Shown: in pieces, positions 1-64,000 of the stretch
Layout: each line of letters starts with the position of its first letter
How positions within the stretch are numbered: the stretch's first letter is position 1
From: Desulfobacterales bacterium
Lineage (GTDB): Bacteria; Desulfobacterota; Desulfobacteria; Desulfobacterales; Desulfosalsimonadaceae
Direction of reading: 5' to 3'
Assembly: GCA_034520365.1 (NCBI GenBank)
Contig: JAXHNP010000007.1
Coordinates: forward strand, 682,001 to 746,000
DNA length: 64,000 nucleotides
Notes under the pieces: model-generated
What the model was told of the DNA's origin: nothing
The model's database searches: none
The model's input: only the letters and a program-made list of their open reading frames with translations
Made by a program: the position numbers and the translations under genes

Positions 1-39
1 ACAATAATAGATGTCGTTATTCCGGACCCTTTCGCCGCT

Positions 40-107
40 GTCATTCCGAGGAACGATAGTGACGAGGAATCTTGTTTGTAAGATTTCTCGCTGCCGCTCG
101 AAATGAC
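40..107. repeat. 68-bp dispersed repeat, copy 1 (GTCATTCCGAG...AAATGAC)
   Basis: It begins GTCATTCCGAGGA, continues with GACGAGGAATCTT, and ends AAGATTTCTCGCTGCCG then CTCGAAATGAC. A second copy of exactly the same length lies at 60906-60973. The ends are partly inverted (GTCATTCCGAG versus CTCGAAATGAC) and the centre AATCTT/AAGATT can form a hairpin. It looks like a mobile palindromic intergenic element. A degenerate third piece is visible near 58478-58510. Confidence 0.8.
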
Positions 108-217
108 CAATCGATTGCGAGTACCAGCACGAGTACGGGTACGAACAAAAAGTTATTTTCTGCGAAACATGCCGTGATGGCGGCATAAATCGCTTTTTAC
201 GAAACCAAAAAGAGCAG

Positions 218-247
218 GATTAAGATTAAGAGTAAGATTAAGATTAA
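218..247 (+). repeat. Hexamer array (GATTAA/GAGTAA) x5 before the first gene
   Basis: Five consecutive 6-base units are visible: GATTAA, GATTAA, GAGTAA, GATTAA, GATTAA. The array ends 18 bases before the ATG at 266. Similar arrays precede the genes at 3986, 10570 and 58615, always in the same orientation relative to the gene. Confidence 0.85.
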
Positions 248-265
248 GGCGACGAAGACGGCAGA

Positions 266-1579
266 ATGGAAAAGCTAACATACGCCGAAATAGACAATAC
301 GGTTTTAAACACCCTTGAGCCGCCGACAAGGATGTACTGGACCATTGTCACGCTTTTGTTCGCCGGCGTGGTAGTGGGATTTGCCTGCTGGACATACCAG
401 ATTTTATTGGGCATCGGGGTGGCCGGGCAGAACAATCCGGTCAACTGGGGCACCTATCTTATCAATTTCGTCTTCTGGGTGGGGATTGCCCATTCCGGCA
501 CGTTAATCTCCGCTATACTTTACCTGTTACGGGCCGAGTGGCGCAATCCCATCGCGCGGGCGGCGGAAACCATGACAGTTTTTGCGGTGATGACCGCCGG
601 CCTTTTTCCTTTTATCCACCTGGGCCGGGTGTGGATGGTCTATTACATGATCCCGATCCCCAATCAGCGCACACTCTGGCCGAATTTTCAGTCGCCGCTC
701 ATGTTCGACGTGGTGGCCATCAGTACTTATTTCACGGTGAGCGTGCTTTTCTGGTACACGGGTCTGATGCCGGACCTGGCCATTGTTAGGGATCGGGCTA
801 CGGGGGTGCGCAAAAAGGTTTTTCGGGTCCTGTCTTTGGGGTGGACGGGAAAGTATGAGCAATGGCGGCATTATTCAAGGGCTTACCTTTTGTTCGCCGC
901 GCTTGCCACGCCCCTGGTGATATCGGTTCACAGCGTGGTTTCCTGGGATTTCGCCCTGGGCGTGATTCCGGGGTGGCACACCACGATTTTCGCCCCGTAT
1001 TTTGTGGCCGGCGCCATTCATTCCGGGCTTGCCATGGTGCTGACCCTGATGATCCCCTTGCGCAAAATTTTTCATTATGAGCGGATAATTACCGGCAAGG
1101 TCCTGGAGCGGGTGGCCCAGACCATCGTCCTGACCGGGCTGATCGTGGGGTTTGCTTACGGCACCGAACAGTTCATCGCCTGGTACAGCCGAAACACCGT
1201 GGAGATGGAGATCTTCCGCTTCCGGGCGGTCGGCGGATTCGCCCTCGCATTCTGGATCATGGTGATCTGCAATACCATCATCCCGCTGCTGTTCTTTTTC
1301 AAATATTTCCGGACCTCCATCTTCTGGCTGTTTACGATTTCCATCCTGATCAATATCGGCATGTGGTATGAGCGCTATGTGATCATCATCAGCAGCGTGG
1401 CCCATGATTTCATTCCCCATGCCTGGGGGCAGTATTTTCCGACATGGGTGGAATTCGGCATCATGCTCGGCAGTTTCAGCCTGTTTTTCTTTTTATTCTT
1501 CCTGTTCGTAAAGCACCTGCCGTCGGTTTCCATGACCGAGATGAAGGAGAAAGTCCACGAGGAGGCGGCCCATGGATAA
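266..1579 (+). CDS. actC: NrfD/PsrC-type quinol-oxidising membrane subunit (alternative complex III ActC-like)
   Basis: A 437-residue polytopic membrane protein with about ten hydrophobic helices and the length typical of NrfD-family subunits. In alternative complex III, ActC-type proteins sit in the cytoplasmic membrane and oxidise quinol, passing electrons to iron-sulfur and heme subunits. The first helix lies near residues 28-48, and basic/acidic loops are conserved-looking (for example HLGRVWMVYYM). The family call rests on overall pattern plus neighbours: DUF3341 (ActD), a second NrfD-like protein, a pentaheme cytochrome and a cbb3 oxidase follow directly. The stop overlaps the next start by 8 bases, showing translational coupling. 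Missing from this cluster is an ActB-type iron-sulfur subunit. The exact subunit name is inferred. Confidence 0.8.
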   Translation: MEKLTYAEIDNTVLNTLEPPTRMYWTIVTLLFAGVVVGFACWTYQILLGIGVAGQNNPVNWGTYLINFVFWVGIAHSGTLISAILYLLRAEWRNPIARAAETMTVFAVMTAGLFPFIHLGRVWMVYYMIPIPNQRTLWPNFQSPLMFDVVAISTYFTVSVLFWYTGLMPDLAIVRDRATGVRKKVFRVLSLGWTGKYEQWRHYSRAYLLFAALATPLVISVHSVVSWDFALGVIPGWHTTIFAPYFVAGAIHSGLAMVLTLMIPLRKIFHYERIITGKVLERVAQTIVLTGLIVGFAYGTEQFIAWYSRNTVEMEIFRFRAVGGFALAFWIMVICNTIIPLLFFFKYFRTSIFWLFTISILINIGMWYERYVIIISSVAHDFIPHAWGQYFPTWVEFGIMLGSFSLFFFLFFLFVKHLPSVSMTEMKEKVHEEAAHG

Positions 1580-2084
1580 TGCCAGTCCGGTGAGAGTGAC
1601 CGGCCTTTTCAAGGACGAGAGCAAGGCGGCCGCGGCGATCAAAAGCATTCGGAAAAGCGCCTGGAAGCTGGCGGATGTGCACGGCCCGATCCCGAGTGAA
1701 ATGATTTCTCAGGCCCTGGCCGTCAAGAAGAGCCCGGTGGGCTGGTTTACCCTGGTCGGCGGAATCATCGGGTTCATCACCGGCTACCTGCTGGCCGCCT
1801 TTACCTCCCTGCGGTGGGAGCTGATCGTGAGCGGCAAACCGGTCATGGCCTATATTCCGTTTTTTATCGTGGGGTTTGAATTTACGGTGCTGTTTTCTGT
1901 TTTCGGCAATGTGGTGGGCCTGATTCTGACCATGCAGCTGCCCGCCTACAGGGATCTGCCCGGATATTCCGCCGCCGCCTCGGGCGAGGATTTTGCCGTG
2001 GTGGTGGCCTGTGCGGATGCGGAAAAAGATTCGGTTCAAACGTTTCTGGCGAACCAGGGCGCTAAAATTGAAACAGGGCATTAA
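1572..2084 (+). CDS. actD: DUF3341 membrane protein (ActD-like)
   Basis: 170 residues. The N-terminal part VTGLFKDESKAAAAIKSIRK is typical of the DUF3341 start, where a small soluble domain packs on the complex. Two transmembrane helices follow at about residues 56-78 and 93-120. In alternative complex III, ActD is a structural membrane subunit with no cofactor. The ATG overlaps the end of the upstream NrfD-like gene by 8 bases, and the next gene begins 3 bases after its stop, so this is a tight operon. Start chosen because it is the only ATG that keeps the conserved N-terminus. Confidence 0.85.
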   Translation: MDNASPVRVTGLFKDESKAAAAIKSIRKSAWKLADVHGPIPSEMISQALAVKKSPVGWFTLVGGIIGFITGYLLAAFTSLRWELIVSGKPVMAYIPFFIVGFEFTVLFSVFGNVVGLILTMQLPAYRDLPGYSAAASGEDFAVVVACADAEKDSVQTFLANQGAKIETGH

Positions 2085-2087
2085 AAC

Positions 2088-3281
2088 ATGGACCCTCGGA
2101 AGACCAAAATTTTTCATATTGCCGCCGCATTGATGATTATCGGGCTTCTGGCGTTTGCCTGGCCCCTGGTGACCGGGCACCCGGAAACCGCCTGGCAGGC
2201 GTATCTCGTCAATTTTCTGCTGTTCTCGGCCATCGCCCAGGGGGCGGTCCTGTTTTCGGCCATGATGAATACCGTCCAGGCGCGGTGGAGCCGGCGGTTC
2301 GCCAATATTGCCGAGGCCTTTTCCGCGTTTTTTCCGATTTCGTTTATTCTTTTCCTTGGCCTCTTTTTCGGCAGGGAGTACGTCTTTCCCTGGCTGCACC
2401 ATGATCTGCACGGCAAGGAGGTCTGGTTAAACGTTCCCTTTTTGTTTTCAAGGGATATGGTCGCCCTTTTTATTTTGTACGGCCTGGGGTTTATATACCT
2501 CTACTATGCCCTGTGGTTCAAAATAGGCCCGGACACGTCGGGAAGTGCGCTTAAAAACCGGCTTTCCCGGTGGTGGCAGAAGCGCCGGCCGGATGCGGAA
2601 AAATACGAACATCGGCGTTATGTCTTCGGGGTGCTTTACCTGCTGGCGTTTGCCGTTGTGCTCTCGCTTATCGGCTACGATCTGGTAATGGCGGCGGAGC
2701 CGCACTGGTACTCGACCCTTTTCGGGGCTTATGCGTTTATCAAGGCGATCTATATCGGCTTCGGGGCGTTGATTATTCTGGCGGCCTTTCTTCATTTAAG
2801 CAAAAATGTGCCGTTTGAGCTGAGTTCGGCCGAGTTTCTGGATATGGGTAAACTTTTTTTCGCATTCTGCCTGGCCTGGGCGGATTTTTTCTACTGCCAG
2901 CTGGTGGTGATCTGGTACGGCAATATTTCCGAGGAAACGTCATATATCATTGCCCGCACGGTTCTGGCCCCGTGGAACCGGATCGCCTGGACGGTCTTTA
3001 TCGTGTGCTTTATTCTGCCGTTTCTGATTTTACTAAACCGAAAAATAAAAACCGTCCCAAAAGCCATGATCGCGCTTTGCAGCGTTGTCATTGTGGGGAT
3101 GTGGCTTGAGCACTACCTGCTTTTGGGGCCGGCGCTTACCCACCACGCGGCAAGCATGCCCGTAGCGCCCGTCGAGGTCGGGGTGGCACTGGGGTTTATC
3201 GGGCTTTTGATGGCAGCGGTTTTTGCATATTTTAACCAGTTTCCGGAAATGCTGGAATCCGGCGCCGGGACATCCGAGTGA
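2088..3281 (+). CDS. actF: Second NrfD-like membrane subunit (ActF-like)
   Basis: 397 residues with about ten hydrophobic segments. It resembles the second quinone-site membrane subunit of alternative complex III (ActF), which is a NrfD paralogue. The N-terminal region KIFHIAAALMIIGLLAFAWP and the long helix-rich body match the family pattern. It follows the DUF3341 gene by 3 bases. Having two NrfD-like subunits plus DUF3341 distinguishes this cluster from simple Nrf, Psr or Qrc complexes, which carry one. Function inferred: membrane anchor and possible proton or quinol pathway of a quinol:cytochrome c oxidoreductase. Confidence 0.75.
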   Translation: MDPRKTKIFHIAAALMIIGLLAFAWPLVTGHPETAWQAYLVNFLLFSAIAQGAVLFSAMMNTVQARWSRRFANIAEAFSAFFPISFILFLGLFFGREYVFPWLHHDLHGKEVWLNVPFLFSRDMVALFILYGLGFIYLYYALWFKIGPDTSGSALKNRLSRWWQKRRPDAEKYEHRRYVFGVLYLLAFAVVLSLIGYDLVMAAEPHWYSTLFGAYAFIKAIYIGFGALIILAAFLHLSKNVPFELSSAEFLDMGKLFFAFCLAWADFFYCQLVVIWYGNISEETSYIIARTVLAPWNRIAWTVFIVCFILPFLILLNRKIKTVPKAMIALCSVVIVGMWLEHYLLLGPALTHHAASMPVAPVEVGVALGFIGLLMAAVFAYFNQFPEMLESGAGTSE

Positions 3282-3291
3282 TCGTATATTT

Positions 3292-3921
3292 ATGGAAATA
3301 CTTCTGATAACAGCCACCGTATTAACCATCCTTGTGATCAGCATTCTTGTCGGCACCGGCGGCAAACCCATGAAGTTCTTTACCGCCTTCGGCGAGACCA
3401 TGACGGTCCTCGGCCGGAACAAGGCGCCGATTTTCTTCGTCGTCCTGGCAACCGTGGTGAGCCTGGTCTTTGTTTACCTGATTTTTATTTACCCTCAGGC
3501 CACCGCCGGCATTGAGCAGCCGATTGCCTTTTCCCACAGGGTGCATGCCGGGCACAAGGCGATTGACTGCCGTTTTTGCCATCCCTATGTGAAACGCTCG
3601 ACGTATCCCGGTGTGCCGCCGGTGGAAAAATGCTTGTTCTGCCATGAGTACATCATCGCCAACCACCCGGAAATCCGGAAGGAGCATGAGTATTTCGACA
3701 CCAATACACCGACCCCATGGCGGAAGGTGAATTACCTGCCGGAGCATGTGCTGTTTAACCACCAGCGCCATATACGAAAAGAGATTCAATGCGAGGCCTG
3801 CCATGGTAAGGTGGAAGCCATGGACCGGGTCAAAGGCAAGCATTTTAAGATGGGGTTCTGCCTGGAATGCCACCGTGAGCGTAATGCCAATATCGGCTGC
3901 TGGCTGGCGTGCCATAACTGA
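3292..3921 (+). CDS. actA: Membrane-anchored pentaheme cytochrome c (ActA-like)
   Basis: A multiheme cytochrome with two hydrophobic segments near the N-terminus, followed by a periplasmic heme domain. Visible heme sites are CRFCH, CLFCH, CEACH and CLECH, plus a terminal C-W-L-A-C-H that spaces the cysteines by three residues (CX3CH) rather than two. Extra histidines (FSHRVHAGH, FNHQRH) suit bis-His heme ligation. In alternative complex III, ActA is the pentaheme subunit that takes electrons onwards to the monoheme cytochrome and oxidase. The start is uncertain: I chose the ATG at 3292, just after the upstream stop (3281). The frame is open further upstream, and an ATG at 3370 is also possible. 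The gene order (after ActF rather than first) is unusual. Confidence 0.8.
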   Translation: MEILLITATVLTILVISILVGTGGKPMKFFTAFGETMTVLGRNKAPIFFVVLATVVSLVFVYLIFIYPQATAGIEQPIAFSHRVHAGHKAIDCRFCHPYVKRSTYPGVPPVEKCLFCHEYIIANHPEIRKEHEYFDTNTPTPWRKVNYLPEHVLFNHQRHIRKEIQCEACHGKVEAMDRVKGKHFKMGFCLECHRERNANIGCWLACHN

Positions 3922-3927
3922 AAGATA

Positions 3928-3957
3928 GATTAAGATTAAGAGTAAGAGTAAGATTAA
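3928..3957 (+). repeat. Hexamer array (GATTAA/GAGTAA) x5 inside the operon
   Basis: Units GATTAA, GATTAA, GAGTAA, GAGTAA, GATTAA, followed by GACGGACGGAAA. It fills the gap between the pentaheme cytochrome and ccoN and ends 28 bases before the TTG start of ccoN. It is almost the same array as at 218-247. Confidence 0.85.
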
Positions 3958-3985
3958 GACGGACGGAAAATAAGGAAATATTGGT

Positions 3986-5359
3986 TTGCCTGAAACAGAA
4001 AAGACAGTAGACAGCAGTTACATAACAGCCAAGAGCTTTTGTTTTACCTCGGCCCTTTGGATGATTGTGGCCACATTTATGGGGCTTTTGGGCGCAACCG
4101 AGCTGATTGCGCCGGATATGACGGAAAACATCGGGGGCATGGTATTCGGCCGGGTGCGGCCGACCCATGTCAACCTGGTGCTTTTCGGCTTCGTGACACC
4201 GGGGCTGCTGGCTGCGGCGTTCTACTATGTTCCCCGGATGCTCAAAACCGATCTGTTCAGCGAAAAACTGGGGGTTCTGACCGCCGTTTTATGGAATGTG
4301 ATGCTGGTGGCCTCGGTCGTCACCCTTCTTTCCGGCCATTCCCAGGGACGGGAATACGCGGAGATGATATGGCCGGTGGATATCCTGGTCATATTTTTGT
4401 TTATACTGGTGATCACCAATTTTGCCATGACGGTTGCCAAACGGGAAGAGCCGCTCATTTACGTGTCCATCTGGTATGCCTGCGCAGCGGCAGTCCTGAC
4501 GGGCATTACCTATGCCCTGGGCAATGTGGTTTGGGAGCCGAATGTCGGCGCGCTGGTAGGGATTCCGGATGCCATTCTGCTCTGGTTTTACGGGCACAAC
4601 ATTTTCGGGCTCCTGTTAACACCGCTGGCCATCGGGGTGGCCTATTACGTGATTCCCAAGGCCATCCAGGCGCCGCTATACAGCCATACCCTGTCTTTGC
4701 TGGGCTTCTGGGGACTGATCGTGGTCTACGCCCATATCGGCACCCATCATCTGCTCCAGGTGCCGGTGCCCACCTGGCTTAAGGTGGTGGCCATTGTGGA
4801 TAGCATCGCCATGGTCATTCCGGTTATGGCCTTTCTGATTAACATCTGGTACACCGCCAAGGGCAAGCTGGGCGCCATTCATGCGGATATCGGCGCCAAG
4901 TTCGTGTTTACCGGCACCATCTTCTACTTTTTTGTGAGTATCCAGGGCTCCATGATGTCGCTGCCCCAGGTCCAGCGCGTCACCCACTTCAACAACTGGG
5001 TGGTGGGGCACGCCCATATCGGCGTGCTCGGGTTCTCCGGTATGATCGCCCTGGGCGGGCTCTACTTTATTCTGCCCCGTATTACCGGAAAGCCCTTGTT
5101 CAGCCGGTTTCTGGCGGATTTTCAATACTGGCTGATTCTTATCGGAACCGTGGGCTTTACCGTTATTCTAACCATTGCGGGCCTGATCCAGGGAAATGCC
5201 TGGTTAAACGGGGAAACCGTGTACCGGGTGCTGCCTGAGGTACACATGTACTACGTGATACGGGCGGCACTGGGGCTGATGATTTTTACGTCCGCCTTGA
5301 TCGGGTTTTACAATATTATGCGAAGCCTTATGATGCCTGCAGGAGAATCGGCCGCATGA
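3986..5359 (+). CDS. ccoN: cbb3-type cytochrome c oxidase subunit I
   Basis: 457 residues, about twelve transmembrane helices. It is the catalytic heme-copper subunit that reduces oxygen to water at the heme b3/CuB site in the membrane. Candidate metal ligands are visible: RPTHVNLVLFGF (low-spin heme), WFYGHNIFG (CuB His), YAHIGTHHLL (CuB His pair) and HFNNWVVGHAHIG (heme ligands). These patterns and the following CcoO domain mark the cbb3 (C-family) type. The start is TTG at 3986, with AAGGA placed about 9 bases upstream. The stop overlaps the next ATG (ATGA). The protein lies in one operon with an alternative complex III-like module, suggesting a functional supercomplex. Confidence 0.9.
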   Translation: MPETEKTVDSSYITAKSFCFTSALWMIVATFMGLLGATELIAPDMTENIGGMVFGRVRPTHVNLVLFGFVTPGLLAAAFYYVPRMLKTDLFSEKLGVLTAVLWNVMLVASVVTLLSGHSQGREYAEMIWPVDILVIFLFILVITNFAMTVAKREEPLIYVSIWYACAAAVLTGITYALGNVVWEPNVGALVGIPDAILLWFYGHNIFGLLLTPLAIGVAYYVIPKAIQAPLYSHTLSLLGFWGLIVVYAHIGTHHLLQVPVPTWLKVVAIVDSIAMVIPVMAFLINIWYTAKGKLGAIHADIGAKFVFTGTIFYFFVSIQGSMMSLPQVQRVTHFNNWVVGHAHIGVLGFSGMIALGGLYFILPRITGKPLFSRFLADFQYWLILIGTVGFTVILTIAGLIQGNAWLNGETVYRVLPEVHMYYVIRAALGLMIFTSALIGFYNIMRSLMMPAGESAA

Positions 5360-6297
5360 ACATGAAGATGACCCCTGCAGTAATCTTTATCGGAAGCATT
5401 ATGATTCTGGCCGCCGTGGTGGCGGTGGTGATTGTCCTTCCGTTTTATCACACCAGCCAGACCACGCCCTCCGGGATTCATCGGGAGCGGACCGAAGCCG
5501 AGGCCGCAGGCCGGGAGATCTATATCGCCAATGGGTGCGTATACTGTCACAGCCAGTCCATCCGGGTTCTGGACTGGGGCATTGGCGCGGAGCGGATCGC
5601 CCAGGCCGGCGACTATGTGGCCGACCGGCCCATCCTTTTGGGCTCCCAGCGCACCGGGCCGGATTTGTCCCAGGAAGGGGGCGAGCATCCGGATGACTGG
5701 CATATGGCACATTTTATAAATCCCCGGTATACAAGCCCCCTGTCTATAATGCCGGCGTTTAAATTCCTGGGAGAGAACAAATTGGAACTTTTGACGGCCT
5801 ATGTCCAGAGCCTCGGCTTCAAGGCGGCGGATAAGCGCGTGGCACGCCAGAAGAAATGGAAGGAGGCCGCGGTTGAGGCCTATGAGAAGGGGCCGGTGAA
5901 AAATGTCGAATGGATTCATGAGCATGTGCCCAAACCCTGGCGGGAGCTGCCCAACCCGTATCCGACCAGTGAGGCGGGCCTGGCCCGGGGACACAAGGTA
6001 TACCAGGATTTCTGCATCGGCTGCCACGGACCGGTGGGCGACGGCATGGGGCCGGCCCAGCCGTATATCTATCCGCCGCCGCTCAATTTTACCATTTTAA
6101 AGGACCGGGGCATTTCCGGCGGAATTCTTTATTACCAGATCATGAACGGCATTACCGGCACCGCCATGCCTTATTTTAAGAAGGATCTCGAATCCGAGAA
6201 AATATGGGAGGTCGGCAATTACGTGGCCGAGTATTTTATCAACCAGAGTGATGCGGGTGCGGAGCCCAAGGGGATTGATGCGGCCTATGAGCCGTGA
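5356..6297 (+). CDS. ccoO: CcoO-type cytochrome c fused to a second cytochrome c domain
   Basis: 313 residues. An N-terminal transmembrane helix (about 9-30) is followed by a CcoO-like domain with CVYCH (heme 1), SQRTGPDLSQEGG and DDWHMAHFINPR, which are hallmark CcoO segments. From about residue 205 a class I cytochrome c domain follows with CIGCH and a late methionine (TAMPYF) that can be the sixth ligand. The usual cbb3 oxidase has separate CcoO (one heme) and CcoP (two hemes). Here one protein carries one heme of each kind and no separate CcoP is present in the operon, so this is read as a CcoO/P fusion. ATGA overlap with ccoN implies coupling. Confidence 0.85.
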   Translation: MNMKMTPAVIFIGSIMILAAVVAVVIVLPFYHTSQTTPSGIHRERTEAEAAGREIYIANGCVYCHSQSIRVLDWGIGAERIAQAGDYVADRPILLGSQRTGPDLSQEGGEHPDDWHMAHFINPRYTSPLSIMPAFKFLGENKLELLTAYVQSLGFKAADKRVARQKKWKEAAVEAYEKGPVKNVEWIHEHVPKPWRELPNPYPTSEAGLARGHKVYQDFCIGCHGPVGDGMGPAQPYIYPPPLNFTILKDRGISGGILYYQIMNGITGTAMPYFKKDLESEKIWEVGNYVAEYFINQSDAGAEPKGIDAAYEP

Positions 6298-6309
6298 CAG
6301 GAGAAGGTT

Positions 6310-6567
6310 ATGTATTTTCCGTATTTTATCACATACATGGGTTTGGGCATCGGGGTGTCGGTGATCGTTTTTATCTGGGCGCTCAGAAACGGCCAGTTCA
6401 GCGATCAGCAGCGGGCGCGGTTTCTGCCGCTGGAGGAGACGGATTATTCAAAAACCGTCAAGCCTTCCCGCATGAGCCGGTATGAAATCTATGCTTTGGC
6501 ATTTCTGGCGTGCGCCGGGCTTTCGGCCAGTGCGGCGGTGCTCATTTTCGCGCTTTTTTTTCAATAG
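6310..6567 (+). CDS. CcoS/FixS-like small membrane protein
   Basis: 85 residues. The first half (helix about 5-25 then WALRNGQFSDQQRARFLPLE) matches the CcoS/FixS pattern of a helix followed by A-x-x-x-GQF-D and a short acidic tail. CcoS is needed for cofactor insertion into cbb3 oxidase. Unlike ordinary CcoS it continues with a second helix (about 60-84), so it may combine CcoS with a CcoQ-like anchor. It begins 12 bases after the upstream stop with GGAG in front. Assignment moderate. Confidence 0.55.
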   Translation: MYFPYFITYMGLGIGVSVIVFIWALRNGQFSDQQRARFLPLEETDYSKTVKPSRMSRYEIYALAFLACAGLSASAAVLIFALFFQ

Positions 6568-6581
6568 GAGAGGCATGAACC

Positions 6582-6857
6582 ATGCGTTTTTTTGAACTTC
6601 TGGCCCATCAGCACCTGTTCATCTACTTTTTTCCGGCCCTGCTCTTTATTATTATTTTCGGGCTGTTTCTGGGCTACACCCATTTTTTCTCAGACCGCTC
6701 CGAAGAGCGGAAAAAGGAAATCATCCACCGGTTTCCGGAAGGGTTTGAAGACTGCAATGCCCCGTTTCCGCTGGGCATGACGCTTACGATCATCGGGACG
6801 GTGGTATGGGCGTTTTTTTATATTCTGGCAATCGGGGTATTTAAGGTGGCAATATGA
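6582..6857 (+). CDS. Small two-helix membrane protein of the oxidase operon
   Basis: 91 residues with hydrophobic segments at about 12-32 and 65-88, separated by a charged loop (SDRSEERKKEIIHRF). I do not recognise the family. Its position between the CcoS-like gene and the cytochrome gene, with GGAG upstream and a 4-base overlap with the following gene, makes it a likely accessory subunit of the oxidase or of the quinol oxidoreductase. Confidence 0.6.
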   Translation: MRFFELLAHQHLFIYFFPALLFIIIFGLFLGYTHFFSDRSEERKKEIIHRFPEGFEDCNAPFPLGMTLTIIGTVVWAFFYILAIGVFKVAI

Positions 6858-7081
6858 CGGAATTATCACATCAGGGGTCGCTGTTTCGATCCTGGGTCAA
6901 CATTTTCCTGATGGTGGTGTTGATTCTGGCCATGGGGTTTTACGCGTTTGCCGTGATCGGCGACCGCGGCATGCCGGACTGGGACTACGGGGCGGTGGAA
7001 GACGTGCCGGCCGCGTCGCCGTATGCCGACTATGAACTGCTGCCGCATCCGCAGCACGTCAGGGGAGCAAAGGGCGAATGA
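6854..7081 (+). CDS. Small single-helix membrane protein of the oxidase operon
   Basis: 75 residues with one transmembrane helix (about 15-36) and a short outer tail rich in Pro, Asp and Tyr. No family recognised. Its start overlaps the upstream stop (ATGA) and its stop overlaps the next start, so it is co-translated with both neighbours. Probably a small structural subunit of the respiratory assembly. Confidence 0.6.
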   Translation: MTELSHQGSLFRSWVNIFLMVVLILAMGFYAFAVIGDRGMPDWDYGAVEDVPAASPYADYELLPHPQHVRGAKGE

Positions 7082-7605
7082 TTAAGCGGATCGTCGCTCT
7101 GGCGCTTTTTGCCTCGGTCGTTCTGGTCGGGATTTATGCGATCCTTACCGTGTATGACAACAACATGCGGTTTGGCCGAATGTGGGAAACCCCGGTCATC
7201 CGGCCGCGGGAAGAGCCGATTCCGGCCATGGCCGATGGCGTGGTCCCGTTTTCGGGGGGCGAAGAAATCCTTCGGGCCACACCCGATAAGGAACTCAAGC
7301 CTCCATTTGAAGAAGTTACAGAGGAGATCATCGCCGCCGGCAAAACCCAGTACCAGTATTACTGCGTCATGTGCCACGGCAAAAACTATGACGGGATGGG
7401 GACTGTCGGGCAAAGTTTTGCGCCCCTTCCCGCGGATCTTCGAAGCCCGGCTGTTCAGGACATGCCGGCAGCCTATATGTTCCGCACTATCAGCTATGGC
7501 ATCCCGGGCGGCCGCCAGCCGGCCTTGCACGGCACCATCACATCGGCGGACCGCTGGCGCATCGTTGCGTTTGTGAAGTCCCTCGGCATCCGTCAACCTC
7601 AGTAG
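7078..7605 (+). CDS. actE: Membrane-anchored monoheme cytochrome c (ActE-like)
   Basis: 175 residues: an N-terminal helix (about 4-24), a linker, and a cytochrome c domain with a single CVMCH heme site and candidate methionine ligands further on (DMPAAYMF). The linker segment with ETPVIRPREEPIP is reminiscent of ActE, the monoheme cytochrome of alternative complex III that docks between complex and oxidase. It is the last gene of the operon. It could alternatively be the CcoP substitute for the oxidase. No second heme is present. Confidence 0.7.
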   Translation: MIKRIVALALFASVVLVGIYAILTVYDNNMRFGRMWETPVIRPREEPIPAMADGVVPFSGGEEILRATPDKELKPPFEEVTEEIIAAGKTQYQYYCVMCHGKNYDGMGTVGQSFAPLPADLRSPAVQDMPAAYMFRTISYGIPGGRQPALHGTITSADRWRIVAFVKSLGIRQPQ

Positions 7606-7685
7606 ATTGCCGTCATATTTGCCGTCTTAATCTTACTCTTATATAAAATGGACCGGTTCCGATATTCACAAAAATCCATCCAGCC

Positions 7686-7727
7686 CCATTTTACCCTCAT
7701 CCCGGCCTTCTCCCAGAGGGAGAAGGA
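7686..7727. repeat. Left arm of an inverted repeat flanking the copper ATPase gene
   Basis: TTTTACCCTCATCCCGGCC followed by TTCTCCCAGAGGGAGAAGGA. The latter half is itself a hairpin (TTCTCCC/GGGAGAA). The reverse complement of the same sequence, with one or two changes, is at 10465-10509 just after the gene. The CCCTCxxGGGAG palindrome type is widespread in bacterial intergenic DNA. Confidence 0.8.
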
Positions 7728-7774
7728 GATAAAAGGAATCTTTTGCAAATATCATTGAATTTAAATAGCCTATC

Positions 7775-10327
7775 ATGACCACCGAATGCTGCGACCTCTG
7801 CGGCCTGCCGCTTAAATACGGCGCGGTCACGGCCCAAATTTCCGGTAAAACCCTCCGGTTCTGCTGTTATGGCTGCCGCCAGGTGTATATAATGATCATG
7901 GAGTCAACCGATGCGGCGGACCCCGCGCAATTCAGGGAGACGGAAATTTACCAGCGCTGCGTGGCGGCGGGGATCATTCCGGGATCCCTCGAGGATTTGG
8001 AGGATCGCCGCGGAAAAGAAAAGCGGGCCCCGGCTGCGGAAAAAGCGCTGGATGAAGATGAGCCGTCCGCGGGCTCAGGGGATTATCTGCCCCTTAATTT
8101 ACACGTCGAGGGGATGTGGTGCCCGGCCTGTGCCTGGGTAATCGAGGAAACCTTAAATAAGTCCAAAGGCATTAAAGCGGCCAACTGCCTGTTTTCAATG
8201 GACCGTGTCAAGCTTGATTACGATCCGGTGGTAACCTCGCCCAAGCGCATCATGGAGAGGGTCAAAAAGCTCGGCTACCAGGCCATGCCGCCCGGGGATG
8301 AAAGCAGCCGGAAGCGTTCGCGCAAAGCCTTCATCCGTTTCGGCGTTTCGGCATTTCTCACCATGAACGTCATGATGCTCTCCTTTGCGCTGTATTCCGG
8401 GTTTTTTACCGATCTCCCGAAAGCCGCCATCGCCAATATTTCATGGCCCATCGTGATTATGGCAAGCATTGTTTTTGTCTACGGCGGCGCCCCGATTCAC
8501 AGAAAAGCCATTGCCGGCCTGCGGGCCGCGGCCCCCGGCATGGAGGCGCTTATCACAATCGGGGCGGCCAGCGCCTTTTTTTACAGCTTCTATAACTGGC
8601 TTCAGGGAAGCATCCATCTCTACTTTGATACGGCCTCCATGCTGATTACCCTGGTGCTTATCGGAAAGGCTGTTGAGAGCTGGACCCGGGACCGGGTTCA
8701 GGCCCAGCTGGGCAGCTTCTTTGCCCTTCAGCCGAAAAAGGCCCGGATCATCAGCGGGTCTTTTCCCGAGGGCCGGTACGCGGCGGCGTCGGCGCTTTCC
8801 GAAGGGGATATGTTCCGGGTGATGGCCGATGAGGTGATTGCCGCGGACGGCCGGATCATTGAGGGAGCCGCCCGCGTGGACGAGAGTTCGCTCACCGGCG
8901 AGGCGCGGCCGGTGGATAAAACCGCGGGCGACCGGGTGAGCAGCGGCACCCGGGTCCTCTCCGGAGACTTGAAGATCAGGGCCACAGCTGTGGGGCGGGA
9001 TTCAATGGTCGGGCAGCTGACCGCGATCATGGAAAACGCGCTTGCCGGCAAAACCGGGCTTGAAGACGTGACCGACCGGGTGCTCCGGTTTTTTGTGCCG
9101 GGCATCATCCTCCTGGCGCTGGCGACCGGGGCCGTCTGCCTGGGATTTGGGCTGGGCGTTCGTGAATCCTGGATCCGGGCGATCACAGTGATGGTCATCT
9201 CGTGCCCGTGCGCGCTGGGGGTGGCCATTCCTTTAGCGCGGGTGGCCGGGATATCGCTGGCCGGCCGGGCCGGCATCCTGGTGCATGAGTTTTCGGCGTT
9301 TGACCGGATTGATCAGATCAATGCGGTTATTTTCGATAAAACCGGGACCCTTACAAAAGGGGTCTGGGAATTGCTGGAAATTGACACCCCGGAGGGACAC
9401 TCAGAGGCGTCGGTATTGGAACTGGCCGCCGGGCTGGAGGCTTATTCTACGCACTACATTGGCGAGGCCATTGTCGGCGCCGCCCGGGAAAAGGGTGTTA
9501 CACCGGCCGCCGCAAACGGCGCGGCGGAAACCGAAAACGGCATCTCCGGCGATATAAGCGGCCGCCGGGTCATGATCGGCGCCGCCCGGTTTCTGGCAGA
9601 CCATATTCCAGATGCCGATATTATCAACAAAAGCCGGGATTTCGAATCCGGCCGGGCGGTATCCGAGGTCTATATGAGTGTTGACGGCAGAATCGCCGCG
9701 GTGTTTCGATTCGGCGACACCCTGCGGGCATCGAGCGCCGCCCTGGTGCAGGCGCTTAAGAATAAAAATATCGCCGTCTCGCTTATTTCAGGCGACGGCG
9801 GGCCGGCAACCCGGCGTGTGGCCAGGGAGCTTGGCATCACGGACGCCCATGGCGGCATGCGGCCCGAGGAGAAGGCGGAATTCGTCAATTCCATGAAAAA
9901 CAAGGGGTTTCAGGTGGCCATGGTGGGCGACGGGGTCAATGACTTGCCCGCGCTCGCCTCCGCCGATCTGGGGATCGCCGTACACAGCGGCCGGCAGATC
10001 GGACGGGAGGCATCGGCCATAACCCTGATGGGCAATGAACCCCGCCAGATCCTTTATTTTTATGCGCTTGCCGGAAATGTGACCCGAACCATCCGGCAGA
10101 ATTTGATTTTTTCATTTATATATAATATCGTCAGCATTCCGATTGCCATGAGCGGACTTTTAAATCCCCTGGTGGCGGTGACGGCCATGATGCTCTCAAG
10201 CCTCAGCGTGACCGGCAATACCCTGCGCTTAAGTACCCGGGCCGCCAAACATCGGGAAAAGCAACAGGCAGAGGAGACAAAGGGGGAGGCGGTGCCGGCG
10301 GCGTCGTTTGCCGGGGCAGGGAAATAA
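7775..10327 (+). CDS. ccoI: CcoI-type copper-translocating P-type ATPase
   Basis: 850 residues. Order of domains: N-terminal cysteine-rich metal domain (CCDLCGLPL ... FCCYGC, about 5-40), a heavy-metal-associated domain with GMWCPACAW (about 115-180), transmembrane helices, the actuator loop with SLTGEA, the ion-channel motif SCPCALGVAIPLA, the phosphorylation site DKTGTLTKG, and the hinge GDGVNDLPA. These show a PIB-type Cu ATPase, and the N-terminal cluster is typical of CcoI/FixI, which supplies copper for cbb3 oxidase assembly. It lies directly downstream of the oxidase operon with about 170 bases of repeat-containing spacer. ATG at 7775. Confidence 0.92.
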   Translation: MTTECCDLCGLPLKYGAVTAQISGKTLRFCCYGCRQVYIMIMESTDAADPAQFRETEIYQRCVAAGIIPGSLEDLEDRRGKEKRAPAAEKALDEDEPSAGSGDYLPLNLHVEGMWCPACAWVIEETLNKSKGIKAANCLFSMDRVKLDYDPVVTSPKRIMERVKKLGYQAMPPGDESSRKRSRKAFIRFGVSAFLTMNVMMLSFALYSGFFTDLPKAAIANISWPIVIMASIVFVYGGAPIHRKAIAGLRAAAPGMEALITIGAASAFFYSFYNWLQGSIHLYFDTASMLITLVLIGKAVESWTRDRVQAQLGSFFALQPKKARIISGSFPEGRYAAASALSEGDMFRVMADEVIAADGRIIEGAARVDESSLTGEARPVDKTAGDRVSSGTRVLSGDLKIRATAVGRDSMVGQLTAIMENALAGKTGLEDVTDRVLRFFVPGIILLALATGAVCLGFGLGVRESWIRAITVMVISCPCALGVAIPLARVAGISLAGRAGILVHEFSAFDRIDQINAVIFDKTGTLTKGVWELLEIDTPEGHSEASVLELAAGLEAYSTHYIGEAIVGAAREKGVTPAAANGAAETENGISGDISGRRVMIGAARFLADHIPDADIINKSRDFESGRAVSEVYMSVDGRIAAVFRFGDTLRASSAALVQALKNKNIAVSLISGDGGPATRRVARELGITDAHGGMRPEEKAEFVNSMKNKGFQVAMVGDGVNDLPALASADLGIAVHSGRQIGREASAITLMGNEPRQILYFYALAGNVTRTIRQNLIFSFIYNIVSIPIAMSGLLNPLVAVTAMMLSSLSVTGNTLRLSTRAAKHREKQQAEETKGEAVPAASFAGAGK

Positions 10328-10341
10328 TGTTTTCGCTTCGC

Positions 10342-10425
10342 CATTGTTCGCACTCGTACACGTACACGTACTCGTAATCGGCCTTTAAGTATCCCGATTA
10401 CGAGTACGAGAACCGTCCCGCTCAC
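10342..10425. repeat. Hexamer-like GTACAC/GTACGA repeats with hairpin
   Basis: The stretch contains CACTCGTACACGTACACGTA on one side and CGATTACGAGTACGAGAACC on the other. The segments TCGTAATCGG and CCGATTACGA can pair across a short loop. A related run (GAGTACCAGCACGAGTACGG) lies near 120-140. No coding function seen. Confidence 0.6.
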
Positions 10426-10464
10426 GCGGGACTGAGTACGATTGAGTCAGGCCGATTCCTTAAG

Positions 10465-10509
10465 TCCCCTTCTCCCTCTGGGAGAAGGCTGGGATGAGGG
10501 TAAAAATGG
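10465..10509. repeat. Right arm of the inverted repeat flanking the copper ATPase gene
   Basis: TCCCCTTCTCCCTCTGGGAG followed by AAGGCTGGGATGAGGGTAAA. It is the near-perfect reverse complement of 7686-7727 and lies downstream of the ccoI-type gene. It also forms an internal hairpin and could contribute to transcription termination. Confidence 0.8.
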
Positions 10510-10523
10510 CGGGAATTAATCGG

Positions 10524-10547
10524 GATTAAGATTAAGAGTAAGATTAA
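10524..10547 (+). repeat. Hexamer array (GATTAA/GAGTAA) x4 before the inositol gene
   Basis: Units GATTAA, GATTAA, GAGTAA, GATTAA then GACGACGGAAATGG. It ends 22 bases before the ATG at 10570, the same placement as the arrays at 218 and 3928. Confidence 0.85.
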
Positions 10548-10569
10548 GACGACGGAAATGGGATAATCC

Positions 10570-11733
10570 ATGACAAATAGTTCCAATAAAGGCGTATTGA
10601 TACTCGCTGCAGGCATCAGGGGGGCGATCGGATCGACCCTGGCGGCGGCGGTATGCGCGGTAAAAGATAACCCGGACCTGATTCTGCCCTACCTGATGAC
10701 CGGCGAAAAGTTTGACTGGCTGGGCAAGCCTGTGGATACTGAAATCGCCGGCTGGGATATAAGCGAGGGTTCTATAACCGATGCGCTTGCCCGGCAGGGG
10801 GTTCTGCAAAAAGGCATCTGGCGCCCCTATGCGGAAACTATCGACCGATTGCCGGTAAAGGCGGCCCCGGAACCCGGCGCGCCGCTGAAAGCGCAGGTCG
10901 AGCAGATAAAGGCGGAAATAAAGGCATTTATGGGGGAGTTTCCCGATCATGCCCCGGTGCTGGTAAACCTCCTGCCCGCAGGGAACTGCCATGATCTGGA
11001 CCGGTTTTTAAATCTTTCAGACCTCTATGCCGCGGTCAGCGAGCCGCCCATTAGCGATATTCCCTATGTGCTGGCGGCGGTGGAAGCGGGCGTGCCGGTG
11101 GTCAATTTTACGCCCAATGCTGTTGAGATCCCGTCGGTCGTCAATACCGCCCGGGAAACCGGCGTTCCCATCGCCGGCCGGGACGGAAAAACCGGCCAGA
11201 CCTACTTCAAGGTGGTCCTGGCGGCCGCATTCCGGGCCCGGGCCCTGTTTGTCAACGGGTGGTACAGCCTGAACATACTGGGCAACGCGGACGGCGAAAA
11301 CCTGATGGACCCGGAGCATGCCGCATGCAAGCTCGAGAACAAGACCGATGTGCTGGCGGATGTGCTGGGTTATTCTCCCGGCATGCGCCAATACGGAAAA
11401 TCCGCCCACAAGGTGCATATCGATTACTACCCGCCCCGGGGCGATGCCAAAGAGGCCTGGGATGTAATCGATTTTGAGAGCATTTTCGGGCTGCCCATGA
11501 GTCTTCGCTTAAACCTCCAGGGCCGGGACTCCATTCTGGCTGCGCCCATGGTGCTGGATCTGTCGCGCTGGGCGGCGGCAGCGAAAACAGCGGGGTGTGC
11601 GGGCCTCATCCCGGAGCTTGCCTTTTACTTTAAAAAGACCTTCGGGGATGCGCCGGCAAGCTTTGAAGGCCAGCTGGCGGCACTCGACAATTTTGAGAAT
11701 GATTTAAACACCCGGGTGAGCAAGGAGTTTTAA
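10570..11733 (+). CDS. ino1: myo-Inositol-1-phosphate synthase family protein
   Basis: 387 residues, the length of the bacterial/archaeal form. The N-terminus GVLILAAGIRGAIGSTLAAA is an NAD-binding glycine-rich loop. VNFTPNAVEIPS and the later GKTGQTYFKVVLA segment match the substrate-binding part of the family. The enzyme converts glucose 6-phosphate to inositol 1-phosphate in the cytoplasm. It starts a four-gene plus-strand run: the next gene begins immediately after its stop. Its co-occurrence with a TIM-barrel isomerase suggests inositol or inositol-lipid metabolism, which is inference. Confidence 0.85.
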   Translation: MTNSSNKGVLILAAGIRGAIGSTLAAAVCAVKDNPDLILPYLMTGEKFDWLGKPVDTEIAGWDISEGSITDALARQGVLQKGIWRPYAETIDRLPVKAAPEPGAPLKAQVEQIKAEIKAFMGEFPDHAPVLVNLLPAGNCHDLDRFLNLSDLYAAVSEPPISDIPYVLAAVEAGVPVVNFTPNAVEIPSVVNTARETGVPIAGRDGKTGQTYFKVVLAAAFRARALFVNGWYSLNILGNADGENLMDPEHAACKLENKTDVLADVLGYSPGMRQYGKSAHKVHIDYYPPRGDAKEAWDVIDFESIFGLPMSLRLNLQGRDSILAAPMVLDLSRWAAAAKTAGCAGLIPELAFYFKKTFGDAPASFEGQLAALDNFENDLNTRVSKEF

Positions 11734-12579
11734 ATGATATTCGGCTACAGCACCAATGCATTCACCCAATACAGCATTGCCGAGGCGCTCAGAAGAATCG
11801 CGGCCTTAGGATTTGCCGGAACGGAGATCATGTGCGACCGGCCCCACCTGTATCCGCCGGATTTTGATCAGGAGGCGCTTGACGGTATCAAACAGGTGCT
11901 TGATATAAACAATCTTCGGGTTACCAATCTAAACAGCTTCACCCTGTTTGCCGTGGGCAACACCTATCTGCCCTCCTGGATCGAAGAGCAGCCGGAGCGT
12001 CGCCTGGTCCGCATTCAGCACACCCAGCAGTGTCTGCATATCGCAAAGACCCTGGGCTGCCGCAACATTTCGATTCCCCCCGGCGGCCCCCTGACCAATG
12101 GGACCCGAAAAGAGGCCATGGAGCTTTTTCACCAGGGACTGGAAAGCGTCATCCCGCTGGCCGAAGAGCTCAACATCAAACTCCTGGTGGAGCCGGAGCC
12201 GGATCTTTTGATCGAGCGAACCGAGGAATTCAGGGAGTTTATCAAGGATGTCCATTCCCCGCAGGTGGGCATCAACTTTGATATCGGCCATTTCTTCTGT
12301 GCCGGTGAAAACCCGGCCCATGCCCTGGAAGATCTTTTTGAATGGGTCGGCCACGTTCACCTGGAAGATATCGGAAAAAGCCGGATACATCACCACCTGG
12401 TACCCGGAGACGGGGCGGTTGATTTTGCCGAAGTGTTTCAAACCATGAAGCGGCTGGGCTATGGCGGGGATATCACCCTTGAGCTCTATCCCTATGCCAA
12501 CGGGCCGGAAGTGGCCGGCCGTGCCAGCCTTGAGTTTATCCGGCCCCTGTTTGCCGAGGCCGGGATTGATATTGCCTGA
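11734..12579 (+). CDS. Sugar phosphate isomerase/epimerase (AP endonuclease 2-type TIM barrel)
   Basis: 281 residues. The pattern is that of xylose isomerase-like TIM barrels: start IFGYSTNAFT, FAGTEIMCDRPH, then LLVEPEPD, NFDIGHFFC and VHLEDIG near the C-terminal ends of strands, with the Glu, Asp and His residues that usually bind a divalent metal. Start abuts the preceding stop, and its stop overlaps the next ATG by one base. Possible substrates are inositol or keto-sugar derivatives made from the product of the preceding gene. The precise reaction is not readable from sequence. Confidence 0.8.
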   Translation: MIFGYSTNAFTQYSIAEALRRIAALGFAGTEIMCDRPHLYPPDFDQEALDGIKQVLDINNLRVTNLNSFTLFAVGNTYLPSWIEEQPERRLVRIQHTQQCLHIAKTLGCRNISIPPGGPLTNGTRKEAMELFHQGLESVIPLAEELNIKLLVEPEPDLLIERTEEFREFIKDVHSPQVGINFDIGHFFCAGENPAHALEDLFEWVGHVHLEDIGKSRIHHHLVPGDGAVDFAEVFQTMKRLGYGGDITLELYPYANGPEVAGRASLEFIRPLFAEAGIDIA

Positions 12580-13292
12580 TGGACCCGGCGGAAAAAAATA
12601 TCGATGACGCCGAGATCCGCTATTTTGAGCATCACGCGGCCGACTGGTGGCAGCGGAAGGGAAGCCTTAAGGCGCTTCATGACATAAATCCCCTGCGCCT
12701 TAAGTATGTTGCCGACCGCGCGGACATCGCCGGCCGCGAGGTTCTGGATATCGGCTGCGGCGGGGGGATCCTCTCAGAGGCCCTGGCGCATGCCGGCGGC
12801 CGGGTGACCGGCATTGATCTGGCCCCATCCGCCCTTTCCGCCGCCCGGGCCCACCGGGAAATTTCCGGGCTCTCCATTGACTACCGCGAGGCCTCGGCCG
12901 AACCCCTGGCCATGGAGATGCCGGAGCGCTTCGATATCATTGTCTCTATGGAATTGCTGGAGCATGTGCCGAATCCCGGCTCCGTTCTGGCGGCCTGCGA
13001 GCGTTTGGCCAAGCCCGGCGGGGATATTTTCCTGTCCACCATCAACCGGACCTGGCTTTCCCGGCTGATGGTGATTCTGATTGCCGAATATGTGCTTGGA
13101 ATTGTTGAAAAAGGGACGCATCACTACCACAAATTTATCCGGCCCCGGGAGCTTGAAAAGTGGGCCTGCGAAGCCGGGCTTTCCGTGCTCGACTGCTCGG
13201 GGTTTCTGTATCTGCCGTTCATGGGCCGCGCCTATCTGACCCGGTCCGCCCCGATGAACTATATGTTGCATCTGAAGAAAACCGGCGAGTAA
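12579..13292 (+). CDS. ubiG: UbiG-like S-adenosylmethionine O-methyltransferase
   Basis: 237 residues. The N-terminus EIRYFEHHAADWW and LHDINPLRLKYV is characteristic of UbiG (3-demethylubiquinone O-methyltransferase). The SAM-binding motif VLDIGCGGGILSEALA follows, and GTHHYHKFIRPREL near residue 180 is another UbiG signature. UbiG methylates catechol intermediates of ubiquinone. Most Desulfobacterota are known to use menaquinone, so the true substrate may be another polar head group or quinone. It overlaps the preceding gene by one base (TGATG) and precedes a UbiE-like gene. Confidence 0.8.
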   Translation: MDPAEKNIDDAEIRYFEHHAADWWQRKGSLKALHDINPLRLKYVADRADIAGREVLDIGCGGGILSEALAHAGGRVTGIDLAPSALSAARAHREISGLSIDYREASAEPLAMEMPERFDIIVSMELLEHVPNPGSVLAACERLAKPGGDIFLSTINRTWLSRLMVILIAEYVLGIVEKGTHHYHKFIRPRELEKWACEAGLSVLDCSGFLYLPFMGRAYLTRSAPMNYMLHLKKTGE

Positions 13293-13320
13293 GATTAAAA
13301 CGAAACAGGATTAGAGGCAC

Positions 13321-14139
13321 ATGAAACTATTCAACATCCCCGGATGGTTTGATCGAAGCGGCCGGGAAAAAATGTTTGATGAATATGTGGAGGCATCCGG
13401 CACCGCCCGTTTCGGGTTCCGGGAGATGAGCCGCGAGGAGAAGGAAAAGGCGGTACTTGAGCATTTCAACCGGGTGGCGCCCAAGTATGACTTTATGAAC
13501 ACGCTTTTGAGCTTCGGCATCCATTATGCCTGGAAGCGGACTGCCATCCGCATGCTGGATTTAAAACCGGGGGATCAGGTGCTGGATGTGTGCGGCGGCA
13601 CCGGGGACCTGGCGGTTTTTGCGGCCCGGCGGATCGGGGCGGCCGGCAACGTGTTTATCTATGACATGAACCGGGCCATGATGGAAGCCGGCCGGGACCG
13701 GCCCCGGAATGAATCCCTTGCCCGGCATCTCCATTATATTCAGGGCGATGCGGAACAGATCGCCTTTTCGGAGGACCTGTTTGACGCGGCCACGGTGGGA
13801 TTCGGTATCCGGAACCTCACGCACCTCAAAAAAGGCTTTTCCGAAATGTACCGGGTGTTAAAGCCGGGCGGCAAAATTATGTGCCTGGAGTTTTCAAAGC
13901 CGGTAAACCCCGTTTTCCGGACCCTGTATGACTGGTATTCCTTCCATGTGATGCCGCTTCTGGGAACCCTCCTGGCCGGCTCCAGCCAGTCCTACAGCTG
14001 TCTTTCCGAAACCATCCGGATGTTTGCCTCAGCCGACGAATTAAAGGAGATCCTTGAGGCCATCGGCTTTACCAATGTCGCCTACAAACGCCTCACCAAC
14101 GGCATCGCCGCGATTCATCTGGGACGGAAACCCCTTTAG
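13321..14139 (+). CDS. ubiE: UbiE/MenG-type quinone C-methyltransferase
   Basis: 272 residues: an N-terminal extension of about 45 residues, then the UbiE/COQ5 domain with FNRVAPKYDFMNTLLSFGIH, the SAM site VLDVCGGTGDLAVFA, and TVGFGIRNL, all standard family motifs. The enzyme methylates the ring of demethylmenaquinone or a ubiquinone precursor at the membrane surface. The extension (FDRSGREKMFDEYVEASGT) is unusual for UbiE. It ends two bases before the convergent stop of the next minus-strand gene, so the two transcripts meet here. Confidence 0.85.
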   Translation: MKLFNIPGWFDRSGREKMFDEYVEASGTARFGFREMSREEKEKAVLEHFNRVAPKYDFMNTLLSFGIHYAWKRTAIRMLDLKPGDQVLDVCGGTGDLAVFAARRIGAAGNVFIYDMNRAMMEAGRDRPRNESLARHLHYIQGDAEQIAFSEDLFDAATVGFGIRNLTHLKKGFSEMYRVLKPGGKIMCLEFSKPVNPVFRTLYDWYSFHVMPLLGTLLAGSSQSYSCLSETIRMFASADELKEILEAIGFTNVAYKRLTNGIAAIHLGRKPL

Positions 14140-14141
14140 TC

Positions 14142-14837
14142 TTAAAATATGACCGCCTTCCACACAAAATAAATCCCCATCCCGATCATCAGCACCCCGC
14201 CGAATTTATATATCAAATCCCGGCGCTTTAACCACCGGACGTTTGATATCTGTGACAAAATTAGCAGCGCGGGGATCGTCCCCAAGCCGAAACAGACCAT
14301 CACGGCCGCACCCGAAAGTATCCCCTCAATTGTTGAGGCCGCATCCATCCCGGTCCGGGCCGCGGCGATCATGGCGGTATAGACCGGCCCGCACGGGAGC
14401 AGCCCCAGAAGCATGCCGATGGGCAGAAACACCAGGTTGTTCTGATGGGCAAACAGCCGCTTGAAATACTTGTTGATCATCTGCGCGGCCGGCGTGAAAT
14501 TGCCGAAAAGGCGGTGGGCAGGAAACCATCCGGTCATGGCCACACCCATCACCACAATCAGAATGCCCGCCCCGATCATCACTCCCTGCTGGATGCCGCC
14601 GATGCCCTGGGTAAACCGCGTAAACGAGGCGGCCCCGCCCATAATCGCGCCCAAAATGCCGTAGGTGATAGTGCGGCCGAAGTTATAGAAGAGATTGGGG
14701 AAAAGAGAGGAACGGTCCCTGATGTTTAAGGAAAGCGATATCACAATCGGGCCGCACATGCCGATGCAGTGGCCGAAGCCCACGGCAAGACCGGAAGTAA
14801 AAAAGATAAGGTAAATCGGGCTAGTAGACAACATCAA
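14142..14837 (-). CDS. TauE/SafE-like (UreH-like) membrane protein, probable copper/oxidase assembly
   Basis: 231 residues with six to seven transmembrane helices. The motif GHCIGMCGPIV in the first helix and LLGLLPCGPVYTAM in the fourth repeat the UreH/CcoH-like family signature, with cysteines that may handle copper. Such proteins are found beside cbb3 oxidase and copper ATPase genes. It overlaps the upstream FixH/YtkA-like gene by 17 bases. Alternative role: sulfite or other anion export, as the family name suggests. Confidence 0.7.
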   Translation of the reverse strand: MMLSTSPIYLIFFTSGLAVGFGHCIGMCGPIVISLSLNIRDRSSLFPNLFYNFGRTITYGILGAIMGGAASFTRFTQGIGGIQQGVMIGAGILIVVMGVAMTGWFPAHRLFGNFTPAAQMINKYFKRLFAHQNNLVFLPIGMLLGLLPCGPVYTAMIAAARTGMDAASTIEGILSGAAVMVCFGLGTIPALLILSQISNVRWLKRRDLIYKFGGVLMIGMGIYFVWKAVIF

Positions 14838-15240
14838 ATATAAAGCTTGCCTGGCCCGCGCCCGGAATCGTCACTTCGGCTTCCCAGATGGTTTTTCCGC
14901 TCGGGCATCGCACGATCACACCTGTGCCCTTATAAACCGAATCGGAAACTTTTTTCATGGTCACCTGGTTCGGCCCCATCTCCATGGCCGGCATGCCCAA
15001 ATCAATGTGCGGGGGCTTTTTGAGATCATCCCCGGTTACGCTCACGCGGAAGGTCAGCTCTTCCATGGCCTTAACCGGCTTTGGCGTGATATCAAGCTCC
15101 ACCGTGCGCCCGCCCACCGTCTGGGTGCAGCTTTCTTCCTGAATGTTGCAGTTCGGTTCCGTGTCCGCGGCAGCGCAGACGGAAAGGCCGGGGGCCAGTA
15201 ACAGACTCATGCCCAGGAAAATAAGGGCGAATCGTCTCAT
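14821..15240 (-). CDS. FixH/YtkA-like secreted protein
   Basis: About 139 residues with an N-terminal signal (RRFALIFLGMSLLLAPGLSV, cleavage near CAAA), then a beta-rich domain containing LTFRVSVTGDD, HIDLGMPAMEMGPN and FIFDVVY, typical of FixH and YtkA-type domains. The two-methionine segment could bind copper. Paired with the TauE/SafE-like gene this suggests a role in copper delivery to the oxidase. I chose the ATG at 15240, which has AAGGAG at normal spacing. An ATG nine bases further upstream touches the GGAG. Confidence 0.6.
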   Translation of the reverse strand: MRRFALIFLGMSLLLAPGLSVCAAADTEPNCNIQEESCTQTVGGRTVELDITPKPVKAMEELTFRVSVTGDDLKKPPHIDLGMPAMEMGPNQVTMKKVSDSVYKGTGVIVRCPSGKTIWEAEVTIPGAGQASFIFDVVY

Positions 15241-15262
15241 GAACAGCATCTCCTTTTTCAGT

Positions 15263-16192
15263 TCAAAAAAAAATCAATATAAAGGAAACAATCAGCATGG
15301 AGACGGGAAAGTAGCTGGCCTTGTTGAAAAGCGCCATGGCGGATTCCCGCTGCTTTGTCAGGTAAAGCTGGAAGGCCGGCCGCAAAAGCAGCAGAAACCC
15401 AATCAGGAGTACTATCGGCATCGCCGCCATCCATTTAACATCCGGATAGCTCATCAGAAAAAGAATTACACCCAGGAAAACCGCAAGGACCAGGCATAAA
15501 AGGGCCAGGGCGGCCGATTTTTCCTCGCCCAGCCGCACGGGAATGGTTTTGGCGTCAAAGCGCCGGTCTTCCTCAATATCGGTCCAGTCCGCCGGAATGT
15601 TCTGGCCGCCGATCTCCCAGAAAAACAGGCAGAGAAACAAAATCAGCAAAAAAACCGGCGAGGGGTGGGGGTCCACGGCAAAGATCGCCGCCACCGCGCC
15701 CATGTTTTTGACAAATCCGCTGACCACGGCCCGAAGCGGGCTCACCCGCCAGAGCAGGCAGTAAATAGTTTCAAGGCCCGCACCGGCCAGAAAAATCAGC
15801 ACGCATACCGGATTTAAGAGGTACGCGCCCACGAGCGCCACAACGGACCAGCCCATCGCCCAGACAATGCCCTCCTTGAGCGATAGCAGCCCCTGGGCCA
15901 TAGGGTGGCGCACCATAATGGAGTCCAGGTAGCCGCCGGTATCCGCCTGGGGCTGGGTGAAGCGTTTTCTGTCCGAGCGGTAGTCGATGATATCATTAAA
16001 CGCATACACAGCCGTGTATCCGGCAAACGCGGTCAGAAGGCCGATCAAAACAACGCGCATGGACGGAACGCCCTGCAGGTATAAGAGCACCGCAAACGCC
16101 GGCGTGGCCATATCCAGCATGCCGTGCGGCGTCCGGGAAAGGGCCAGGAAAAGCTTGATCCGCTCGATATTGATATAGCTTGTGGAGTCCAT
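15263..16192 (-). CDS. UbiA-family membrane prenyltransferase
   Basis: 309 residues with eight to nine helices. The first Asp-rich motif NDIIDYRSDRKRF (NDxxDxxxD) and the second DWTDIEEDRRFDAKTIPVRLG-like motif, split around positions 190-210, show the UbiA family, which attaches polyprenyl groups to aromatic or other acceptors in the membrane. Proximity to UbiE- and UbiG-like genes makes a quinone role likely, but UbiA homologues also act on heme, chlorophyll and glycerol phosphates. It lies 23 bases upstream of the FixH/YtkA-like start on the same strand. Confidence 0.8.
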   Translation of the reverse strand: MDSTSYINIERIKLFLALSRTPHGMLDMATPAFAVLLYLQGVPSMRVVLIGLLTAFAGYTAVYAFNDIIDYRSDRKRFTQPQADTGGYLDSIMVRHPMAQGLLSLKEGIVWAMGWSVVALVGAYLLNPVCVLIFLAGAGLETIYCLLWRVSPLRAVVSGFVKNMGAVAAIFAVDPHPSPVFLLILFLCLFFWEIGGQNIPADWTDIEEDRRFDAKTIPVRLGEEKSAALALLCLVLAVFLGVILFLMSYPDVKWMAAMPIVLLIGFLLLLRPAFQLYLTKQRESAMALFNKASYFPVSMLIVSFILIFF

Positions 16193-16263
16193 TTACTGAT
16201 CAAAGTAACGCTTTTAGTGAATAATTGCCACCTGAAATTGAGCGTTCCAAATTTTAAAGAAAT

Positions 16264-18048
16264 TCAATTTTCAGCATACAAGGCGTCCAGGAGATCTATG
16301 TATTTGTCCTCCACTTGCCGGCGGCGGACTTTCATGGTGGGGGTGAGTTCCCCGGTTTCAATGTCAAATGGTTTGGGCAGAATGACGAACTTCTTGACCG
16401 TCTCGAATTTGGCCAGATGCGCGTTGGCCTCGTCCACCGCCCGCTGCACCTCGGCCGTGACCTCGGGAAGCCGGGTCAGGGCCTCATGATCCGAATCAGT
16501 GTACCCGCTTGCTTTTCCCCATTCTTTCAGGTTTTCAGGGGAAAGGGAGATCAGAGCGGTGAGGTATTTGCGCCGATCTCCGTGGACCATGGCATGTTCG
16601 ATCAACGGATGGCCCATGATTAGATGTTCGATGTTTGACGGCGTGACATTTTTGCCGCCGGATGTGATGATAATGTCCTTTTTGCGGCCCGTGATCCACA
16701 GGTACCCGTTATCGTCAATCCGCCCCAGGTCGCCGGTACGGATCCAGCCGTCCGCGGTCAGGATTTTGGCGTTGAGTTCCGTCTGATTGTGGTAGCCGGG
16801 AAACACGATATCTCCTTTCACCAGTATTTCCCCGTCTTCATCGGTTTTAAGCGCAACACCGGGCAGCGCCTTGCCAACCGACCCGAACCGATAAGCGTCT
16901 GGCGTGCACAGTGTGCAAAAGCAGGAAATCTCGGTCTGACCGTAGCCTTCCAGGATGGTCATGCCGCAGGCATGGAAGAATTCCAGGATTTCCGTTGAAA
17001 TGGGCGCCGCTGAGGAGAGAAAATAGCGCACTCTTCCGCCGAACAGATCCCGAATTTTTGAAAGCACCAGCTTATCTGCGATGCGGTATCGAACTTTCAG
17101 CCCCGGCGGCAATACGCTGCCCTCCTGGATGTGCCGGCTGGCGGCCCTGCCGGTTTGCTCCGCCCAGGCAAACAACCGCTGCTTCCAGGCCGGCGATGCA
17201 TCCACTTCTGCACGGATTCTGGAATAGGCTTTTTCAAAAATTCGGGGGACGCTGCCGAAAAAAGTAGGCCTGATTTCTCTGATATCGTCTAAAATTTTCG
17301 TGATGTCCTTCACGTATGCCCCGGTGATCCCCCGCCGGATCCTCATGAACTGGGCGATCCGCTCCCCGACGTGGGAAAGCGGCAGAAAGAACATCATCAG
17401 ATCGCCGACATGCTCCTGATCGATCGCGTCGGTGGCGGCCAGCTCGGCCAGAAAATTTTTGTGGGTCAGCATCGCCCCCTTGGGCGGTCCGGTGGTGCCC
17501 GAGGTGTAAATGATCAGGGCAAGGTCTTCGGGGGCAATGGATGAAATAACCTCATTGACGCAATCGGGAGCGGATGCCAATTTGTCTGCCCCTTGCTGCA
17601 AAAACGCGTCCATGGCAACCATGCGGCCGTTTTGCGGGCGGCCATCAAAGAGGATGATTTTTTGGAGATGAGGCAGCTCGGGAAGATGGGGCAGAATTTT
17701 TTCCGCCTGCCCGGGGTCTTCAATAAACAGAAATTTTGCCTGTGAATCGGCCAGAATATAAGCCGCCTGCTCTCCGGAAAGGGTCTGGTAAATCCCGATG
17801 CTGACGCCGCCGGCTTTGATAATCCCGAGGTCCGACAGGGTCCATTCCAGCCGGGTGCTGGATAGAATGCAGACGCTGTCGGCCTTCTCCAGCCCGATGG
17901 CGAGAAGCGCGGCGGCAATCCGGTCTGATTCGGCATCGACGTCTGCCCAGGTTGTCGGTTCCCATCGATCGTCCCGCTTCACCAGAAAAGCGGCGTTATC
18001 CGCATCCGTCCGACAACGTTCCTTTAAAACGTCCACCAGATGGTTCAT
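16264..18048 (-). CDS. Long-chain acyl-CoA synthetase (AMP-forming)
   Basis: About 594 residues of the ANL superfamily. The AMP-binding signature LIIYTSGTTGPPKGAMLTH, the later GYGQTE motif, the adenine/ribose segment IRTGDLGRID and the C-terminal lysine-containing PTMKVRRR are all visible. It activates fatty acids with ATP and CoA at the membrane. The start is set at the ATG at 18048, preceded by GGGAGGG. The upstream 26 codons in frame lack a ribosome site. With the second synthetase at 20.7-22.5 kb and AlkB it points to fatty acid or alkane use. Confidence 0.88.
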   Translation of the reverse strand: MNHLVDVLKERCRTDADNAAFLVKRDDRWEPTTWADVDAESDRIAAALLAIGLEKADSVCILSSTRLEWTLSDLGIIKAGGVSIGIYQTLSGEQAAYILADSQAKFLFIEDPGQAEKILPHLPELPHLQKIILFDGRPQNGRMVAMDAFLQQGADKLASAPDCVNEVISSIAPEDLALIIYTSGTTGPPKGAMLTHKNFLAELAATDAIDQEHVGDLMMFFLPLSHVGERIAQFMRIRRGITGAYVKDITKILDDIREIRPTFFGSVPRIFEKAYSRIRAEVDASPAWKQRLFAWAEQTGRAASRHIQEGSVLPPGLKVRYRIADKLVLSKIRDLFGGRVRYFLSSAAPISTEILEFFHACGMTILEGYGQTEISCFCTLCTPDAYRFGSVGKALPGVALKTDEDGEILVKGDIVFPGYHNQTELNAKILTADGWIRTGDLGRIDDNGYLWITGRKKDIIITSGGKNVTPSNIEHLIMGHPLIEHAMVHGDRRKYLTALISLSPENLKEWGKASGYTDSDHEALTRLPEVTAEVQRAVDEANAHLAKFETVKKFVILPKPFDIETGELTPTMKVRRRQVEDKYIDLLDALYAEN

Positions 18049-18366
18049 GGCTGCCCTCCCTCTCTCGGCGCTTTGTTTCGGATCATGAATTTTCCTGTTT
18101 ATACCATGTCTGCCCATTCGGATCATATAAATGTTTGCGATTTTTTGGCGAAAGGGAGCCTTGAATAGCGGTTGAACCTGACTACCGCAACCCTTTAAGC
18201 AGGTTCATCACCTTTTCGCCGCCTTTCATCCAATGATCATCGAACGGGATTTGAGCATATTCGTCAGCACAAATCAATTCAGTTGGCTGAACAGTTTTGA
18301 GATGTGCATAGGGCGGATGCACAGGGGGGGCGCCATATCACTAAAAGGGGGATTTGGGGGGATTTT

Positions 18367-19146
18367 TCATGATTCCCTGCAGACGGATCTAAGCAGAAAG
18401 CGGCTCGCATCTTCGGAAAGCCCCAGTTCGTGGATCTCCTCCTTAAGCATGGCGCAGCCGCCGTGTCCGCCGAGATAGCCGTTCACCCGGGCGGCCGCCG
18501 TGGAGTCAACCAGCCCCTGGGTTGTGGGGTAAATATCCTGGAACGCGGTAATCAGCGTTTTGCTTCGCCGGAGCATATATTTCTGGTGGTAGTCCTCCGC
18601 CCGATAAAACGCATTTAACGGCAGTATCCGGGTTTCTATTTTCGCTTTGGTCCTGTCGGCGACCGCCGCTTTTGAGGCCCCGGCCAGTTCTTTCTGTTTT
18701 TCCCCGTCAAAGAACACGGCCGCCATGTACTGCCGGCTCCCGGCGCTCCTGGCCGGGTTATGGCTCTTCCAGAAAACATCGAGAAGGTCCTTATAACTCA
18801 CCTTTTCCGGATCATAGTCGATCTGCAGGGTTTCCGTATGGTTACCCAGGCTGTAATATGTCGGGTTTCTCTTTTCCCCGCCGGCATAGCCCACTCGGGT
18901 CCGGATCACCCCGGGTATACTCCCGAACCGGGAGTCAGGCCCCCAGAATCACCCAAGGGCAAAGGTCGCCGTCTCCGTATGCGCCGGCGTTTTTTGGTCT
19001 ATCGGGGGAATCATGTGTTCAACGTCTGTTTTTTTCTCTGCATAAGCCATGGTGCGGGTCTCCTTTATGTTCCAATAACCGGCACCAACCGCAATCAGTG
19101 CCGGAAGGACGATTATGAGAATTTTTATGATATAGTTTCTATACAT
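18367..19146 (-). CDS. msrA: Selenocysteine-containing peptide methionine sulfoxide reductase A (in-frame UGA)
   Basis: Read through one TGA (18951-18949), this frame is 259 residues. The N-terminus is a membrane anchor or signal (YIIKILIIVLPALIAVGAG). The MsrA domain then starts ATFALG-U-FWGPDSRFGSIPG and continues VIRTRVGYAGGEKRNPTYY, HTETLQIDYDPEKVSY and GYLGGHGGC. The TGA falls exactly on the catalytic cysteine of the GCFWG motif (residue 66), and the codons on both sides stay in one frame with no indel, which argues for selenocysteine rather than decay. A hairpin suited to a bacterial SECIS follows. MsrA reduces methionine S-sulfoxide, here probably outside the cytoplasmic membrane. Ordinary gene callers would split it and start at GTG (18909). 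Confidence 0.85.
18919..18935 (-). promoter_or_regulatory. Candidate bacterial SECIS hairpin of msrA
   Basis: On the coding strand ACTCCC-GGTTC-GGGAGT forms a 6-bp stem with a 5-base loop. The loop begins with G, G, U, and lies 19 bases after the UGA. Bacterial SECIS elements are known to be short hairpins directly behind the UGA with a G in the first two loop positions. This fits, but by eye only. Confidence 0.65.
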
Positions 19147-19198
19147 TCATTTTCCCTTTTTTAAAAATTATCCTATTGGCAGATCAATAAAATGTTGT

Positions 19199-20083
19199 TT
19201 ACTCTGTTTTTTTCTTTCCATAAATTTCCGGGTAAAGGATAGCGGCACATTCAGGGCAAATGCCGTGGCTGAATTTTACATCAGCATGCTTATGCATATA
19301 TTCCTCCAGCAGATTCCAGTAACCGTTATCGTCACGGATTTTTTTACAGGAGGAGCATATGGGCAGCAAGCCCTTTAGCACCTTGATGTGATCAATATGT
19401 TCCTGCAGTTCCCTTGTTCTTTCCCTGACTCTGTCTTCAAGCGTTTCATTGAGTTCCACATTCCGCTCTAATTCCGCCTGTGTTCTAAGGAGGGCATTGT
19501 TTGTGATCATCCCGTTAAAAAAAGACAGGCAGAAAAGAATAATCAGTGAAATCAAAGCATTTAAAAAATGGGAGATATGGTTGAATTGAACCTCGGGGCG
19601 AACATAGGGATGAACGGCAAAAAAATTAATTATGATCACCCCCAGGAAAACAAGGGAAGTTATCAGGAGCCCCTTTTTCCGTGCAAACATTGCGGTAAAG
19701 GCAATAACGGCGAGAACAAGCAATAGAAAGCTGTTGGCGCCCGTTTCTATTTGGACATTGGTCTTCGCATAAAGCCCCAGAACAACCAATGCGGAACCGA
19801 CCCAAATATTTATGTAAACGGCCGTATTATATCGGTGCTGCCGAATCAGAAAGATTCCCAAAAGCATAATGCCGATAAAAACGATATCTATTGTTCCAAT
19901 AAGAAGAAATCCCGGCGGATCATATCGATAGGCATTGAAAACAAGATATCCCATGGTGACAGGAATCAGAATAATATGAATCCACAGCAGTACTTGCGCT
20001 TTTTGCTGAATAACAAAAGAGGCGTCCGCATATGGACCAATAAAATAGGCTTTTAGTTTGTTATTCAAGGCTTTGAAAACCAT
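19199..20083 (-). CDS. Membrane sensor-like protein with coiled coil and Cys-rich tail, no output domain
   Basis: 294 residues: about six transmembrane helices (30-190), a coiled coil (RTQAELERNVELNETLEDRV), then the tail LLPICSSCKKIRDDNGYWN ... HGICPECA. This C-X2-C ... C-X2-C tail is often seen at the end of sensor proteins in Desulfobacterota after PAS or kinase domains and looks like a zinc site. Here no kinase, GGDEF or receiver domain is present, so the protein may be a membrane partner of another regulator. Function unknown. It lies 52 bases upstream-side of the msrA start, on the same strand. Confidence 0.65.
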   Translation of the reverse strand: MVFKALNNKLKAYFIGPYADASFVIQQKAQVLLWIHIILIPVTMGYLVFNAYRYDPPGFLLIGTIDIVFIGIMLLGIFLIRQHRYNTAVYINIWVGSALVVLGLYAKTNVQIETGANSFLLLVLAVIAFTAMFARKKGLLITSLVFLGVIIINFFAVHPYVRPEVQFNHISHFLNALISLIILFCLSFFNGMITNNALLRTQAELERNVELNETLEDRVRERTRELQEHIDHIKVLKGLLPICSSCKKIRDDNGYWNLLEEYMHKHADVKFSHGICPECAAILYPEIYGKKKTE

Positions 20084-20252
20084 CTGGAATCCTTTGGTTA
20101 ATTAATTGGGGGAAAGGGGGGCTGGAGCGAAACTGTGGCAGTGAAGGGTCATCATAAGCCCCATCTTAATAAAGATTCAATTATCAAAGCCGGAACTCCC
20201 TGTAAAGCCCGGTCTCCTGCAAAAACGGGCCGATCCGCAACTAAAGGAAGAT

Positions 20253-20663
20253 ATGCAGACGGAAGAAGTTGACACGATTATCATTGGGGGCGGCCTCAGC
20301 GGAATTTATGCGGCCTTTCTGCTGGCGGCCAGGGCAAAATCCCTGGCTTTGCTTGAAGCCCGTTCCCGTCTCGGGGGCAGAATTTTAAGCCCGGAGCATC
20401 AGGGCTTTTTTCTGATCTGGGCCCATCCTGGTATTGGCCCATGCTCAACCCAATACCAGGATGGGGCAAAGGAAGAATTTACAGCCACTGAATATGACCA
20501 GCGGGCTGCCCACAATCATCCCGAGTTCCAGCCGCCTTCCGGGAAAACCAGCATCTGGGATGGTATGCTGCACTTTGCCGGCAGTGAAACCGCAGACCAT
20601 TTTGGCGGCCACCTTGAAGGCGCATTGGCAAGTGCAGAGCGGGCTGTTTCAGCGGCAATCTGA
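20253..20663 (+). pseudogene. Decayed flavin amine oxidase (frameshift and internal deletion)
   Basis: The N-terminal FAD-binding segment DTIIIGGGLSGIYAAFLLA and LLEARSRLGGRI and the C-terminal segment GMLHFAGSETADHFGGHLEG belong to the monoamine oxidase family, but only about 136 codons link them instead of roughly 350-450. Around 20412-20460 a one-base frame change hides the expected DLGPSWYWPMLNP, and an inverted repeat CATCCTGGTATTGG / CCAATACCAGGATG lies at the junction. So the catalytic middle is lost. The remnant is unlikely to be active. Confidence 0.8.
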
Positions 20664-20707
20664 TTTTTATCTGTATCTGCCGATAATGCTGAATTCTTAT
20701 CCTTTTT

Positions 20708-22504
20708 TTAATTATAAAGTGCGTCGAGCTGATCCTGATATTTTTCGAATACGTTGCCGCGTTTGAGTTTCATGGTCTGCGTCAGCGTGCCGTTTTCCAG
20801 TGAGAAATCTTCGGAGAGAAGAATGAATTTCTTTGGAATTTCATAGCCGCCGTATTTTTTCTTCAGGTGATTGGTAATTTCCGTCTTTAAGAAATCATAA
20901 ATTTTTTCTTCTTTGATCAAATCTTCCGGGCTTTTATCGTCAAACCCCATTTCTTCGGCCACCGATGTCAGTGCTTCAAAATCGGGGACCAGCAGACAGA
21001 CATTATAGGGTTTTCCCTCACCATAGATCATGGCATTGAGCGCATAGGCATTTAATTTAATATCTTCTTCTATCGAAGCCGGGTGCACGTATTTGCCGTT
21101 TTCCAGTTTGTATTCTTCTTTAAAACGGCCGGTAATAAAGAGAAAGCCGTCCTTGTCCAGCCGCCCCCGGTCGCCGGTGCGGAATCCCCTGCCGAGTTTT
21201 GGATCATTTACGATGACTTCCGCGGTCTTTTCCGGCTTGTTGTGATAGCCCTGCATGACATTGGGGCCGTAACAGACGATTTCCCCGTCTTCACTGTCCT
21301 GACCGACAAATCCTTTATCGATGACCACGGTGACTTTTTCAATGGCACGTCCCACACTGCCAAGCCGGTTGGCCGCCGGGGAGTTCATGGTCATGGCCGG
21401 GGTGGTTTCTGTGAGACCGTAACAATCATATGTGGGAATGCCGATATCAATGAAAAACTGGGCAATTTCCTTATTCATTGCCGCGCTGCCGGTAATCGCC
21501 TCTTTTAATCGGCCGCCGAATCGGTCGCGGATTTTTCCAAACACCAGCTTGTCCAAAATTTTGAACTTGATCGAAGCCTTTCCGGTCTCCCGCTTTTTTT
21601 CCGCCTCTTTTTTGGCGGCGTTAAAAAGTTTTTCCTTCAAACCGCCTGCTTCCCGCATCATATTGTGAATACGGGCATAAACCTTGTTAAACACCCGGGG
21701 TACGGCAATGAGCACAGTCGGCTGAACTTTTGCCATATCCTCCACAATTGTATCCACAGATTCCATGATACCGGTCGATCCGCCAACGTAAACCCCGAAA
21801 TAGAGTTCACCGGTCTGTCCGAAACTGTGGGCCCAGGGCAATATAGACAGTGTTCTGACGTTTTCATCAATATGGGGAAACGCCCGTGAGCAAGCCAGGA
21901 CATTGGTGGTAAAGTTGCCGTGGCTGAGGAGCACGCCCTTGGGGTCGCCGGTGGTGCCGGACGTATAAATCAGCGTGGCAATATCACTGTGATCCGGTTT
22001 TACAGAGGCTACAGGATTTTTTTGCCCCATTTGCTCAACCGCAGCCATGCTGTTTTTACCGGTGCCGTAAATAATAAACACTTTTTCAAGGGTCTCTATT
22101 TCATCAACCCAGCCGATCACCTGATTGTATACATCCTCATTTACAACAAACAGGACCTTAATGGCGCTGTCATTTATGATATATCGCCAGGTGCTCTCCA
22201 GTTCTTTTTCATACATCGGAACGAGCCGGGCGCCTCTGCCATAAGTGGCGAATGCGATCACGTCCCAGGCTTCCGAATTGCTGATGATCAAACCGACGCC
22301 GTCTCCCTTGTCGATGCCCACTTGCGCCAGGCCGCCCCGAAGGTTGTCCACCCGCCGGGCAACCTCCCCATAGGTTTTGTACTCATATTCGCCGTCGGCA
22401 TTTTTCATGCCCACCAGCGGACGATCAGCAAACTTTTTCACACTGTCTTCAAACATATCGACCAGGTTGTAAGGGTACTCATACCACGCATCCGTTTGAT
22501 TCAT
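20708..22504 (-). CDS. Long-chain acyl-CoA synthetase (AMP-forming)
   Basis: 598 residues. AMP-binding signature ATLIYTSGTTGDPKGVLLSH, the YGLTETTPAMT motif, FRTGDRGRLDKDGFL and the C-terminal TQTMKLKR with its catalytic lysine are present. It activates fatty acids to acyl-CoA at the inner membrane. The start codon is at 22504, with GAAAGGAATTG just upstream. It is a separate paralogue from the synthetase at 16.3-18.0 kb, differing clearly in the core segments. Confidence 0.9.
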   Translation of the reverse strand: MNQTDAWYEYPYNLVDMFEDSVKKFADRPLVGMKNADGEYEYKTYGEVARRVDNLRGGLAQVGIDKGDGVGLIISNSEAWDVIAFATYGRGARLVPMYEKELESTWRYIINDSAIKVLFVVNEDVYNQVIGWVDEIETLEKVFIIYGTGKNSMAAVEQMGQKNPVASVKPDHSDIATLIYTSGTTGDPKGVLLSHGNFTTNVLACSRAFPHIDENVRTLSILPWAHSFGQTGELYFGVYVGGSTGIMESVDTIVEDMAKVQPTVLIAVPRVFNKVYARIHNMMREAGGLKEKLFNAAKKEAEKKRETGKASIKFKILDKLVFGKIRDRFGGRLKEAITGSAAMNKEIAQFFIDIGIPTYDCYGLTETTPAMTMNSPAANRLGSVGRAIEKVTVVIDKGFVGQDSEDGEIVCYGPNVMQGYHNKPEKTAEVIVNDPKLGRGFRTGDRGRLDKDGFLFITGRFKEEYKLENGKYVHPASIEEDIKLNAYALNAMIYGEGKPYNVCLLVPDFEALTSVAEEMGFDDKSPEDLIKEEKIYDFLKTEITNHLKKKYGGYEIPKKFILLSEDFSLENGTLTQTMKLKRGNVFEKYQDQLDALYN

Positions 22505-22648
22505 TTACAATTCCTTTCAAAATTTTATGTCTGCCATAATTCAGACAGACCCATTATTTATTTAAAAAAACAATGTTTAAACATATAACACAATCCGTCC
22601 AAAACATCAAAAAAAATTGTCCTATGCAGCGTATTTTGCTACTTAAAT

Positions 22649-22703
22649 CGGGGGACACCATACAAATTTCATCGATGGTAGGAAAAATTAATAGGTGTTC
22701 CCA
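22649..22703 (-). repeat. 57-bp palindromic element, copy 1 (ends GGTGTCCCC)
   Basis: CGGGGGACACCATAC ... ATCGATGG ... AATAGGTGTTCCCA. It is the reverse-orientation copy of the elements at 57407-57463 and 58242-58299, sharing the core CCCATCGAT (here as ATCGATGGTAGG) and inverted ends GGGGGACACCAT/ATGGTGTCCCCC. The rest of the gap 22505-22858 holds no recognisable gene. Confidence 0.75.
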
Positions 22704-22858
22704 GATTTATGCCCCCAGATTTACAGATTTAAATTCTCTCTACAGAGTCTGGATAATGACGGCTGACTGGCGTAAGACCAGACTCAAGGCTTGAACAAAA
22801 AAGTCGCGGCTGCCAGATTGCGGGTGTGAAAATAAACATCGGAATAAAGGAGAACAAT

Positions 22859-23392
22859 ATGACCTACGACGAGTTAAAGCCGCGTTTAGCGGATGTAGAA
22901 GTCAAAGATTTAAAAGGCGATTCCATAGATATTGAATCCCTGTGGCTCAATCGGCCGATCCTGCTTTCGTTTCTGCGCCATTTTGGTTGAATTTTTGCCA
23001 AGCAGCAGTTAGCTGCTTTGATGGCTGTTAAGGATCAACTTGATAAAGCCGGCATCTCACTGGTTGCCATTGGAAGCGGCAGCCCTGACCAGGCGCAGGA
23101 TTTTATTGCAAAATACGGATTTACCGGTGAAATTTATGTAAATATGGATCTGGCCGCATATCGCGCTTTCAAACTGGTGCGCGGTATCGGGCGCACATTG
23201 GGGCCTGCCTCAATTTTGCGCGGCATCGGTGCAATAAAAAATGGTTTCCGCCAAAGCTCAACCGCCGGAGATCACTGGCAGCAGGGAGGCATTTTTTTGA
23301 TAGGCCCCGGCGATAAGCTCCTTTTCGAGCACCGGGACCAATCTGCCGGAGACCACGCGGACCTCGATCAGATACTCGCATTAATCAAATAA
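22859..23392 (+). CDS. Selenocysteine-containing peroxiredoxin-like (AhpC/TSA, PRXL2-type) protein (in-frame UGA)
   Basis: 177 residues if TGA at 22988-22990 is read as selenocysteine (residue 44). The start has a strong AAAGGAG 5-6 bases upstream, and the frame runs uninterrupted across the TGA: ILLSFLRHFG-U-IFAKQQLAAL, then GISLVAIGSGSP, YVNMDLAAYRAFKL and GGIFLIGPGDKLLF. This is the thioredoxin-fold AhpC/TSA pattern in which a redox cysteine normally occupies the position of U (FLRHFGCxFC). The second cysteine of CxxC is Ala here, so the selenol would act alone. A perfect 7-bp hairpin follows at SECIS distance. Role inferred: peroxide or disulfide reduction in the cytoplasm. Confidence 0.82.
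23000..23018 (+). promoter_or_regulatory. Candidate bacterial SECIS hairpin of the peroxiredoxin-like gene
   Basis: AAGCAGC-AGTTA-GCTGCTT: a perfect 7-bp stem with a 5-base loop containing G at the second loop position. The loop begins 17 bases after the UGA. Size, spacing and loop G match the known bacterial SECIS rules. Confidence 0.7.
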
Positions 23393-23445
23393 GCGGCGAT
23401 TTTTTATCTGTGATGTTCCTCAGCAAACATTGGTTTTGGCTTTCT

Positions 23446-23748
23446 TTATGTTGATAATCCCCGGTTTCGGCCGGCAAGCACAATTTTTCGGGGATGGCTG
23501 CGCAGGGCTGATTCCACCAGAACCGTCGGGATGCGCACCAGGTTGGTATCGGTTACCGCCGCCTCGCTATTTCTAAACTGCGCCAGGGCGGCTTCACCCT
23601 CCACGCGGGCGCCATCACTTTCGATAATCCCCAGGGCATCAAAATAGATGCGCTCGATTTCATCTTCGGACAGAACCTGAAAAGTGGGCGAGGTAAGGAA
23701 AAAGCTATGATTTTGAATCCCTTGCAGTGGAGCTACCAGGCATGGCAA
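23446..23748 (-). pseudogene. N-terminal fragment of an MttB-family (trimethylamine methyltransferase-like) gene
   Basis: The segment SPTFQVLSEDEIERIYFDAL ... VLVESALRSHPRKIVLAGR matches the start of MttB-superfamily corrinoid methyltransferases, normally about 480 residues. Only about 85-100 residues remain before a stop in a non-homologous tail, and the first codons overlap the oppositely oriented membrane protein gene at 23707. Truncated and probably non-functional. Confidence 0.7.
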
Positions 23749-24117
23749 TGGTTTTTCGTTATTGCGGGTTGTTGGAATTTATTGGGCGCAGTGGATGGAA
23801 TTTTGAGACCTGCTTTGAATTTGGAAAAATATTACGGCGTTCGAACTGACGATTTTATCACAATATTCTTAAATCGGGCATTTTGGATTGTTGTGCTGAT
23901 CTTCGGTATTGGTTATTTTTTGATCGCCATCAATCCGATATTGTTTTACGGCATTATTGTGATGGGCATTATTGGTAAAATTGCCGTTGCCGCAAGCTGG
24001 ATTTACTTGTTCAAAATCGGAAAAGGAGAAAGGCTTTCAATTTACGCTGCATCAGGCGATCTATTGTTTACTGTATTTTTTCTATTATGTCTTTTTAGTG
24101 ACATAATGAATATTTGA
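23707..24117 (+). CDS. Small four-helix membrane protein, unknown function
   Basis: 136 residues with four hydrophobic segments (about 13-30, 54-75, 80-98, 112-134) joined by short charged loops. AAGGA lies upstream at normal spacing. I do not recognise the family. A fused remnant of an MttB-type gene lies antisense to its first codons. The gap 24118-24338 after it has no supported gene. A short minus-strand frame there is discussed under rejected items. Confidence 0.55.
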   Translation: MILNPLQWSYQAWQWFFVIAGCWNLLGAVDGILRPALNLEKYYGVRTDDFITIFLNRAFWIVVLIFGIGYFLIAINPILFYGIIVMGIIGKIAVAASWIYLFKIGKGERLSIYAASGDLLFTVFFLLCLFSDIMNI

Positions 24118-24338
24118 ACCACGAAGATTTAAATTAACCAGTCTTGATAATTCTGAATCAACCAGAAAGTTTTAGCTTGCGGATTTTTTAAAACTTGATG
24201 AACAAATGTTGCCGAATTATCAGCATCAGATGCTTTGTAATTTTTGGCGGATCATGGCATAACGGATTCATTCCGCAAGGATTGGGTTTATTCAGCGGTT
24301 ACGATATCGCCTTTCGGTAAACCCTTAATAAAAAAAGC

Positions 24339-25607
24339 ATGGAGGGCACCATAAACGATCTTGAGCCATTAATGGCCGATGCCAAAGAAGACTTTGATTT
24401 AACAGAGCCTGGCCACCAGACGAGATTGCTGAAGCTGTCCGATGCGATTCTTGATAGAAATATTGAGATTGCCGATGTGGTAGAAATGTCACGTCGGCCA
24501 ATAGCCCCACTGGAATTTAAGATAGCCGCCAAATTGGTGGATTCGCGCTCCTTACTTTTGAAAAACGACCGGCCGCTGAAAGTTGGCGTCGTGTTTGCCA
24601 TGTGGGGCGAACAAAACCGGCTGCAGCCGAAAAGCGCTGCCAATCCGCATGGTGAAGACTCACTGCGCAATAAAATTCGTCAATTAGAATGGATCTGCCG
24701 GGAAACCGCTGTCGATTGGACCCTTTACCCTGTTGATGATGGCTGCCCTTACGGCAGCGGTCAAGCGGCCCGCGAAATTGCGTCCAAGTATGATCGAGAT
24801 AATAAAATCCGGATTATGTTTCTGGCCGAATATCTGCCTGCCACTTCAGGCCCGCTGCGCGGTCTCGCCTCGGTTGATGATTCGCGAAAGGCAGGCGCGA
24901 TTATTCTGGGCTGCAGCCAGGCAATAGCGGATGGCGCGGACGCGGTTATCTATACCGACGCAGACAATTCCGTGCATTTAGGGCAAATAGGCCTTTTGCT
25001 GAGGCCGTTTATACAAGACGGCATAAGGGTCGTACTCGGCAACCGCAAGCATCCTGATTCGGTGCTGGTTAAAGACAGCGCCCGCTGGGGTATCGGCATC
25101 AAAAATTTGCGTCACATGCAGCGCATGATTGGACAGGCTATATTTTCCCGCGGCATTTTGGATACGCAAGCTGCTTTTAAACTTTACGAGAGCCATCTTC
25201 TCCAAGAGATCATTTCCAACCCAACGGTTTTTGATTTTTCTTTTGACACCGATTGGATGGCAGCTTTCATTGCCCGCGATGAAGCGTTTGCGCAAACCCC
25301 GTTTGCCTTTCTCGATTCTTCGGCTGAATCGGCAACAGCAAAGCAGCAGCCGATGACTACGTGGGAGATGCTGCTTCTGGGACTCTTAAAGTCCATGCGA
25401 CGATATAATCTGCTCCAAACACCTGCCAGTCAAAAAATGGCGCGTGTAATTGACGAGGAGATCATTGACCACAAGGACTTGGAAAGCATTATTGATCATC
25501 TGCCGCCAGAATTAGAAGATGCGGATGAAAAAGATTATGGTAACCCTGAAGTGATGTCCCCCGAGGCCATGCAATCGTGGATTCGTCAACACAAAATGAC
25601 CGCTTAG
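24339..25607 (+). CDS. Glycosyltransferase family 2-like protein (GT-A fold)
   Basis: 422 residues. After a helical N-terminus of about 80 residues, LKVGVVFAMWGEQNRL begins a nucleotide-sugar-transferase-like fold. VDWTLYPVDDGCPYGSG resembles the DDGS region of GT2 enzymes, and DAVIYTDADNSVHLGQIG carries the DxD-like metal site. Later DTQAAFKLY and DFSFDTDWM fit acceptor-site segments. Donor and acceptor cannot be told. No operon partner on this strand. ATG at 24339 has only a weak ribosome site (GGTAAACC region), so the start is uncertain. 25608-25748 holds nothing recognisable. Confidence 0.65.
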   Translation: MEGTINDLEPLMADAKEDFDLTEPGHQTRLLKLSDAILDRNIEIADVVEMSRRPIAPLEFKIAAKLVDSRSLLLKNDRPLKVGVVFAMWGEQNRLQPKSAANPHGEDSLRNKIRQLEWICRETAVDWTLYPVDDGCPYGSGQAAREIASKYDRDNKIRIMFLAEYLPATSGPLRGLASVDDSRKAGAIILGCSQAIADGADAVIYTDADNSVHLGQIGLLLRPFIQDGIRVVLGNRKHPDSVLVKDSARWGIGIKNLRHMQRMIGQAIFSRGILDTQAAFKLYESHLLQEIISNPTVFDFSFDTDWMAAFIARDEAFAQTPFAFLDSSAESATAKQQPMTTWEMLLLGLLKSMRRYNLLQTPASQKMARVIDEEIIDHKDLESIIDHLPPELEDADEKDYGNPEVMSPEAMQSWIRQHKMTA

Positions 25608-25748
25608 CTTCCATTCTGGCTGATTCGGTCAAGTCAATCAACGCAATCCGAAGGGTCCTGCGCCAAAGGAATGTCAGCACCACATTGCCATCATGTTGAT
25701 TAATTTTAATGACTAAATGAGGACTCTAAAAAGGGCAAATTTATTGCC

Positions 25749-26597
25749 TTAACTGTCGCTCATCTGAAATTTCATGGCAATTTTATGGGCCCGGGTATGT
25801 TTCGGGATATGTTGAAGTTTGGGAAGGTCCGGGTAGCTGTTTAAATAAGACAGGGAAACCCGATTAAATTCTTCGGGATTCTCAATGTTGCAGACATGCC
25901 CGCATTTTTCAATAATATGGATAGATGCCTGAGGGTCACGCAGGTAACTTTGAATAACCAACGGCAGGAACAGGTGATCTTCATCGCCTGAAATATACAG
26001 TCGGGGAATTGTGTTTTGGGGCTGGTCGGGCAATGAAGCATAAAAAGGCTCCAAAGATTCCATTAGTTTATACCATTTTCGAAATTCCCGGCCGCCCAGT
26101 TTCTTTGCTTCACGGGCAAAAATTTGTCGAGAGGCGGCATGGCTTTTTTTGGGCATCATGATAAACGCAAACAATTTGTAAAGCCACATATATGGGATCA
26201 CCCACTGCAGCAAGGCACCTGATTTTAGCAGAAACCGTGCTCTGAAATCATATCCCTGGACCGCTCCGCTCAGCGTCATGGTTTTGATCCGGTCGGGAGC
26301 CAATATGCTGAAGGCATCCATCACAACGGTGCCCAGGGAAACACCGACGATATGTGCGGATGTGATATTCTCCTCGTCCATGACATTAATGGCACTCTTG
26401 GCCAGAGTTTCAAACGTGTAGGCGTTTAGCTGTTCAAGGGTGCAGCCGTGACCGAACAGATCGATAAACATCAGGTTGAAATGTTTTTTATATTCATCGA
26501 CCTGTTTGTAATAAATATTGGAATTGCCGCCCAGACCGTGCAGAAAAATGACCCACTCGCTGTCCTTGGAAAGTACGTGGGGGATATGGCATAGCAT
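25749..26597 (-). CDS. Alpha/beta-hydrolase
   Basis: 282 residues. The nucleophile elbow is GVSLGT (GxSxG), the oxyanion loop LHGLGGNSN, the acid is probably the Asp in ISGDEDHLF and the base the His in EKCGHVCNIENPEEF, giving a complete catalytic triad. Probably an esterase, lipase or dehalogenase-like hydrolase in the cytoplasm. It is the last gene of a minus-strand run behind the AlkB-like and ferritin-like genes (40-base gap), suggesting a role in processing their products. Confidence 0.8.
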   Translation of the reverse strand: MLCHIPHVLSKDSEWVIFLHGLGGNSNIYYKQVDEYKKHFNLMFIDLFGHGCTLEQLNAYTFETLAKSAINVMDEENITSAHIVGVSLGTVVMDAFSILAPDRIKTMTLSGAVQGYDFRARFLLKSGALLQWVIPYMWLYKLFAFIMMPKKSHAASRQIFAREAKKLGGREFRKWYKLMESLEPFYASLPDQPQNTIPRLYISGDEDHLFLPLVIQSYLRDPQASIHIIEKCGHVCNIENPEEFNRVSLSYLNSYPDLPKLQHIPKHTRAHKIAMKFQMSDS

Positions 26598-26637
26598 TGT
26601 CAGCGCTTCCTTTATTCTTTTTTACGGCAATATTTGA

Positions 26638-27489
26638 TCAGGAAATGATATGTTGTATCTTTCGTTTCTGACCCTGATAAATTTGAACATCTTTCGCACT
26701 CCAGGGCCGGAACCCCTTATCGGCGTATTTTGACGCGCCTCTTGTGAGCATCGGCAGGGTTTGAAAGATAAATTTCAGGTAAGATCCCCAATTTTTGGGT
26801 TTGCGCAGTATCCCATCTTTCAATAGAAAATAAAACTGAAGCCCGTAGACCGATACCAATGTCGCCGGCATCCATATAAAGAACAGGGACAGGGTCAACA
26901 GCCAGGTCCGTTTTTCCAGAGCTGAAAACACATCATAGCACACAGCCTGGTGCTCCAGTTCCTCCAGTGCGTGCCAGTTGGTGAAATCAATGGCGGCATT
27001 GGACAGGTCGGCCGTCCAGAACGCCTGGTTGACAATAAAATCCCTGCTGATAGCGGATGTAAAATGTTCAAACGCTGCAGGCATGGCCAATTCCCACGCA
27101 GGCGGTGAAACCCTGCGCAGTGACCTGATAAAAAATTTATGAAAGCGTTCAAAGGGGCGGAGAGCCGAATACCCGCAATTTTTAAGCAGATCATTGCACC
27201 GCAGGTGCATCAGCGTGTGTCGGCCCTCCTGCCGGATCAGCGCATCCATTTCACGGATCAGTTTCGGATCGGTAATGTTATCCGCGTATTTTCTGACAAT
27301 ATCGATGACTGTTTTTTCCGAGAGGGGCACTACAATGGAAAGGGCGTTCATAAATTGAGAGGTAAACGGATCTTTCAGCCAGTATTTGCCGACACCTGAA
27401 AAGTCAAACTCCGGCCAGCGGGGCACAATATCAAGGCCTTCAGGGGTTGAACTGGGTGCTGTTTCAGTCTGCGGTTTTCTTTTATTCAT
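26638..27489 (-). CDS. Predicted metal-dependent hydrolase / ferritin-like protein (PF10118-type)
   Basis: 283 residues. Histidine and glutamate pairs EGRHTLMHLR and WHALEELEHQAVCYD place it in the family annotated as predicted metal-dependent hydrolase, which has the helical EH-rich pattern of diiron ferritin-like proteins. It sits 14 bases behind an AlkB-like gene, and homologues are often near alkane or lipid genes. A diiron oxidase or hydrolase role on long-chain substrates is inferred. The true reaction is not established for the family as far as I know. Confidence 0.7.
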   Translation of the reverse strand: MNKRKPQTETAPSSTPEGLDIVPRWPEFDFSGVGKYWLKDPFTSQFMNALSIVVPLSEKTVIDIVRKYADNITDPKLIREMDALIRQEGRHTLMHLRCNDLLKNCGYSALRPFERFHKFFIRSLRRVSPPAWELAMPAAFEHFTSAISRDFIVNQAFWTADLSNAAIDFTNWHALEELEHQAVCYDVFSALEKRTWLLTLSLFFIWMPATLVSVYGLQFYFLLKDGILRKPKNWGSYLKFIFQTLPMLTRGASKYADKGFRPWSAKDVQIYQGQKRKIQHIIS

Positions 27490-27502
27490 CCCCCCTGCCT
27501 TT

Positions 27503-28552
27503 TTAGCTTTGTCTGAATTCCAGGGCCCGTGGATCCATTATTTTGCGCCATAATGCGGGAATTATTGCCATTAATATCATTCCCGCATAACTGGTGGGTA
27601 ACTGGGGAACATTATTATAATGACGAAGCAAATGATAGCGAGTGCCGGGTTTGTAATGATGGTCGGAATGGCGTTGTATGTTGAATAGAAAATGGTTGCT
27701 CAGCCAATTGCTTGAGTTCCAGGCGTGCCAGGGGCGAACCGGTTCAAATTTTCCAGGCTCGACTTCTTGTCGCAGCAACCCATAATGAACACCATAATTT
27801 GTAATTTCAAGCAAGCCAATTGCGATAAAATTATGCGCAAAAAGAAACAAAATGCCAAGCCCGCCAAATACCACTGCAAAAAGAACAGTATAGACCCCCT
27901 GCGCGACCAGAGCGACCACCATTGGGTTGCCCATACGCCAAACCGCTTTATTCTTTTTTTTCATTCGCTTGGCTTCAAACTCCCAGGCGCTTTTAAATCC
28001 GCCAAAAATTGATTTTGGCAGGAACTTATAAATAGACTCTCCAAGAAGAGCAGTTGCCGGATCCCTTGGCGTAGCAACCCACCGGTGATGTCCCACGACA
28101 TGCTCAATTCCAAAGTGCATGTACCATATGCTGCCATAAATTATTTTAGAAAGTAGTACTTCAAATTTTCCATTGACCCGATGGGCCAGTTCATGGGCTG
28201 CGCTGAGGCCCAAAATATTGGAGGTTATCCCTACGGAGATAATAAGACCTATCCGCTCCGTAAGAGACAAATCTCCGTAGCTAAACACATAAGCGCCCCA
28301 GAAAATAACTATAAGATGAACCGGGACGCTAAATAGGGTCATCATTTTATAGAGGTTTTCAGCGTCAAAAACTTTTTGTTTTTTGTCCGTTGGATTTCTT
28401 GTGTCTATACCGATAAGGGAATCCAGAAGTGGTCCAATTCCGAAGACTAAAAAAGGTGTTGTAAAGGTATAAAACCCTCCGAGCCAGTAGCCGAGATATG
28501 CGCTAATGGGAATTAGAAACACCAGAGAATATGACAAAACGTCGAGCCGCAT
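27503..28552 (-). CDS. alkB: Alkane 1-monooxygenase-like membrane diiron hydroxylase
   Basis: 349 residues, six hydrophobic helices. All histidine boxes are visible: HELAHR, EHVVGHHRWVATPRDPAT and NIQRHSDHHYK, plus NYGVHYGL in place of the usual NYxEHYGL. These bind the diiron centre of AlkB, which hydroxylates the terminal carbon of alkanes using O2 and rubredoxin. A close relative acting on other long-chain substrates (for example xylene monooxygenase-like) cannot be excluded, since the Glu in NYxEHYG is replaced by Val. It leads the operon with the ferritin-like and hydrolase genes. Confidence 0.88.
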   Translation of the reverse strand: MRLDVLSYSLVFLIPISAYLGYWLGGFYTFTTPFLVFGIGPLLDSLIGIDTRNPTDKKQKVFDAENLYKMMTLFSVPVHLIVIFWGAYVFSYGDLSLTERIGLIISVGITSNILGLSAAHELAHRVNGKFEVLLSKIIYGSIWYMHFGIEHVVGHHRWVATPRDPATALLGESIYKFLPKSIFGGFKSAWEFEAKRMKKKNKAVWRMGNPMVVALVAQGVYTVLFAVVFGGLGILFLFAHNFIAIGLLEITNYGVHYGLLRQEVEPGKFEPVRPWHAWNSSNWLSNHFLFNIQRHSDHHYKPGTRYHLLRHYNNVPQLPTSYAGMILMAIIPALWRKIMDPRALEFRQS

Positions 28553-28784
28553 TGAATATTTTCATTAAACCTAAGAGTCTATAATTTGGTATCTTTATTT
28601 CAATCAAACATAAGCATAAAGATTTTGTTTTAAAGACAATCAATATCGGGAAAATAAAACATTTTAAACACTGATTTGGCGTTGGATTTGTTTTCCGGAC
28701 CGGCAATTCTGTTATCAATGGCCCATAGAATAAAGAATTCAAGTTTTTGGACAGTTGCCGAAACCGGGGTAATGGATCATTATT

Positions 28785-31082
28785 TTAGATCTGGGGTGGT
28801 AAATTTCTCTTCACAACATCATAGAGATCATCCGGTTTGGTGGGCTTGGCAATATAATCGTTCATGCCCATATTTAGATAACTGCTTCGATCTCCTTCCA
28901 TGGCATGGCCCGTAAGGGCTATAATGGCAATGTTATGATTCCTTACTTTTGAAGACTTGTCACGGATGATCTCGGTGGCTTCAATGCCATCCATCTCGGG
29001 CATCTGGACATCCATCAGCACCAAGTCATAGTCATCGTTTTCAAGAGCCCGGATGGCTTCTTTACCGTTTTCAACAACATGGGCAGTGAAGCCAAAACGT
29101 TCAAGAAACCCTTGAACAACATCCTGATTGGCTGGAAAATCTTCAGCAACAAGGATTTTCGGCCGGTGCTTCATCTCTGCTCCGTAAGTTTTATTCGTAT
29201 CTGCTGAACTTGTTGTTTTCTTTTCTATTATTTCCGCTTCCGCCCCTGTTTTCTTATCGAGGACCAATGTGAATGTAAATACACTGCCTTCTCCCAACTG
29301 GCTTGAAACATTGAGATGTCCGCCCATCATCGCGATAAGATTATTAGCAATAGACAGCCCAAGACCGGTTCCCCCGAATTGCCGTGTCGTTGATGCATCC
29401 GCCTGGGTAAAGGCATCAAAAAGTGTTTGCACTTTTTCAGCTGAAATCCCGATACCGGTGTCAAGGACACTGAATTTCAACATTATCTGCGGTTCATCAG
29501 CCGGAGCTTTATTCTGAACCAAATCCACCTGTATTTGAATTTTGCCGCTATGTGTAAACTTAATGGCATTTCCGATAAGGTTTACCAAAACCTGACGGAT
29601 CCGGCCCGGATCACCTGAAACATATTGGGGAACGTTCGGATCAATCCGACAAGAATATTCCAGTTCCTTATCGCGGGCCTTTATTTCCATCATGCCGGTT
29701 ATCTCGTTAAGTAACTGAAACAAATCAAAATCAATATTTTCCAGCTCCATTTTATCTGCTTCAATTTTGGAAAAGTCTAAAATGTCATTGGTAACATTCA
29801 AGAGCGACTCCGCGCTTTGCTTAATTGTATCGACATAGTGCTGCTGTTTTTTCGATAATTCCATATCCGCCAAAAGATGGGACATGCCTATCACCGCGTT
29901 CATCGGGGTTCTGATTTCATGACTCATATTGGCCAAAAATTGACTTTTGGCAAGGTTTGCTGCTTCGGCCTGCTTTGCCATTTCATTTGCGAAAGCCGTC
30001 TCTTTTTCCAGGTTCAGGTTCACTGATTCGACTTTTTCAAGCGTAACTTTGAGTTCTTCTTCCATCCGCTTTTGCCCGGTAATATCGAGAAAGCTCCATA
30101 CCCGTCCTTCATGCCGCCCCTCTATCATCAATGGCTGGGAATAACTCTCAAACACCCGGCCATCTTTGAATTTCAAAATATCCCGGCTAATCTCCGCTGG
30201 TTTATCATGCATCTGCCAGACCTTGGAGAAAAAAGACTCAGGCTTATCAAGCTGGCCCAGAACGAAATCAAAGAATTTTTCGTTGTCTTTTGTCTCAAGG
30301 ACATCAGCGGGGATGCGCCACAACTTTGCGAATCTATCGTTTGTGGCAATTACTTTGCCGTTGGCGTCAATTGCCAAAATACCTTCGGCTACTGAATTCT
30401 GGATCGCTTCCATAAGAGACAGGGATCCGACCAGCTCGGTTTCCACTATTTTACGCCGGTCAACTTCATTTTTAATTTCTTTTAGCCTCTCTTCTATTTC
30501 CAAATGCGCTTTTTTTAATGACTTTCTGCTTTCACTCAGCTTTTTCGAGCTCGCAAAACTCAAATAAGCGACAAGCGATGAATAAAGAACAAGGAAGCCA
30601 ATGCACGCATAAGCCGTTGCAATGCTGGATCGCGGGGTATAATCAAACCCGTTGAATAATCCGGCGGAAAGCAGGCCCATGCCTAAGCAAAACAAGGAAT
30701 TTCTGAAAAGGCTCAGGCCTCCTGTTGCCAGCTGGTTTATTGTTGTACCAACAAAAAAAACGCTTGACGGCCAGAGCTGAAAAGAGACCAGGTTAATCCA
30801 TATCCCGCATAAAAATGTTTCAAAATACAAATTCCGATATTCGGCTTTTCTCCCATCTTTGCTGTATTTTGCGGCCAGATACGCAATGTGGGGCCACACA
30901 ATAACCTGAAGAAATATGGCCGACCAGAGGAGAATACCCGGGTTCTTGTAAAATATGGTGCTTAAAACAATTCCATAAAGGAGAAAGCCTATGATGCGAG
31001 GCATATAGTTGAATCGAGCTAAGGGAGGAGCTCCGTATTGTTCTGCTTCTATGTATGTTTGCCCACGGGTTTTTTTCTTCAT
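28785..31082 (-). CDS. Hybrid sensor histidine kinase with MASE2 membrane domain
   Basis: 765 residues. Order: MASE2-type membrane region (about 20-190, with RFNYMPRIIGFLLYG and YRNLYFETFLCGIW), coiled coil, PAS domain (about 225-345, DANGKVIATNDRFAKLW), HisKA with MSHEIRTPMNAVIGMSHLL, HATPase with NLIGNAIKFTHSG, DTGIGIS and GTGLGLSIA, and a C-terminal receiver domain with DLVLMDVQMPEMDGIEA (phospho-Asp) and the Lys in AKPTKPDDL. MASE2 is usually attached to GGDEF cyclases, so its use on a kinase is less common. No cognate regulator next to it. Confidence 0.88.
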   Translation of the reverse strand: MKKKTRGQTYIEAEQYGAPPLARFNYMPRIIGFLLYGIVLSTIFYKNPGILLWSAIFLQVIVWPHIAYLAAKYSKDGRKAEYRNLYFETFLCGIWINLVSFQLWPSSVFFVGTTINQLATGGLSLFRNSLFCLGMGLLSAGLFNGFDYTPRSSIATAYACIGFLVLYSSLVAYLSFASSKKLSESRKSLKKAHLEIEERLKEIKNEVDRRKIVETELVGSLSLMEAIQNSVAEGILAIDANGKVIATNDRFAKLWRIPADVLETKDNEKFFDFVLGQLDKPESFFSKVWQMHDKPAEISRDILKFKDGRVFESYSQPLMIEGRHEGRVWSFLDITGQKRMEEELKVTLEKVESVNLNLEKETAFANEMAKQAEAANLAKSQFLANMSHEIRTPMNAVIGMSHLLADMELSKKQQHYVDTIKQSAESLLNVTNDILDFSKIEADKMELENIDFDLFQLLNEITGMMEIKARDKELEYSCRIDPNVPQYVSGDPGRIRQVLVNLIGNAIKFTHSGKIQIQVDLVQNKAPADEPQIMLKFSVLDTGIGISAEKVQTLFDAFTQADASTTRQFGGTGLGLSIANNLIAMMGGHLNVSSQLGEGSVFTFTLVLDKKTGAEAEIIEKKTTSSADTNKTYGAEMKHRPKILVAEDFPANQDVVQGFLERFGFTAHVVENGKEAIRALENDDYDLVLMDVQMPEMDGIEATEIIRDKSSKVRNHNIAIIALTGHAMEGDRSSYLNMGMNDYIAKPTKPDDLYDVVKRNLPPQI

Positions 31083-31422
31083 ATTATTCGTAAAAAATAA
31101 AAATGAATTCGAAACTGCTTATTATAATAATCAATCTCATGCTTAAATTTTTATATCAAAACCAGGGGATAAACAAGGACAACTTTATAAGAGCAGGCTC
31201 AAAAATATATGGGGATGGCGGAGGTTTTAAATACTGTCGCCAATAATCTCGCCCAACAATTTCAAGATTGGCAATGTGGATAATAAAATAGCAAACCGGC
31301 CAACCAAATTCTGAAAATTAAAGAAACAAACGGGAGTTGTGGCCATCTCGCTTTAAAACAGATAACGCATTTTGCTTTCCGGGGCGGGTATGGCAGGCGA
31401 GATTATCAACCGCTTCAGAACT

Positions 31423-31737
31423 TCAGAAGCCGGTGAGTAAAAAATCCAGTGCTGCAATTATCTCATCGCGCCGATCTTTAAGGGTGCCCGCCTTTTGCCC
31501 TATTGATTGGACCGAAATACCGGCTAACTCGGAGGTAGACATAATAACCGGGGTTTCATTGACCGTGAATTCGGGATTGAGATGCCGGAGAGGTTTTCCC
31601 GCAGCCGAGGCATTTATAAGAGGCACAACCACTCGTGTTGCCAGCGTATCGAGCAAGTCGGCCTGAACATCGAGCAAATAAGGAATTTCTTGATTTGTTT
31701 CCGGGTTGGGATTTCCATACACATCGAATTGAGCCAT
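31423..31737 (-). CDS. ccdB: CcdB-type toxin
   Basis: 104 residues. AQFDVYGNPNPETNQEIPYL, LATRVVVPLINA, LNPEFTVNETPVIMSTSELA and the C-terminal DRRDEIIAALDFLLTGF match CcdB, which poisons DNA gyrase. The start at 31737 overlaps the antitoxin stop by one base (TGATG). Length and C-terminus (active residues at the end) are normal. Forms a type II module with the gene upstream. Confidence 0.9.
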   Translation of the reverse strand: MAQFDVYGNPNPETNQEIPYLLDVQADLLDTLATRVVVPLINASAAGKPLRHLNPEFTVNETPVIMSTSELAGISVQSIGQKAGTLKDRRDEIIAALDFLLTGF

Positions 31738-31988
31738 CAAAATTTCCTCAAGCCTTCACTGAAAACACCTTTTGTCTGGATGCGATGATTGTAGGCCTCA
31801 ATTGCATCTCGATTCTCTTTCTTCCATTCATGCTGTTTTGCCTCGGCCAGCATTTCTATAAGATGATTTTCCAGAACATTTGAAAGGTTTATATGGAGCT
31901 CTTTTGCCTTCATGAGAAGATCGCTGTTGATGCTGAGATTGGCAGCCTTTTTTGGCGCGTTGGTGTTATAAAAATTAACTGCTTTCAT
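31737..31988 (-). CDS. ccdA: CcdA-type antitoxin
   Basis: 83 residues with an N-terminal DNA-binding part (KKAANLSINSDLLMKAKELH, ribbon-helix-helix type) and a C-terminal tail that wraps the toxin (EWKKENRDAIEAYNHRIQTK). It precedes and overlaps ccdB. A strong AGGAGG is located just upstream. A TGCGCA pair upstream (32001-32019) is the probable operator. Confidence 0.88.
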   Translation of the reverse strand: MKAVNFYNTNAPKKAANLSINSDLLMKAKELHINLSNVLENHLIEMLAEAKQHEWKKENRDAIEAYNHRIQTKGVFSEGLRKF

Positions 31989-32000
31989 GTGTCCTCCTTG

Positions 32001-32019
32001 TGCGCAAAAATTATGCGCA
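32001..32019. promoter_or_regulatory. Probable CcdA operator
   Basis: TGCGCA-N7-TGCGCA, two identical palindromic half-sites 13 bases apart, lie 12 bases before the ccdA start codon on the minus strand. CcdA-type ribbon-helix-helix proteins bind pairs of short palindromes, so this is a likely autoregulatory site. Confidence 0.5.
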
Positions 32020-32323
32020 GATGTTATCCCTGTAAATGTATTCTGTCAAGATCTTGCGGTGTAAGTGCTGGAGATTTTTGAGTAGGAATGGTTATATTGG
32101 AAGGCAGGATTTTTAAAATCCTGGATCGATCAGAATTTCGGCCTTCCGAGCACAGCTCTGGTTCCAATCGATAGTTGCAGAGAAACCCTTATTCATACCC
32201 TGACATTTAACTTGTATACCGAATAGCAGATGTTATAATATTATGTAGACTTGAATGGCCATAGCGCGCATAATGATTTCGTTAGTGTGAGGATTTTTAG
32301 AACCATCTCTTCAGGGTTGAACA

Positions 32324-32614
32324 ATGGATAGACAGCGCGTCCTTGAACTGCTGAGCCGCAGTAAACCCGAATTGCAGGCCCGATTTGAGGTGACTATGCT
32401 GGCATTATTCGGCTCCACTGCCCGTGACAATGCAACCAGTGTCAGTGATGTTGATATACTGGTAGCCTTTGACGGTCCAGCCACCTCCAGGCGCTATTTT
32501 GGTGTACAGTTCTACTTGGAGGATCTTCTCGGCTGCCCGGTCGATCTGGTGACCGAAAAGGCCCTGCGAACGGAATTGCGCCCTTATATTGAACGGGAGC
32601 GGGTCAATGTCTGA
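32324..32614 (+). CDS. mntA: MntA-type nucleotidyltransferase antitoxin
   Basis: 96 residues. The motif LFGSTARDNATSVSDVDILV is the GSx10DxD core of minimal nucleotidyltransferases. In HepT/MntA modules this enzyme adenylylates the HepT toxin and neutralises it. Overlaps the next gene by 8 bases. The gap 31989-32323 holds the CcdA operator and an AT-rich stretch without genes. Confidence 0.88.
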   Translation: MDRQRVLELLSRSKPELQARFEVTMLALFGSTARDNATSVSDVDILVAFDGPATSRRYFGVQFYLEDLLGCPVDLVTEKALRTELRPYIERERVNV

Positions 32615-32963
32615 TACCAGCAAACGTGAATGGCGTTTTTACCTCGACGATATGATCGGTTTTGCTGAAAAAGTCCTGTCCTACACTGAAGGCCTTGACC
32701 AAGCAGGTTTCGAGGTGAGCGGGATGACATATGACGCCACCCTGCGCAACTTGGAGTTAATCGGTGAAGCCGCAACCCACATTCCTGAAGATTTTCGCGC
32801 TGCCCATCCTGAGATTCCCTGGCGGATGATGATCGCCACCCGCAACCAGCTCATTCATGGATATCTCGGCATTGATAACGACACCCTCTGGAGCATAATT
32901 CAAGACGATGTGCCCGAATTGTTGCCGATACTGAAATCTCTGAAAACTGACTCCACAGCATAG
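32607..32963 (+). CDS. hepT: HepT-like (DUF86) ribonuclease toxin
   Basis: 118 residues from ATG 32607 (GGGAG in front, overlap with mntA). The RNase motif R-N-Q-L-I-H-G-Y (Rx4-6HxY) and the helical DUF86 pattern are clear: LRNLELIGEAATHIPEDFR. HepT cleaves RNA when not modified by MntA. An upstream in-frame ATG (32589) lies inside mntA and is less likely. Confidence 0.88.
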   Translation: MSDTSKREWRFYLDDMIGFAEKVLSYTEGLDQAGFEVSGMTYDATLRNLELIGEAATHIPEDFRAAHPEIPWRMMIATRNQLIHGYLGIDNDTLWSIIQDDVPELLPILKSLKTDSTA

Positions 32964-33388
32964 CTTGCCATATTCCTGAGGAGCAAAAATGGCAGGTGGA
33001 GTCAGGAATGCAAAAAGAACCCGTCAGCTATCCGATAAAAATGGGGCATACAATATGTGGTATTGCCCTGCGGCGGACCAAAGGCCGGCATTACTGTCTT
33101 TTCTGTTTGAGAGTGCTGAGCGGTCCTAAAATTCGCATAGCTGAAGTTTATAGCCGCATGTTGCACTGAACCCCCCAATAAATGTCTCCCCACCATTTCA
33201 TATTTTACCATTGCAACCAATCGGTACAGTTATTAATATATATAATAATATCCATCAGAAATATGTTTTACTTGCAGGATGTTCAAGCTTACTGGGCGGC
33301 CCAAAGGGTTTATAAAGATTCTTACTGGAAAACCATTCAAGCCATACTCCCGATGGATTTATTGACATAACAATCCCTGGAGCCCGTT

Positions 33389-36300
33389 ATGACGGATGAA
33401 AAGAAAAACACTCCACGAATGCAATCCAATACGACCTCATTATTCAACCCTGCACAAATCCGCGAACAAGCAGAGCGAAAAGCCAAAGCCATTCAACAAC
33501 CCGATTTTTCTTCCATGACACCTGAAGAAATTCAACAACAGTTTTATGAATTGCAGGTAAAGCAGATTGAGGCCGAACTGCAAAACGAGCAGTTGCGCGG
33601 CAGGTCCGGAGAATCCGAGTATCAAAATGAGATTTTGACGACAGTCACTGAAAATATGCTCGATTTAGTTTCTTTTGCAGACATAGAAGGCAACCTCAAG
33701 TTTGTTGGCAAATCCCATGAAATTTTCGGTTATGAGCTGGAATCCCTGACAGCAAAAAACGTAATGGATTTTGTGCATCCCGAAGACCTTCCCCGGGTAC
33801 TTGAAGCGTACAAAGAGCTTGTTGCATCTGGTGCTCCCCATAGAATTGCGTATAGATGCAGATGCAGGGATGGATCTTACCTTTGGATTGAAACAAGGGG
33901 CACTTTTTTAAAGGATGAAAACAATAATCCGCAAGGAATCATACTAAGTTCAAGAGACATTACGGAGCGCAGGATAGCAGAACAGCAATTACGGGAAAGC
34001 AAAGAAGCAGCTGTACAAAATGAAAGACATTACCGGCTGTTGTTTGAGCAGTCGCCCCTGGGCGTATTTCATGTTGATGAAAACGGGGTTATCGTTTCAT
34101 GCAACGACAATTTTGTCAAAATCATTGGTTCTTCCCGAGAGGCTCTGGTCGGCCTGGACATGAAAAAGCTGCCCGACCAAAAACTCGTCAAGGAATTGCG
34201 CAAAGCCCTCGCAGGCAGCAATGCCTTTTACGAAGATACTTACCACTCCGTGACGGCAAAAAAATCGACCCCGATAAAAGTTTATTTTTCTCCCTTGATA
34301 ATTGAGGAGGGAACCATTATCGGCTGCACGGGGATTGTTGAAGATATTACAGAACAAAAACGCTCGGAAGACGCTCTTCGCAGAACCCAGTTCACGGTGG
34401 ACAAATCTCCCCTCAGCGTCTTTTGGATTTCGCCCGAGGGGAAGTTCACTTATGTCAATGAGACGGCAGCTGAAAAACTCTGCTATTCACGCGAGGCGCT
34501 TCTGTCGATGCACGTCTGGGACGTGGACCCGCATTATCCCCAAAAGAGGCGGCAAGAGCAGTGGAACCTGTACCGGGAAGGAAAGGAACTCAGCTTTGAG
34601 TCAGAGCACCGGCGGCGGGATGGTACGACGTTTCCTGTTCAGGTCAACAGCTACCATCTTGTTTTCGAAGGCCAGGAGATGGAGATTGCCGAGGTCGAGG
34701 ATATCACCGAGCGCAAGCATGCCGAGGCGTTGCTACGAGCGAGCGAGGAGAAATACAGGACCATATTGGACAGTATCGAAGATGGCTATTTTGAGGTGGA
34801 TACAGCCGGAAATTTAACTTTTTTTAATGATTCCGCGTGCCGGATACTCGGCTATTCAAGTGCCGAATTAATGGGGATGAACTTTAGGGAATTAACGGAT
34901 AAAAATAATACCGAAAAAGTTTTTCAGGCATTTAATCAAGTATTTACTACCGGAGCATCGATAAAGACATTTGACTGGGCGCTTATAAGAAAAGACGGGG
35001 AAAAATGCTATGTGGACACCTCTGTTTCTTTAATGAGAGATACCAATGGCAAGGTGATCGGTTTTCGAGGGGTTGCAAGAGACGTCACCGACCGCAAACA
35101 GGGAGAAAAAAATTTGTCTTTTTTAAAGAGGCGAAATCAAGCATTGCTGGACCATTCGCCGGTCTGCCATAAAATCGTTGGTCTTGATTTCAACCTTCAG
35201 TACATGAGCGCAAGTGGTTTTAAAATGCTTAAAATTGATGATAAGTCAGAATCAGAAGTTTACGGGAAGCCCTATCCGTTTTATTTTTTCCCGGAAGCTT
35301 TTCAAAATGAAATGACAGAAAATTTGAGGAAAGTAAAAGATACCGGTGAAACGATTATAATAGAAACTTTGGCTAATGATATCGAAGGAAATGATGTATG
35401 GCTTGAATCCGCACTCATACCAGTTTTTAATGACAATGGTAATATTGAATACCTAACGGTCGTATCTGCTGATACTACCTGGCGTAAAGAGGCTGAGAGG
35501 AAGAAAAAACGTCTTGAGGCCCAGCTCAACCAGGCCCAGAAGATGGAATCCGTCGGACGTCTGGCGGGTGGCGTGGCCCACGATTTCAATAACAAGCTGA
35601 CCATTATAAATGGTTATGCCGAAATGGCCATCGACATGATGGACCCGTCAGATCCCCTCCGCGAAACGATCCGGGAAATATATACCGCTGGAAAAAAATC
35701 CGCCGACATCGTCCGGCAGCTAATGGCTTTTGCCCGGCAGCAGACCATCAATCCGGTGCAGCTCGATTTAAATGACACCATTTCCGGCATGCTGAAAATG
35801 CTGCAACGCTTGATCGGCGAAAATATTGAGCTTGTGTGGCACCCGGGCAACAATCTCTGGCCGGTAAAATTAGACCCCTCCCAGGTTGACCAGACCATGG
35901 CCAATCTTGCCGTCAATGCGCGGGATGCAATTGCCGATGTGGGCAAAATTAAAATAGAAACAAACAATGTCGAGGTTGATGACGATTATTGTAACCTTTA
36001 TCCTTATTTTGTTCCCGGACAATACGTCATGCTTTCCGTAAGCGATGATGGTTCGGGCATGGACAAGGAGACGCTGGCGAATCTGTTTGAACCATTTTTT
36101 ACCACCAAAGAGATCGGGAAAGGAACCGGCCTCGGCATGGCTATGATATACGGCATTGTCAAACAGCACAACGGCTTTATCAATGTAGACAGCGAACCCG
36201 GAAAGGGAACGACTGTTAAAATATACCTGCCCCGTCATGAAACGGAAGAATCCGCTTTGGAGCCCGCAAAAGAACCCACACGGCAATTACCCACAGGAAC

Positions 36301-36667
36301 GGAAACCATCCTGATCGTCGAAGATGAAATACCTGTGCTCCAAATGTCCAGACAGATACTCGAAAGGCTGGGTTACACCGTTCAGACTGCTGGAAATCCA
36401 TCTGCGGCATTGCAACTATTTGAAGCATACAATGGAACAATCCATTTGCTCATCACCGACGTGATTATGCCGGAGATGAATGGGCGGGATCTGGCCTCGC
36501 AAATGGCCATGAGCCGGCCCGGACTCAAAATTTTATACATGTCGGGCTATACGGCTGATGTGATTGCCCATAAAGGGGTGATAGATGAAGGCGTTCAATT
36601 CATCCAGAAACCGTTTTCGATGCAGGAATTAGCGGTCAAGGTGCGGAAAGCGATAGGGCCGGGATAG
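33389..36667 (+). CDS. Multi-PAS hybrid sensor histidine kinase with receiver domain
   Basis: 1092 residues, no transmembrane helix, so cytoplasmic. An N-terminal coiled coil (about 20-75) is followed by five PAS domains (about 85-205, 210-325, 330-445, 450-565, 580-700), a HisKA with VGRLAGGVAHDFNNKLTII, an HATPase with DDGSGMD, FEPFFTTKE and GKGTGLGMAMIYG, and a receiver domain with LLITDVIMPEMNGRDLA and the conserved Lys in QKPFSM. The PAS domains differ, giving several possible signals (redox, heme or small ligands). The gap 33000-33388 upstream has no supported gene. Confidence 0.88.
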   Translation: MTDEKKNTPRMQSNTTSLFNPAQIREQAERKAKAIQQPDFSSMTPEEIQQQFYELQVKQIEAELQNEQLRGRSGESEYQNEILTTVTENMLDLVSFADIEGNLKFVGKSHEIFGYELESLTAKNVMDFVHPEDLPRVLEAYKELVASGAPHRIAYRCRCRDGSYLWIETRGTFLKDENNNPQGIILSSRDITERRIAEQQLRESKEAAVQNERHYRLLFEQSPLGVFHVDENGVIVSCNDNFVKIIGSSREALVGLDMKKLPDQKLVKELRKALAGSNAFYEDTYHSVTAKKSTPIKVYFSPLIIEEGTIIGCTGIVEDITEQKRSEDALRRTQFTVDKSPLSVFWISPEGKFTYVNETAAEKLCYSREALLSMHVWDVDPHYPQKRRQEQWNLYREGKELSFESEHRRRDGTTFPVQVNSYHLVFEGQEMEIAEVEDITERKHAEALLRASEEKYRTILDSIEDGYFEVDTAGNLTFFNDSACRILGYSSAELMGMNFRELTDKNNTEKVFQAFNQVFTTGASIKTFDWALIRKDGEKCYVDTSVSLMRDTNGKVIGFRGVARDVTDRKQGEKNLSFLKRRNQALLDHSPVCHKIVGLDFNLQYMSASGFKMLKIDDKSESEVYGKPYPFYFFPEAFQNEMTENLRKVKDTGETIIIETLANDIEGNDVWLESALIPVFNDNGNIEYLTVVSADTTWRKEAERKKKRLEAQLNQAQKMESVGRLAGGVAHDFNNKLTIINGYAEMAIDMMDPSDPLRETIREIYTAGKKSADIVRQLMAFARQQTINPVQLDLNDTISGMLKMLQRLIGENIELVWHPGNNLWPVKLDPSQVDQTMANLAVNARDAIADVGKIKIETNNVEVDDDYCNLYPYFVPGQYVMLSVSDDGSGMDKETLANLFEPFFTTKEIGKGTGLGMAMIYGIVKQHNGFINVDSEPGKGTTVKIYLPRHETEESALEPAKEPTRQLPTGTETILIVEDEIPVLQMSRQILERLGYTVQTAGNPSAALQLFEAYNGTIHLLITDVIMPEMNGRDLASQMAMSRPGLKILYMSGYTADVIAHKGVIDEGVQFIQKPFSMQELAVKVRKAIGPG

Positions 36668-36933
36668 GCATATTGACCTGGTATAGGGTACGAATGCAAC
36701 ATGTTGCCAATAATGTTGATCAATAATTTCAATAGGTGAGTGAAGAATGTAAAAAGCCATACGCAGCATTTCCACAAACACCGGACTCACAATATTTTGT
36801 GATTTTTAAAGGCAGAAAAAACTGGTATGAAAAGGTTAAAGCCGGTCAATAACGCTTAGACTTAGAAACGGCCTCAAAAATTAAAGTTTGGACGATCTTG
36901 ATTTTCAGAATGCAATAAAAGAGAAGCCACTTT

Positions 36934-37185
36934 ATGAGTTTGCTTGCACGGGCAATATTGCTTCGCCAACAGTTAAAATCAAACAATTTGAAACAATGCG
37001 ACAGATGCTCTCTTGCTTATGATCGGTCCCAGTCACAATGCCCTCACTGCAAGGGATTAAATGACCGGCAGGTTGAGGAGCTTATTGAGAAACAAAAAAG
37101 AATTCAGATCGGCACCGTGTTGCATCTTCTTGTTGTTTTTGGCGCATTGGCTCTGTTTTTCGGGATTTTATTATTGATATTTTAA
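36934..37185 (+). CDS. Small zinc-ribbon membrane protein
   Basis: 83 residues. CDRCSLAYDRSQSQCPHC is a four-cysteine zinc ribbon (CxxC...CxxC) at about residues 22-39, followed by a basic linker and a transmembrane helix (about 60-82). Family not recognised beyond this layout. Upstream 36668-36933 shows no further gene. Confidence 0.55.
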   Translation: MSLLARAILLRQQLKSNNLKQCDRCSLAYDRSQSQCPHCKGLNDRQVEELIEKQKRIQIGTVLHLLVVFGALALFFGILLLIF

Positions 37186-37240
37186 CCATGGGGATGAATT
37201 GCCGCCCTCAATCATCTTTTAAAATTTGATATTTCTCCGG

Positions 37241-37759
37241 CTATTCATGCGCCACGAAAATCAGATTGTCCACATCAAAGCCCAGTTCCCTTGACCTTTC
37301 AATAAACCGGTCAATCTTTTCCTGATCAATTTCAGGCGTCCGCGCCAGAAGCCATAAATAATTCCGGTTGGGACCAGACACATAGGCATATTGATATTTT
37401 TCTTTATCCAGCTCAAAAATTACATAAGAGCCGTAAAACGGGCCAAAAAAAGAAACCTTCAGATACCCCGCATCCGGACTCTGAACAAAGTAGGCGTTGC
37501 CTTCCGCCTGCTTCCATTGATTTTTCTTTTCAGAAAAACCTCTGTTGACAACCCTGATCCCCCCATCATCGCGTAAGGCATAATCAGCAGATACCCGGCT
37601 CAGGCCCCGTTCAAACGAATGATCCAGCCGGGCAATCTCATACCATTTACCCAGGTAGCGATTGACTTCAAATTCGTCAATGGGCTCTATGCCCTCGGGG
37701 ATACCGAGGCAGCCGGACATAAAAAATAATGCTGTAAGCAAAAAGATTCGATGCGTCAT
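37241..37759 (-). CDS. blc: Bacterial lipocalin (Blc-like lipoprotein), copy 1
   Basis: 172 residues. A lipoprotein signal with cysteine (FFMSGCLG) is followed by the lipocalin GxW motif (LGKWYEIARLDHSFERG) and the conserved NYLWLLARTP segment. Blc-type lipocalins bind phospholipids or fatty acids in the outer membrane. A nearly identical copy with the same orientation is at 41204-41719. The two proteins differ at about ten residues. Confidence 0.9.
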   Translation of the reverse strand: MTHRIFLLTALFFMSGCLGIPEGIEPIDEFEVNRYLGKWYEIARLDHSFERGLSRVSADYALRDDGGIRVVNRGFSEKKNQWKQAEGNAYFVQSPDAGYLKVSFFGPFYGSYVIFELDKEKYQYAYVSGPNRNYLWLLARTPEIDQEKIDRFIERSRELGFDVDNLIFVAHE

Positions 37760-37799
37760 TATTCTTCCGTTAATTTATCATAGGGCTGTTATTCAGAAG

Positions 37800-37828
37800 C
37801 CCGCCGATCACCGTCGGCGGGTGTTTTT
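37800..37828 (+). terminator. Hairpin with T-run, possible terminator
   Basis: CCGCCGA-TCACCG-TCGGCGG followed by TGTTTTT. The stem is GC-rich, seven base pairs, and T-rich tail lies on the plus strand. It sits between two minus-strand genes, so its use on the minus strand (tail CTTCTG) would be weaker. Possibly bidirectional. Confidence 0.5.
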
Positions 37829-37891
37829 CATCCGGTTGACTGGCTGGTTGTGCATTAACTGCTTATCGGATTAAAATTTTTCCTCAAACGG

Positions 37892-38410
37892 TTAATCTTC
37901 AATTAAGTATGGCCCCACTTGTTCGATATCATAAATAAAATGCAAAAGTTCGTAAGGAACCCGCCATTTGGTGTTTGTGCTTGTAATGATTGTAGCTGTT
38001 TTTTGATTTAATCGAATGATTTTTCCGTTCACATCATCATTGACTCTGTCCCGGAAACCAACCAGGTCCCCAACCTTTAATTGGCTTTTGCTAAGCCCTT
38101 CTTGCGATTGGTCGGATATATCGGTGTTTACTTCATCAAGATTGACATAATAAAGCGGTATGTTCCATTTTTTCTGGTCATGAATGTTTTGAACCAGCAA
38201 CCGGGTCCTCATGATTTTTAATACTTTTGCGTCAATAAGCCTGTTTTCTTCTTCATCGAAATAACTGATATTTTGGCCGGGCTTTAATCTTTTTTTTATT
38301 TCAGACAAACGCTGAGGGTTTTCAAGCTGCTGATTGATCGCAACTTTCAAACGATATAGATCAAATAATGAAGCCTTGTTCAATTCGTTAAGGATGTTTG
38401 AATAGTCCAT
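37892..38410 (-). CDS. Uncharacterised protein with two repeated beta-barrel-like segments
   Basis: 172 residues, soluble. Two similar blocks are visible: KPGQNISYFDEE ... AKVLKIMRTRLLVQ ... KKWNIPLYYV and KVGDLVGFRDRV ... GKIIRLNQKTATII ... TKWRVPYELL. Each looks like a small SH3/KOW-type barrel with the pattern K-x-G ... V-x-F ... G-K-V/I ... K-W-x-(I/V)-P. The N-terminal 40 residues are helical. No family recognised, and a nucleic-acid or translation-associated role would be a guess. Confidence 0.6.
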   Translation of the reverse strand: MDYSNILNELNKASLFDLYRLKVAINQQLENPQRLSEIKKRLKPGQNISYFDEEENRLIDAKVLKIMRTRLLVQNIHDQKKWNIPLYYVNLDEVNTDISDQSQEGLSKSQLKVGDLVGFRDRVNDDVNGKIIRLNQKTATIITSTNTKWRVPYELLHFIYDIEQVGPYLIED

Positions 38411-38743
38411 ATAAATTTCCTGTCTATGCTATCGCCCAGGCGCCCAACGCCCGGTATAAAACGCGGCCCCATAATCCGGCCATTCCGCCCCTTTTGGTCT
38501 GGTGCACGCAGAGGTTTGCCCCCCACTTATTTATTGAGATGGCAGTTCATGACCTGCAGCATTCTGATCTGAAAAGGCAATCCGCGCCGGAATACGCATA
38601 TGGTGTGAGCGGATTAGCCGTATCGTAAAGGTTTAAGTACAACTTGACATCTTGATTGAAATTTTGTTAATTATCTGAATTAATTCCATCTAAGCAAGTC
38701 GTTATTTTACATCTTTACATTTTAAAATGCGAGGAATTTTATC

Positions 38744-39193
38744 ATGCGCCATACTGCCAGAACCATTGTTGCTATTCTGTTTTGCCTGTTGATTTCCTGC
38801 TGCCTTACATCCTGTAACAAAGAAAAGCAGGGATCGCTGGAGATTACGGAGGAGGAATTTTCCCTTGAACAGGACAGTGAAAAGACTTCCATCTCCCTTA
38901 ACGTAAAAGGAAAAGTCAAAAATACAAGCCCTTATGATATAAAGAACATTGTGATCACGGGGCGATGCAAATCATGTTCAGAAGTTATGGTCGGCGGAGA
39001 ATGGTTTGTAACGCAGCAAGTTAAAAGAGAAGTGCAGAAAGATAAGATCAGTTACCTGTCAGCCGGCGATGAGGCGTCATACAGCTTTAAAGGGATTGCT
39101 TACTTTTTCAAATCTGATCAGGTACAGCAACCTGAAAGCTATCCGGAAGGTTTGGAAGTGTATGTAAAGTCCTTTGAAACCGTCCAGGATTGA
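38744..39193 (+). CDS. Small predicted lipoprotein with FxLYD-like beta domain
   Basis: 149 residues. Signal peptide with lipobox ending LTSC (about residues 21-24), then a beta-rich domain with VKGKVKNTSPYDIKNIVI, a pattern seen in FxLYD-type or DUF3426-like domains. Two cysteines CKSC lie in the loop. Function unknown. 38411-38743 upstream holds nothing I can name. Confidence 0.6.
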   Translation: MRHTARTIVAILFCLLISCCLTSCNKEKQGSLEITEEEFSLEQDSEKTSISLNVKGKVKNTSPYDIKNIVITGRCKSCSEVMVGGEWFVTQQVKREVQKDKISYLSAGDEASYSFKGIAYFFKSDQVQQPESYPEGLEVYVKSFETVQD

Positions 39194-39299
39194 CAGTCTC
39201 GTAAAAAGTCAATAATCTTTGCTCTCCCCCCACAGCCTGCACATCAATGGATTCGGCTGATTTAAAATTCTTGGATGGAAGGACCTTTATACCTGCATC

Positions 39300-40178
39300 A
39301 TGGTTTCCTCTACGGCATGCCTGGCAGTCGGTTTCGTCCTGCTCTGGAATTCGGGATTCATCGGTGCGGAATATGGTCTGCCGTTTACCGGGCCGTTTAC
39401 CCTTCTGTTTTGGCGTTATTGGGCGCTGACATGCATTCTTCTGATTTACCTGGCGCTAAGCGGCCGGCTGCGCTGGCCGGGATTTTACGATGCCGCCATT
39501 GCATCACTTGTCGGGTTCCTGGCCCATGGCGTATGGCTGGGTTGCGTGCTCTTCTCGCTGCAACAGGGAGTTCCCGCCGGCATTGTTGCCCTTGTCGTGG
39601 CTCTCCAGCCGATGCTCACCGGTGCCTTGTCCGGTCCCGTTGTGGGGGAACATACGCCCCTTAAGCGCTGGTTCGGATTGTTCGTCGGATTCTGCGGGGT
39701 GATTATTGCCGTGGGCGCGCGGACCAACCTTAACGATGCGGGATCCGTTTTTGGTTACTTTATTCCGTTCGGGTCCGTGGTCGGGATCACGGCGGCAAGT
39801 CTGCTCCAAAGGTACATAGAGGTGCACGGCCGCACCCATCGCCTTCCCGGGGATCTCTCGCTTTTCTACCAGAGTCTGGCGACAGCTTTGGCGGCAACGA
39901 TCCCCGCGATAGGTCTTGAAAGTTTAGCAACCCGCTGGGAGCCGACCTTCATAAGCGCTATGGTGTGGCTCATTCTCGGCGTCTCCCTGGCAGCCTATGC
40001 CTTGATGTGGCTGCTGCTTTCCCGGCTCGATGCAACGCGTGTGGCAAGCCTTTTTTATTTGGGGCCGCCGGTAACCATGATCATGGCATGGGTTGCATTC
40101 GGCGATACGCTCCGGTCAACAGACGTTATCGGCCTGATTATAGTGGCAGCGGGCGTGGTAGTGGTGCAGCGGCGGTAA
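39300..40178 (+). CDS. EamA/DMT-superfamily transporter
   Basis: 292 residues, ten hydrophobic helices in two EamA halves (about 5-130 and 145-290). Characteristic segments: VLLWNSGFIGAEYGLPFTGP, GVPAGIVALVVALQPMLTGA, and RVASLFYLGPPVTMIMAW in the second half. Probable exporter of a small metabolite or amino acid in the inner membrane. The substrate is not readable. The start at 39300 is the first usable ATG, and the coding frame shows no earlier conserved sequence. Confidence 0.85.
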   Translation: MVSSTACLAVGFVLLWNSGFIGAEYGLPFTGPFTLLFWRYWALTCILLIYLALSGRLRWPGFYDAAIASLVGFLAHGVWLGCVLFSLQQGVPAGIVALVVALQPMLTGALSGPVVGEHTPLKRWFGLFVGFCGVIIAVGARTNLNDAGSVFGYFIPFGSVVGITAASLLQRYIEVHGRTHRLPGDLSLFYQSLATALAATIPAIGLESLATRWEPTFISAMVWLILGVSLAAYALMWLLLSRLDATRVASLFYLGPPVTMIMAWVAFGDTLRSTDVIGLIIVAAGVVVVQRR

Positions 40179-40370
40179 TTGTCTGAAGTATCCCGGGATT
40201 ATCCCCGATTTAAGCTTGTGAAATGAGATAAATATCGATACCAGGGCACCATCAAATTCTTTTGAGCACGAAATGAAAGAATCCGTAAAATTATTTAAAA
40301 ATATCGATTTGTTTTATAACCGGCGCCGTTCGGATATACAGAAATCAAAAATTCATTTTGGAATCGCCTC

Positions 40371-41072
40371 ATGTCCAATCGAAAGCCGTCCTGGATCACC
40401 AAGTTTAAGCTTGAACTCACGGCCTATGCAGTGGTGACGCTCGCCCGGTTGTGGTTCGGTACCGTGCGCGTCGAAATACGCAACAGACCGGTTTATGAAA
40501 AATATTTCAAGGATGCGGGCACCGGCAACGTGGTTGCCGGATCGTGGCATCGGCATTCTATCTTTCTGTTTTATTTTTTCCGCACCCTCGGTCCCCGGGG
40601 AATCATGATTAGTCGCAGCCGGGATGGGGAGCTAACCGCCCGGATTGCTGAGCATTTGGGTTATACACCGGTAAGGGGATCATCATCCAAGGCAGGTGGG
40701 CAGGCACTTGAGGCAATGATTGATTATATGAAGGATTTCAGTGAGAAGCGTTTATGCGGTACGCCGGTTGACGGTCCCCGCGGACCGGCTCGAAAGATGA
40801 AAAAAGGCATGGCCGTGCTGGCCAGGGAAACGGGTAGCTGGTTTATTCCCATGACGTGTTCGGGCACCCGGGTGATTACCTTCCCCAGGGCCTGGGACAA
40901 GACGATTTTGCCCAAACCATTCAGCAAAATGGTTGTCGATTTCGCCGAGCCCGTTTTTATCCCGAAAGATGCGACGGAAGAGGAATTTTCAGGCATTTGC
41001 AAAAAGATTGAAGCAGAGCTGGACCGAATTACGGACAATGTTGACCGCATCTGCGGCTATAACGGGGTTTAA
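40371..41072 (+). CDS. DUF374 lysophospholipid acyltransferase-like protein
   Basis: 233 residues. GSWHRHSIFLFYFFR, ISRSRDGELTARIAEHLGY and VDGPRGPARKMKKGMAVLA follow the DUF374/LpxL-like acyltransferase layout (H-x5-D type active site replaced by the DGE/DGPRGP blocks). Predicted to transfer acyl chains to lipid at the membrane. Stand-alone gene between a transporter and a repeat element. Confidence 0.8.
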   Translation: MSNRKPSWITKFKLELTAYAVVTLARLWFGTVRVEIRNRPVYEKYFKDAGTGNVVAGSWHRHSIFLFYFFRTLGPRGIMISRSRDGELTARIAEHLGYTPVRGSSSKAGGQALEAMIDYMKDFSEKRLCGTPVDGPRGPARKMKKGMAVLARETGSWFIPMTCSGTRVITFPRAWDKTILPKPFSKMVVDFAEPVFIPKDATEEEFSGICKKIEAELDRITDNVDRICGYNGV

Positions 41073-41075
41073 AAT

Positions 41076-41186
41076 CCGGGGACACCATACCTATTTATTT
41101 TTTTTCGGTTTTCGTCCTGGCTTTTTGGGCTTCAAAGGCTGTCTTTCTCTTTGGGTACGGCGGCAAGGTGGACGTGGTGTCCCCCG
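41076..41186 (-). mobile_element. 3' remnant of a REP-associated tyrosine transposase with GGTGTCCCC ends
   Basis: The element begins CCGGGGACACCAT and ends GTGGTGTCCCCCG. On the minus strand it encodes RQPLKPKKPGRKPKKNK then TAG, the basic C-terminal tail typical of IS200-like REP-associated transposases. A homologous tail, KPGRKPKKNK, is at 58129-58200. The rest of the transposase is missing in both places. Confidence 0.65.
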
Positions 41187-41203
41187 AATTACGAATTAAA
41201 CGC

Positions 41204-41719
41204 CTATTCATGGGCCACGAAAATTAGATTGTCCACATCAAAGCCCAGTTCTCTTGACCTTTCAATAAACCGGTCAATCCTTTTCTGATCAATTTCAGGC
41301 GTCCGCGCCAGAAGCCATAAATAGTTCCGATTGGGACCAGACACATAAGCATATTGATATTTTTCCTTATCCAGCTCAAAAATTACATAAGAGCCGTAAA
41401 ATGGGCCAAAAAAAGAAACCTTCAGATACCCCGCATCCGGACTTTGAACAAAATAGGCTTTGCCTTCCGCCTGCTTCCATTGATTTTCCTTCTCAGAAAA
41501 GCCTCTGTTGACAACCCTGATCCCCCCATCATCGCGTAACGCATAATCAGCAGATACCCGGCTCAGGCCCCGTTCAAACGAATGATCCAGCCGGGCAATC
41601 TCATACCATTTACCCAGGTAGCGATTGACTTCAAACTCGTCAACGGGCTCTATGCCCTCGGGGATACCGAGGCAGCCGGATATAAAAAATAATGCTGTAA
41701 GCAGAAAGATTCGATGCAT
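41204..41719 (-). CDS. blc: Bacterial lipocalin (Blc-like lipoprotein), copy 2
   Basis: 171 residues. Lipobox ISGC, GxW motif LGKWYEIARLDHSFERG, and NYLWLLARTPEIDQKR. Compared with the copy at 37241-37759 the DNA is almost the same from the stop codon through to the start codon, but the flanks differ, so the duplicated unit is about 515 bases and coding-only. Likely a recent gene duplication or gene conversion. Confidence 0.9.
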   Translation of the reverse strand: MHRIFLLTALFFISGCLGIPEGIEPVDEFEVNRYLGKWYEIARLDHSFERGLSRVSADYALRDDGGIRVVNRGFSEKENQWKQAEGKAYFVQSPDAGYLKVSFFGPFYGSYVIFELDKEKYQYAYVSGPNRNYLWLLARTPEIDQKRIDRFIERSRELGFDVDNLIFVAHE

Positions 41720-41893
41720 CAGATTTTCCTCTCTGAATAATGCAATTTAGGCAATAATTCCATGGCAGACCTCATGTTTGCTAATGCCTTGCCCCCGGTT
41801 TATGTTTTAATATGATAATTCCGTTGCTTATTTTAGCCCGACCCGAAGGCTGCCGTCGAAATCTTATAAAAGACAAAAAAGGAGGATTTCGCA

Positions 41894-42079
41894 ATGAATT
41901 TTTTCATCCAAACCCAGGCGCCGGAAAATGCCGGCGGACAACTGAAGAGCGTCTATGACACGTTGTCGTCCATGTTCCAGACAGTTCCAAAGGTGTTTGA
42001 GGCCCAGAGCATCAGACCGGACTTGCTGGGGCCGCCCGCTCCTTTACCGTATTCCAGCCGGACCCTTCGCCGGATGTAA
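41894..42079 (+). pseudogene. AhpD-like peroxidase N-terminal fragment
   Basis: MNFFIQTQAPENAGGQLKSV and KVFEAQSIRPDLL resemble the start of AhpD/carboxymuconolactone decarboxylase-like proteins (about 180-190 residues). After residue 46 the sequence turns into an unrelated Pro/Arg-rich tail and stops, so the catalytic CxxxC half is absent. GGAGG precedes the ATG, so the gene was once translated. Confidence 0.6.
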
Positions 42080-42208
42080 CCGGTGCCATGCAGTCGCAGC
42101 GTCCGGTCGTTCAGGTCTTTTAAGGACACAACCGGCAGCAGGCGCGCGAATCTCCGAGGAATGAGGAGTACTTGGTCGTACGCTGAACGCCTTTGACTTT
42201 GGAAAAGG

Positions 42209-42340
42209 CTACTAAAAAAAGGCAATTTCCCCTAAGTCCCCCTTTGCCAAAACCTACTAAAAAAAGGCAATTTCCATTAAATCCCCCTTTAAAAGGGGGA
42301 TTTAGGGGGATTTAAGAGGATTTAGGGCGATTTTTTAAAA
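42209..42340. repeat. Direct repeats and AAATCCCCC palindrome
   Basis: CTACTAAAAAAAGGCAATTT occurs twice (42209 and 42254), each followed by a CCCCCTTT block. AAATCCCCCTTTAAAAGGGG is a near-perfect palindrome. A related AAAAGGGGGATTTGGGG stretch lies at 18342-18362. The gap 42080-42446 contains no supported gene apart from these repeats. Confidence 0.65.
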
Positions 42341-42446
42341 AGGCGTGCGGCACAGCTCCCGGTTTACAGTGTGAAAAACTCAGTGCCCTAGCGCCTGCAA
42401 GATGAAGCGCAACGCAGATATTGGACTTTTTACGAAGCCGTCAAAA

Positions 42447-43499
42447 TTATGCCGCAATAATGCCGCTGCCGGGAAGCAGATTGCTCAGCACATGCGCCCG
42501 ATGAATCCGGGCCGCCTGGTAGAAGCGGTAAACCGGGAGTTTTTTCATGTCCTTCGGAATTTTGCCGGGCTCCAGATCGTCTATGCTTGCCGACCATTTG
42601 GGCCCCTTGTACACGGGCACCCGTGTGCTGCCGCCAAAGAGCCGGTTCTCCCGCATGGCCGCTTTCCATGTGCGGATGCGCTCATCCTTTGTCCCTTCTG
42701 CTTCAATAATCCGCTTCACCGTGCCGCGAATTTTGCCCCATTGCCGCGCCGCGCCGCTTTGCCCGTGCCCTGGCACCTTGTCCAGATAGTCGGCAAACAT
42801 TTCATAAAGGGCCTTGCATCCCTTGAGAAAGTCCTTTGGATTGTCCCGTTCAATCCGGTTTCCATCCACTTCGCGGGTATAGTGCCAGCGCAGGTAGGGC
42901 CGGTCCGGATACGTCGCTGCGGCGGCGTGCCCCAGGGGAAATAACTGGCTCAGCCCGAATGAAACGATTTCTTTCCAGAACGCATTGGCTTTATCCTGGA
43001 TATAATCCAGAATCCCCTCGCTTGAAACCTCAACGTCGATGCTTCCGGTCTCTATGCCGTTATATGCGTGGTTTGCGCCGATAAACCCCTGATGGGCAAA
43101 AGTATCCGCGTAAACGTGGGCCGTGATGCCCAAAAGATGCAGCCCATAGGGGGTTTCCGCCGCAACTGACGTATTATGGCGGACCAGCTTTTTGGCAGTC
43201 GGGCTGTTCATTCGGCAGGCCAGGCGCCCGGTTGGGCTATCCCCTTCACCGCCCGGCAGAAAGTGAAACGGCAGCCAGACTTTGCGCTGGTCTTCACGAT
43301 CGGCGTTTTTGAGATTCAACAGCTTGTGCGCGGTCAGTTCGGTCAAGATGCTGCGGCCGTCTTCCGAAAAAACTTCCTTATCCCATATCGCGTCATCCAC
43401 ATACTGGCTGGCAGTGGCAGCCACTTCTGCCGCACCTGTCTTCATACCGGCAGCCCTGGCCATGGCATAAACCCCGAAATAATGCATGTCCTTTTGCAT
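42447..43499 (-). CDS. DUF6765-like protein
   Basis: About 350 residues from ATG 43499, preceded by AGGAGG at good spacing. The 34 codons upstream in frame are not needed. DMHYFGVYAMARAAGM, AYGLHLLGIT-type and HVYADTFAHQGFIGANHAYN segments are typical of a family annotated as DUF6765, with many His and Asp residues that might bind metal. Function unknown. Confidence 0.65.
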   Translation of the reverse strand: MQKDMHYFGVYAMARAAGMKTGAAEVAATASQYVDDAIWDKEVFSEDGRSILTELTAHKLLNLKNADREDQRKVWLPFHFLPGGEGDSPTGRLACRMNSPTAKKLVRHNTSVAAETPYGLHLLGITAHVYADTFAHQGFIGANHAYNGIETGSIDVEVSSEGILDYIQDKANAFWKEIVSFGLSQLFPLGHAAAATYPDRPYLRWHYTREVDGNRIERDNPKDFLKGCKALYEMFADYLDKVPGHGQSGAARQWGKIRGTVKRIIEAEGTKDERIRTWKAAMRENRLFGGSTRVPVYKGPKWSASIDDLEPGKIPKDMKKLPVYRFYQAARIHRAHVLSNLLPGSGIIAA

Positions 43500-43725
43500 A
43501 ACACCTCCTGTTTTATTGATGTTTATTTTGCCATAGAAAGGGAGCGGCTGAAAAGTGAATTTGCGTCCTGAAATAGGGATACTCCCCGAAATTTCATTCA
43601 AATTCTACCGGAAAGGTTTGCCAGGGACTTTACAAACGCCGAATAATCTGCAAAATTGGATTCACTTTCACAAGCTCCGCCTGCCAAAAACAGTATCCCC
43701 AAAGGATTGACAAGGCGCCTGTCAT

Positions 43726-44196
43726 ATGCCCGAAAACACATCTGAACACCGCAAAAACAGCAAGGCACCTGATAGCAATGGCCCCATTGACGTCACCTGC
43801 GCAATTATTGAGCATAACGGCCAGGTTCTGGCAGCCCAGCGCGGCCCGGCCATGGCCATGCCGTTTAAATGGGAGTTTCCCGGCGGAAAAATCAATCCGG
43901 GAGAAACTGCAGAAGACTGTATAATCCGGGAGATCAAGGAGGAACTGGGCATTGAGATCCAAATCAAAACCATGCTGCCGCCCTCAAGCCATGCTTATCC
44001 GGATCTTCATATCCGGCTTCATCCCTTTGTTTGCCGGATAACCCGGGGCCGCATTGAACCCGCAGAACACCATGCCGTTCAATGGACCGGCCATGACCGG
44101 TTACTGGCCCTGGAATGGGCAGAAGCGGATGTGGCTGTCGTCAAATCCTACCTGAATTATCGCAATCATCCAATTGCGTCGACAGCCAATTCATAG
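43726..44196 (+). CDS. Nudix hydrolase (MutT/8-oxo-dGTP-type)
   Basis: 156 residues. The Nudix box GGKINPGETAEDCIIREIKEELGIEI is complete when read at residues about 46-71 (G-x5-E-x7-REUxEExGU, quoted here in part: REIKEELGIE). WEFPGGKINPGE is typical of MutT-like pyrophosphohydrolases that clean oxidised nucleotides. The stop region runs antisense into a truncated DUF3800 gene (44141-44287). Confidence 0.88.
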   Translation: MPENTSEHRKNSKAPDSNGPIDVTCAIIEHNGQVLAAQRGPAMAMPFKWEFPGGKINPGETAEDCIIREIKEELGIEIQIKTMLPPSSHAYPDLHIRLHPFVCRITRGRIEPAEHHAVQWTGHDRLLALEWAEADVAVVKSYLNYRNHPIASTANS

Positions 44197-44287
44197 ACCG
44201 TTCAGGGACACAAATGCCGCCTAATACAAAATAGTCTTCGGTTGGGTTGGGGATAGAACCAGAATCATCTAAATACAAAAGATACAT
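44141..44287 (-). pseudogene. DUF3800 protein, truncated at 48 residues
   Basis: This frame is too short for ordinary ORF lists. It begins MYLLYLDDSGSIPNPTED and continues YFVLGGICVPERSMNWLS, which is the recognisable N-terminus of DUF3800 proteins (LDxSG ... YFVLGG). The ATG has GGAGG four bases upstream. After about residue 40 homology stops and a stop codon follows at 44141, overlapping the end of the Nudix gene. So the rest of the roughly 200-300 residue protein has been lost. It is the last element of the promoter - structured RNA - terminator - ORF array at 44306-44562. Confidence 0.75.
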
Positions 44288-44305
44288 TGTGCCTCCATGG
44301 ACAAC

Positions 44306-44341
44306 AAAAAAAACCCCAAGTTGGGTTTAATCAACTTGGGG
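44306..44341 (-). terminator. Strong intrinsic terminator between the RNA and the DUF3800 frame
   Basis: CCCCAAGTTG-ATTAAACC-CAACTTGGGG, a perfect 10-bp stem with an 8-base loop, followed by eight T on the minus strand. It ends 18 bases before the DUF3800 ATG. Such a terminator would let only part of the transcripts continue into the gene. Confidence 0.85.
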
Positions 44342-44526
44342 TAAGAAATGTCGTAGCCGGGTGAGGAATGAACCCCAACGAACCGCTTAATGCGGCTCTC
44401 CCGACCGAGTAATTGCTGGGTGAGACAAGCTCAACAAACCGCCATATTCGGCCTTCCCAACTATATAAATAATATCGGCACTGCTCAGAGAAAGTCTAGT
44501 TTTTAATAAATGTCATTCTCAATTTG
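44306..44526 (-). ncRNA. Candidate structured RNA with two homologous three-way-junction modules (DUF3800-associated)
   Basis: Transcribed leftwards from a promoter at 44532-44562 to the terminator at 44306. It contains two copies of one structural module (44415-44461 and 44356-44405). Each has an outer stem (GUUGGG/CCCAGC versus GUCGGG/CCCGGC), an arm GCCG...CGGU (versus GCCGC...GCGGU) and an arm UGAG/CUCA (versus UGGGG/CCUCA). The stems change in a compensatory way between copies, which supports real base pairing. Conserved single-strand-like segments include CGGUUxGUUG. I recall RNA motifs named after DUF3800 being reported upstream of such genes, but I cannot check which one, if any, this is. 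Confidence 0.72.
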
Positions 44527-44531
44527 AAGCC

Positions 44532-44562
44532 TTTATATGCATGAAAAATAGATTTTTGTCAA
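44532..44562 (-). promoter_or_regulatory. Sigma70-like promoter of the structured RNA
   Basis: TTGACA at 44562-44557 and CATATA/ATATAA near 44540-44533 with 17-18 bases between. Perfect -35 hexamer, so this is one of the strongest promoter matches in the window. It points into the RNA modules. Confidence 0.65.
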
Positions 44563-44599
44563 GCTCTCAATGAACAGCACTCAATGAACTTTTCATATT

Positions 44600-45196
44600 T
44601 TGACACGGTTCAAGGGTAATTTTTTCATCACACAAAACCCCACCATCCTTGACGATATGGAGGAAATACTGACATGGGCTGAATCTGAAACACCGGTTGC
44701 CGGCATCCGGCCGGATCTGCCTTTTGCCTGCCCACTGGAGCTTCATGCCCAATACGGATTCAAAGACATTTTAGCCGCCCTGGGGCAGGCCTCCCTTGAA
44801 ACAGCCGGCCAAAGAGGTGTCGGCATCGTTCATCTTCCGGATATAAAAGCCTACGGCGTCATGATCACCTTTCAGAAGACAGAAAAGGAGTTTTCACCCT
44901 CCACCATGTACGCTGATTTTCCGATCAGCCGGGAGCTGCTGCATTGGGAGTCCCAGTCAAACACCCGGCAAAATACCAACACTGGCCAAAACCTCATCCA
45001 TCATACCCAGCGCGGTTACACGATTTTGATCTTTGCCCGCAGCCATAAGCAGCAAAATAACTGCACGGTTCCATTCACCTACCTTGGCCCTGCAGCCTGC
45101 CAAAGCTACCAGAGCGAACGCCCCATACGGATGGTCTGGAAATTGGAACACCGGATGCCGGTGGAAATGTTCGAGGAAAACCGGAAGGGCGGATAA
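44600..45196 (+). pseudogene. C-terminal DUF3427-like fragment of a helicase
   Basis: About 198 residues. The C-terminal block STMYADFPISRELLHWESQ, THTQRGYTILIFARSHK-type (here HHTQRGYTILIFARSHK) and PFTYLGPAACQSY match DUF3427, which is normally the tail of a DEAD/DEAH helicase of more than 900 residues. No helicase domain is upstream, and the frame opens with a TTG near an AT-rich intergenic piece, so this is a truncated gene. Full-length relatives are typically accessory, defence-like proteins. Confidence 0.7.
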
Positions 45197-45333
45197 AGAT
45201 GTATGTGATTTGATGTAAGAGAATATTTTAAAATCGCCAGCCGATACCGCTTTTTTGCTTTGAAAAGTTGCTGCAGCCACCTGCGACAGTCTTTTGCAAA
45301 TTTGAGTAAAAACTCTCTATTGAAATAGAAATC

Positions 45334-45378
45334 AAATTCATTTGTCTTTGTAAATAATTAAGCAAGGTGTCCCCGAAT
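45334..45378 (+). repeat. 45-bp direct repeat, copy 1 (left of FmdB-like gene)
   Basis: TTCATTTGTCTTTGT-AATAATTAAGCAAGGTG-CCCCGGAATT type sequence. A second direct copy is at 45777-45820. The two flank the small FmdB-like gene. The distal end resembles the GGTGTCCCC ends of the palindromic elements. Confidence 0.75.
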
Positions 45379-45456
45379 TGCGGTTGGTCTGCCCTTCGTC
45401 TTTTTGCCCCCCTGATAAAGTGTAATGTGACAGCCCCTGCCACGACCTCACCGGGT

Positions 45457-45645
45457 TCAGTTGGTATCCCCGGCCAGAGAACTGAAATTGGAGATACCGT
45501 TAAAGAGGCTCTCCGCTCTATGTGAAGGCTTCACTTCAGTGCTCTTGCACTTCGGGCACGTTGCGGGCTGTTCCTCATCTCCCCTTAAGACAACCTGCTT
45601 AAAGGTATGAGCACATTTCTGGCAATGGTATTCAATTGTTGGCAT
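45457..45645 (-). CDS. FmdB-type small zinc-ribbon protein
   Basis: 62 residues. PTIEYHCQKCAHTFKQVV and ATCPKCKSTEVK form a four-cysteine zinc ribbon, the FmdB pattern (predicted regulatory protein). In the cytoplasm these small proteins probably act as transcriptional or assembly cofactors. Flanked by two direct repeats (45334-45378, 45777-45820), so it may have moved as a small cassette. Confidence 0.75.
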   Translation of the reverse strand: MPTIEYHCQKCAHTFKQVVLRGDEEQPATCPKCKSTEVKPSHRAESLFNGISNFSSLAGDTN

Positions 45646-45776
45646 AGATCCTTTTAACCCGTTTTTCCCTTTAAATCAAACTGAATCCCACCGAAAACCG
45701 GGGGCCAATCCATTTGAAAATTCATCAGCGGAAAACGATTAATTTTCATGTGATTATTCGTTGTGACGCCTTTAAA

Positions 45777-45820
45777 AATTCATTTGTCTTTGTCAATAAT
45801 TAAGCAAGGTGCCCCCGGAA
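45777..45820 (+). repeat. 45-bp direct repeat, copy 2 (right of FmdB-like gene)
   Basis: Same sequence as 45334-45378 with a few changes: TTCATTTGTCTTTGTCAATA then ATTAAGCAAGGTGCCCCCGG. Same orientation. No gene in the rest of 45646-45897. Confidence 0.75.
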
Positions 45821-45897
45821 TCTGATTTTTACCGAAAGTTTAATACGGGCTTGTTTTGTGACGGCAAATAAAAGGCAGTTTGCCGCCCTCATGCGGT

Positions 45898-47379
45898 TCA
45901 TGTGCCGCAATAGGTTTGATAGGGCTGCGCCGACGGCGGTGCCGGCAGGTGATAGCCGGCGGCTTCCGGCGGGTCCTCAAAGGGCTGGGACAGCACCTCC
46001 ATCAGTTTTTCCATAACCGTGAAATCAGCCCGCTGAACGGCCGCTTCCAGGGCCTCTTCCACCCGGTGGTTTCGGGGAATGACCGCCGGGTTGGCGCTGT
46101 ACATAAGCCTGCGGGATGCCTCCCACGAACCGGGCTGACGGCTGAGCCGGACCCGCCAGCGTTCATGCCATTCCTTGAAATCCCGGGCCTCGAACATGGC
46201 GGTTTCCGGCAGGGGATCGGATGCCAGAGCGCGGAAGGTGTTGGTAAAATCCGCGCCGTGCCGGTTGATCACATCGAGCAGATCCGCCGCGAGGGCGCCG
46301 TCATCCGCTTCCGTGGTCATCAGGCCCAGCTTGGCCCTCATGCCCGCCCGCCAGTAGTCGCGAAAGGCCTCCGGAAACCGGGAAAGTTTCTCTTTTGTCA
46401 TTGCCGCGGCCGCTTCCGGTTCCTCGTCAATGAGCGGCAGCAGCGCCTCGGCAAACCGGGCAAGATTCCACTGGACGATCTGTGGCTGCCTGCCGTAGGC
46501 GTATCGGCCGTGGAAATCGATGGAACTGAAGACGGTATTCGGGTCGTAGGCGTCCATGAACGCGCAGGGGCCGTAATCAATGGTTTCACCGCAAAGGGAC
46601 GTATTGTCGGTATTCATAACGCCATGGATGAAACCGATCAGCATCCATCGGGCGACAAGGGATGCCTGCCGGTCCGAAACCTCGGCAAGCAGTGCGAGAT
46701 AAGGGTTCGCATACGCAGCCAGATGGGGAAAGTGCCGCTGGATTGTGTAATCAGCCAGCGCGCGGAGGTTGTCAAGGTCGCCCCTGGCCGCGGCATACTC
46801 GAAAGTGCCCACGCGAAGGTGACTCAATGCCGTTCGGGTGAGAATCGCCCCCTTCAGGGCGGTTTCCCGGTACACCGGCTCCCCGGTGGTAACAACCGCA
46901 AGGCTGCGGGTCGTGGGAACCCCTAAGGCATGGAGGGACTCGCTGATAATATACTCCCGAAGCATGGGCCCCAGTGCCGCGCGGCCGTCCCCCCTTCGTG
47001 AAAACGGGGTCATGCCGGACCCTTTGAGCTGGATATCAAAGCGCTCTCCTTCCGGTGTCACCTGCTCGCCGAGCAGTATCGCGCGCCCGTCGCCCAGCAT
47101 GGTGAAAGAGCCGAACTGATGCCCCGCATAGGCCTGGGCAAGAGGCTCGGCCCCCTTGGGAAGCGTATTTCCGGAGAAGATGGCGGCGCCCTCCTCGCTG
47201 TTCAGGACATCGGCATTCAACCCGAGAATCCGTGCCAGCTCGGCGTTAAAAACCACGAGTTTCGGCCCGCGCACAGGCACCGGGTCGAGCCGGGCATAGA
47301 AAGCCTCCGGCAGCCGGGCATAGCTGTTGTCGAATCGCCACCCGGCATCCGGGGGTCCTTGTCTGTTGTTAGCCGTCAT
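45898..47379 (-). CDS. selO: SelO/YdiU-family protein adenylyltransferase (AMPylator)
   Basis: 493 residues starting at ATG 47379, which has AGGAGG six bases upstream. The fold is pseudokinase-like: GDGRAILLGEQ, KGSGMTPFSRRGDGRAAL, LREYIISESLHALGVPTTRS and GFIHGVMNTDNTSLCGETID are the family blocks, and the C-terminus ends in a conserved YCGT. SelO transfers AMP to protein hydroxyls and is tied to redox stress. Eukaryotic SelO has a C-terminal selenocysteine. Here it is a normal Cys (TGC). Confidence 0.92.
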   Translation of the reverse strand: MTANNRQGPPDAGWRFDNSYARLPEAFYARLDPVPVRGPKLVVFNAELARILGLNADVLNSEEGAAIFSGNTLPKGAEPLAQAYAGHQFGSFTMLGDGRAILLGEQVTPEGERFDIQLKGSGMTPFSRRGDGRAALGPMLREYIISESLHALGVPTTRSLAVVTTGEPVYRETALKGAILTRTALSHLRVGTFEYAAARGDLDNLRALADYTIQRHFPHLAAYANPYLALLAEVSDRQASLVARWMLIGFIHGVMNTDNTSLCGETIDYGPCAFMDAYDPNTVFSSIDFHGRYAYGRQPQIVQWNLARFAEALLPLIDEEPEAAAAMTKEKLSRFPEAFRDYWRAGMRAKLGLMTTEADDGALAADLLDVINRHGADFTNTFRALASDPLPETAMFEARDFKEWHERWRVRLSRQPGSWEASRRLMYSANPAVIPRNHRVEEALEAAVQRADFTVMEKLMEVLSQPFEDPPEAAGYHLPAPPSAQPYQTYCGT

Positions 47380-47580
47380 GGAATCCTCCTGCCTCATAAA
47401 TAAAAAGACTAAAATCTAAATATTACGACGGGATGTCCGGAGGTCAAGACGGTACCCATGCAATCTGATGGGGTCACCTTGATTATTGATTAATGGAGAT
47501 ATTTAATCACAAGTCAAGGTTTGAACCGGCCGACGACCGCCGGTGCTGGATAGCCGGAGGCGGGGGGAACGGATTGAATC

Positions 47581-48252
47581 CTACTCAAATTCCGCCTTGA
47601 ACGCTCGAAATTCCTCGGCCAATTGCCGCAGTTGTTCGGATAGCTCGCTGACCTGCTGCTCCAGTGCTTCTATGCGAGCGTTGTCGCCGTCGGAAACGGC
47701 CTGGACGTCGGGGGCGGCCACAGAAGCCTCGGCGGCGGACTCGGTCTCTTCGTCGACTTCGGCGAACAGGTGGGCGTAGCGATTTTCCTTGTGCCCGGGT
47801 CGGCGGGGCAATTGGGTAACAAAGGGCCCTTTTTCGTGTTCCATTAACTTTGTCAAGGTATACTCGACTGCCCGCACCCCCTGAAATTCAATCAATCGGG
47901 AAGCCCGGGTGCGCAACTCGCCCGGGGTCTGGGGGCCGCGCAGCAGCAGTTCGCAGATCAGGGCCAGCTGCCGCCTGGAAAAATCGGCGAAATCATTGAG
48001 GTTTTGTTCGTATTTCGGTGCGCGGCTTCCATGCGTCCGGACCTGCCAGACCAGGCGCTGCTCCCGGAGCGAATTTAGGGCGAGCTCCACTTCCGAAGAA
48101 TCCAGACTCAAGACCGGGTTCCGGTTGTTTTTCTGGTTGCAGGCATTGACCAGGGCATTCAAGGTCAGCGGATAGTAGTCCGGCGTGGCCATCTGTTTTT
48201 CGATCAATGCCCCGAGAATTCGAGATTCAACGGGATTTAACGTTACTTCCAT
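47581..48252 (-). CDS. yceH: YceH family (DUF480) protein
   Basis: 223 residues. LNPVESRILGALIEKQMATP, YYPLTLNALVNACNQKNNR and VRTHGSRAPKYEQ match the DUF480 winged-helix repeat family YceH. Ends with a long coiled coil (ARIEALEQQVSELSEQLRQL). Function not known. The fold suggests DNA or RNA binding. Small gap to selO (47380-47580) with no gene. Confidence 0.9.
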   Translation of the reverse strand: MEVTLNPVESRILGALIEKQMATPDYYPLTLNALVNACNQKNNRNPVLSLDSSEVELALNSLREQRLVWQVRTHGSRAPKYEQNLNDFADFSRRQLALICELLLRGPQTPGELRTRASRLIEFQGVRAVEYTLTKLMEHEKGPFVTQLPRRPGHKENRYAHLFAEVDEETESAAEASVAAPDVQAVSDGDNARIEALEQQVSELSEQLRQLAEEFRAFKAEFE

Positions 48253-49115
48253 TTATTTTGTCCGTTTTCGGATTTACAATTCCCAACTGAGAATTCACCA
48301 TTCATTATTGGCTTTTATTTCGTTACCGAAAAAAATTGCCAATTGTGAATTTTCGATCCGGCATCAGTGGGATCTCTGGTCGGACCAAGCTAATATTATG
48401 TATTTTGTTGGAAAACGTTCTAAAAATAAGCGTTTTTAGGGCTTAAAATGCCCTTTTGGGCGATAAAAATATGCCCTTAAGGATGCTTCTTTCTCATTAT
48501 AAGTTTGAATTCTGATTTTAAAGTTAAACCACTGTTTTTGGTGCTAAAAAAATGTATTTAAAGCCTATATTTGTCTCTTTTTAGCATTTTATTGTTATTA
48601 TATCAATCGTTTATCTTGGTCCGACCCAGAATCGTATTGTGTCCCCGAATTCAGAAATTGCGGAGTTACGGGTTTTTATTTCTATATTGCGTTCGTTGTG
48701 GCTGGAAATGAGCAGCTATCTCGCTCGGCATTTTGAAATTATTTGTTGTTTTGGGGTTAAAAAAGTGGGTTTAAGCCTTGAAGTTGGGGTTTTTGAGGGT
48801 TTAATAGGCATTAATCAGTATGTTAGCTTGGTCTAACTTGGAATCAAATTATATATTGTTTTTCTTAATTGCAAGCATATTCGGTAAACTTGTTGGCACT
48901 ACATTTTCGGGATTTTCCAGAATTTAAATGTATTTTTAAGCAGTTAAATCTCCATCAAATGATGGAGTTGTCCAGCTTAAGTTTGAATAAAAAATTAATC
49001 GAAGTTGAATTGATTTTCTTTTTCATATCATCTTTTAGGCTCAGAGAAAAAGGGATAGACAACGATTTAAAGCTATGATATAAATGTTGAAAAATTATTA
49101 AGGAGTTCTGATTAA
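48253..49115. repeat. AT-rich intergenic region with MITE-like inverted repeats
   Basis: About 860 bases without a supported gene. TGGTCGGACCAAG (48377-48389) and CTTGGTCCGACC (48615-48626) are inverted copies about 250 bases apart. A third, degenerate copy TTAGCTTGGTCTAAC is at 48821-48835. Each arm is itself nearly palindromic. The enclosed DNA is AT-rich and non-coding, so this looks like a non-autonomous insertion at the border of the following AT-rich gene island. CCCCGAATT at 48642 matches a repeat end seen elsewhere. Confidence 0.5.
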
Positions 49116-50549
49116 ATGTCGCGAAATATCCTTCTTGTAGAACCCGGATTCAGCACAAAATTTCCTCCACTGGGATTGATGAAGATATCTGCTTATCACA
49201 AAGAATTAGATGATAAGGTGACATTTTATAAGGGAATGAAAGATGAAGCCTATTACCAATATTGGGACCGGATTTATGTCTCAAGCCTCTTTACCTTCCA
49301 GTGGAAAACAACGGTAGAAACTATTCTGTATTATAAAAAGATAGTTGGTGACGATTTATCAAAAATATTTGTAGGCGGAATCTTGGCAAGTCTTATGAAA
49401 AAAGAGCTTTGGAAGGCTACAGGTATATTGCCTTTAAAAGGACTTTTAAATGAACCAAGAATTTTAGATGAGGATAATGAACTTATTGTTGAAAATATGA
49501 TTCCTGATTACGAATTATTTAATGAGTCGACACAAGAATATTCTCTAATTAAAGATAGTTATTTTGGATATGCCACTAGGGGATGTATAAGAAAATGTCA
49601 ATTTTGTGGGGTGCCGATACTTGAGCCAGAATTTATAGATTATCAGGGCATAAAGCCATATGTTGAAGAAATAACCAAGAGATATGGTGAAAAAACACAT
49701 CTTGTTTTATTTGACAATAATATATTAGCTTCAAAAAAATTTGAAAAAATAATAAATGACATAATCGAGCTGGGTTTTGAAAAAGGGGCAAAATTCACCT
49801 ATACCAAAAATGGTAGAACAATCTCAAAGCAAAGATATGTAGATTTTAATCAGGGTACTGATGCCAGATTAATGAAAGAGAAGCATATAAAATTATTATC
49901 TAAAATTGCACTTCACCCGCTCCGTATTGCTTTTGACCATATATCCGATAGAGAAATTTATGAAAAGAAAATAAGACTTGCTGCAAAATATGAGATTCAG
50001 CATTTGTCTAATTACATTCTTTATAACTACGATGATACTCCTGAAGATTTATGGCAACGGCTTAAAATAAATATAGATTTGAATAAAGAACTCGATTTAG
50101 CAATTTATTCATTTCCCATGAAATATATTCCAATTTTTCATAAAGATAGAAGCTATGTCAGTGAACCTAACTGGAACTATCAGTTTATCCGTGGAGTTCA
50201 AAGAATCCTTAATGTTTTAAAAGGGTCGGTTATGACATCAGAAGTTTTTTTTTATAGGGCATTTGGAGAAAGTCCAGCAAAATTTCTTGAAATATTGCAT
50301 ATGCCAGAAAGTATATTAATGAACCGAGGCTTCGAACCAAAAAGCGAAGAAATTGAATGGCTAAACAAATTCAGAGCATTAACAAATAATGAAAAAAATG
50401 AATTATTAGATTTATTATGTACAAACAGAACAATAAAGAGCCTAAAAACCGCCACAGTTTATATTAAAAATAAAAAGTTGCGAAATATATTGCAACTCTA
50501 TTTTCCGAAAGAAAAGACTGAACAGAATTTGAAATTATTTAAAAATTAA
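49116..50549 (+). CDS. Radical SAM protein with cobalamin-binding-like N-terminus
   Basis: 477 residues. The cluster motif RGCIRKCQFCGVP (CxxxCxxC at 157, 161, 164) binds the 4Fe-4S cluster that cleaves S-adenosylmethionine. The N-terminal part LLVEPGFSTKFPPLGLMKIS looks like the start of a truncated B12-binding domain. AAGGAG lies 9 bases before ATG. It is low in GC compared with the neighbours and lies 19 bases before a GHKL ATPase gene, so the two form an operon. Substrate unknown; RNA, protein or small-molecule modification are all possible. Confidence 0.8.
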   Translation: MSRNILLVEPGFSTKFPPLGLMKISAYHKELDDKVTFYKGMKDEAYYQYWDRIYVSSLFTFQWKTTVETILYYKKIVGDDLSKIFVGGILASLMKKELWKATGILPLKGLLNEPRILDEDNELIVENMIPDYELFNESTQEYSLIKDSYFGYATRGCIRKCQFCGVPILEPEFIDYQGIKPYVEEITKRYGEKTHLVLFDNNILASKKFEKIINDIIELGFEKGAKFTYTKNGRTISKQRYVDFNQGTDARLMKEKHIKLLSKIALHPLRIAFDHISDREIYEKKIRLAAKYEIQHLSNYILYNYDDTPEDLWQRLKINIDLNKELDLAIYSFPMKYIPIFHKDRSYVSEPNWNYQFIRGVQRILNVLKGSVMTSEVFFYRAFGESPAKFLEILHMPESILMNRGFEPKSEEIEWLNKFRALTNNEKNELLDLLCTNRTIKSLKTATVYIKNKKLRNILQLYFPKEKTEQNLKLFKN

Positions 50550-50568
50550 TCATAATAAGGTATTTTGT

Positions 50569-51924
50569 ATGATTCAGAAAAGTAGCAAAAAGTCTGCTTT
50601 TAAAGCTGGGATGTATCTCTTGGAAACTTTAACAGCAGGCATGTATAATAATCCGATGTCTATTTATCGTGAATATATTCAGAACGCTGCTGATTCGATT
50701 GATTTTGCATTGCGGGCTACAAAATCTAAAAATAAAAAAATTTATATTGATTTAGACCCGAAAGAAAAATCAATCAAGATTTACGATGAAGGTTTCGGAA
50801 TATCGGCAGATCATGCTGAAGAAATTCTAAGCTCTATCGGTCTGAGTTCAAAAAAAGAACAAAGGTTACGCGGCTTTCGAGGAATTGGTCGTTTGGGGGG
50901 ACTTGCCTTCTGTGAACGTGCAATATTTAGAACTAAGTCCAAAGGGGAAGGCATCGAATCAATACAGGAATGGGACTGTAATGCTCTTCGAAATTTTGTG
51001 TCTGGAACTCAGAAAAAGACTTCTTCTTTGAAGCAATTGTTTGATAATTGCACATATTTTTATCACGAAAACGGTAAAAGGAAGGGAATTAGCTATTTTG
51101 AAGTTAAATTAGAAGGAGTCCAAAGTTTCAGAAATCATTTAATGGACATCAAAAAGCTTCATGATTTTATAAGTTTTACAGCTCCAGTTCCATTCAATTA
51201 TAATGAGTTGTCTTTTGCCAAAGATATCGATAAGTTTTTATCATCAAAAATAAATAATTTTAGTCATCATGAAATTATCTTGAACGGTGATCAAGTTTAT
51301 AAACCATATAGCGATATGGTGAAATTAACATCTAAGGGACACGATTATATTGTTGGAGTTGAATTTTTCGAGATTAGGGCGAAGGGTTCTGTAGTCGCAT
51401 ATGGATGGTATGGAAAGCGGAAGGATCTTTTGGGTGCAATTACAAAAGGAGACTTAACATCAGGTATCAGAGTTAGAGTTGGAGATATCCAGATTGGTGA
51501 TAATCACTTACTTGATAGCTGTTTTAGAGAGAATCGTTTTAATAGCTATATGATTGGCGAGATTCATGTTGATTCTCCAGAATTAATTCCTAATAGTCGG
51601 AGGGATAATTTTATTGACAATGAAATCAAAGAGATCTTTTATAATGAAATTGAGAGAAAATTAGGCATTCCATTATCAAAAGAAATCAGATATCAATCAG
51701 GGGTGAGAGCAAAAAATAACACTTTAGCTGATGGAAAAGTTGAGGGTTCATGCCATTCAAAAAGAGAAGATTCAAAGGTGAGCAAGAAAATGGGAAAAAC
51801 AAAGACTGATGAAGTAAACTTTGATGATAATCCCTCAAAAAAAAATACAGAGCTTTTAAAGATATTTAAGAAAAGATGCAAAGATTGTCATATTTTTCAA
51901 GATATACTTAAAGAAAATATATAA
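50569..51924 (+). CDS. GHKL (Hsp90/MORC-like) ATPase
   Basis: 451 residues. The Bergerat fold is clear: N box EYIQNAADSIDFAL (39), G1 box IYDEGFGISADHAEE (73-77), and G2 box RGFRGIGRLGGLAF (102-112). The middle domain (about 210-380) resembles Hsp90-like second domains with VRVGDIQIGDNHLL. The C-terminus is charged and ends with CKDCHIF. Such ATPases occur in several defence and DNA-maintenance systems. Coupled to the radical SAM gene upstream (20 bases apart). Confidence 0.8.
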   Translation: MIQKSSKKSAFKAGMYLLETLTAGMYNNPMSIYREYIQNAADSIDFALRATKSKNKKIYIDLDPKEKSIKIYDEGFGISADHAEEILSSIGLSSKKEQRLRGFRGIGRLGGLAFCERAIFRTKSKGEGIESIQEWDCNALRNFVSGTQKKTSSLKQLFDNCTYFYHENGKRKGISYFEVKLEGVQSFRNHLMDIKKLHDFISFTAPVPFNYNELSFAKDIDKFLSSKINNFSHHEIILNGDQVYKPYSDMVKLTSKGHDYIVGVEFFEIRAKGSVVAYGWYGKRKDLLGAITKGDLTSGIRVRVGDIQIGDNHLLDSCFRENRFNSYMIGEIHVDSPELIPNSRRDNFIDNEIKEIFYNEIERKLGIPLSKEIRYQSGVRAKNNTLADGKVEGSCHSKREDSKVSKKMGKTKTDEVNFDDNPSKKNTELLKIFKKRCKDCHIFQDILKENI

Positions 51925-51977
51925 ACCCTCCCCTTTTGTTCATATAATATTAAATAATAACAATAAATTATAAACAA

Positions 51978-54269
51978 TTAACCAGAAGGGGTAAATTGAT
52001 CCATAACTTTAGCATGGATACCGCGCACAAAATCAGCTTGCTCTTTTGTGACAGGCCATTTTTCAGTGTGATGTGTAATATTTCTTATCTCATTTAAATC
52101 TACTAACCATTTAAGTTGCTTATCTTTTCCGCCATCTGATGTGAAGGAAAAATATTTTTTAAATAAGTTCCAATTCGCGCTGGCAATTGTTTTATAATCA
52201 ATTAGGCAAATATATTGTTCTTTGTTTTTGACGCCACGCTCTTGGTCTTGCTTCTTCACGCATTCTCTTCTCACTGGTTCGGGGACACCTTCATACCACC
52301 ATTCTTCATTATCATCTTTGAAGTTATCTTTTAAAACTTTTAGGATAACATTGAATAATCTATTTTGAATCTCATCAATCTTAGCCTGAGCTTCTTTTGT
52401 GCCTTCTTCATCCATGGTTTCAAGATATTTTTCAAGGTTGGGCGGTAAAAAATCACCAAATTCTGAATGTATAAAACTCATCATTCTTAACGAATTGTTT
52501 GTCACACCCTTTAATGCTTGTCTACTCCTAAAAAGAGCCATAGTTTCTTTTGAAGCGTTTTTAAAATAATCAACTACCGGTTCAATATATGTTTTAATGT
52601 AAGGGATTATCTCTTCGGGCTTCATTAAATAAAGCTCTAAATGTTCGTTCTTCTCAAGATGCCAAAAAATTCCTTTTAAGACTTTCATTAAAGCTCTAAT
52701 CCCATTATTGGTGCATAGATACCCACCTTTTGCATCACCTAATTCCCAATGCGCAGGTATTTCATTTTTAAACAATGACAGATATTCAGATAATATCTCA
52801 ACTGATTTATTTAGTGTATGTTCAAGGTATTTAATGTCTTTATCAATAAAAGGCCCGGGAGTAATAGTTTCACCCTTAATGTCGCCAAAGAATTTATTTT
52901 CTTTTAATCCCTCATGAAAGGAAGTTATCGACAAGCATCTGTAATAGCTTTTATCATTAGATGTCGTTTTAATTCTTCCATAAATTGGAGAACTTTTGCG
53001 CTGGTCTAATGCCATCACAATTCGTGAACGTAAGGCAGCAATTCTGTCTTCAAGCTTATCTGCTTCCCAGTTTAAGTTAGCATAAAGTTCAACAAGGAGA
53101 CTTTTAGAAACCTTGACTTGTTCGCAATTAATATCAACAAAAAGCTCTGCTTCTTGAGTTGGAGATAAATTTTCATACGCTAGGACTGGTAATGTAGAAT
53201 TTTCATCAGACTTAAATCTCTTGCTATGTGTATAGCCATAAAGTCTGTGCTGCCCATCAATCACCCAAGCAGAGGCATACATATCAGGCAATTGAAGTAT
53301 TCCAAACGCTGATTCACCAATCTTTTCTTTTTTGTCAAACCTGACACCACTCTTGGATTTAATATTAATTACAATATTTGTGGGAAATTGTCCTCCATCA
53401 TCTATGTATTCCGAAATTTTCTTTAATCTCGAAGGAACAAGCATTCTCTGATAAGTTTCAAGGTCTTCCATATCTCTGCTTGCTTTGTGGCTTATATAGG
53501 CAATTTTCATTAAATCAGCTGGTTTTATTAAAAAATTGTAAAAATTCTTATCACCCATTTTACCTTTCGTTGCTGGAACAGTTATGTCTAAGCCGCTTAT
53601 TTTTTCTTTGGCAAATATATGTCCTAAAAATTGATACTTAGCTCCTTTTTTTAAATGATCCGTTAATTTTTTATAATAGTCGATTTCTTGATCTCTTAGA
53701 ACTACAATTTTTTTTTCTGCAGCTTTAGCAAGGTCTGCTTCTCCCCATTCAATATTTCTTGTAGCTATTATCCATCTTACTTTTAGTTTTGGAGTTCTGC
53801 CATAGTGGGTGGACACAGAACGCGCGGTTTGAGGATGTATGCTGCTTATCTTCTCAATAAGACTACTCATATTTTTTTTCTTTGGGGTTTCGCAACGAGT
53901 ACACTCTATAAATATTGCAGATTCCCTATCTTTTGCGAAAACATCAATTTGTCTTGGGCTTACGTCTTTCCCAACATTTACTGTAAATTGTCGTCCCTCG
54001 CTAAGTTCATCAAATTCCATTTTAGCCATTATTGACCACAATTCGTCTTCAAGCTGTTCATCCGCAGGCTTATCTTTTTTTAATCTATATGATTTCTTAT
54101 TTTTCCTTAATATAGACCAACCTTCTTCAGCCTCGATATTTGCCTTTTGTTCAAGAATTTTTTTGTTTTTTCCATTAATAGTTTTTTCAATGTAACTCTT
54201 TTTGCGCTTGATGAGTTCTTTAGCAATCTTATCTTCGTCTATTAAGAGTGGGCTTAAATAATCACTCAT
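51978..54269 (-). CDS. DGQHR-domain (DndB-like) protein with N-terminal nuclease-like region
   Basis: 763 residues. The diagnostic DGQHR motif is at 338-342 (VIDGQHRLYGY), with LFVDINCEQVKVSKSLL further on, as in DndB/DGQHR proteins that recognise modified DNA or control phosphorothioation. The first 200 residues carry SPRQIDVFAKDRESAIFIEC, which looks like the D ... E core of a PD-(D/E)xK nuclease fold, though the usual Lys is replaced (ECT). The C-terminal 300 residues are helical. Convergent with the GHKL gene (53 bases). GGAAGAGG precedes the ATG. Confidence 0.72.
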   Translation of the reverse strand: MSDYLSPLLIDEDKIAKELIKRKKSYIEKTINGKNKKILEQKANIEAEEGWSILRKNKKSYRLKKDKPADEQLEDELWSIMAKMEFDELSEGRQFTVNVGKDVSPRQIDVFAKDRESAIFIECTRCETPKKKNMSSLIEKISSIHPQTARSVSTHYGRTPKLKVRWIIATRNIEWGEADLAKAAEKKIVVLRDQEIDYYKKLTDHLKKGAKYQFLGHIFAKEKISGLDITVPATKGKMGDKNFYNFLIKPADLMKIAYISHKASRDMEDLETYQRMLVPSRLKKISEYIDDGGQFPTNIVINIKSKSGVRFDKKEKIGESAFGILQLPDMYASAWVIDGQHRLYGYTHSKRFKSDENSTLPVLAYENLSPTQEAELFVDINCEQVKVSKSLLVELYANLNWEADKLEDRIAALRSRIVMALDQRKSSPIYGRIKTTSNDKSYYRCLSITSFHEGLKENKFFGDIKGETITPGPFIDKDIKYLEHTLNKSVEILSEYLSLFKNEIPAHWELGDAKGGYLCTNNGIRALMKVLKGIFWHLEKNEHLELYLMKPEEIIPYIKTYIEPVVDYFKNASKETMALFRSRQALKGVTNNSLRMMSFIHSEFGDFLPPNLEKYLETMDEEGTKEAQAKIDEIQNRLFNVILKVLKDNFKDDNEEWWYEGVPEPVRRECVKKQDQERGVKNKEQYICLIDYKTIASANWNLFKKYFSFTSDGGKDKQLKWLVDLNEIRNITHHTEKWPVTKEQADFVRGIHAKVMDQFTPSG

Positions 54270-54871
54270 AATTTTTGCCTCTTCCAGTTTATAGAAATTA
54301 AGGTAAAAAATTATTGGTAACGTTCAAAAGTGTTGGCATGGGCAACTTTCAATGTGATCAATCTCAATGGTGAAGTTACCTTCAATGGCGTTGCCCGGGT
54401 TTAATCCGAAAATAAGCATGCAATGCCTGATTGATTTCTTGGAAATTACGGCGGTATGTGTTGAGTATCATAAGATCGGCTCCGGTTTTTGCGCAAGAAG
54501 GCACTTACCAGAAAATACAGAAATTTTTTAATAACATACGAAAAATAATGAGGCAAAAGTTTAACGGAAAAAGGAGTTATCGGGTGGGCAAGCCAGTATC
54601 CTCAACCATGATTAAATCTGCATTCTATGGGGCATTCGGGATGTTTCATAGGAAGGCGGTTGTAAAGGCATTCCTGCCGAAGAATGAATTCTGCTTCTTT
54701 GGCGTACGGTTTGGGGGAAGAGTGGTGTCCCCCGTTTAAGGCGATCGCGCCGCGGCTATTTGAAATTAGTGAATGACCTGTTATATTTTCAATATATAAT
54801 TTTTGTTTGGGCAGACATAAAAAAACATCTGATGTTGACTATTCTCCGCAGTACCGGAAAGGAAGCCGGAT
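54270..54871. other. Intergenic region with degenerate repeat end
   Basis: No gene supported: the longest frame here has no family resemblance. The end GAGTGGTGTCCCCCG (about 54719-54737) resembles the right end of the transposase remnant at 41076-41186, so part of the region may be an old insertion. Confidence 0.5.
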
Positions 54872-55393
54872 ATGATCACCCTGCTGGCAAAGCTTTTAAA
54901 AGTGTTAAACGCGGAAGCCGCCCCCGGCCAGATCAGTGCCGCGTTCTGCCTGGCCCTGTTTCTTGCCTTTATGCCGTTTTTTACCCTGCAGCACGTGCTG
55001 CTGATTTTTCTGGTACTGGTCCTGCGCGTCAATCTTACCGGTTTTATCCTGGGCTGGCTTGTATTTGCCGCAGTCGCTTTTCTCCTTGACCCGTTATTCC
55101 ACTGGCTGGGCATGGCGGTTTTATCTGCGGACGCCTTAGAGGGGTTCTGGCGCCTTCTTTATGACTCCGGATTCTGGCACCTCACCCGCTTTAACAACAC
55201 GGTGGTCATGGGCGGCTTTATTGCGGCCCTGGTGCTTTTCCTTCCCCTGTATTTTGCGTCCAACGCCCTGATTCGGCGCTACCGCGAGCACTTCATGACC
55301 TGGCTGGAAAAGACCCGGCTTGCCCAGATGGTCAAGGGAAGCCGCATCTACTCGGCATACCGCACCGTATCCGGATGGAGGAACCCCGTATGA
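54872..55393 (+). CDS. DUF2062/TIGR03546-family membrane protein
   Basis: 173 residues with about four helices: FFTLQHVLLIFLVLVLRVNL, GWLVFAAVAFLLDPLFHWLG and VMGGFIAALVLFLPLYFASN. The family is annotated TIGR03546 and is almost always followed by a TIGR03545-type gene, as here. Function unknown, probably envelope maintenance. Overlaps the next start (TGA within ATGA). Confidence 0.85.
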   Translation: MITLLAKLLKVLNAEAAPGQISAAFCLALFLAFMPFFTLQHVLLIFLVLVLRVNLTGFILGWLVFAAVAFLLDPLFHWLGMAVLSADALEGFWRLLYDSGFWHLTRFNNTVVMGGFIAALVLFLPLYFASNALIRRYREHFMTWLEKTRLAQMVKGSRIYSAYRTVSGWRNPV

Positions 55394-57126
55394 ATCGATT
55401 GATCCGATGGCCCGGACTCGCCGCTTTTGTTGTAATCGCCGCCTTATGCGCGGCTGTCTGGTATCTCGTGGTTGACTATGCGGCAGAATACATGGTGGAA
55501 CGCACCGGCACAAAGGCGGTGGGTGCGAAAGTTGAGCTTGCGTCGGCAGACCTGATACTTTTTCCTTTAGGCCTTCAATTAAACGGCCTTCAGGTCACCA
55601 ACCCGAAGCAGCCCATGCGAAATGCACTTGTGGCCGAAAGGATTCGGATGACATTCAACCCGGGTCATCTGATCAAAGGTAAAACTGTTGTGGAGGATAT
55701 GTCCGCGACAGGCCTTGCGTTTGATAAAGAACGGACAACTTCGGGCGCGCTTCCGGAGAGTGAAAAATTCTCTGAAAAAGGCGCTGAAATCCGCGAGAGG
55801 CTCCGCTCCAAGCTGGGCGAGTTTCCTTCTTTGGCGGCAAAAAACGCAAAAGAGATCCTGGAAAACGAGAAGCTGGCGACCATTGAAGAAGCAGAAGCGC
55901 TCAAGGCGGATATTGCCTCTGCAAGAGAAAATTTCAAGGCGCGGCTGGATGAGCTTCCGGATAAAGAAACCTTTCAGGAATACAAGGCGCGGATTAAAAA
56001 ACTGCGGGCGGATTCCGGGCTGTCCGGCGGCGTGATGGGCGCTATTGGTAAAGTGGACGAGGTCCGGGAAATCAGGCAAGATATTAAAAAAGACCTTGAG
56101 GCGCTTCGCAGCGCAAGGGAGGATCTCTCCCGGATCCGGGCTGAGTTTCAAGAGCGCCTGAAAGATCTTAAAAATGCGCCGGCCCGGGACGCAGAGCGAC
56201 TTACGGAAAAATATGCGCTCTCGCCCGAGGGCATCGGCAATATGTCCGCCCTTGTTTTCGGCCCCAGGTACGCGCAATGGGTGGAAACAAGCCTTATCTG
56301 GTACCAGCGGCTTTCGCCTTATCTCGCCGGGATGATGCGTGCCGGCGAAAAAGAGGAAAAACGCCGCCGGGGCGAGGGCATTGATGTGGAATTTGCCCCG
56401 CGCCGACAGATTCCTGAATACTGGATAAAAACAGCGGACCTGGCCATGGAAGTGGGCGGCGGCACTGCAACCGGGCAGTTTCAGGATTTTTCTTCCAATC
56501 AGCAGGTGCTTGGCCGGCCGCTTGTATTCGCCTTTTCAGGCTCCGGTCTGAAAGACGCCGGGACGCTGGCGGCAGAGGGACACCTGGATCGGACTAATCC
56601 AAAAAGCCCCGAAGATTTAGTAAAATTTAACTTAAAACAATACCCGCTGTCGGATTTTACGCTTCTGGACCGGCAGGACCTGGCGGTGCTTCTGGAGTCC
56701 GCCCGGGTGGGCAATGCAAATGGCAGCATACGGATCGCCGGAGAAAAGCTGGATGCTGATATTCAGGCGGTCTTTGACACCGCCGGTTTCAAGGTGAAAT
56801 CCGATCAAGCGGATAACCTCCTTATCAGTGGCCTGACTGACACGCTGCAGAACATCCGCTCCTTTGACCTGTCCGCGGAGCTCGGCGGCACCATTGGAAA
56901 ACCGGATGTGCGAATCGCATCAGACATAGACGATACCCTGAAAGCCGGTTTAAAACAAACCCTGGCAAAGCGCCAGGCTGAACTCAAAAGCGATATCAAG
57001 CGCGCTGTTGCCCGGCAGACTGACGATGCGGTGGAAAGCGCCGCATCCGGCATGGCCGGCCTGGATGCCATAAAAGAAGCGATTCAGGAACGCCTTGAAA
57101 TGGGCTCATCCGTTCTGCCGGGATAA
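55390..57126 (+). CDS. TIGR03545-family large envelope protein
   Basis: 578 residues from the ATG at 55390 (overlap with upstream stop, GGAGG eight bases before). One N-terminal helix (about 9-28), then an AsmA-like/long amphipathic domain with coiled-coil charged runs (KAKALRSAREDLSRIRAEFQ type, quoted in part as LRSAREDLSRIRAEFQ) and IKTADLAMEVGGGTATGQF. Paired with TIGR03546. AsmA-related proteins span the periplasm and may move lipids, so an envelope lipid role is plausible but inferred. Confidence 0.82.
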   Translation: MNRLIRWPGLAAFVVIAALCAAVWYLVVDYAAEYMVERTGTKAVGAKVELASADLILFPLGLQLNGLQVTNPKQPMRNALVAERIRMTFNPGHLIKGKTVVEDMSATGLAFDKERTTSGALPESEKFSEKGAEIRERLRSKLGEFPSLAAKNAKEILENEKLATIEEAEALKADIASARENFKARLDELPDKETFQEYKARIKKLRADSGLSGGVMGAIGKVDEVREIRQDIKKDLEALRSAREDLSRIRAEFQERLKDLKNAPARDAERLTEKYALSPEGIGNMSALVFGPRYAQWVETSLIWYQRLSPYLAGMMRAGEKEEKRRRGEGIDVEFAPRRQIPEYWIKTADLAMEVGGGTATGQFQDFSSNQQVLGRPLVFAFSGSGLKDAGTLAAEGHLDRTNPKSPEDLVKFNLKQYPLSDFTLLDRQDLAVLLESARVGNANGSIRIAGEKLDADIQAVFDTAGFKVKSDQADNLLISGLTDTLQNIRSFDLSAELGGTIGKPDVRIASDIDDTLKAGLKQTLAKRQAELKSDIKRAVARQTDDAVESAASGMAGLDAIKEAIQERLEMGSSVLPG

Positions 57127-57179
57127 TCATAGGGGGTTCAGTTATATTTAAAAACAGAAAATCTATCGGGGGATATGAC

Positions 57180-57374
57180 ATGAAGGTTAGAATCGATTAT
57201 GATCTTTGTATGGGAGACGGCAATTGCCACAAGGTGTGTCCCGAAGTATTTGATTACGATGATGATCAGATGATAGGCATTGTCAGGGAAGAAACAGTTC
57301 CGGCTGAACATGAAGAAAGCGTAAAGAGGGCTGCTGATGAATGCGCCCCGGGCGCGATTGTCTTAGAAAAATAG
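57180..57374 (+). CDS. Small ferredoxin (single Fe-S cluster)
   Basis: 64 residues. Cysteines C10, C16 and C20 in CMGDGNCHKVCP, plus C56 in ADECAPGAIVL, give the C-x5-C-x3-C ... C pattern of single-cluster 3Fe-4S or 4Fe-4S ferredoxins of the kind that reduce P450 or other oxygenases. An AlkB-like hydroxylase elsewhere in the window is one possible partner. Preceded by GGGGGAT. Confidence 0.75.
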   Translation: MKVRIDYDLCMGDGNCHKVCPEVFDYDDDQMIGIVREETVPAEHEESVKRAADECAPGAIVLEK

Positions 57375-57406
57375 CATTCTTGCTCCGGAGGGCGGGTTAA
57401 ACAAAT

Positions 57407-57463
57407 CGGGGGGACACCATATTAATTTTTCCTCCCATCGATAAAACTTTTATGGTGTCCCCC
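57407..57463 (+). repeat. 57-bp palindromic element, copy 2
   Basis: GGGGGGACACCATATTAATT ... CCCATCGATAAAAC ... TTTATGGTGTCCCCC. The ends GGGGGACACCATA and TATGGTGTCCCCC are inverted repeats of 12-13 bases. Sister copies are at 22649-22703 and 58242-58299. Between them lies the YafQ/DinJ-type module. Confidence 0.8.
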
Positions 57464-57491
57464 ATTGATTGTAAATAAGCAGACTGAATTC

Positions 57492-57770
57492 TTATCCTCC
57501 AAAAAGGTCCGCGTGGGAGCCGGTTCGAACAAGCCAGAGATTTTCATCGTCGGTCTTATAAATAAGCAGCCAGTCCGGCTCAATGTGTATATCCCGGCAG
57601 TTTTTCCAGTTTCCTTTGATGGGGTGATCCTTGAACTCGCGGGGTATGGGTTGATGGGTCGCCAGCAATTCAATAATGGCCCGAAGTTTTGTTGTATCCT
57701 TGCCGCGTCTGACTGCAAGCGCGGCATCTTTCTCGAATTTGCTGGAGGTGTGAATTTTTCGATTAGCCAT
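57492..57770 (-). CDS. yafQ: YafQ-family mRNA-interferase toxin
   Basis: 92 residues. FEKDAALAVRRGKD, LATHQPIPREFKDHPIKGNW and CRDIHIEPDWLLIYK carry the RelE/YafQ fold with His residues (HPIKGNW, H in DIHIEPD) known to be catalytic in YafQ. Cleaves mRNA on the ribosome. Start overlaps the antitoxin stop by one base (TGATG). Length is normal for YafQ. Confidence 0.88.
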   Translation of the reverse strand: MANRKIHTSSKFEKDAALAVRRGKDTTKLRAIIELLATHQPIPREFKDHPIKGNWKNCRDIHIEPDWLLIYKTDDENLWLVRTGSHADLFGG

Positions 57771-58027
57771 CAGATGCCAAGCTTGCGATAAAGATCAGCA
57801 GTACTGGCATGGGTCGTAAACTCGCCGCGCTCGACAGCTTGAATCGCCTCAATAGTATCAGCATTCGGCATCTCCTGACAGACGATAAACGAACGCATCA
57901 AATCGCGCACAATCTGTGCCGCAGGCCGATGCTGTGCAGCCGCTGCCGCCATGAATTGATCCCGCAGTTCCGGCTCCATCTTTATTGACATTTGAACTTC
58001 TTTATTGCTTTTAAGTGGTTTTACCAT
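57770..58027 (-). CDS. dinJ: DinJ/RelB-type antitoxin
   Basis: 85 residues. VQMSIKMEPELRDQFMAAAA, HRPAAQIVRDLMRSF and FTTHASTADLYRKLGI show a ribbon-helix-helix N-terminus and a flexible toxin-binding tail. An alternative start at the internal Met (SIKMEP) is possible. Regulated by the promoter/operator at 58058-58107. Confidence 0.85.
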   Translation of the reverse strand: MVKPLKSNKEVQMSIKMEPELRDQFMAAAAAQHRPAAQIVRDLMRSFIVCQEMPNADTIEAIQAVERGEFTTHASTADLYRKLGI

Positions 58028-58057
58028 TGTTTTTACCTCTTTTCGTATTTATAGAAA

Positions 58058-58107
58058 AATTTAATACATATCTTATATATAGTCAACAGGTATCTAAAAG
58101 ATACCTG
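58058..58107 (-). promoter_or_regulatory. Promoter and palindromic operator of the YafQ/DinJ-type module
   Basis: TTGACT (58086-58081) and TAAATT (58063-58058) are spaced by 17 bases and point at the antitoxin. Directly upstream of the -35 box, CAGGTATCT-AAA-AGATACCTG (58087-58107) is a perfect 9-bp inverted repeat, a natural operator for a ribbon-helix-helix autorepressor. Confidence 0.6.
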
Positions 58108-58128
58108 CAATTCAAGGGACACAGAAAC

Positions 58129-58200
58129 CCGGGGACATACCTATTTATTTTTTTTCGGTTTTCGTCCCGGTTTTTGGGCTTTAAAGGTCGGTTTAAAAGG
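58129..58200 (-). mobile_element. 3' tail of a REP-associated tyrosine transposase, copy 2
   Basis: On the minus strand it encodes KPFKPTFKAQKPGRKPKKNK followed by TAG. The tail is homologous to that at 41076-41186. The element begins CCGGGGACATACC. No transposase body remains. Confidence 0.65.
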
Positions 58201-58241
58201 CTTACAAGTTGATCAAGAGACCACGAAGGGCAGAGCGTAAC

Positions 58242-58299
58242 TCCGGAAACACCATGTTAATTTTCCCTCCCATCGATAAAACTTGTATGGTGTCCCCCG
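58242..58299 (+). repeat. 57-bp palindromic element, copy 3
   Basis: CCGGAAACACCATGTTAATT ... CCCATCGATAAAACTTG ... TATGGTGTCCCCCG. Same core and ends as 57407-57463. The left end has GGAAACACC, a small degeneration. Confidence 0.8.
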
Positions 58300-58546
58300 A
58301 TTTGCGATTTGAGGCTAAAAAGCATCAACCTGATTTTGAACACCCCGGTTTGAAAACATATTGAAAAAACAGTATAATACAAAACTACATCTTGGTCTTG
58401 GCACTACCATTGAAATGGGGTAGGGGTAGAGAAAAGACAGGCCCGCCTGCCCTCTACTTTACCCCGATTTTTGGAAAGATTCCTCGTCGCTGGCGCGCCT
58501 CGGAATGACAGGGGCGGAACGTTTTGGAATGATTCAGTATATATTA

Positions 58547-58570
58547 GAGTAAGATTAAGAGTAAGAGTAA
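58547..58570 (+). repeat. Hexamer array (GAGTAA/GATTAA) x4 before the ABM gene
   Basis: Units GAGTAA, GATTAA, GAGTAA, GAGTAA, then GACGGAAAATAAGATTAAGA and GACGGAAAAAAAAGGAGG. The array lies 44 bases before the ATG at 58615. Confidence 0.8.
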
Positions 58571-58614
58571 GACGGAAAATAAGATTAAGACGGAAAAAAA
58601 AGGAGGTATGAGTT

Positions 58615-58908
58615 ATGATTGCAGTGATTGCGAAGCTTCCGGTGATACCGGAGAAAAGGGAGGCGGCCCTGGCAGCGGCTAAAGAGTTGATGGCCGGGGT
58701 GGCAGATGAAGAGGGCACCATTAACTATTCCTTAAATATTGATGAACAGGATCCGGACACCTTTATTTTTATCGAACGCTACCAGGACATGGCTGCACTC
58801 ACTGCCCACAGCGCCACCCCGCATTTTAAGGCATTTATGGAGAGGGCTGCGGAGTTTGCCGCCGAGGCGCCGGAGATAAGGGTGTTGACCGAGCTGGAGT
58901 CGATTTAG
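58615..58908 (+). CDS. ABM-domain (antibiotic biosynthesis monooxygenase-like) protein
   Basis: 97 residues. AVIAKLPVIPEKREAALAAA, DEQDPDTFIFIERYQDMAAL and ATPHFKAFM follow the ferredoxin-fold ABM pattern (ligand pocket H, F and Y residues). Relatives are quinol- or heme-modifying monooxygenases or stress proteins. GGAGG is four to nine bases upstream. A hexamer array precedes it. Confidence 0.85.
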   Translation: MIAVIAKLPVIPEKREAALAAAKELMAGVADEEGTINYSLNIDEQDPDTFIFIERYQDMAALTAHSATPHFKAFMERAAEFAAEAPEIRVLTELESI

Positions 58909-59001
58909 CGGTTTTTTTCTTAAATTGCCAAGCGCTTAATATTTGGTTATGATTTGTCCAGGGTGTGATTTTAAATACTTGGATAAGAGGAGCATGGGAA
59001 A

Positions 59002-60855
59002 ATGGTGCTGACAGGCCGGTTTGCGGATAAGAAACTGACGGCGGCAGAGGCGGTTCAGAAAATCAAAAACGGTTCAAGCGTTTTTATCGGAACGGGCTGC
59101 GGCGAGCCCCAGGAGCTCATCCGGGCCATGGTGACGGATCAATCCGTTCAGGATATCGTCATCTATCAGATGCTTTCATCCACGCTATCCGAATACGTTC
59201 ACGAGGAAGGTTTCTCGTCCCGGTTTTCCCTGAAGCTCTTTTTTATCAGCCCTTACATGCGGCAGGCCGCGTTTGAGGGAAAAATCGACTACCTGCCGGC
59301 CTATTTGTCCCAGATTCCGGAGCTGTTTTATTCCGGGCAGATCAACCTGGATGTGGCCCTGGTTCAGGTGAGTCCGCCGGATGAATACGGGTTCTGCTGC
59401 CTGGGCATTTCCGTGGATATCACCCTGGCCGGCCTGAAAATGGCCAAAACGGTGATTGCCCAGGTTAATCCGCGCATGCCCACCACCTGGGGGGACAGCC
59501 ATATCCATGTGGATGAAATCGATTACCTGGTCTATCATGACGAGCCGATGGTGGAATTTATTCCCGCCATCAAGAATCAGCAGGTGGTGGAGCGGATCAG
59601 CCATTACGTAATTCAGCTGGTGGATGACGGGGCAACGCTCCAGGTGGGCTTCGGCCATCTGCCGGATGCCATTCTGCCCTATCTGAAAGGCAAAAAGGAT
59701 CTGGGCATCCACACCCAGGTGATCACCGACGGCCTTTTGCCGCTGTTAAGGGAAAAGGTCATCACCAACCGGAAAAAGACGCTTCTGCCCAACCGGATTT
59801 TGGCCTCCCTGGTGATGGGCTCCAAAGAGCTTTATGAATATGTGGACAACAATCCCATGTTCTACTTCCGGGCCTCTGAGTTTGTGAATGATCCGAATGT
59901 AATTGCCCGAAACGATAACTTTATTTCACTCAGCTCCGCCCTGGAGGTGGATCTGACCGGCCAGATCTGCACGGACTCCAAGGGCTATCTTTTCTACAGC
60001 GGCATCGGCGACCAGGTGGATTTTGTGCGGGGCAGCAAGATGGCCAAAAACGGGTTCTCCATTATCGCGCTGCCGTCCACCGCCCAGAACGGGGAGGTCT
60101 CCCGGATTGTGTCACATTTGAGCGAAGGCGCGGGCATTGCCACCACCCGCGGCGATATCGATATCGTGGTCACAGAATACGGCATTGCCGAGCTTCACGG
60201 CAAAAGCATCTACCAGCGGGTCATGGAACTCACCCAGATCGCCCATCCCAAATTCCGGGAGGGGCTGATTGACGATGCCAAAAAACGGCACTACATTTTT
60301 CCGGATCAGGTGCCGCCCAGCCGGCAGGATCTGATTTTTCTGGAAAACTATAAATCCTACCTGGATCTCCCCAGCGGCAAATCCGTGGAATTCCGGCCCC
60401 TTCTGTCCTCGGACGAGTTCGCCATCCGGAACTTTTTTTACTCCCTGCGGGATCAGAGCATTTACTACCGGTTTTTCCATCAGAAACGGGTGTTTAAGCG
60501 GGAGATGCTCCAGAAGCAGTGGGCCACCGTGGATTACCGGAAAAACATGAGTATCGTGGGGCTCGTCCAGAAGGGCAAATACAAGGAAATCATTGCCATC
60601 GGCTCCTATTACGGCGAAGATGATACGGACCAGGCGGAAGTGGCGTTTCTGGTCCGGGAGGATTACCAGAGCATGGGCATCGGCCGCTACCTGCTGGATG
60701 TGCTCGAAGAAATCGCCAAACAGAATCAATACAAGGCATTTACCGCCACTGTGATGAGCGAGAATGTCGCCATGATCCATTTATTCAAAAAACACTATCC
60801 CAAGGCCCAGGTTAAGCACTACGGCCAGGAGTCTGAGTTCTATATGCCGTTTTAA
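59002..60855 (+). CDS. Acetyl-CoA hydrolase/CoA-transferase fused to a GNAT domain
   Basis: 617 residues. Residues 1 to about 435 form the CoA-transferase pair of domains (GxGCGEPQEL, LDVALVQVSPPDEYG, GDSHIHVDEIDYLVYHDEP, SLSSALEVDLTGQI, TEYGIAELHGKS) and residues about 455-617 a GNAT acetyltransferase (VAFLVREDYQSMGIGRYLLD). At the place of the expected catalytic Glu in the GIHxE motif of related CoA-transferases I read GIHTQV (Gln239). So classical ping-pong chemistry may be lost. The acetyltransferase half probably modifies proteins or is regulatory. SD GAGGAG about ten bases upstream. Confidence 0.8.
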   Translation: MVLTGRFADKKLTAAEAVQKIKNGSSVFIGTGCGEPQELIRAMVTDQSVQDIVIYQMLSSTLSEYVHEEGFSSRFSLKLFFISPYMRQAAFEGKIDYLPAYLSQIPELFYSGQINLDVALVQVSPPDEYGFCCLGISVDITLAGLKMAKTVIAQVNPRMPTTWGDSHIHVDEIDYLVYHDEPMVEFIPAIKNQQVVERISHYVIQLVDDGATLQVGFGHLPDAILPYLKGKKDLGIHTQVITDGLLPLLREKVITNRKKTLLPNRILASLVMGSKELYEYVDNNPMFYFRASEFVNDPNVIARNDNFISLSSALEVDLTGQICTDSKGYLFYSGIGDQVDFVRGSKMAKNGFSIIALPSTAQNGEVSRIVSHLSEGAGIATTRGDIDIVVTEYGIAELHGKSIYQRVMELTQIAHPKFREGLIDDAKKRHYIFPDQVPPSRQDLIFLENYKSYLDLPSGKSVEFRPLLSSDEFAIRNFFYSLRDQSIYYRFFHQKRVFKREMLQKQWATVDYRKNMSIVGLVQKGKYKEIIAIGSYYGEDDTDQAEVAFLVREDYQSMGIGRYLLDVLEEIAKQNQYKAFTATVMSENVAMIHLFKKHYPKAQVKHYGQESEFYMPF

Positions 60856-60905
60856 CCCTTCCCGGCTTCGACGCCGCCTTTTTTATCCCGGACGGTTTAG
60901 AGGTT

Positions 60906-60973
60906 GTCATTCCGAGGAGCGCGAGCGACGAGGAATCTTAAATATAAGATTTCTCGCTGCCGCTCGAAATGAC
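60906..60973. repeat. 68-bp dispersed repeat, copy 2 (GTCATTCCGAG...AAATGAC)
   Basis: Same element as 40-107, identical length and order: GTCATTCCGAGGAG, GCGACGAGGAATCTT, AAGATTTCTCGCTGCC, CGAAATGAC. It fills much of the gap 60856-61116 between the CoA-transferase and the ATPase. Nothing else is supported there. Confidence 0.85.
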
Positions 60974-61116
60974 AGTACCGAGGGATTTTGAAGACCTTAT
61001 TGAGTTACTTTCTGCAAAAATACCGTCGCGGCGGATTAGGCCGCTGCTTATGAAACTGTCGAGAAAAAGTAAATTTTTACTTACGGTTAGAGGCAAAATT
61101 GGGATTGGAGCCAGTC

Positions 61117-62649
61117 ATGCAGCCCTATCAGATAACATCGCCGGATGACATTGAACTGCTGCTGTCCGTGATGCCGCCGGATATTCGCGGGGCAGTCGAT
61201 CAGATCAATCCCCAGGACGAATTGATCGAGATCGTTCTGGATCTGGGCCGGCCGCCGGAAGCCCGGTTTCCGGGCGGCATGAAGGTTTTGTCCGATGAAA
61301 ATGTAACCCAGGCGGCCATCGACTATGTGGTGGAGCGGGTCGGCCGGTTCACCCGGGACAACCGGGCCGGCATCGAGCGGACCCTGCACCGGATATCGGC
61401 CATCAGGAACCGTCTGGGCGCCATTGTGGGGCTTACCTGCCGGGTGGGCCGCGCGATTTTCGGCACCGTGGATATCTTGCAGGATGTGATTGAAAGCGGC
61501 TCGTCTATTCTGCTGCTCGGCCCGCCGGGCGTGGGCAAAACCACCCTGCTGCGCGAATCCGCCCGGGTGCTGGCCGATGAGATGAACAAGCGGGTGGTGA
61601 TTGTGGATACGTCAAATGAGATCGCCGGTGACGGGGATGTCCCGCATCCGGGCATCGGCCGGGCCCGGCGGATGCAGGTGCCGTCCACCGACCGCCAGCA
61701 CGCGGTGATGATCGAGGCGGTGGAAAACCACATGCCCGAGGTGATCGTGATCGATGAAATCGGTACCGAGGCCGAAGCGCTGGCCGCGCGAACCATTGCG
61801 GAGCGCGGTGTGCAGCTGATCGCCACCGCCCACGGCCGAAGCCTTGAGAATCTCTTGCAGAACCCCACACTTGCGGATCTCCTGGGCGGGGTTCAGTCCG
61901 TGACCCTGTCCGACGAAGAGGCGCGGCGCCGGCGGACGCAGAAGTCGATCCTCGAGAGAAAAGCCCCGCCCACGTTCAATGTACTGGTTGAGATTCTGGA
62001 CCGGGACCGCCTGGCGGTCAATTATGCCCTGGCAAACGTGGTGGATGCGCTGTTAAAAGGCACGCCGGCAACCCCGGAGCTAAGAATCCGCCATGACGAC
62101 GGGCGGGTGGAGACCCGGGCCGGTGAGGGGCCGGCCGAACCGACGGGAATGGGGAAGGTGCCGGATTATGCGCCGTCCAAGGACCGGCCCCTGCGTATTT
62201 TTACCTACGGCGTGAGCCGCAAACGCCTGGAGCAGGCGATTCAAAAGTTTCGCGTGCCGGTTCAGCTGGTTGCCGATCTGGAGCGGGCGGACATGGTGCT
62301 TACCCTGAAATCCCAGGAAAAGCGAAAACCCCGGCAGCTGCTTGAGATTCAGAAAAAGGGGGTGCCCCTTCACGTGATCAAAAGCAATACCGTGACCCAG
62401 ATTGAAAAATTCATGCAGAGCGTTTTCGGCGAAAACAACGGCGATACCGAGCCCGGGGAAAAACCGCAGGCGCTGTTTGAGGCCGAGGAAGCGGTCAGCC
62501 GGGTTTTTGAAAAAGGCCTTCCCATCGAATTAACCCCCCGCTCCCCCTATGTACGCCGCCTTCAGCACGAGATGATTGTCCGCTACGGGCTGATCACCGA
62601 AAGCCGGGGCCAGAAGAACAACCGACGCGTGGTGATATATCCGTTCTAA
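61117..62649 (+). CDS. Ycf45/R3H-type AAA ATPase
   Basis: 510 residues from ATG 61117 (GGAG six bases upstream). The earlier in-frame TTG is less likely. Walker [20 protein letters not shown] and Walker B-like [17 protein letters not shown] are clear. [16 protein letters not shown]-type segment ([16 protein letters not shown]) matches the family related to stage III sporulation ATPases and chloroplast Ycf45. The C-terminal R3H-like region [18 protein letters not shown] is predicted to bind single-stranded nucleic acid. Likely RNA/DNA remodelling ATPase. Confidence 0.85.
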
Positions 62650-62683
62650 CCGAACAGAGGTATTAAAGGGCATTGGTTTTCTG

Positions 62684-62915
62684 CATATTGGTCGGCACGG
62701 TGGCCGACCCTACGTAATTTCTGCGTCATATTGGTCGGCACGGTGGCCGACCCTACGCAATTTCTGCATTAACCCTCGTAGAAGGGCAGGCTAACGTACC
62801 TGCCTGAAGCCGACCCTACGTAATTTCTGCGTCATATTGGTCGGCACGGTGGCCGACCCTACGCAATTTCTGCGTTAACCCTCGTAGGGCAGGCCACCGT
62901 GCCTGCCTGAAGACA
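62684..62915 (+). repeat. Tandem GTCGGCACGGTGGCCGAC palindrome array
   Basis: Three near-identical units with core GTCGGCACGGTGGCCGAC followed by CCTACG-N-AATTTCTGCG, at about 62690, 62733 and 62839, plus one partial unit (from 62809) and the variant CTCGTAGGGCAGGCCACCGT. The core is palindromic (GTCGGC ... GCCGAC). No gene is supported in 62650-63165 apart from this. Probable REP-like element expansion. Confidence 0.8.
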
Positions 62916-63165
62916 GATAAAACAAATTTACCGTGGCCTGTCCCATTGCAAACCGGTTTTTTATTGTTATTTTATTATGTAATCCCGGAATAATCGGTAA
63001 TCGGTTCATTGCTTAGGGGCAAGGCGGTATGCGTTGATTCATTGCTTCAGTCGCTGGTGAAAATGGATGTCGCTTGGATGATGCGAGGCATCTTGTCCCT
63101 TATTGGATAGGATGCTTTTTTTGTTGGTCGATTGGCGGGATAAGTCAATTTGGAGGTGCATACAT

Positions 63166-64000
63166 ATGTATACGGAACATACGGAATATAGCAGGCAGGC
63201 GGACGGTTTTTCCCCAAATGAATCAGCGGAGCCGGGGATGGATGAATTTTCGGAAATGAGCGGCGAAGACCTGATGGCCGTTTATGAGCAGACATTCAAG
63301 GAATTTAAGACCGGTGAAATCGTCGAGGGGGAAGTGGTTGATATGGATAATGAGCGGGTGCTCATCGATATCGGCTACAAGACAGAGGGCGAAGTGCCGA
63401 AGGCGGAGTTCCTTGATAATAACAGAGAGTTTCATCTGAATATCGGTGATCGGGTCCAGGTGGTGCTGGTCCACAAAGATGAGGACGGCTATCCGGTGCT
63501 CTCCCGGCATGGGGTGGCACAGGTCCGGCGCCTGGATGAGCTGCAGAAGAAGTATGATTCCGGGGAAACCGTAACCGGTAAAATCGTTTCCCGGAAAAAG
63601 GGCGGTTTTATCGTGGATGTGGGCATATCCGCGTTTCTGCCGGCCTCCCAGCTGGATGTGAAGCGAATCAATGATTTTGATGCCTGGCTGGATACGGAGC
63701 AGGAGTTTAAGGTGCTGCAGTTTGACCGGAAAAGTGAAAATGTGGTGCTATCCCGGCGCGTGCTTTTGGAAGAGGCCTATCAGCGCGAAAAGGAAGCGGC
63801 CATCAAGCGTATCCACAAGGGCGATGTGATTGAAGGCACCATCAACAACATTACCGATTACGGCCTGTTTGTGGAGTTAGGCAGTATTGTCGGGCTGGTG
63901 CATGTCAGCAATTTGGGCTGGACAACCATGAAGCACCCGGCCAAATTATATGACGTGGGTGAGAAGGTTTCCGTTAAGGTCCTGGATGTGGATGAGAGCA
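63166..64000 (+). CDS. rpsA: 30S ribosomal protein S1 (5' part, runs off the window)
   Basis: The first 278 codons are present. ATG at 63166 has TGGAGG nine bases upstream. S1 OB-fold repeats are visible: FKTGEIVEGEVVDMDNERVL, VLIDIGYKTEGEVP, then a second repeat KIVSRKKGGFIVDVGISAFL and a third beginning HKGDVIEGTINNITDYGLFV with ELGSIVGLVHVS. S1 brings mRNA to the 30S subunit. The N-terminus is not shortened. An acidic leader (about 1-50) precedes the first repeat. Incomplete at the end. Confidence 0.92.
   Translation, partial: MYTEHTEYSRQADGFSPNESAEPGMDEFSEMSGEDLMAVYEQTFKEFKTGEIVEGEVVDMDNERVLIDIGYKTEGEVPKAEFLDNNREFHLNIGDRVQVVLVHKDEDGYPVLSRHGVAQVRRLDELQKKYDSGETVTGKIVSRKKGGFIVDVGISAFLPASQLDVKRINDFDAWLDTEQEFKVLQFDRKSENVVLSRRVLLEEAYQREKEAAIKRIHKGDVIEGTINNITDYGLFVELGSIVGLVHVSNLGWTTMKHPAKLYDVGEKVSVKVLDVDES

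Follow-up and report, generated by a model that had tools for sequence, protein, structure and literature searches.

A truncated DUF3800 gene preceded by tandem DUF3800-VI RNA modules: a possible remnant of a type III-like RNA-nuclease pair

Results

The window analyzed here, a stretch of 64,000 nucleotides from a Desulfobacterales genome (contig JAXHNP010000007.1, positions 682,001 to 746,000), carries on its minus strand two modules of a structured RNA, an intrinsic terminator, and the remnant of a DUF3800 gene. The order of promoter, structured RNA module or modules, terminator, and DUF3800 gene is a conserved arrangement, kept in relatives on chromosomes, small plasmids, and phages. We judge the chances to be about even that these features are what decay has left of a mobile module with two parts, an RNA with its own promoter and terminator and a gene for a predicted RNase H2-like nuclease. 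The features of the element, from 5' to 3' on the minus strand, are:

44557-44562, minus strand: TTGACA, proposed earlier as the -35 box; by comparison with relatives it lies off the conserved place
44469-44498, minus strand: weak promoter-like pair, TAGACT - 18 nt - TATTAT, positioned as in relatives
44413-44463, minus strand: first (5') RNA module, the second copy of the same motif; RF02915 at 31.9 bits, below the cut-off
44354-44407, minus strand: second (3') RNA module, a three-way junction, Rfam RF02915 (DUF3800-VI) at 58.8 bits, gathering cut-off 35
44306-44341, minus strand: intrinsic terminator with a 10-bp stem, an 8-nt loop, and eight T, from the sequence, a shuffle control, and counterparts in most relatives
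44292-44296, minus strand: ribosome-binding site GGAGG, from the sequence
44165-44287, minus strand: remnant of a DUF3800 (predicted RNase H2-like) gene, reduced to about 41 residues from about 250, from Pfam (20.3 bits) and comparison with the homologous locus L005

The RNA modules belong to a known family

The 3' module is a member of the catalogued Rfam family DUF3800-VI and is not a new RNA. It was returned by the covariance-model search of Rfam that had been called for in an earlier description of this DNA made from the letters and open reading frames, hereafter the sequence-only reading. The entry RF02915 is a single 52-position module, typed Cis-reg. The 5' module matched the same family with an E-value of 0.00017 in an 801-base search. 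The covariance model R1 also found both modules, with 62.5 bits for 44354-44407 and 51.4 bits for 44413-44463; R1 was built with both window copies included, and the independent Rfam scores are the fairer measure. Both models thus recover the pair of homologous three-way junctions that the sequence-only reading had described on the minus strand, and the stem covariation that it had claimed between the copies is real, with a U-A to C-G change between the two. The 3' module folded far better than its shuffles (z -4.47), and the 5' module folded alone was not distinct from them (z -1.01). Sub-threshold Rfam matches at 44305-44381 to NsiR1, anti-hemB, and others were rejected as nothing other than the terminator hairpin. 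A genome-wide search revealed no further copy of RF02915 outside the window.

To assess covariation, 23 modules drawn from the phylum, from plasmids, and from a phage were aligned, and the Rfam structure was the one put to the test. All three helices covaried, in that 94.1% of cells could pair compared to 37-46% when the partners were slid. Double changes occurred in 16 of the 20 pairs, and none of 500 shuffles reached any of five measures; relatedness inflates the shuffle control, and the slide control therefore weighs more.

The arrangement is conserved in relatives

The sequence-only reading had mentioned RNA motifs reported in front of DUF3800 genes, correctly, and the motif is DUF3800-VI. 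It had also named two findings that would count against it, stems that do not covary across genomes and no homologous RNA upstream of other DUF3800 genes; neither was obtained, as the helices covary and full-length genes in relatives are preceded by the RNA. In the look at module number that it had proposed, among 29 loci with this RNA type, 20 have one copy of the module and nine have two. Of the type III order that it had pointed to, the succession of RNA, terminator, and gene is conserved; tandem copies, as present in the window, are not the rule.

A separate hairpin terminator lies before the start codon in 22 of the 29 loci, and in five more the module has a T-rich end, that of L023 being weak; L025 and L143 have no terminator by the criteria used. 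Applied to 62 DUF3800 genes that do not belong to the clade described below, the same hairpin test gave 5 positives (Fisher p 1e-10, to be read cautiously, as the loci are related and hence not independent trials). The sequence of the terminator differs between lineages, and what is conserved is its position.

In a tree of 81 DUF3800 proteins, the genes with this RNA formed one clade (support 100/99), which comprises 18 rows of the tree including near-identical copies and L103, whose three-way junction is divergent. R1 misses the modules of L103 and of the enterobacterial plasmids, which were assigned by predicted fold, and L151, which R1 does not list, was assigned by reading its sequence only. 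No intact clade gene without the junction RNA was found, and there was no module-like match 5' of the other DUF3800 genes searched. The RNA does occur beside damaged genes: the gene is truncated in the window, absent in L029, interrupted by a stop in L025 and L027, and shortened in L028. An RNA that outlives its gene would fit an antitoxin that may outlive its toxin; yet the gene is the larger target, 750 bases against 60-110 for the RNA, and relaxed selection is another possible cause of broken genes.

Of 395 genomes from the phylum, 10 contain RF02915. The RNA is further found before DUF3800 genes on Paraburkholderia, Sphingomonas, Sinorhizobium, and Agrobacterium plasmids, and with DUF3800 in two Pseudomonas phages, beside CI/Cro genes. 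Small plasmids (3.6-12.5 kb) of Escherichia, Klebsiella, Enterobacter, and Citrobacter carry a divergent form of the RNA. In a search of 5426 E. coli genomes, RNA region and gene both occurred on the same 13 plasmid records, one of which is split by the start of the circular sequence, and on no chromosome. Predicted viral contigs added loci when an alignment was used as query; the exact DNA pattern had no match in them. Six matches to that pattern were obtained in genome contigs, five of which were protein-coding sequence of Brevundimonas and rejected as chance, the remaining one being L005, the closest full-length homologue. The plasmids of L034, L035, L043, and similar loci are mobilizable or cryptic, with little beyond replication/mobilization genes and the RNA-DUF3800 pair.

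Promoter, terminator, and start of the gene

Among relatives, a sigma-70-like promoter ending 5-9 nt short of the first module is seen in most of 19 loci. At the corresponding place in the window are TAGACT (44498-44493) and TATTAT (44474-44469), ending 5 nt before the first module, and the best close counterpart is TTGACA-18-TATTAT in L005. The window pair is weak by itself, its score being matched by 6.5% of shuffles. The sequence-only reading had placed the promoter at the TTGACA beginning at 44562; this lies about 60-90 nt too far upstream, given that the promoters of relatives stand directly before the first module, and the assignment is probably wrong. The perfect 10-bp terminator with eight T was described correctly, and separates RNA and gene with stem arms at 44341-44332 and 44323-44314 and a T run at 44313-44306.

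Downstream of GGAGG, a minus-strand open reading frame of 48 residues extends from 44287 to 44141 and aligns to positions 1-32 of the 149-position Pfam DUF3800 model, with a score just under the cut-off of 21 bits. The sequence-only reading had taken all 48 residues as DUF3800; the open reading frame is as it stated, but only about 41 residues are DUF3800-like, and comparison with the locus L064 indicates that the last seven come from the adjoining Nudix sequence.

The clade protein is predicted to be RNase H2-like

Folded from its single sequence, the L005 protein yielded a useless model (pLDDT 40), and with 17 sequences the model reached a pLDDT of 90.6. The top structural matches of the latter were RNases H2, with Z up to 10.6 over 130-164 residues. 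There was no ToxN-like fold among these structural matches, an absence that alone is no proof; searching solved structures by sequence brought up no relative, and Pfam identified only DUF3800 in the clade protein. Of 26 clade proteins, 25-26 keep D7, D/E8, D149, and D196 (L005 numbering), and we take the D-D/E-S-G motif to resemble the DEAG motif of RNase H2. The clade protein is accordingly modeled as having an RNase H2-like fold and not that of ToxN. The stub in the window retains the DDSG motif, without the acidic positions matching D149 and D196, and should be inactive with only the first acidic pair left. The earlier description of a type III toxin-antitoxin-like layout broken by truncation is upheld in the conserved order and the truncated gene, with a predicted protein fold other than that of ToxN.

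The element lies in a disrupted restriction gene

The surroundings of the element comprise three further features:

44165-44635, no strand assigned: foreign stretch carrying the RNA-DUF3800 element, from blastn and reading against L064 and L065
44600-45196, plus strand: C-terminal piece of a disrupted PLD-helicase-DUF3427 gene (DUF3427, 74.2 bits)
43726-44196, plus strand: Nudix gene beside the element (NUDIX, 68.8 bits; PADLOC PDC-S07)

The left edge of the foreign stretch is sharp, at 44164/44165, and the right edge is approximate, with protein similarity resuming at about 44635 and nucleotide similarity at 44654. In the relative G406 (L064), the same Nudix gene is followed by a long PLD-helicase-DUF3427 gene that PADLOC identifies as a type IV restriction enzyme; in the window, PADLOC maps 44600-45196 to positions 785-936 of 945 of mREase_IV, the type IV restriction enzyme. 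The alignment of the Nudix gene with L064 stops at 44164, beyond which the gene's final codons now continue into the DUF3800 remnant. The left junction has lost about five-sixths of the DUF3800 gene as well as about 2.5 kb of the restriction gene. The simplest history would be insertion of a complete element followed by one deletion. The element would have entered the type IV restriction-enzyme gene, and the later deletion would have taken the front of that gene and all but the first sixth of the nuclease, with the RNA left intact but without a partner. The only other DUF3800 gene of the genome, on contig C5, belongs to another clade. PDC-S07 is a defense candidate of PADLOC, and the Nudix and restriction-enzyme genes are found together in L064 too, where the restriction-helicase reading frame is broken near its C-terminus into open reading frames of 923 and 111 residues.

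Other DUF3800 genes have RNAs of their own

DUF3800-V (RF02964; L097, L102, L107, L113, L124) and DUF3800-IX (RF02968; L092) lie downstream of DUF3800 genes and on the opposite strand. A candidate VI-like junction RNA at L080:1341-1392(+), with an R1 E-value of 0.12 and a fold z of -3.64, has its own promoter-like site and T run; it lies downstream of a DUF3800 gene from a different clade, in convergent orientation. Because all of these RNAs are downstream on the opposite strand, they cannot be leaders of the nuclease mRNA.

A sister clade of DUF3800 genes (L077, L085, L168, and the viral or Leptospira-type L154-L159) has another three-way-junction RNA directly 5' of the gene. This RNA, GCGUCUGGG...CCCAGUCGC, has U-U mismatches and runs into a T tract in several members; in those scanned against Rfam, no family reached its gathering score. 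A model made from six copies found a seventh in genome G140 with an E-value of 7e-14, and covariation of this RNA is thin (two pairs). In L168 (G140:C14:8051-8110, minus strand), an intact sister RNA stands before a DUF3800 stub about 28 residues long, and is orphaned as in the window.

Discussion

Type III systems are defined by the order of promoter, RNA repeats, Rho-independent terminator, and toxin gene, and a strong promoter together with a terminator before the gene leads to much RNA and little protein (PMC5086642). In intact relatives of the element studied here, transcription would start at the RNA's own promoter and give a short discrete RNA in excess, and synthesis of the nuclease would depend on transcription reading through the terminator. 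By binding the putatively toxic nuclease, the RNA would then hold it in check, as in type III toxin-antitoxin logic, and the pair may serve plasmid maintenance or phage defense.

That the element works like a type III toxin-antitoxin system or a nuclease-RNA defense pair is the most likely reading, although we would put it no higher than an even prospect. It is supported by the covariation, by the single gene clade, by the frequency of terminators within and outside that clade, and by the promoter-like site before the first module, as well as by the plasmid and phage carriers, the predicted RNase H2-like fold, and the persistence of the RNA at loci whose gene is truncated, interrupted, or missing. 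We count against it that about two-thirds of the loci are single-module, compared to the repeat arrays of type III antitoxins, that Rfam types the family as cis-regulatory, and that the terminator is missing in L025 and L143 and the T-rich end is weak in L023. None of the CC-licensed papers naming DUF3800 that we consulted puts its toxicity to the test.

In this genome, the element could equally be a neutral relic whose RNA is conserved only because the deletion is recent. Its gene is cut at about residue 41, the promoter at the conserved place is weak, and the restriction gene is also broken; on the other hand, both modules keep the structure of the family, and several other loci keep the RNA after gene loss. 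Such a relic would concern the present role in this genome only and is compatible with a toxin-antitoxin-like role in intact relatives.

The RNA might instead be a cis-regulatory 5' leader of the DUF3800 mRNA, acting through attenuation by a ligand or autoregulation by the DUF3800 protein, as would fit its Rfam type, its location on the same strand as the gene with a terminator between them in most loci, and the distance of only 9-20 nt from module to start codon in L023, L143, L144, and L151. However, pairing between terminator arm and leader did not exceed that obtained after shuffling the leader (0 of 21 loci below p 0.05), so that attenuation by alternative pairing with an antiterminator found no support in these loci; furthermore, the RNAs of other DUF3800 clades are downstream on the opposite strand, and the DUF3800-VI RNA persists where the gene is gone or truncated. 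We regard a leader function as unlikely, while autoregulation through protein binding can coexist with a toxin-antitoxin role.

Equally little, and if anything slightly less, can be said for the RNA as a working cofactor (guide, activator, or sensor) of an RNase H-like nuclease in a defense complex and not an inhibitor: DUF3800 has an RNase H fold and its members serve certain class 2 CRISPR loci, types V-A2 and VI-F, as accessory nucleases (PMC10910872, PMC12669027), and the conserved acidic residues of the predicted fold, phage and plasmid carriage, and the defense-related neighbor genes in the window are in keeping with this, but the modules are compact junctions in which no variable single-stranded guide-like stretch was seen, a terminator limiting nuclease relative to RNA fits inhibition better than a stoichiometric effector, and RNA and gene are lost unevenly.

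Because attenuation was without support and the DUF3800-V, DUF3800-IX, and L080 RNAs are downstream on the opposite strand, we favor the RNA as a trans-acting partner of the nuclease, most likely an inhibitor, at about even odds, over both cis-regulation and an effector cofactor. More tentatively, and with some doubt, we propose that DUF3800 RNase H2-like nucleases preceded by three-way-junction RNAs may constitute a fourth, structurally unrelated type III-like lineage spread by plasmids and phages, in which orphan RNAs would be anti-addiction remnants protecting the host from incoming copies and the sister clade would have a second, uncatalogued RNA. In Rfam, the DUF3800-VI family has been listed as cis-regulatory with no function assigned, and the comparison made here turns it into a testable proposal of a discrete RNA, equipped with promoter and terminator and paired with an RNase H2-like nuclease on small plasmids and phages. 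If this is true, RNA antitoxins resembling those of type III systems have had more than one origin, involving nucleases of unrelated fold, and many other DUF3800 RNAs, as a broad class, would gain a function.

Comparison with known systems

The window modules share with Rfam DUF3800-VI the sequence, the three-way junction, and the place 5' of a DUF3800 gene; they differ from the Rfam description in that the module is doubled and followed by a terminator and the gene is truncated. DUF3800-V and DUF3800-IX are likewise structured RNAs paired with DUF3800 genes in the same phylum, but they are downstream, on the opposite strand, and beside other DUF3800 clades. The accessory DUF3800 proteins of the CRISPR V-A2 and VI-F loci have the same protein domain with its RNase H fold, whereas the clade proteins are short and single-domain and have an RNA of their own.

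With ToxIN, CptIN, and TenpIN, the element shares the order of promoter, RNA, Rho-independent terminator, and nuclease gene, and plasmids and prophages are among the carriers of type III systems. It differs in the predicted RNase H2-like fold, compared to their ToxN/MazF-like (MazF/Kid-like) fold, in often having one module, and in the putative nature of its toxin; its module is explained by a covarying nested three-way junction, and pseudoknots are reported for theirs. Because the toxin fold that defines these families was looked for and not found, the element as modeled is not a member of ToxIN, CptIN, or TenpIN, though it may work like them.
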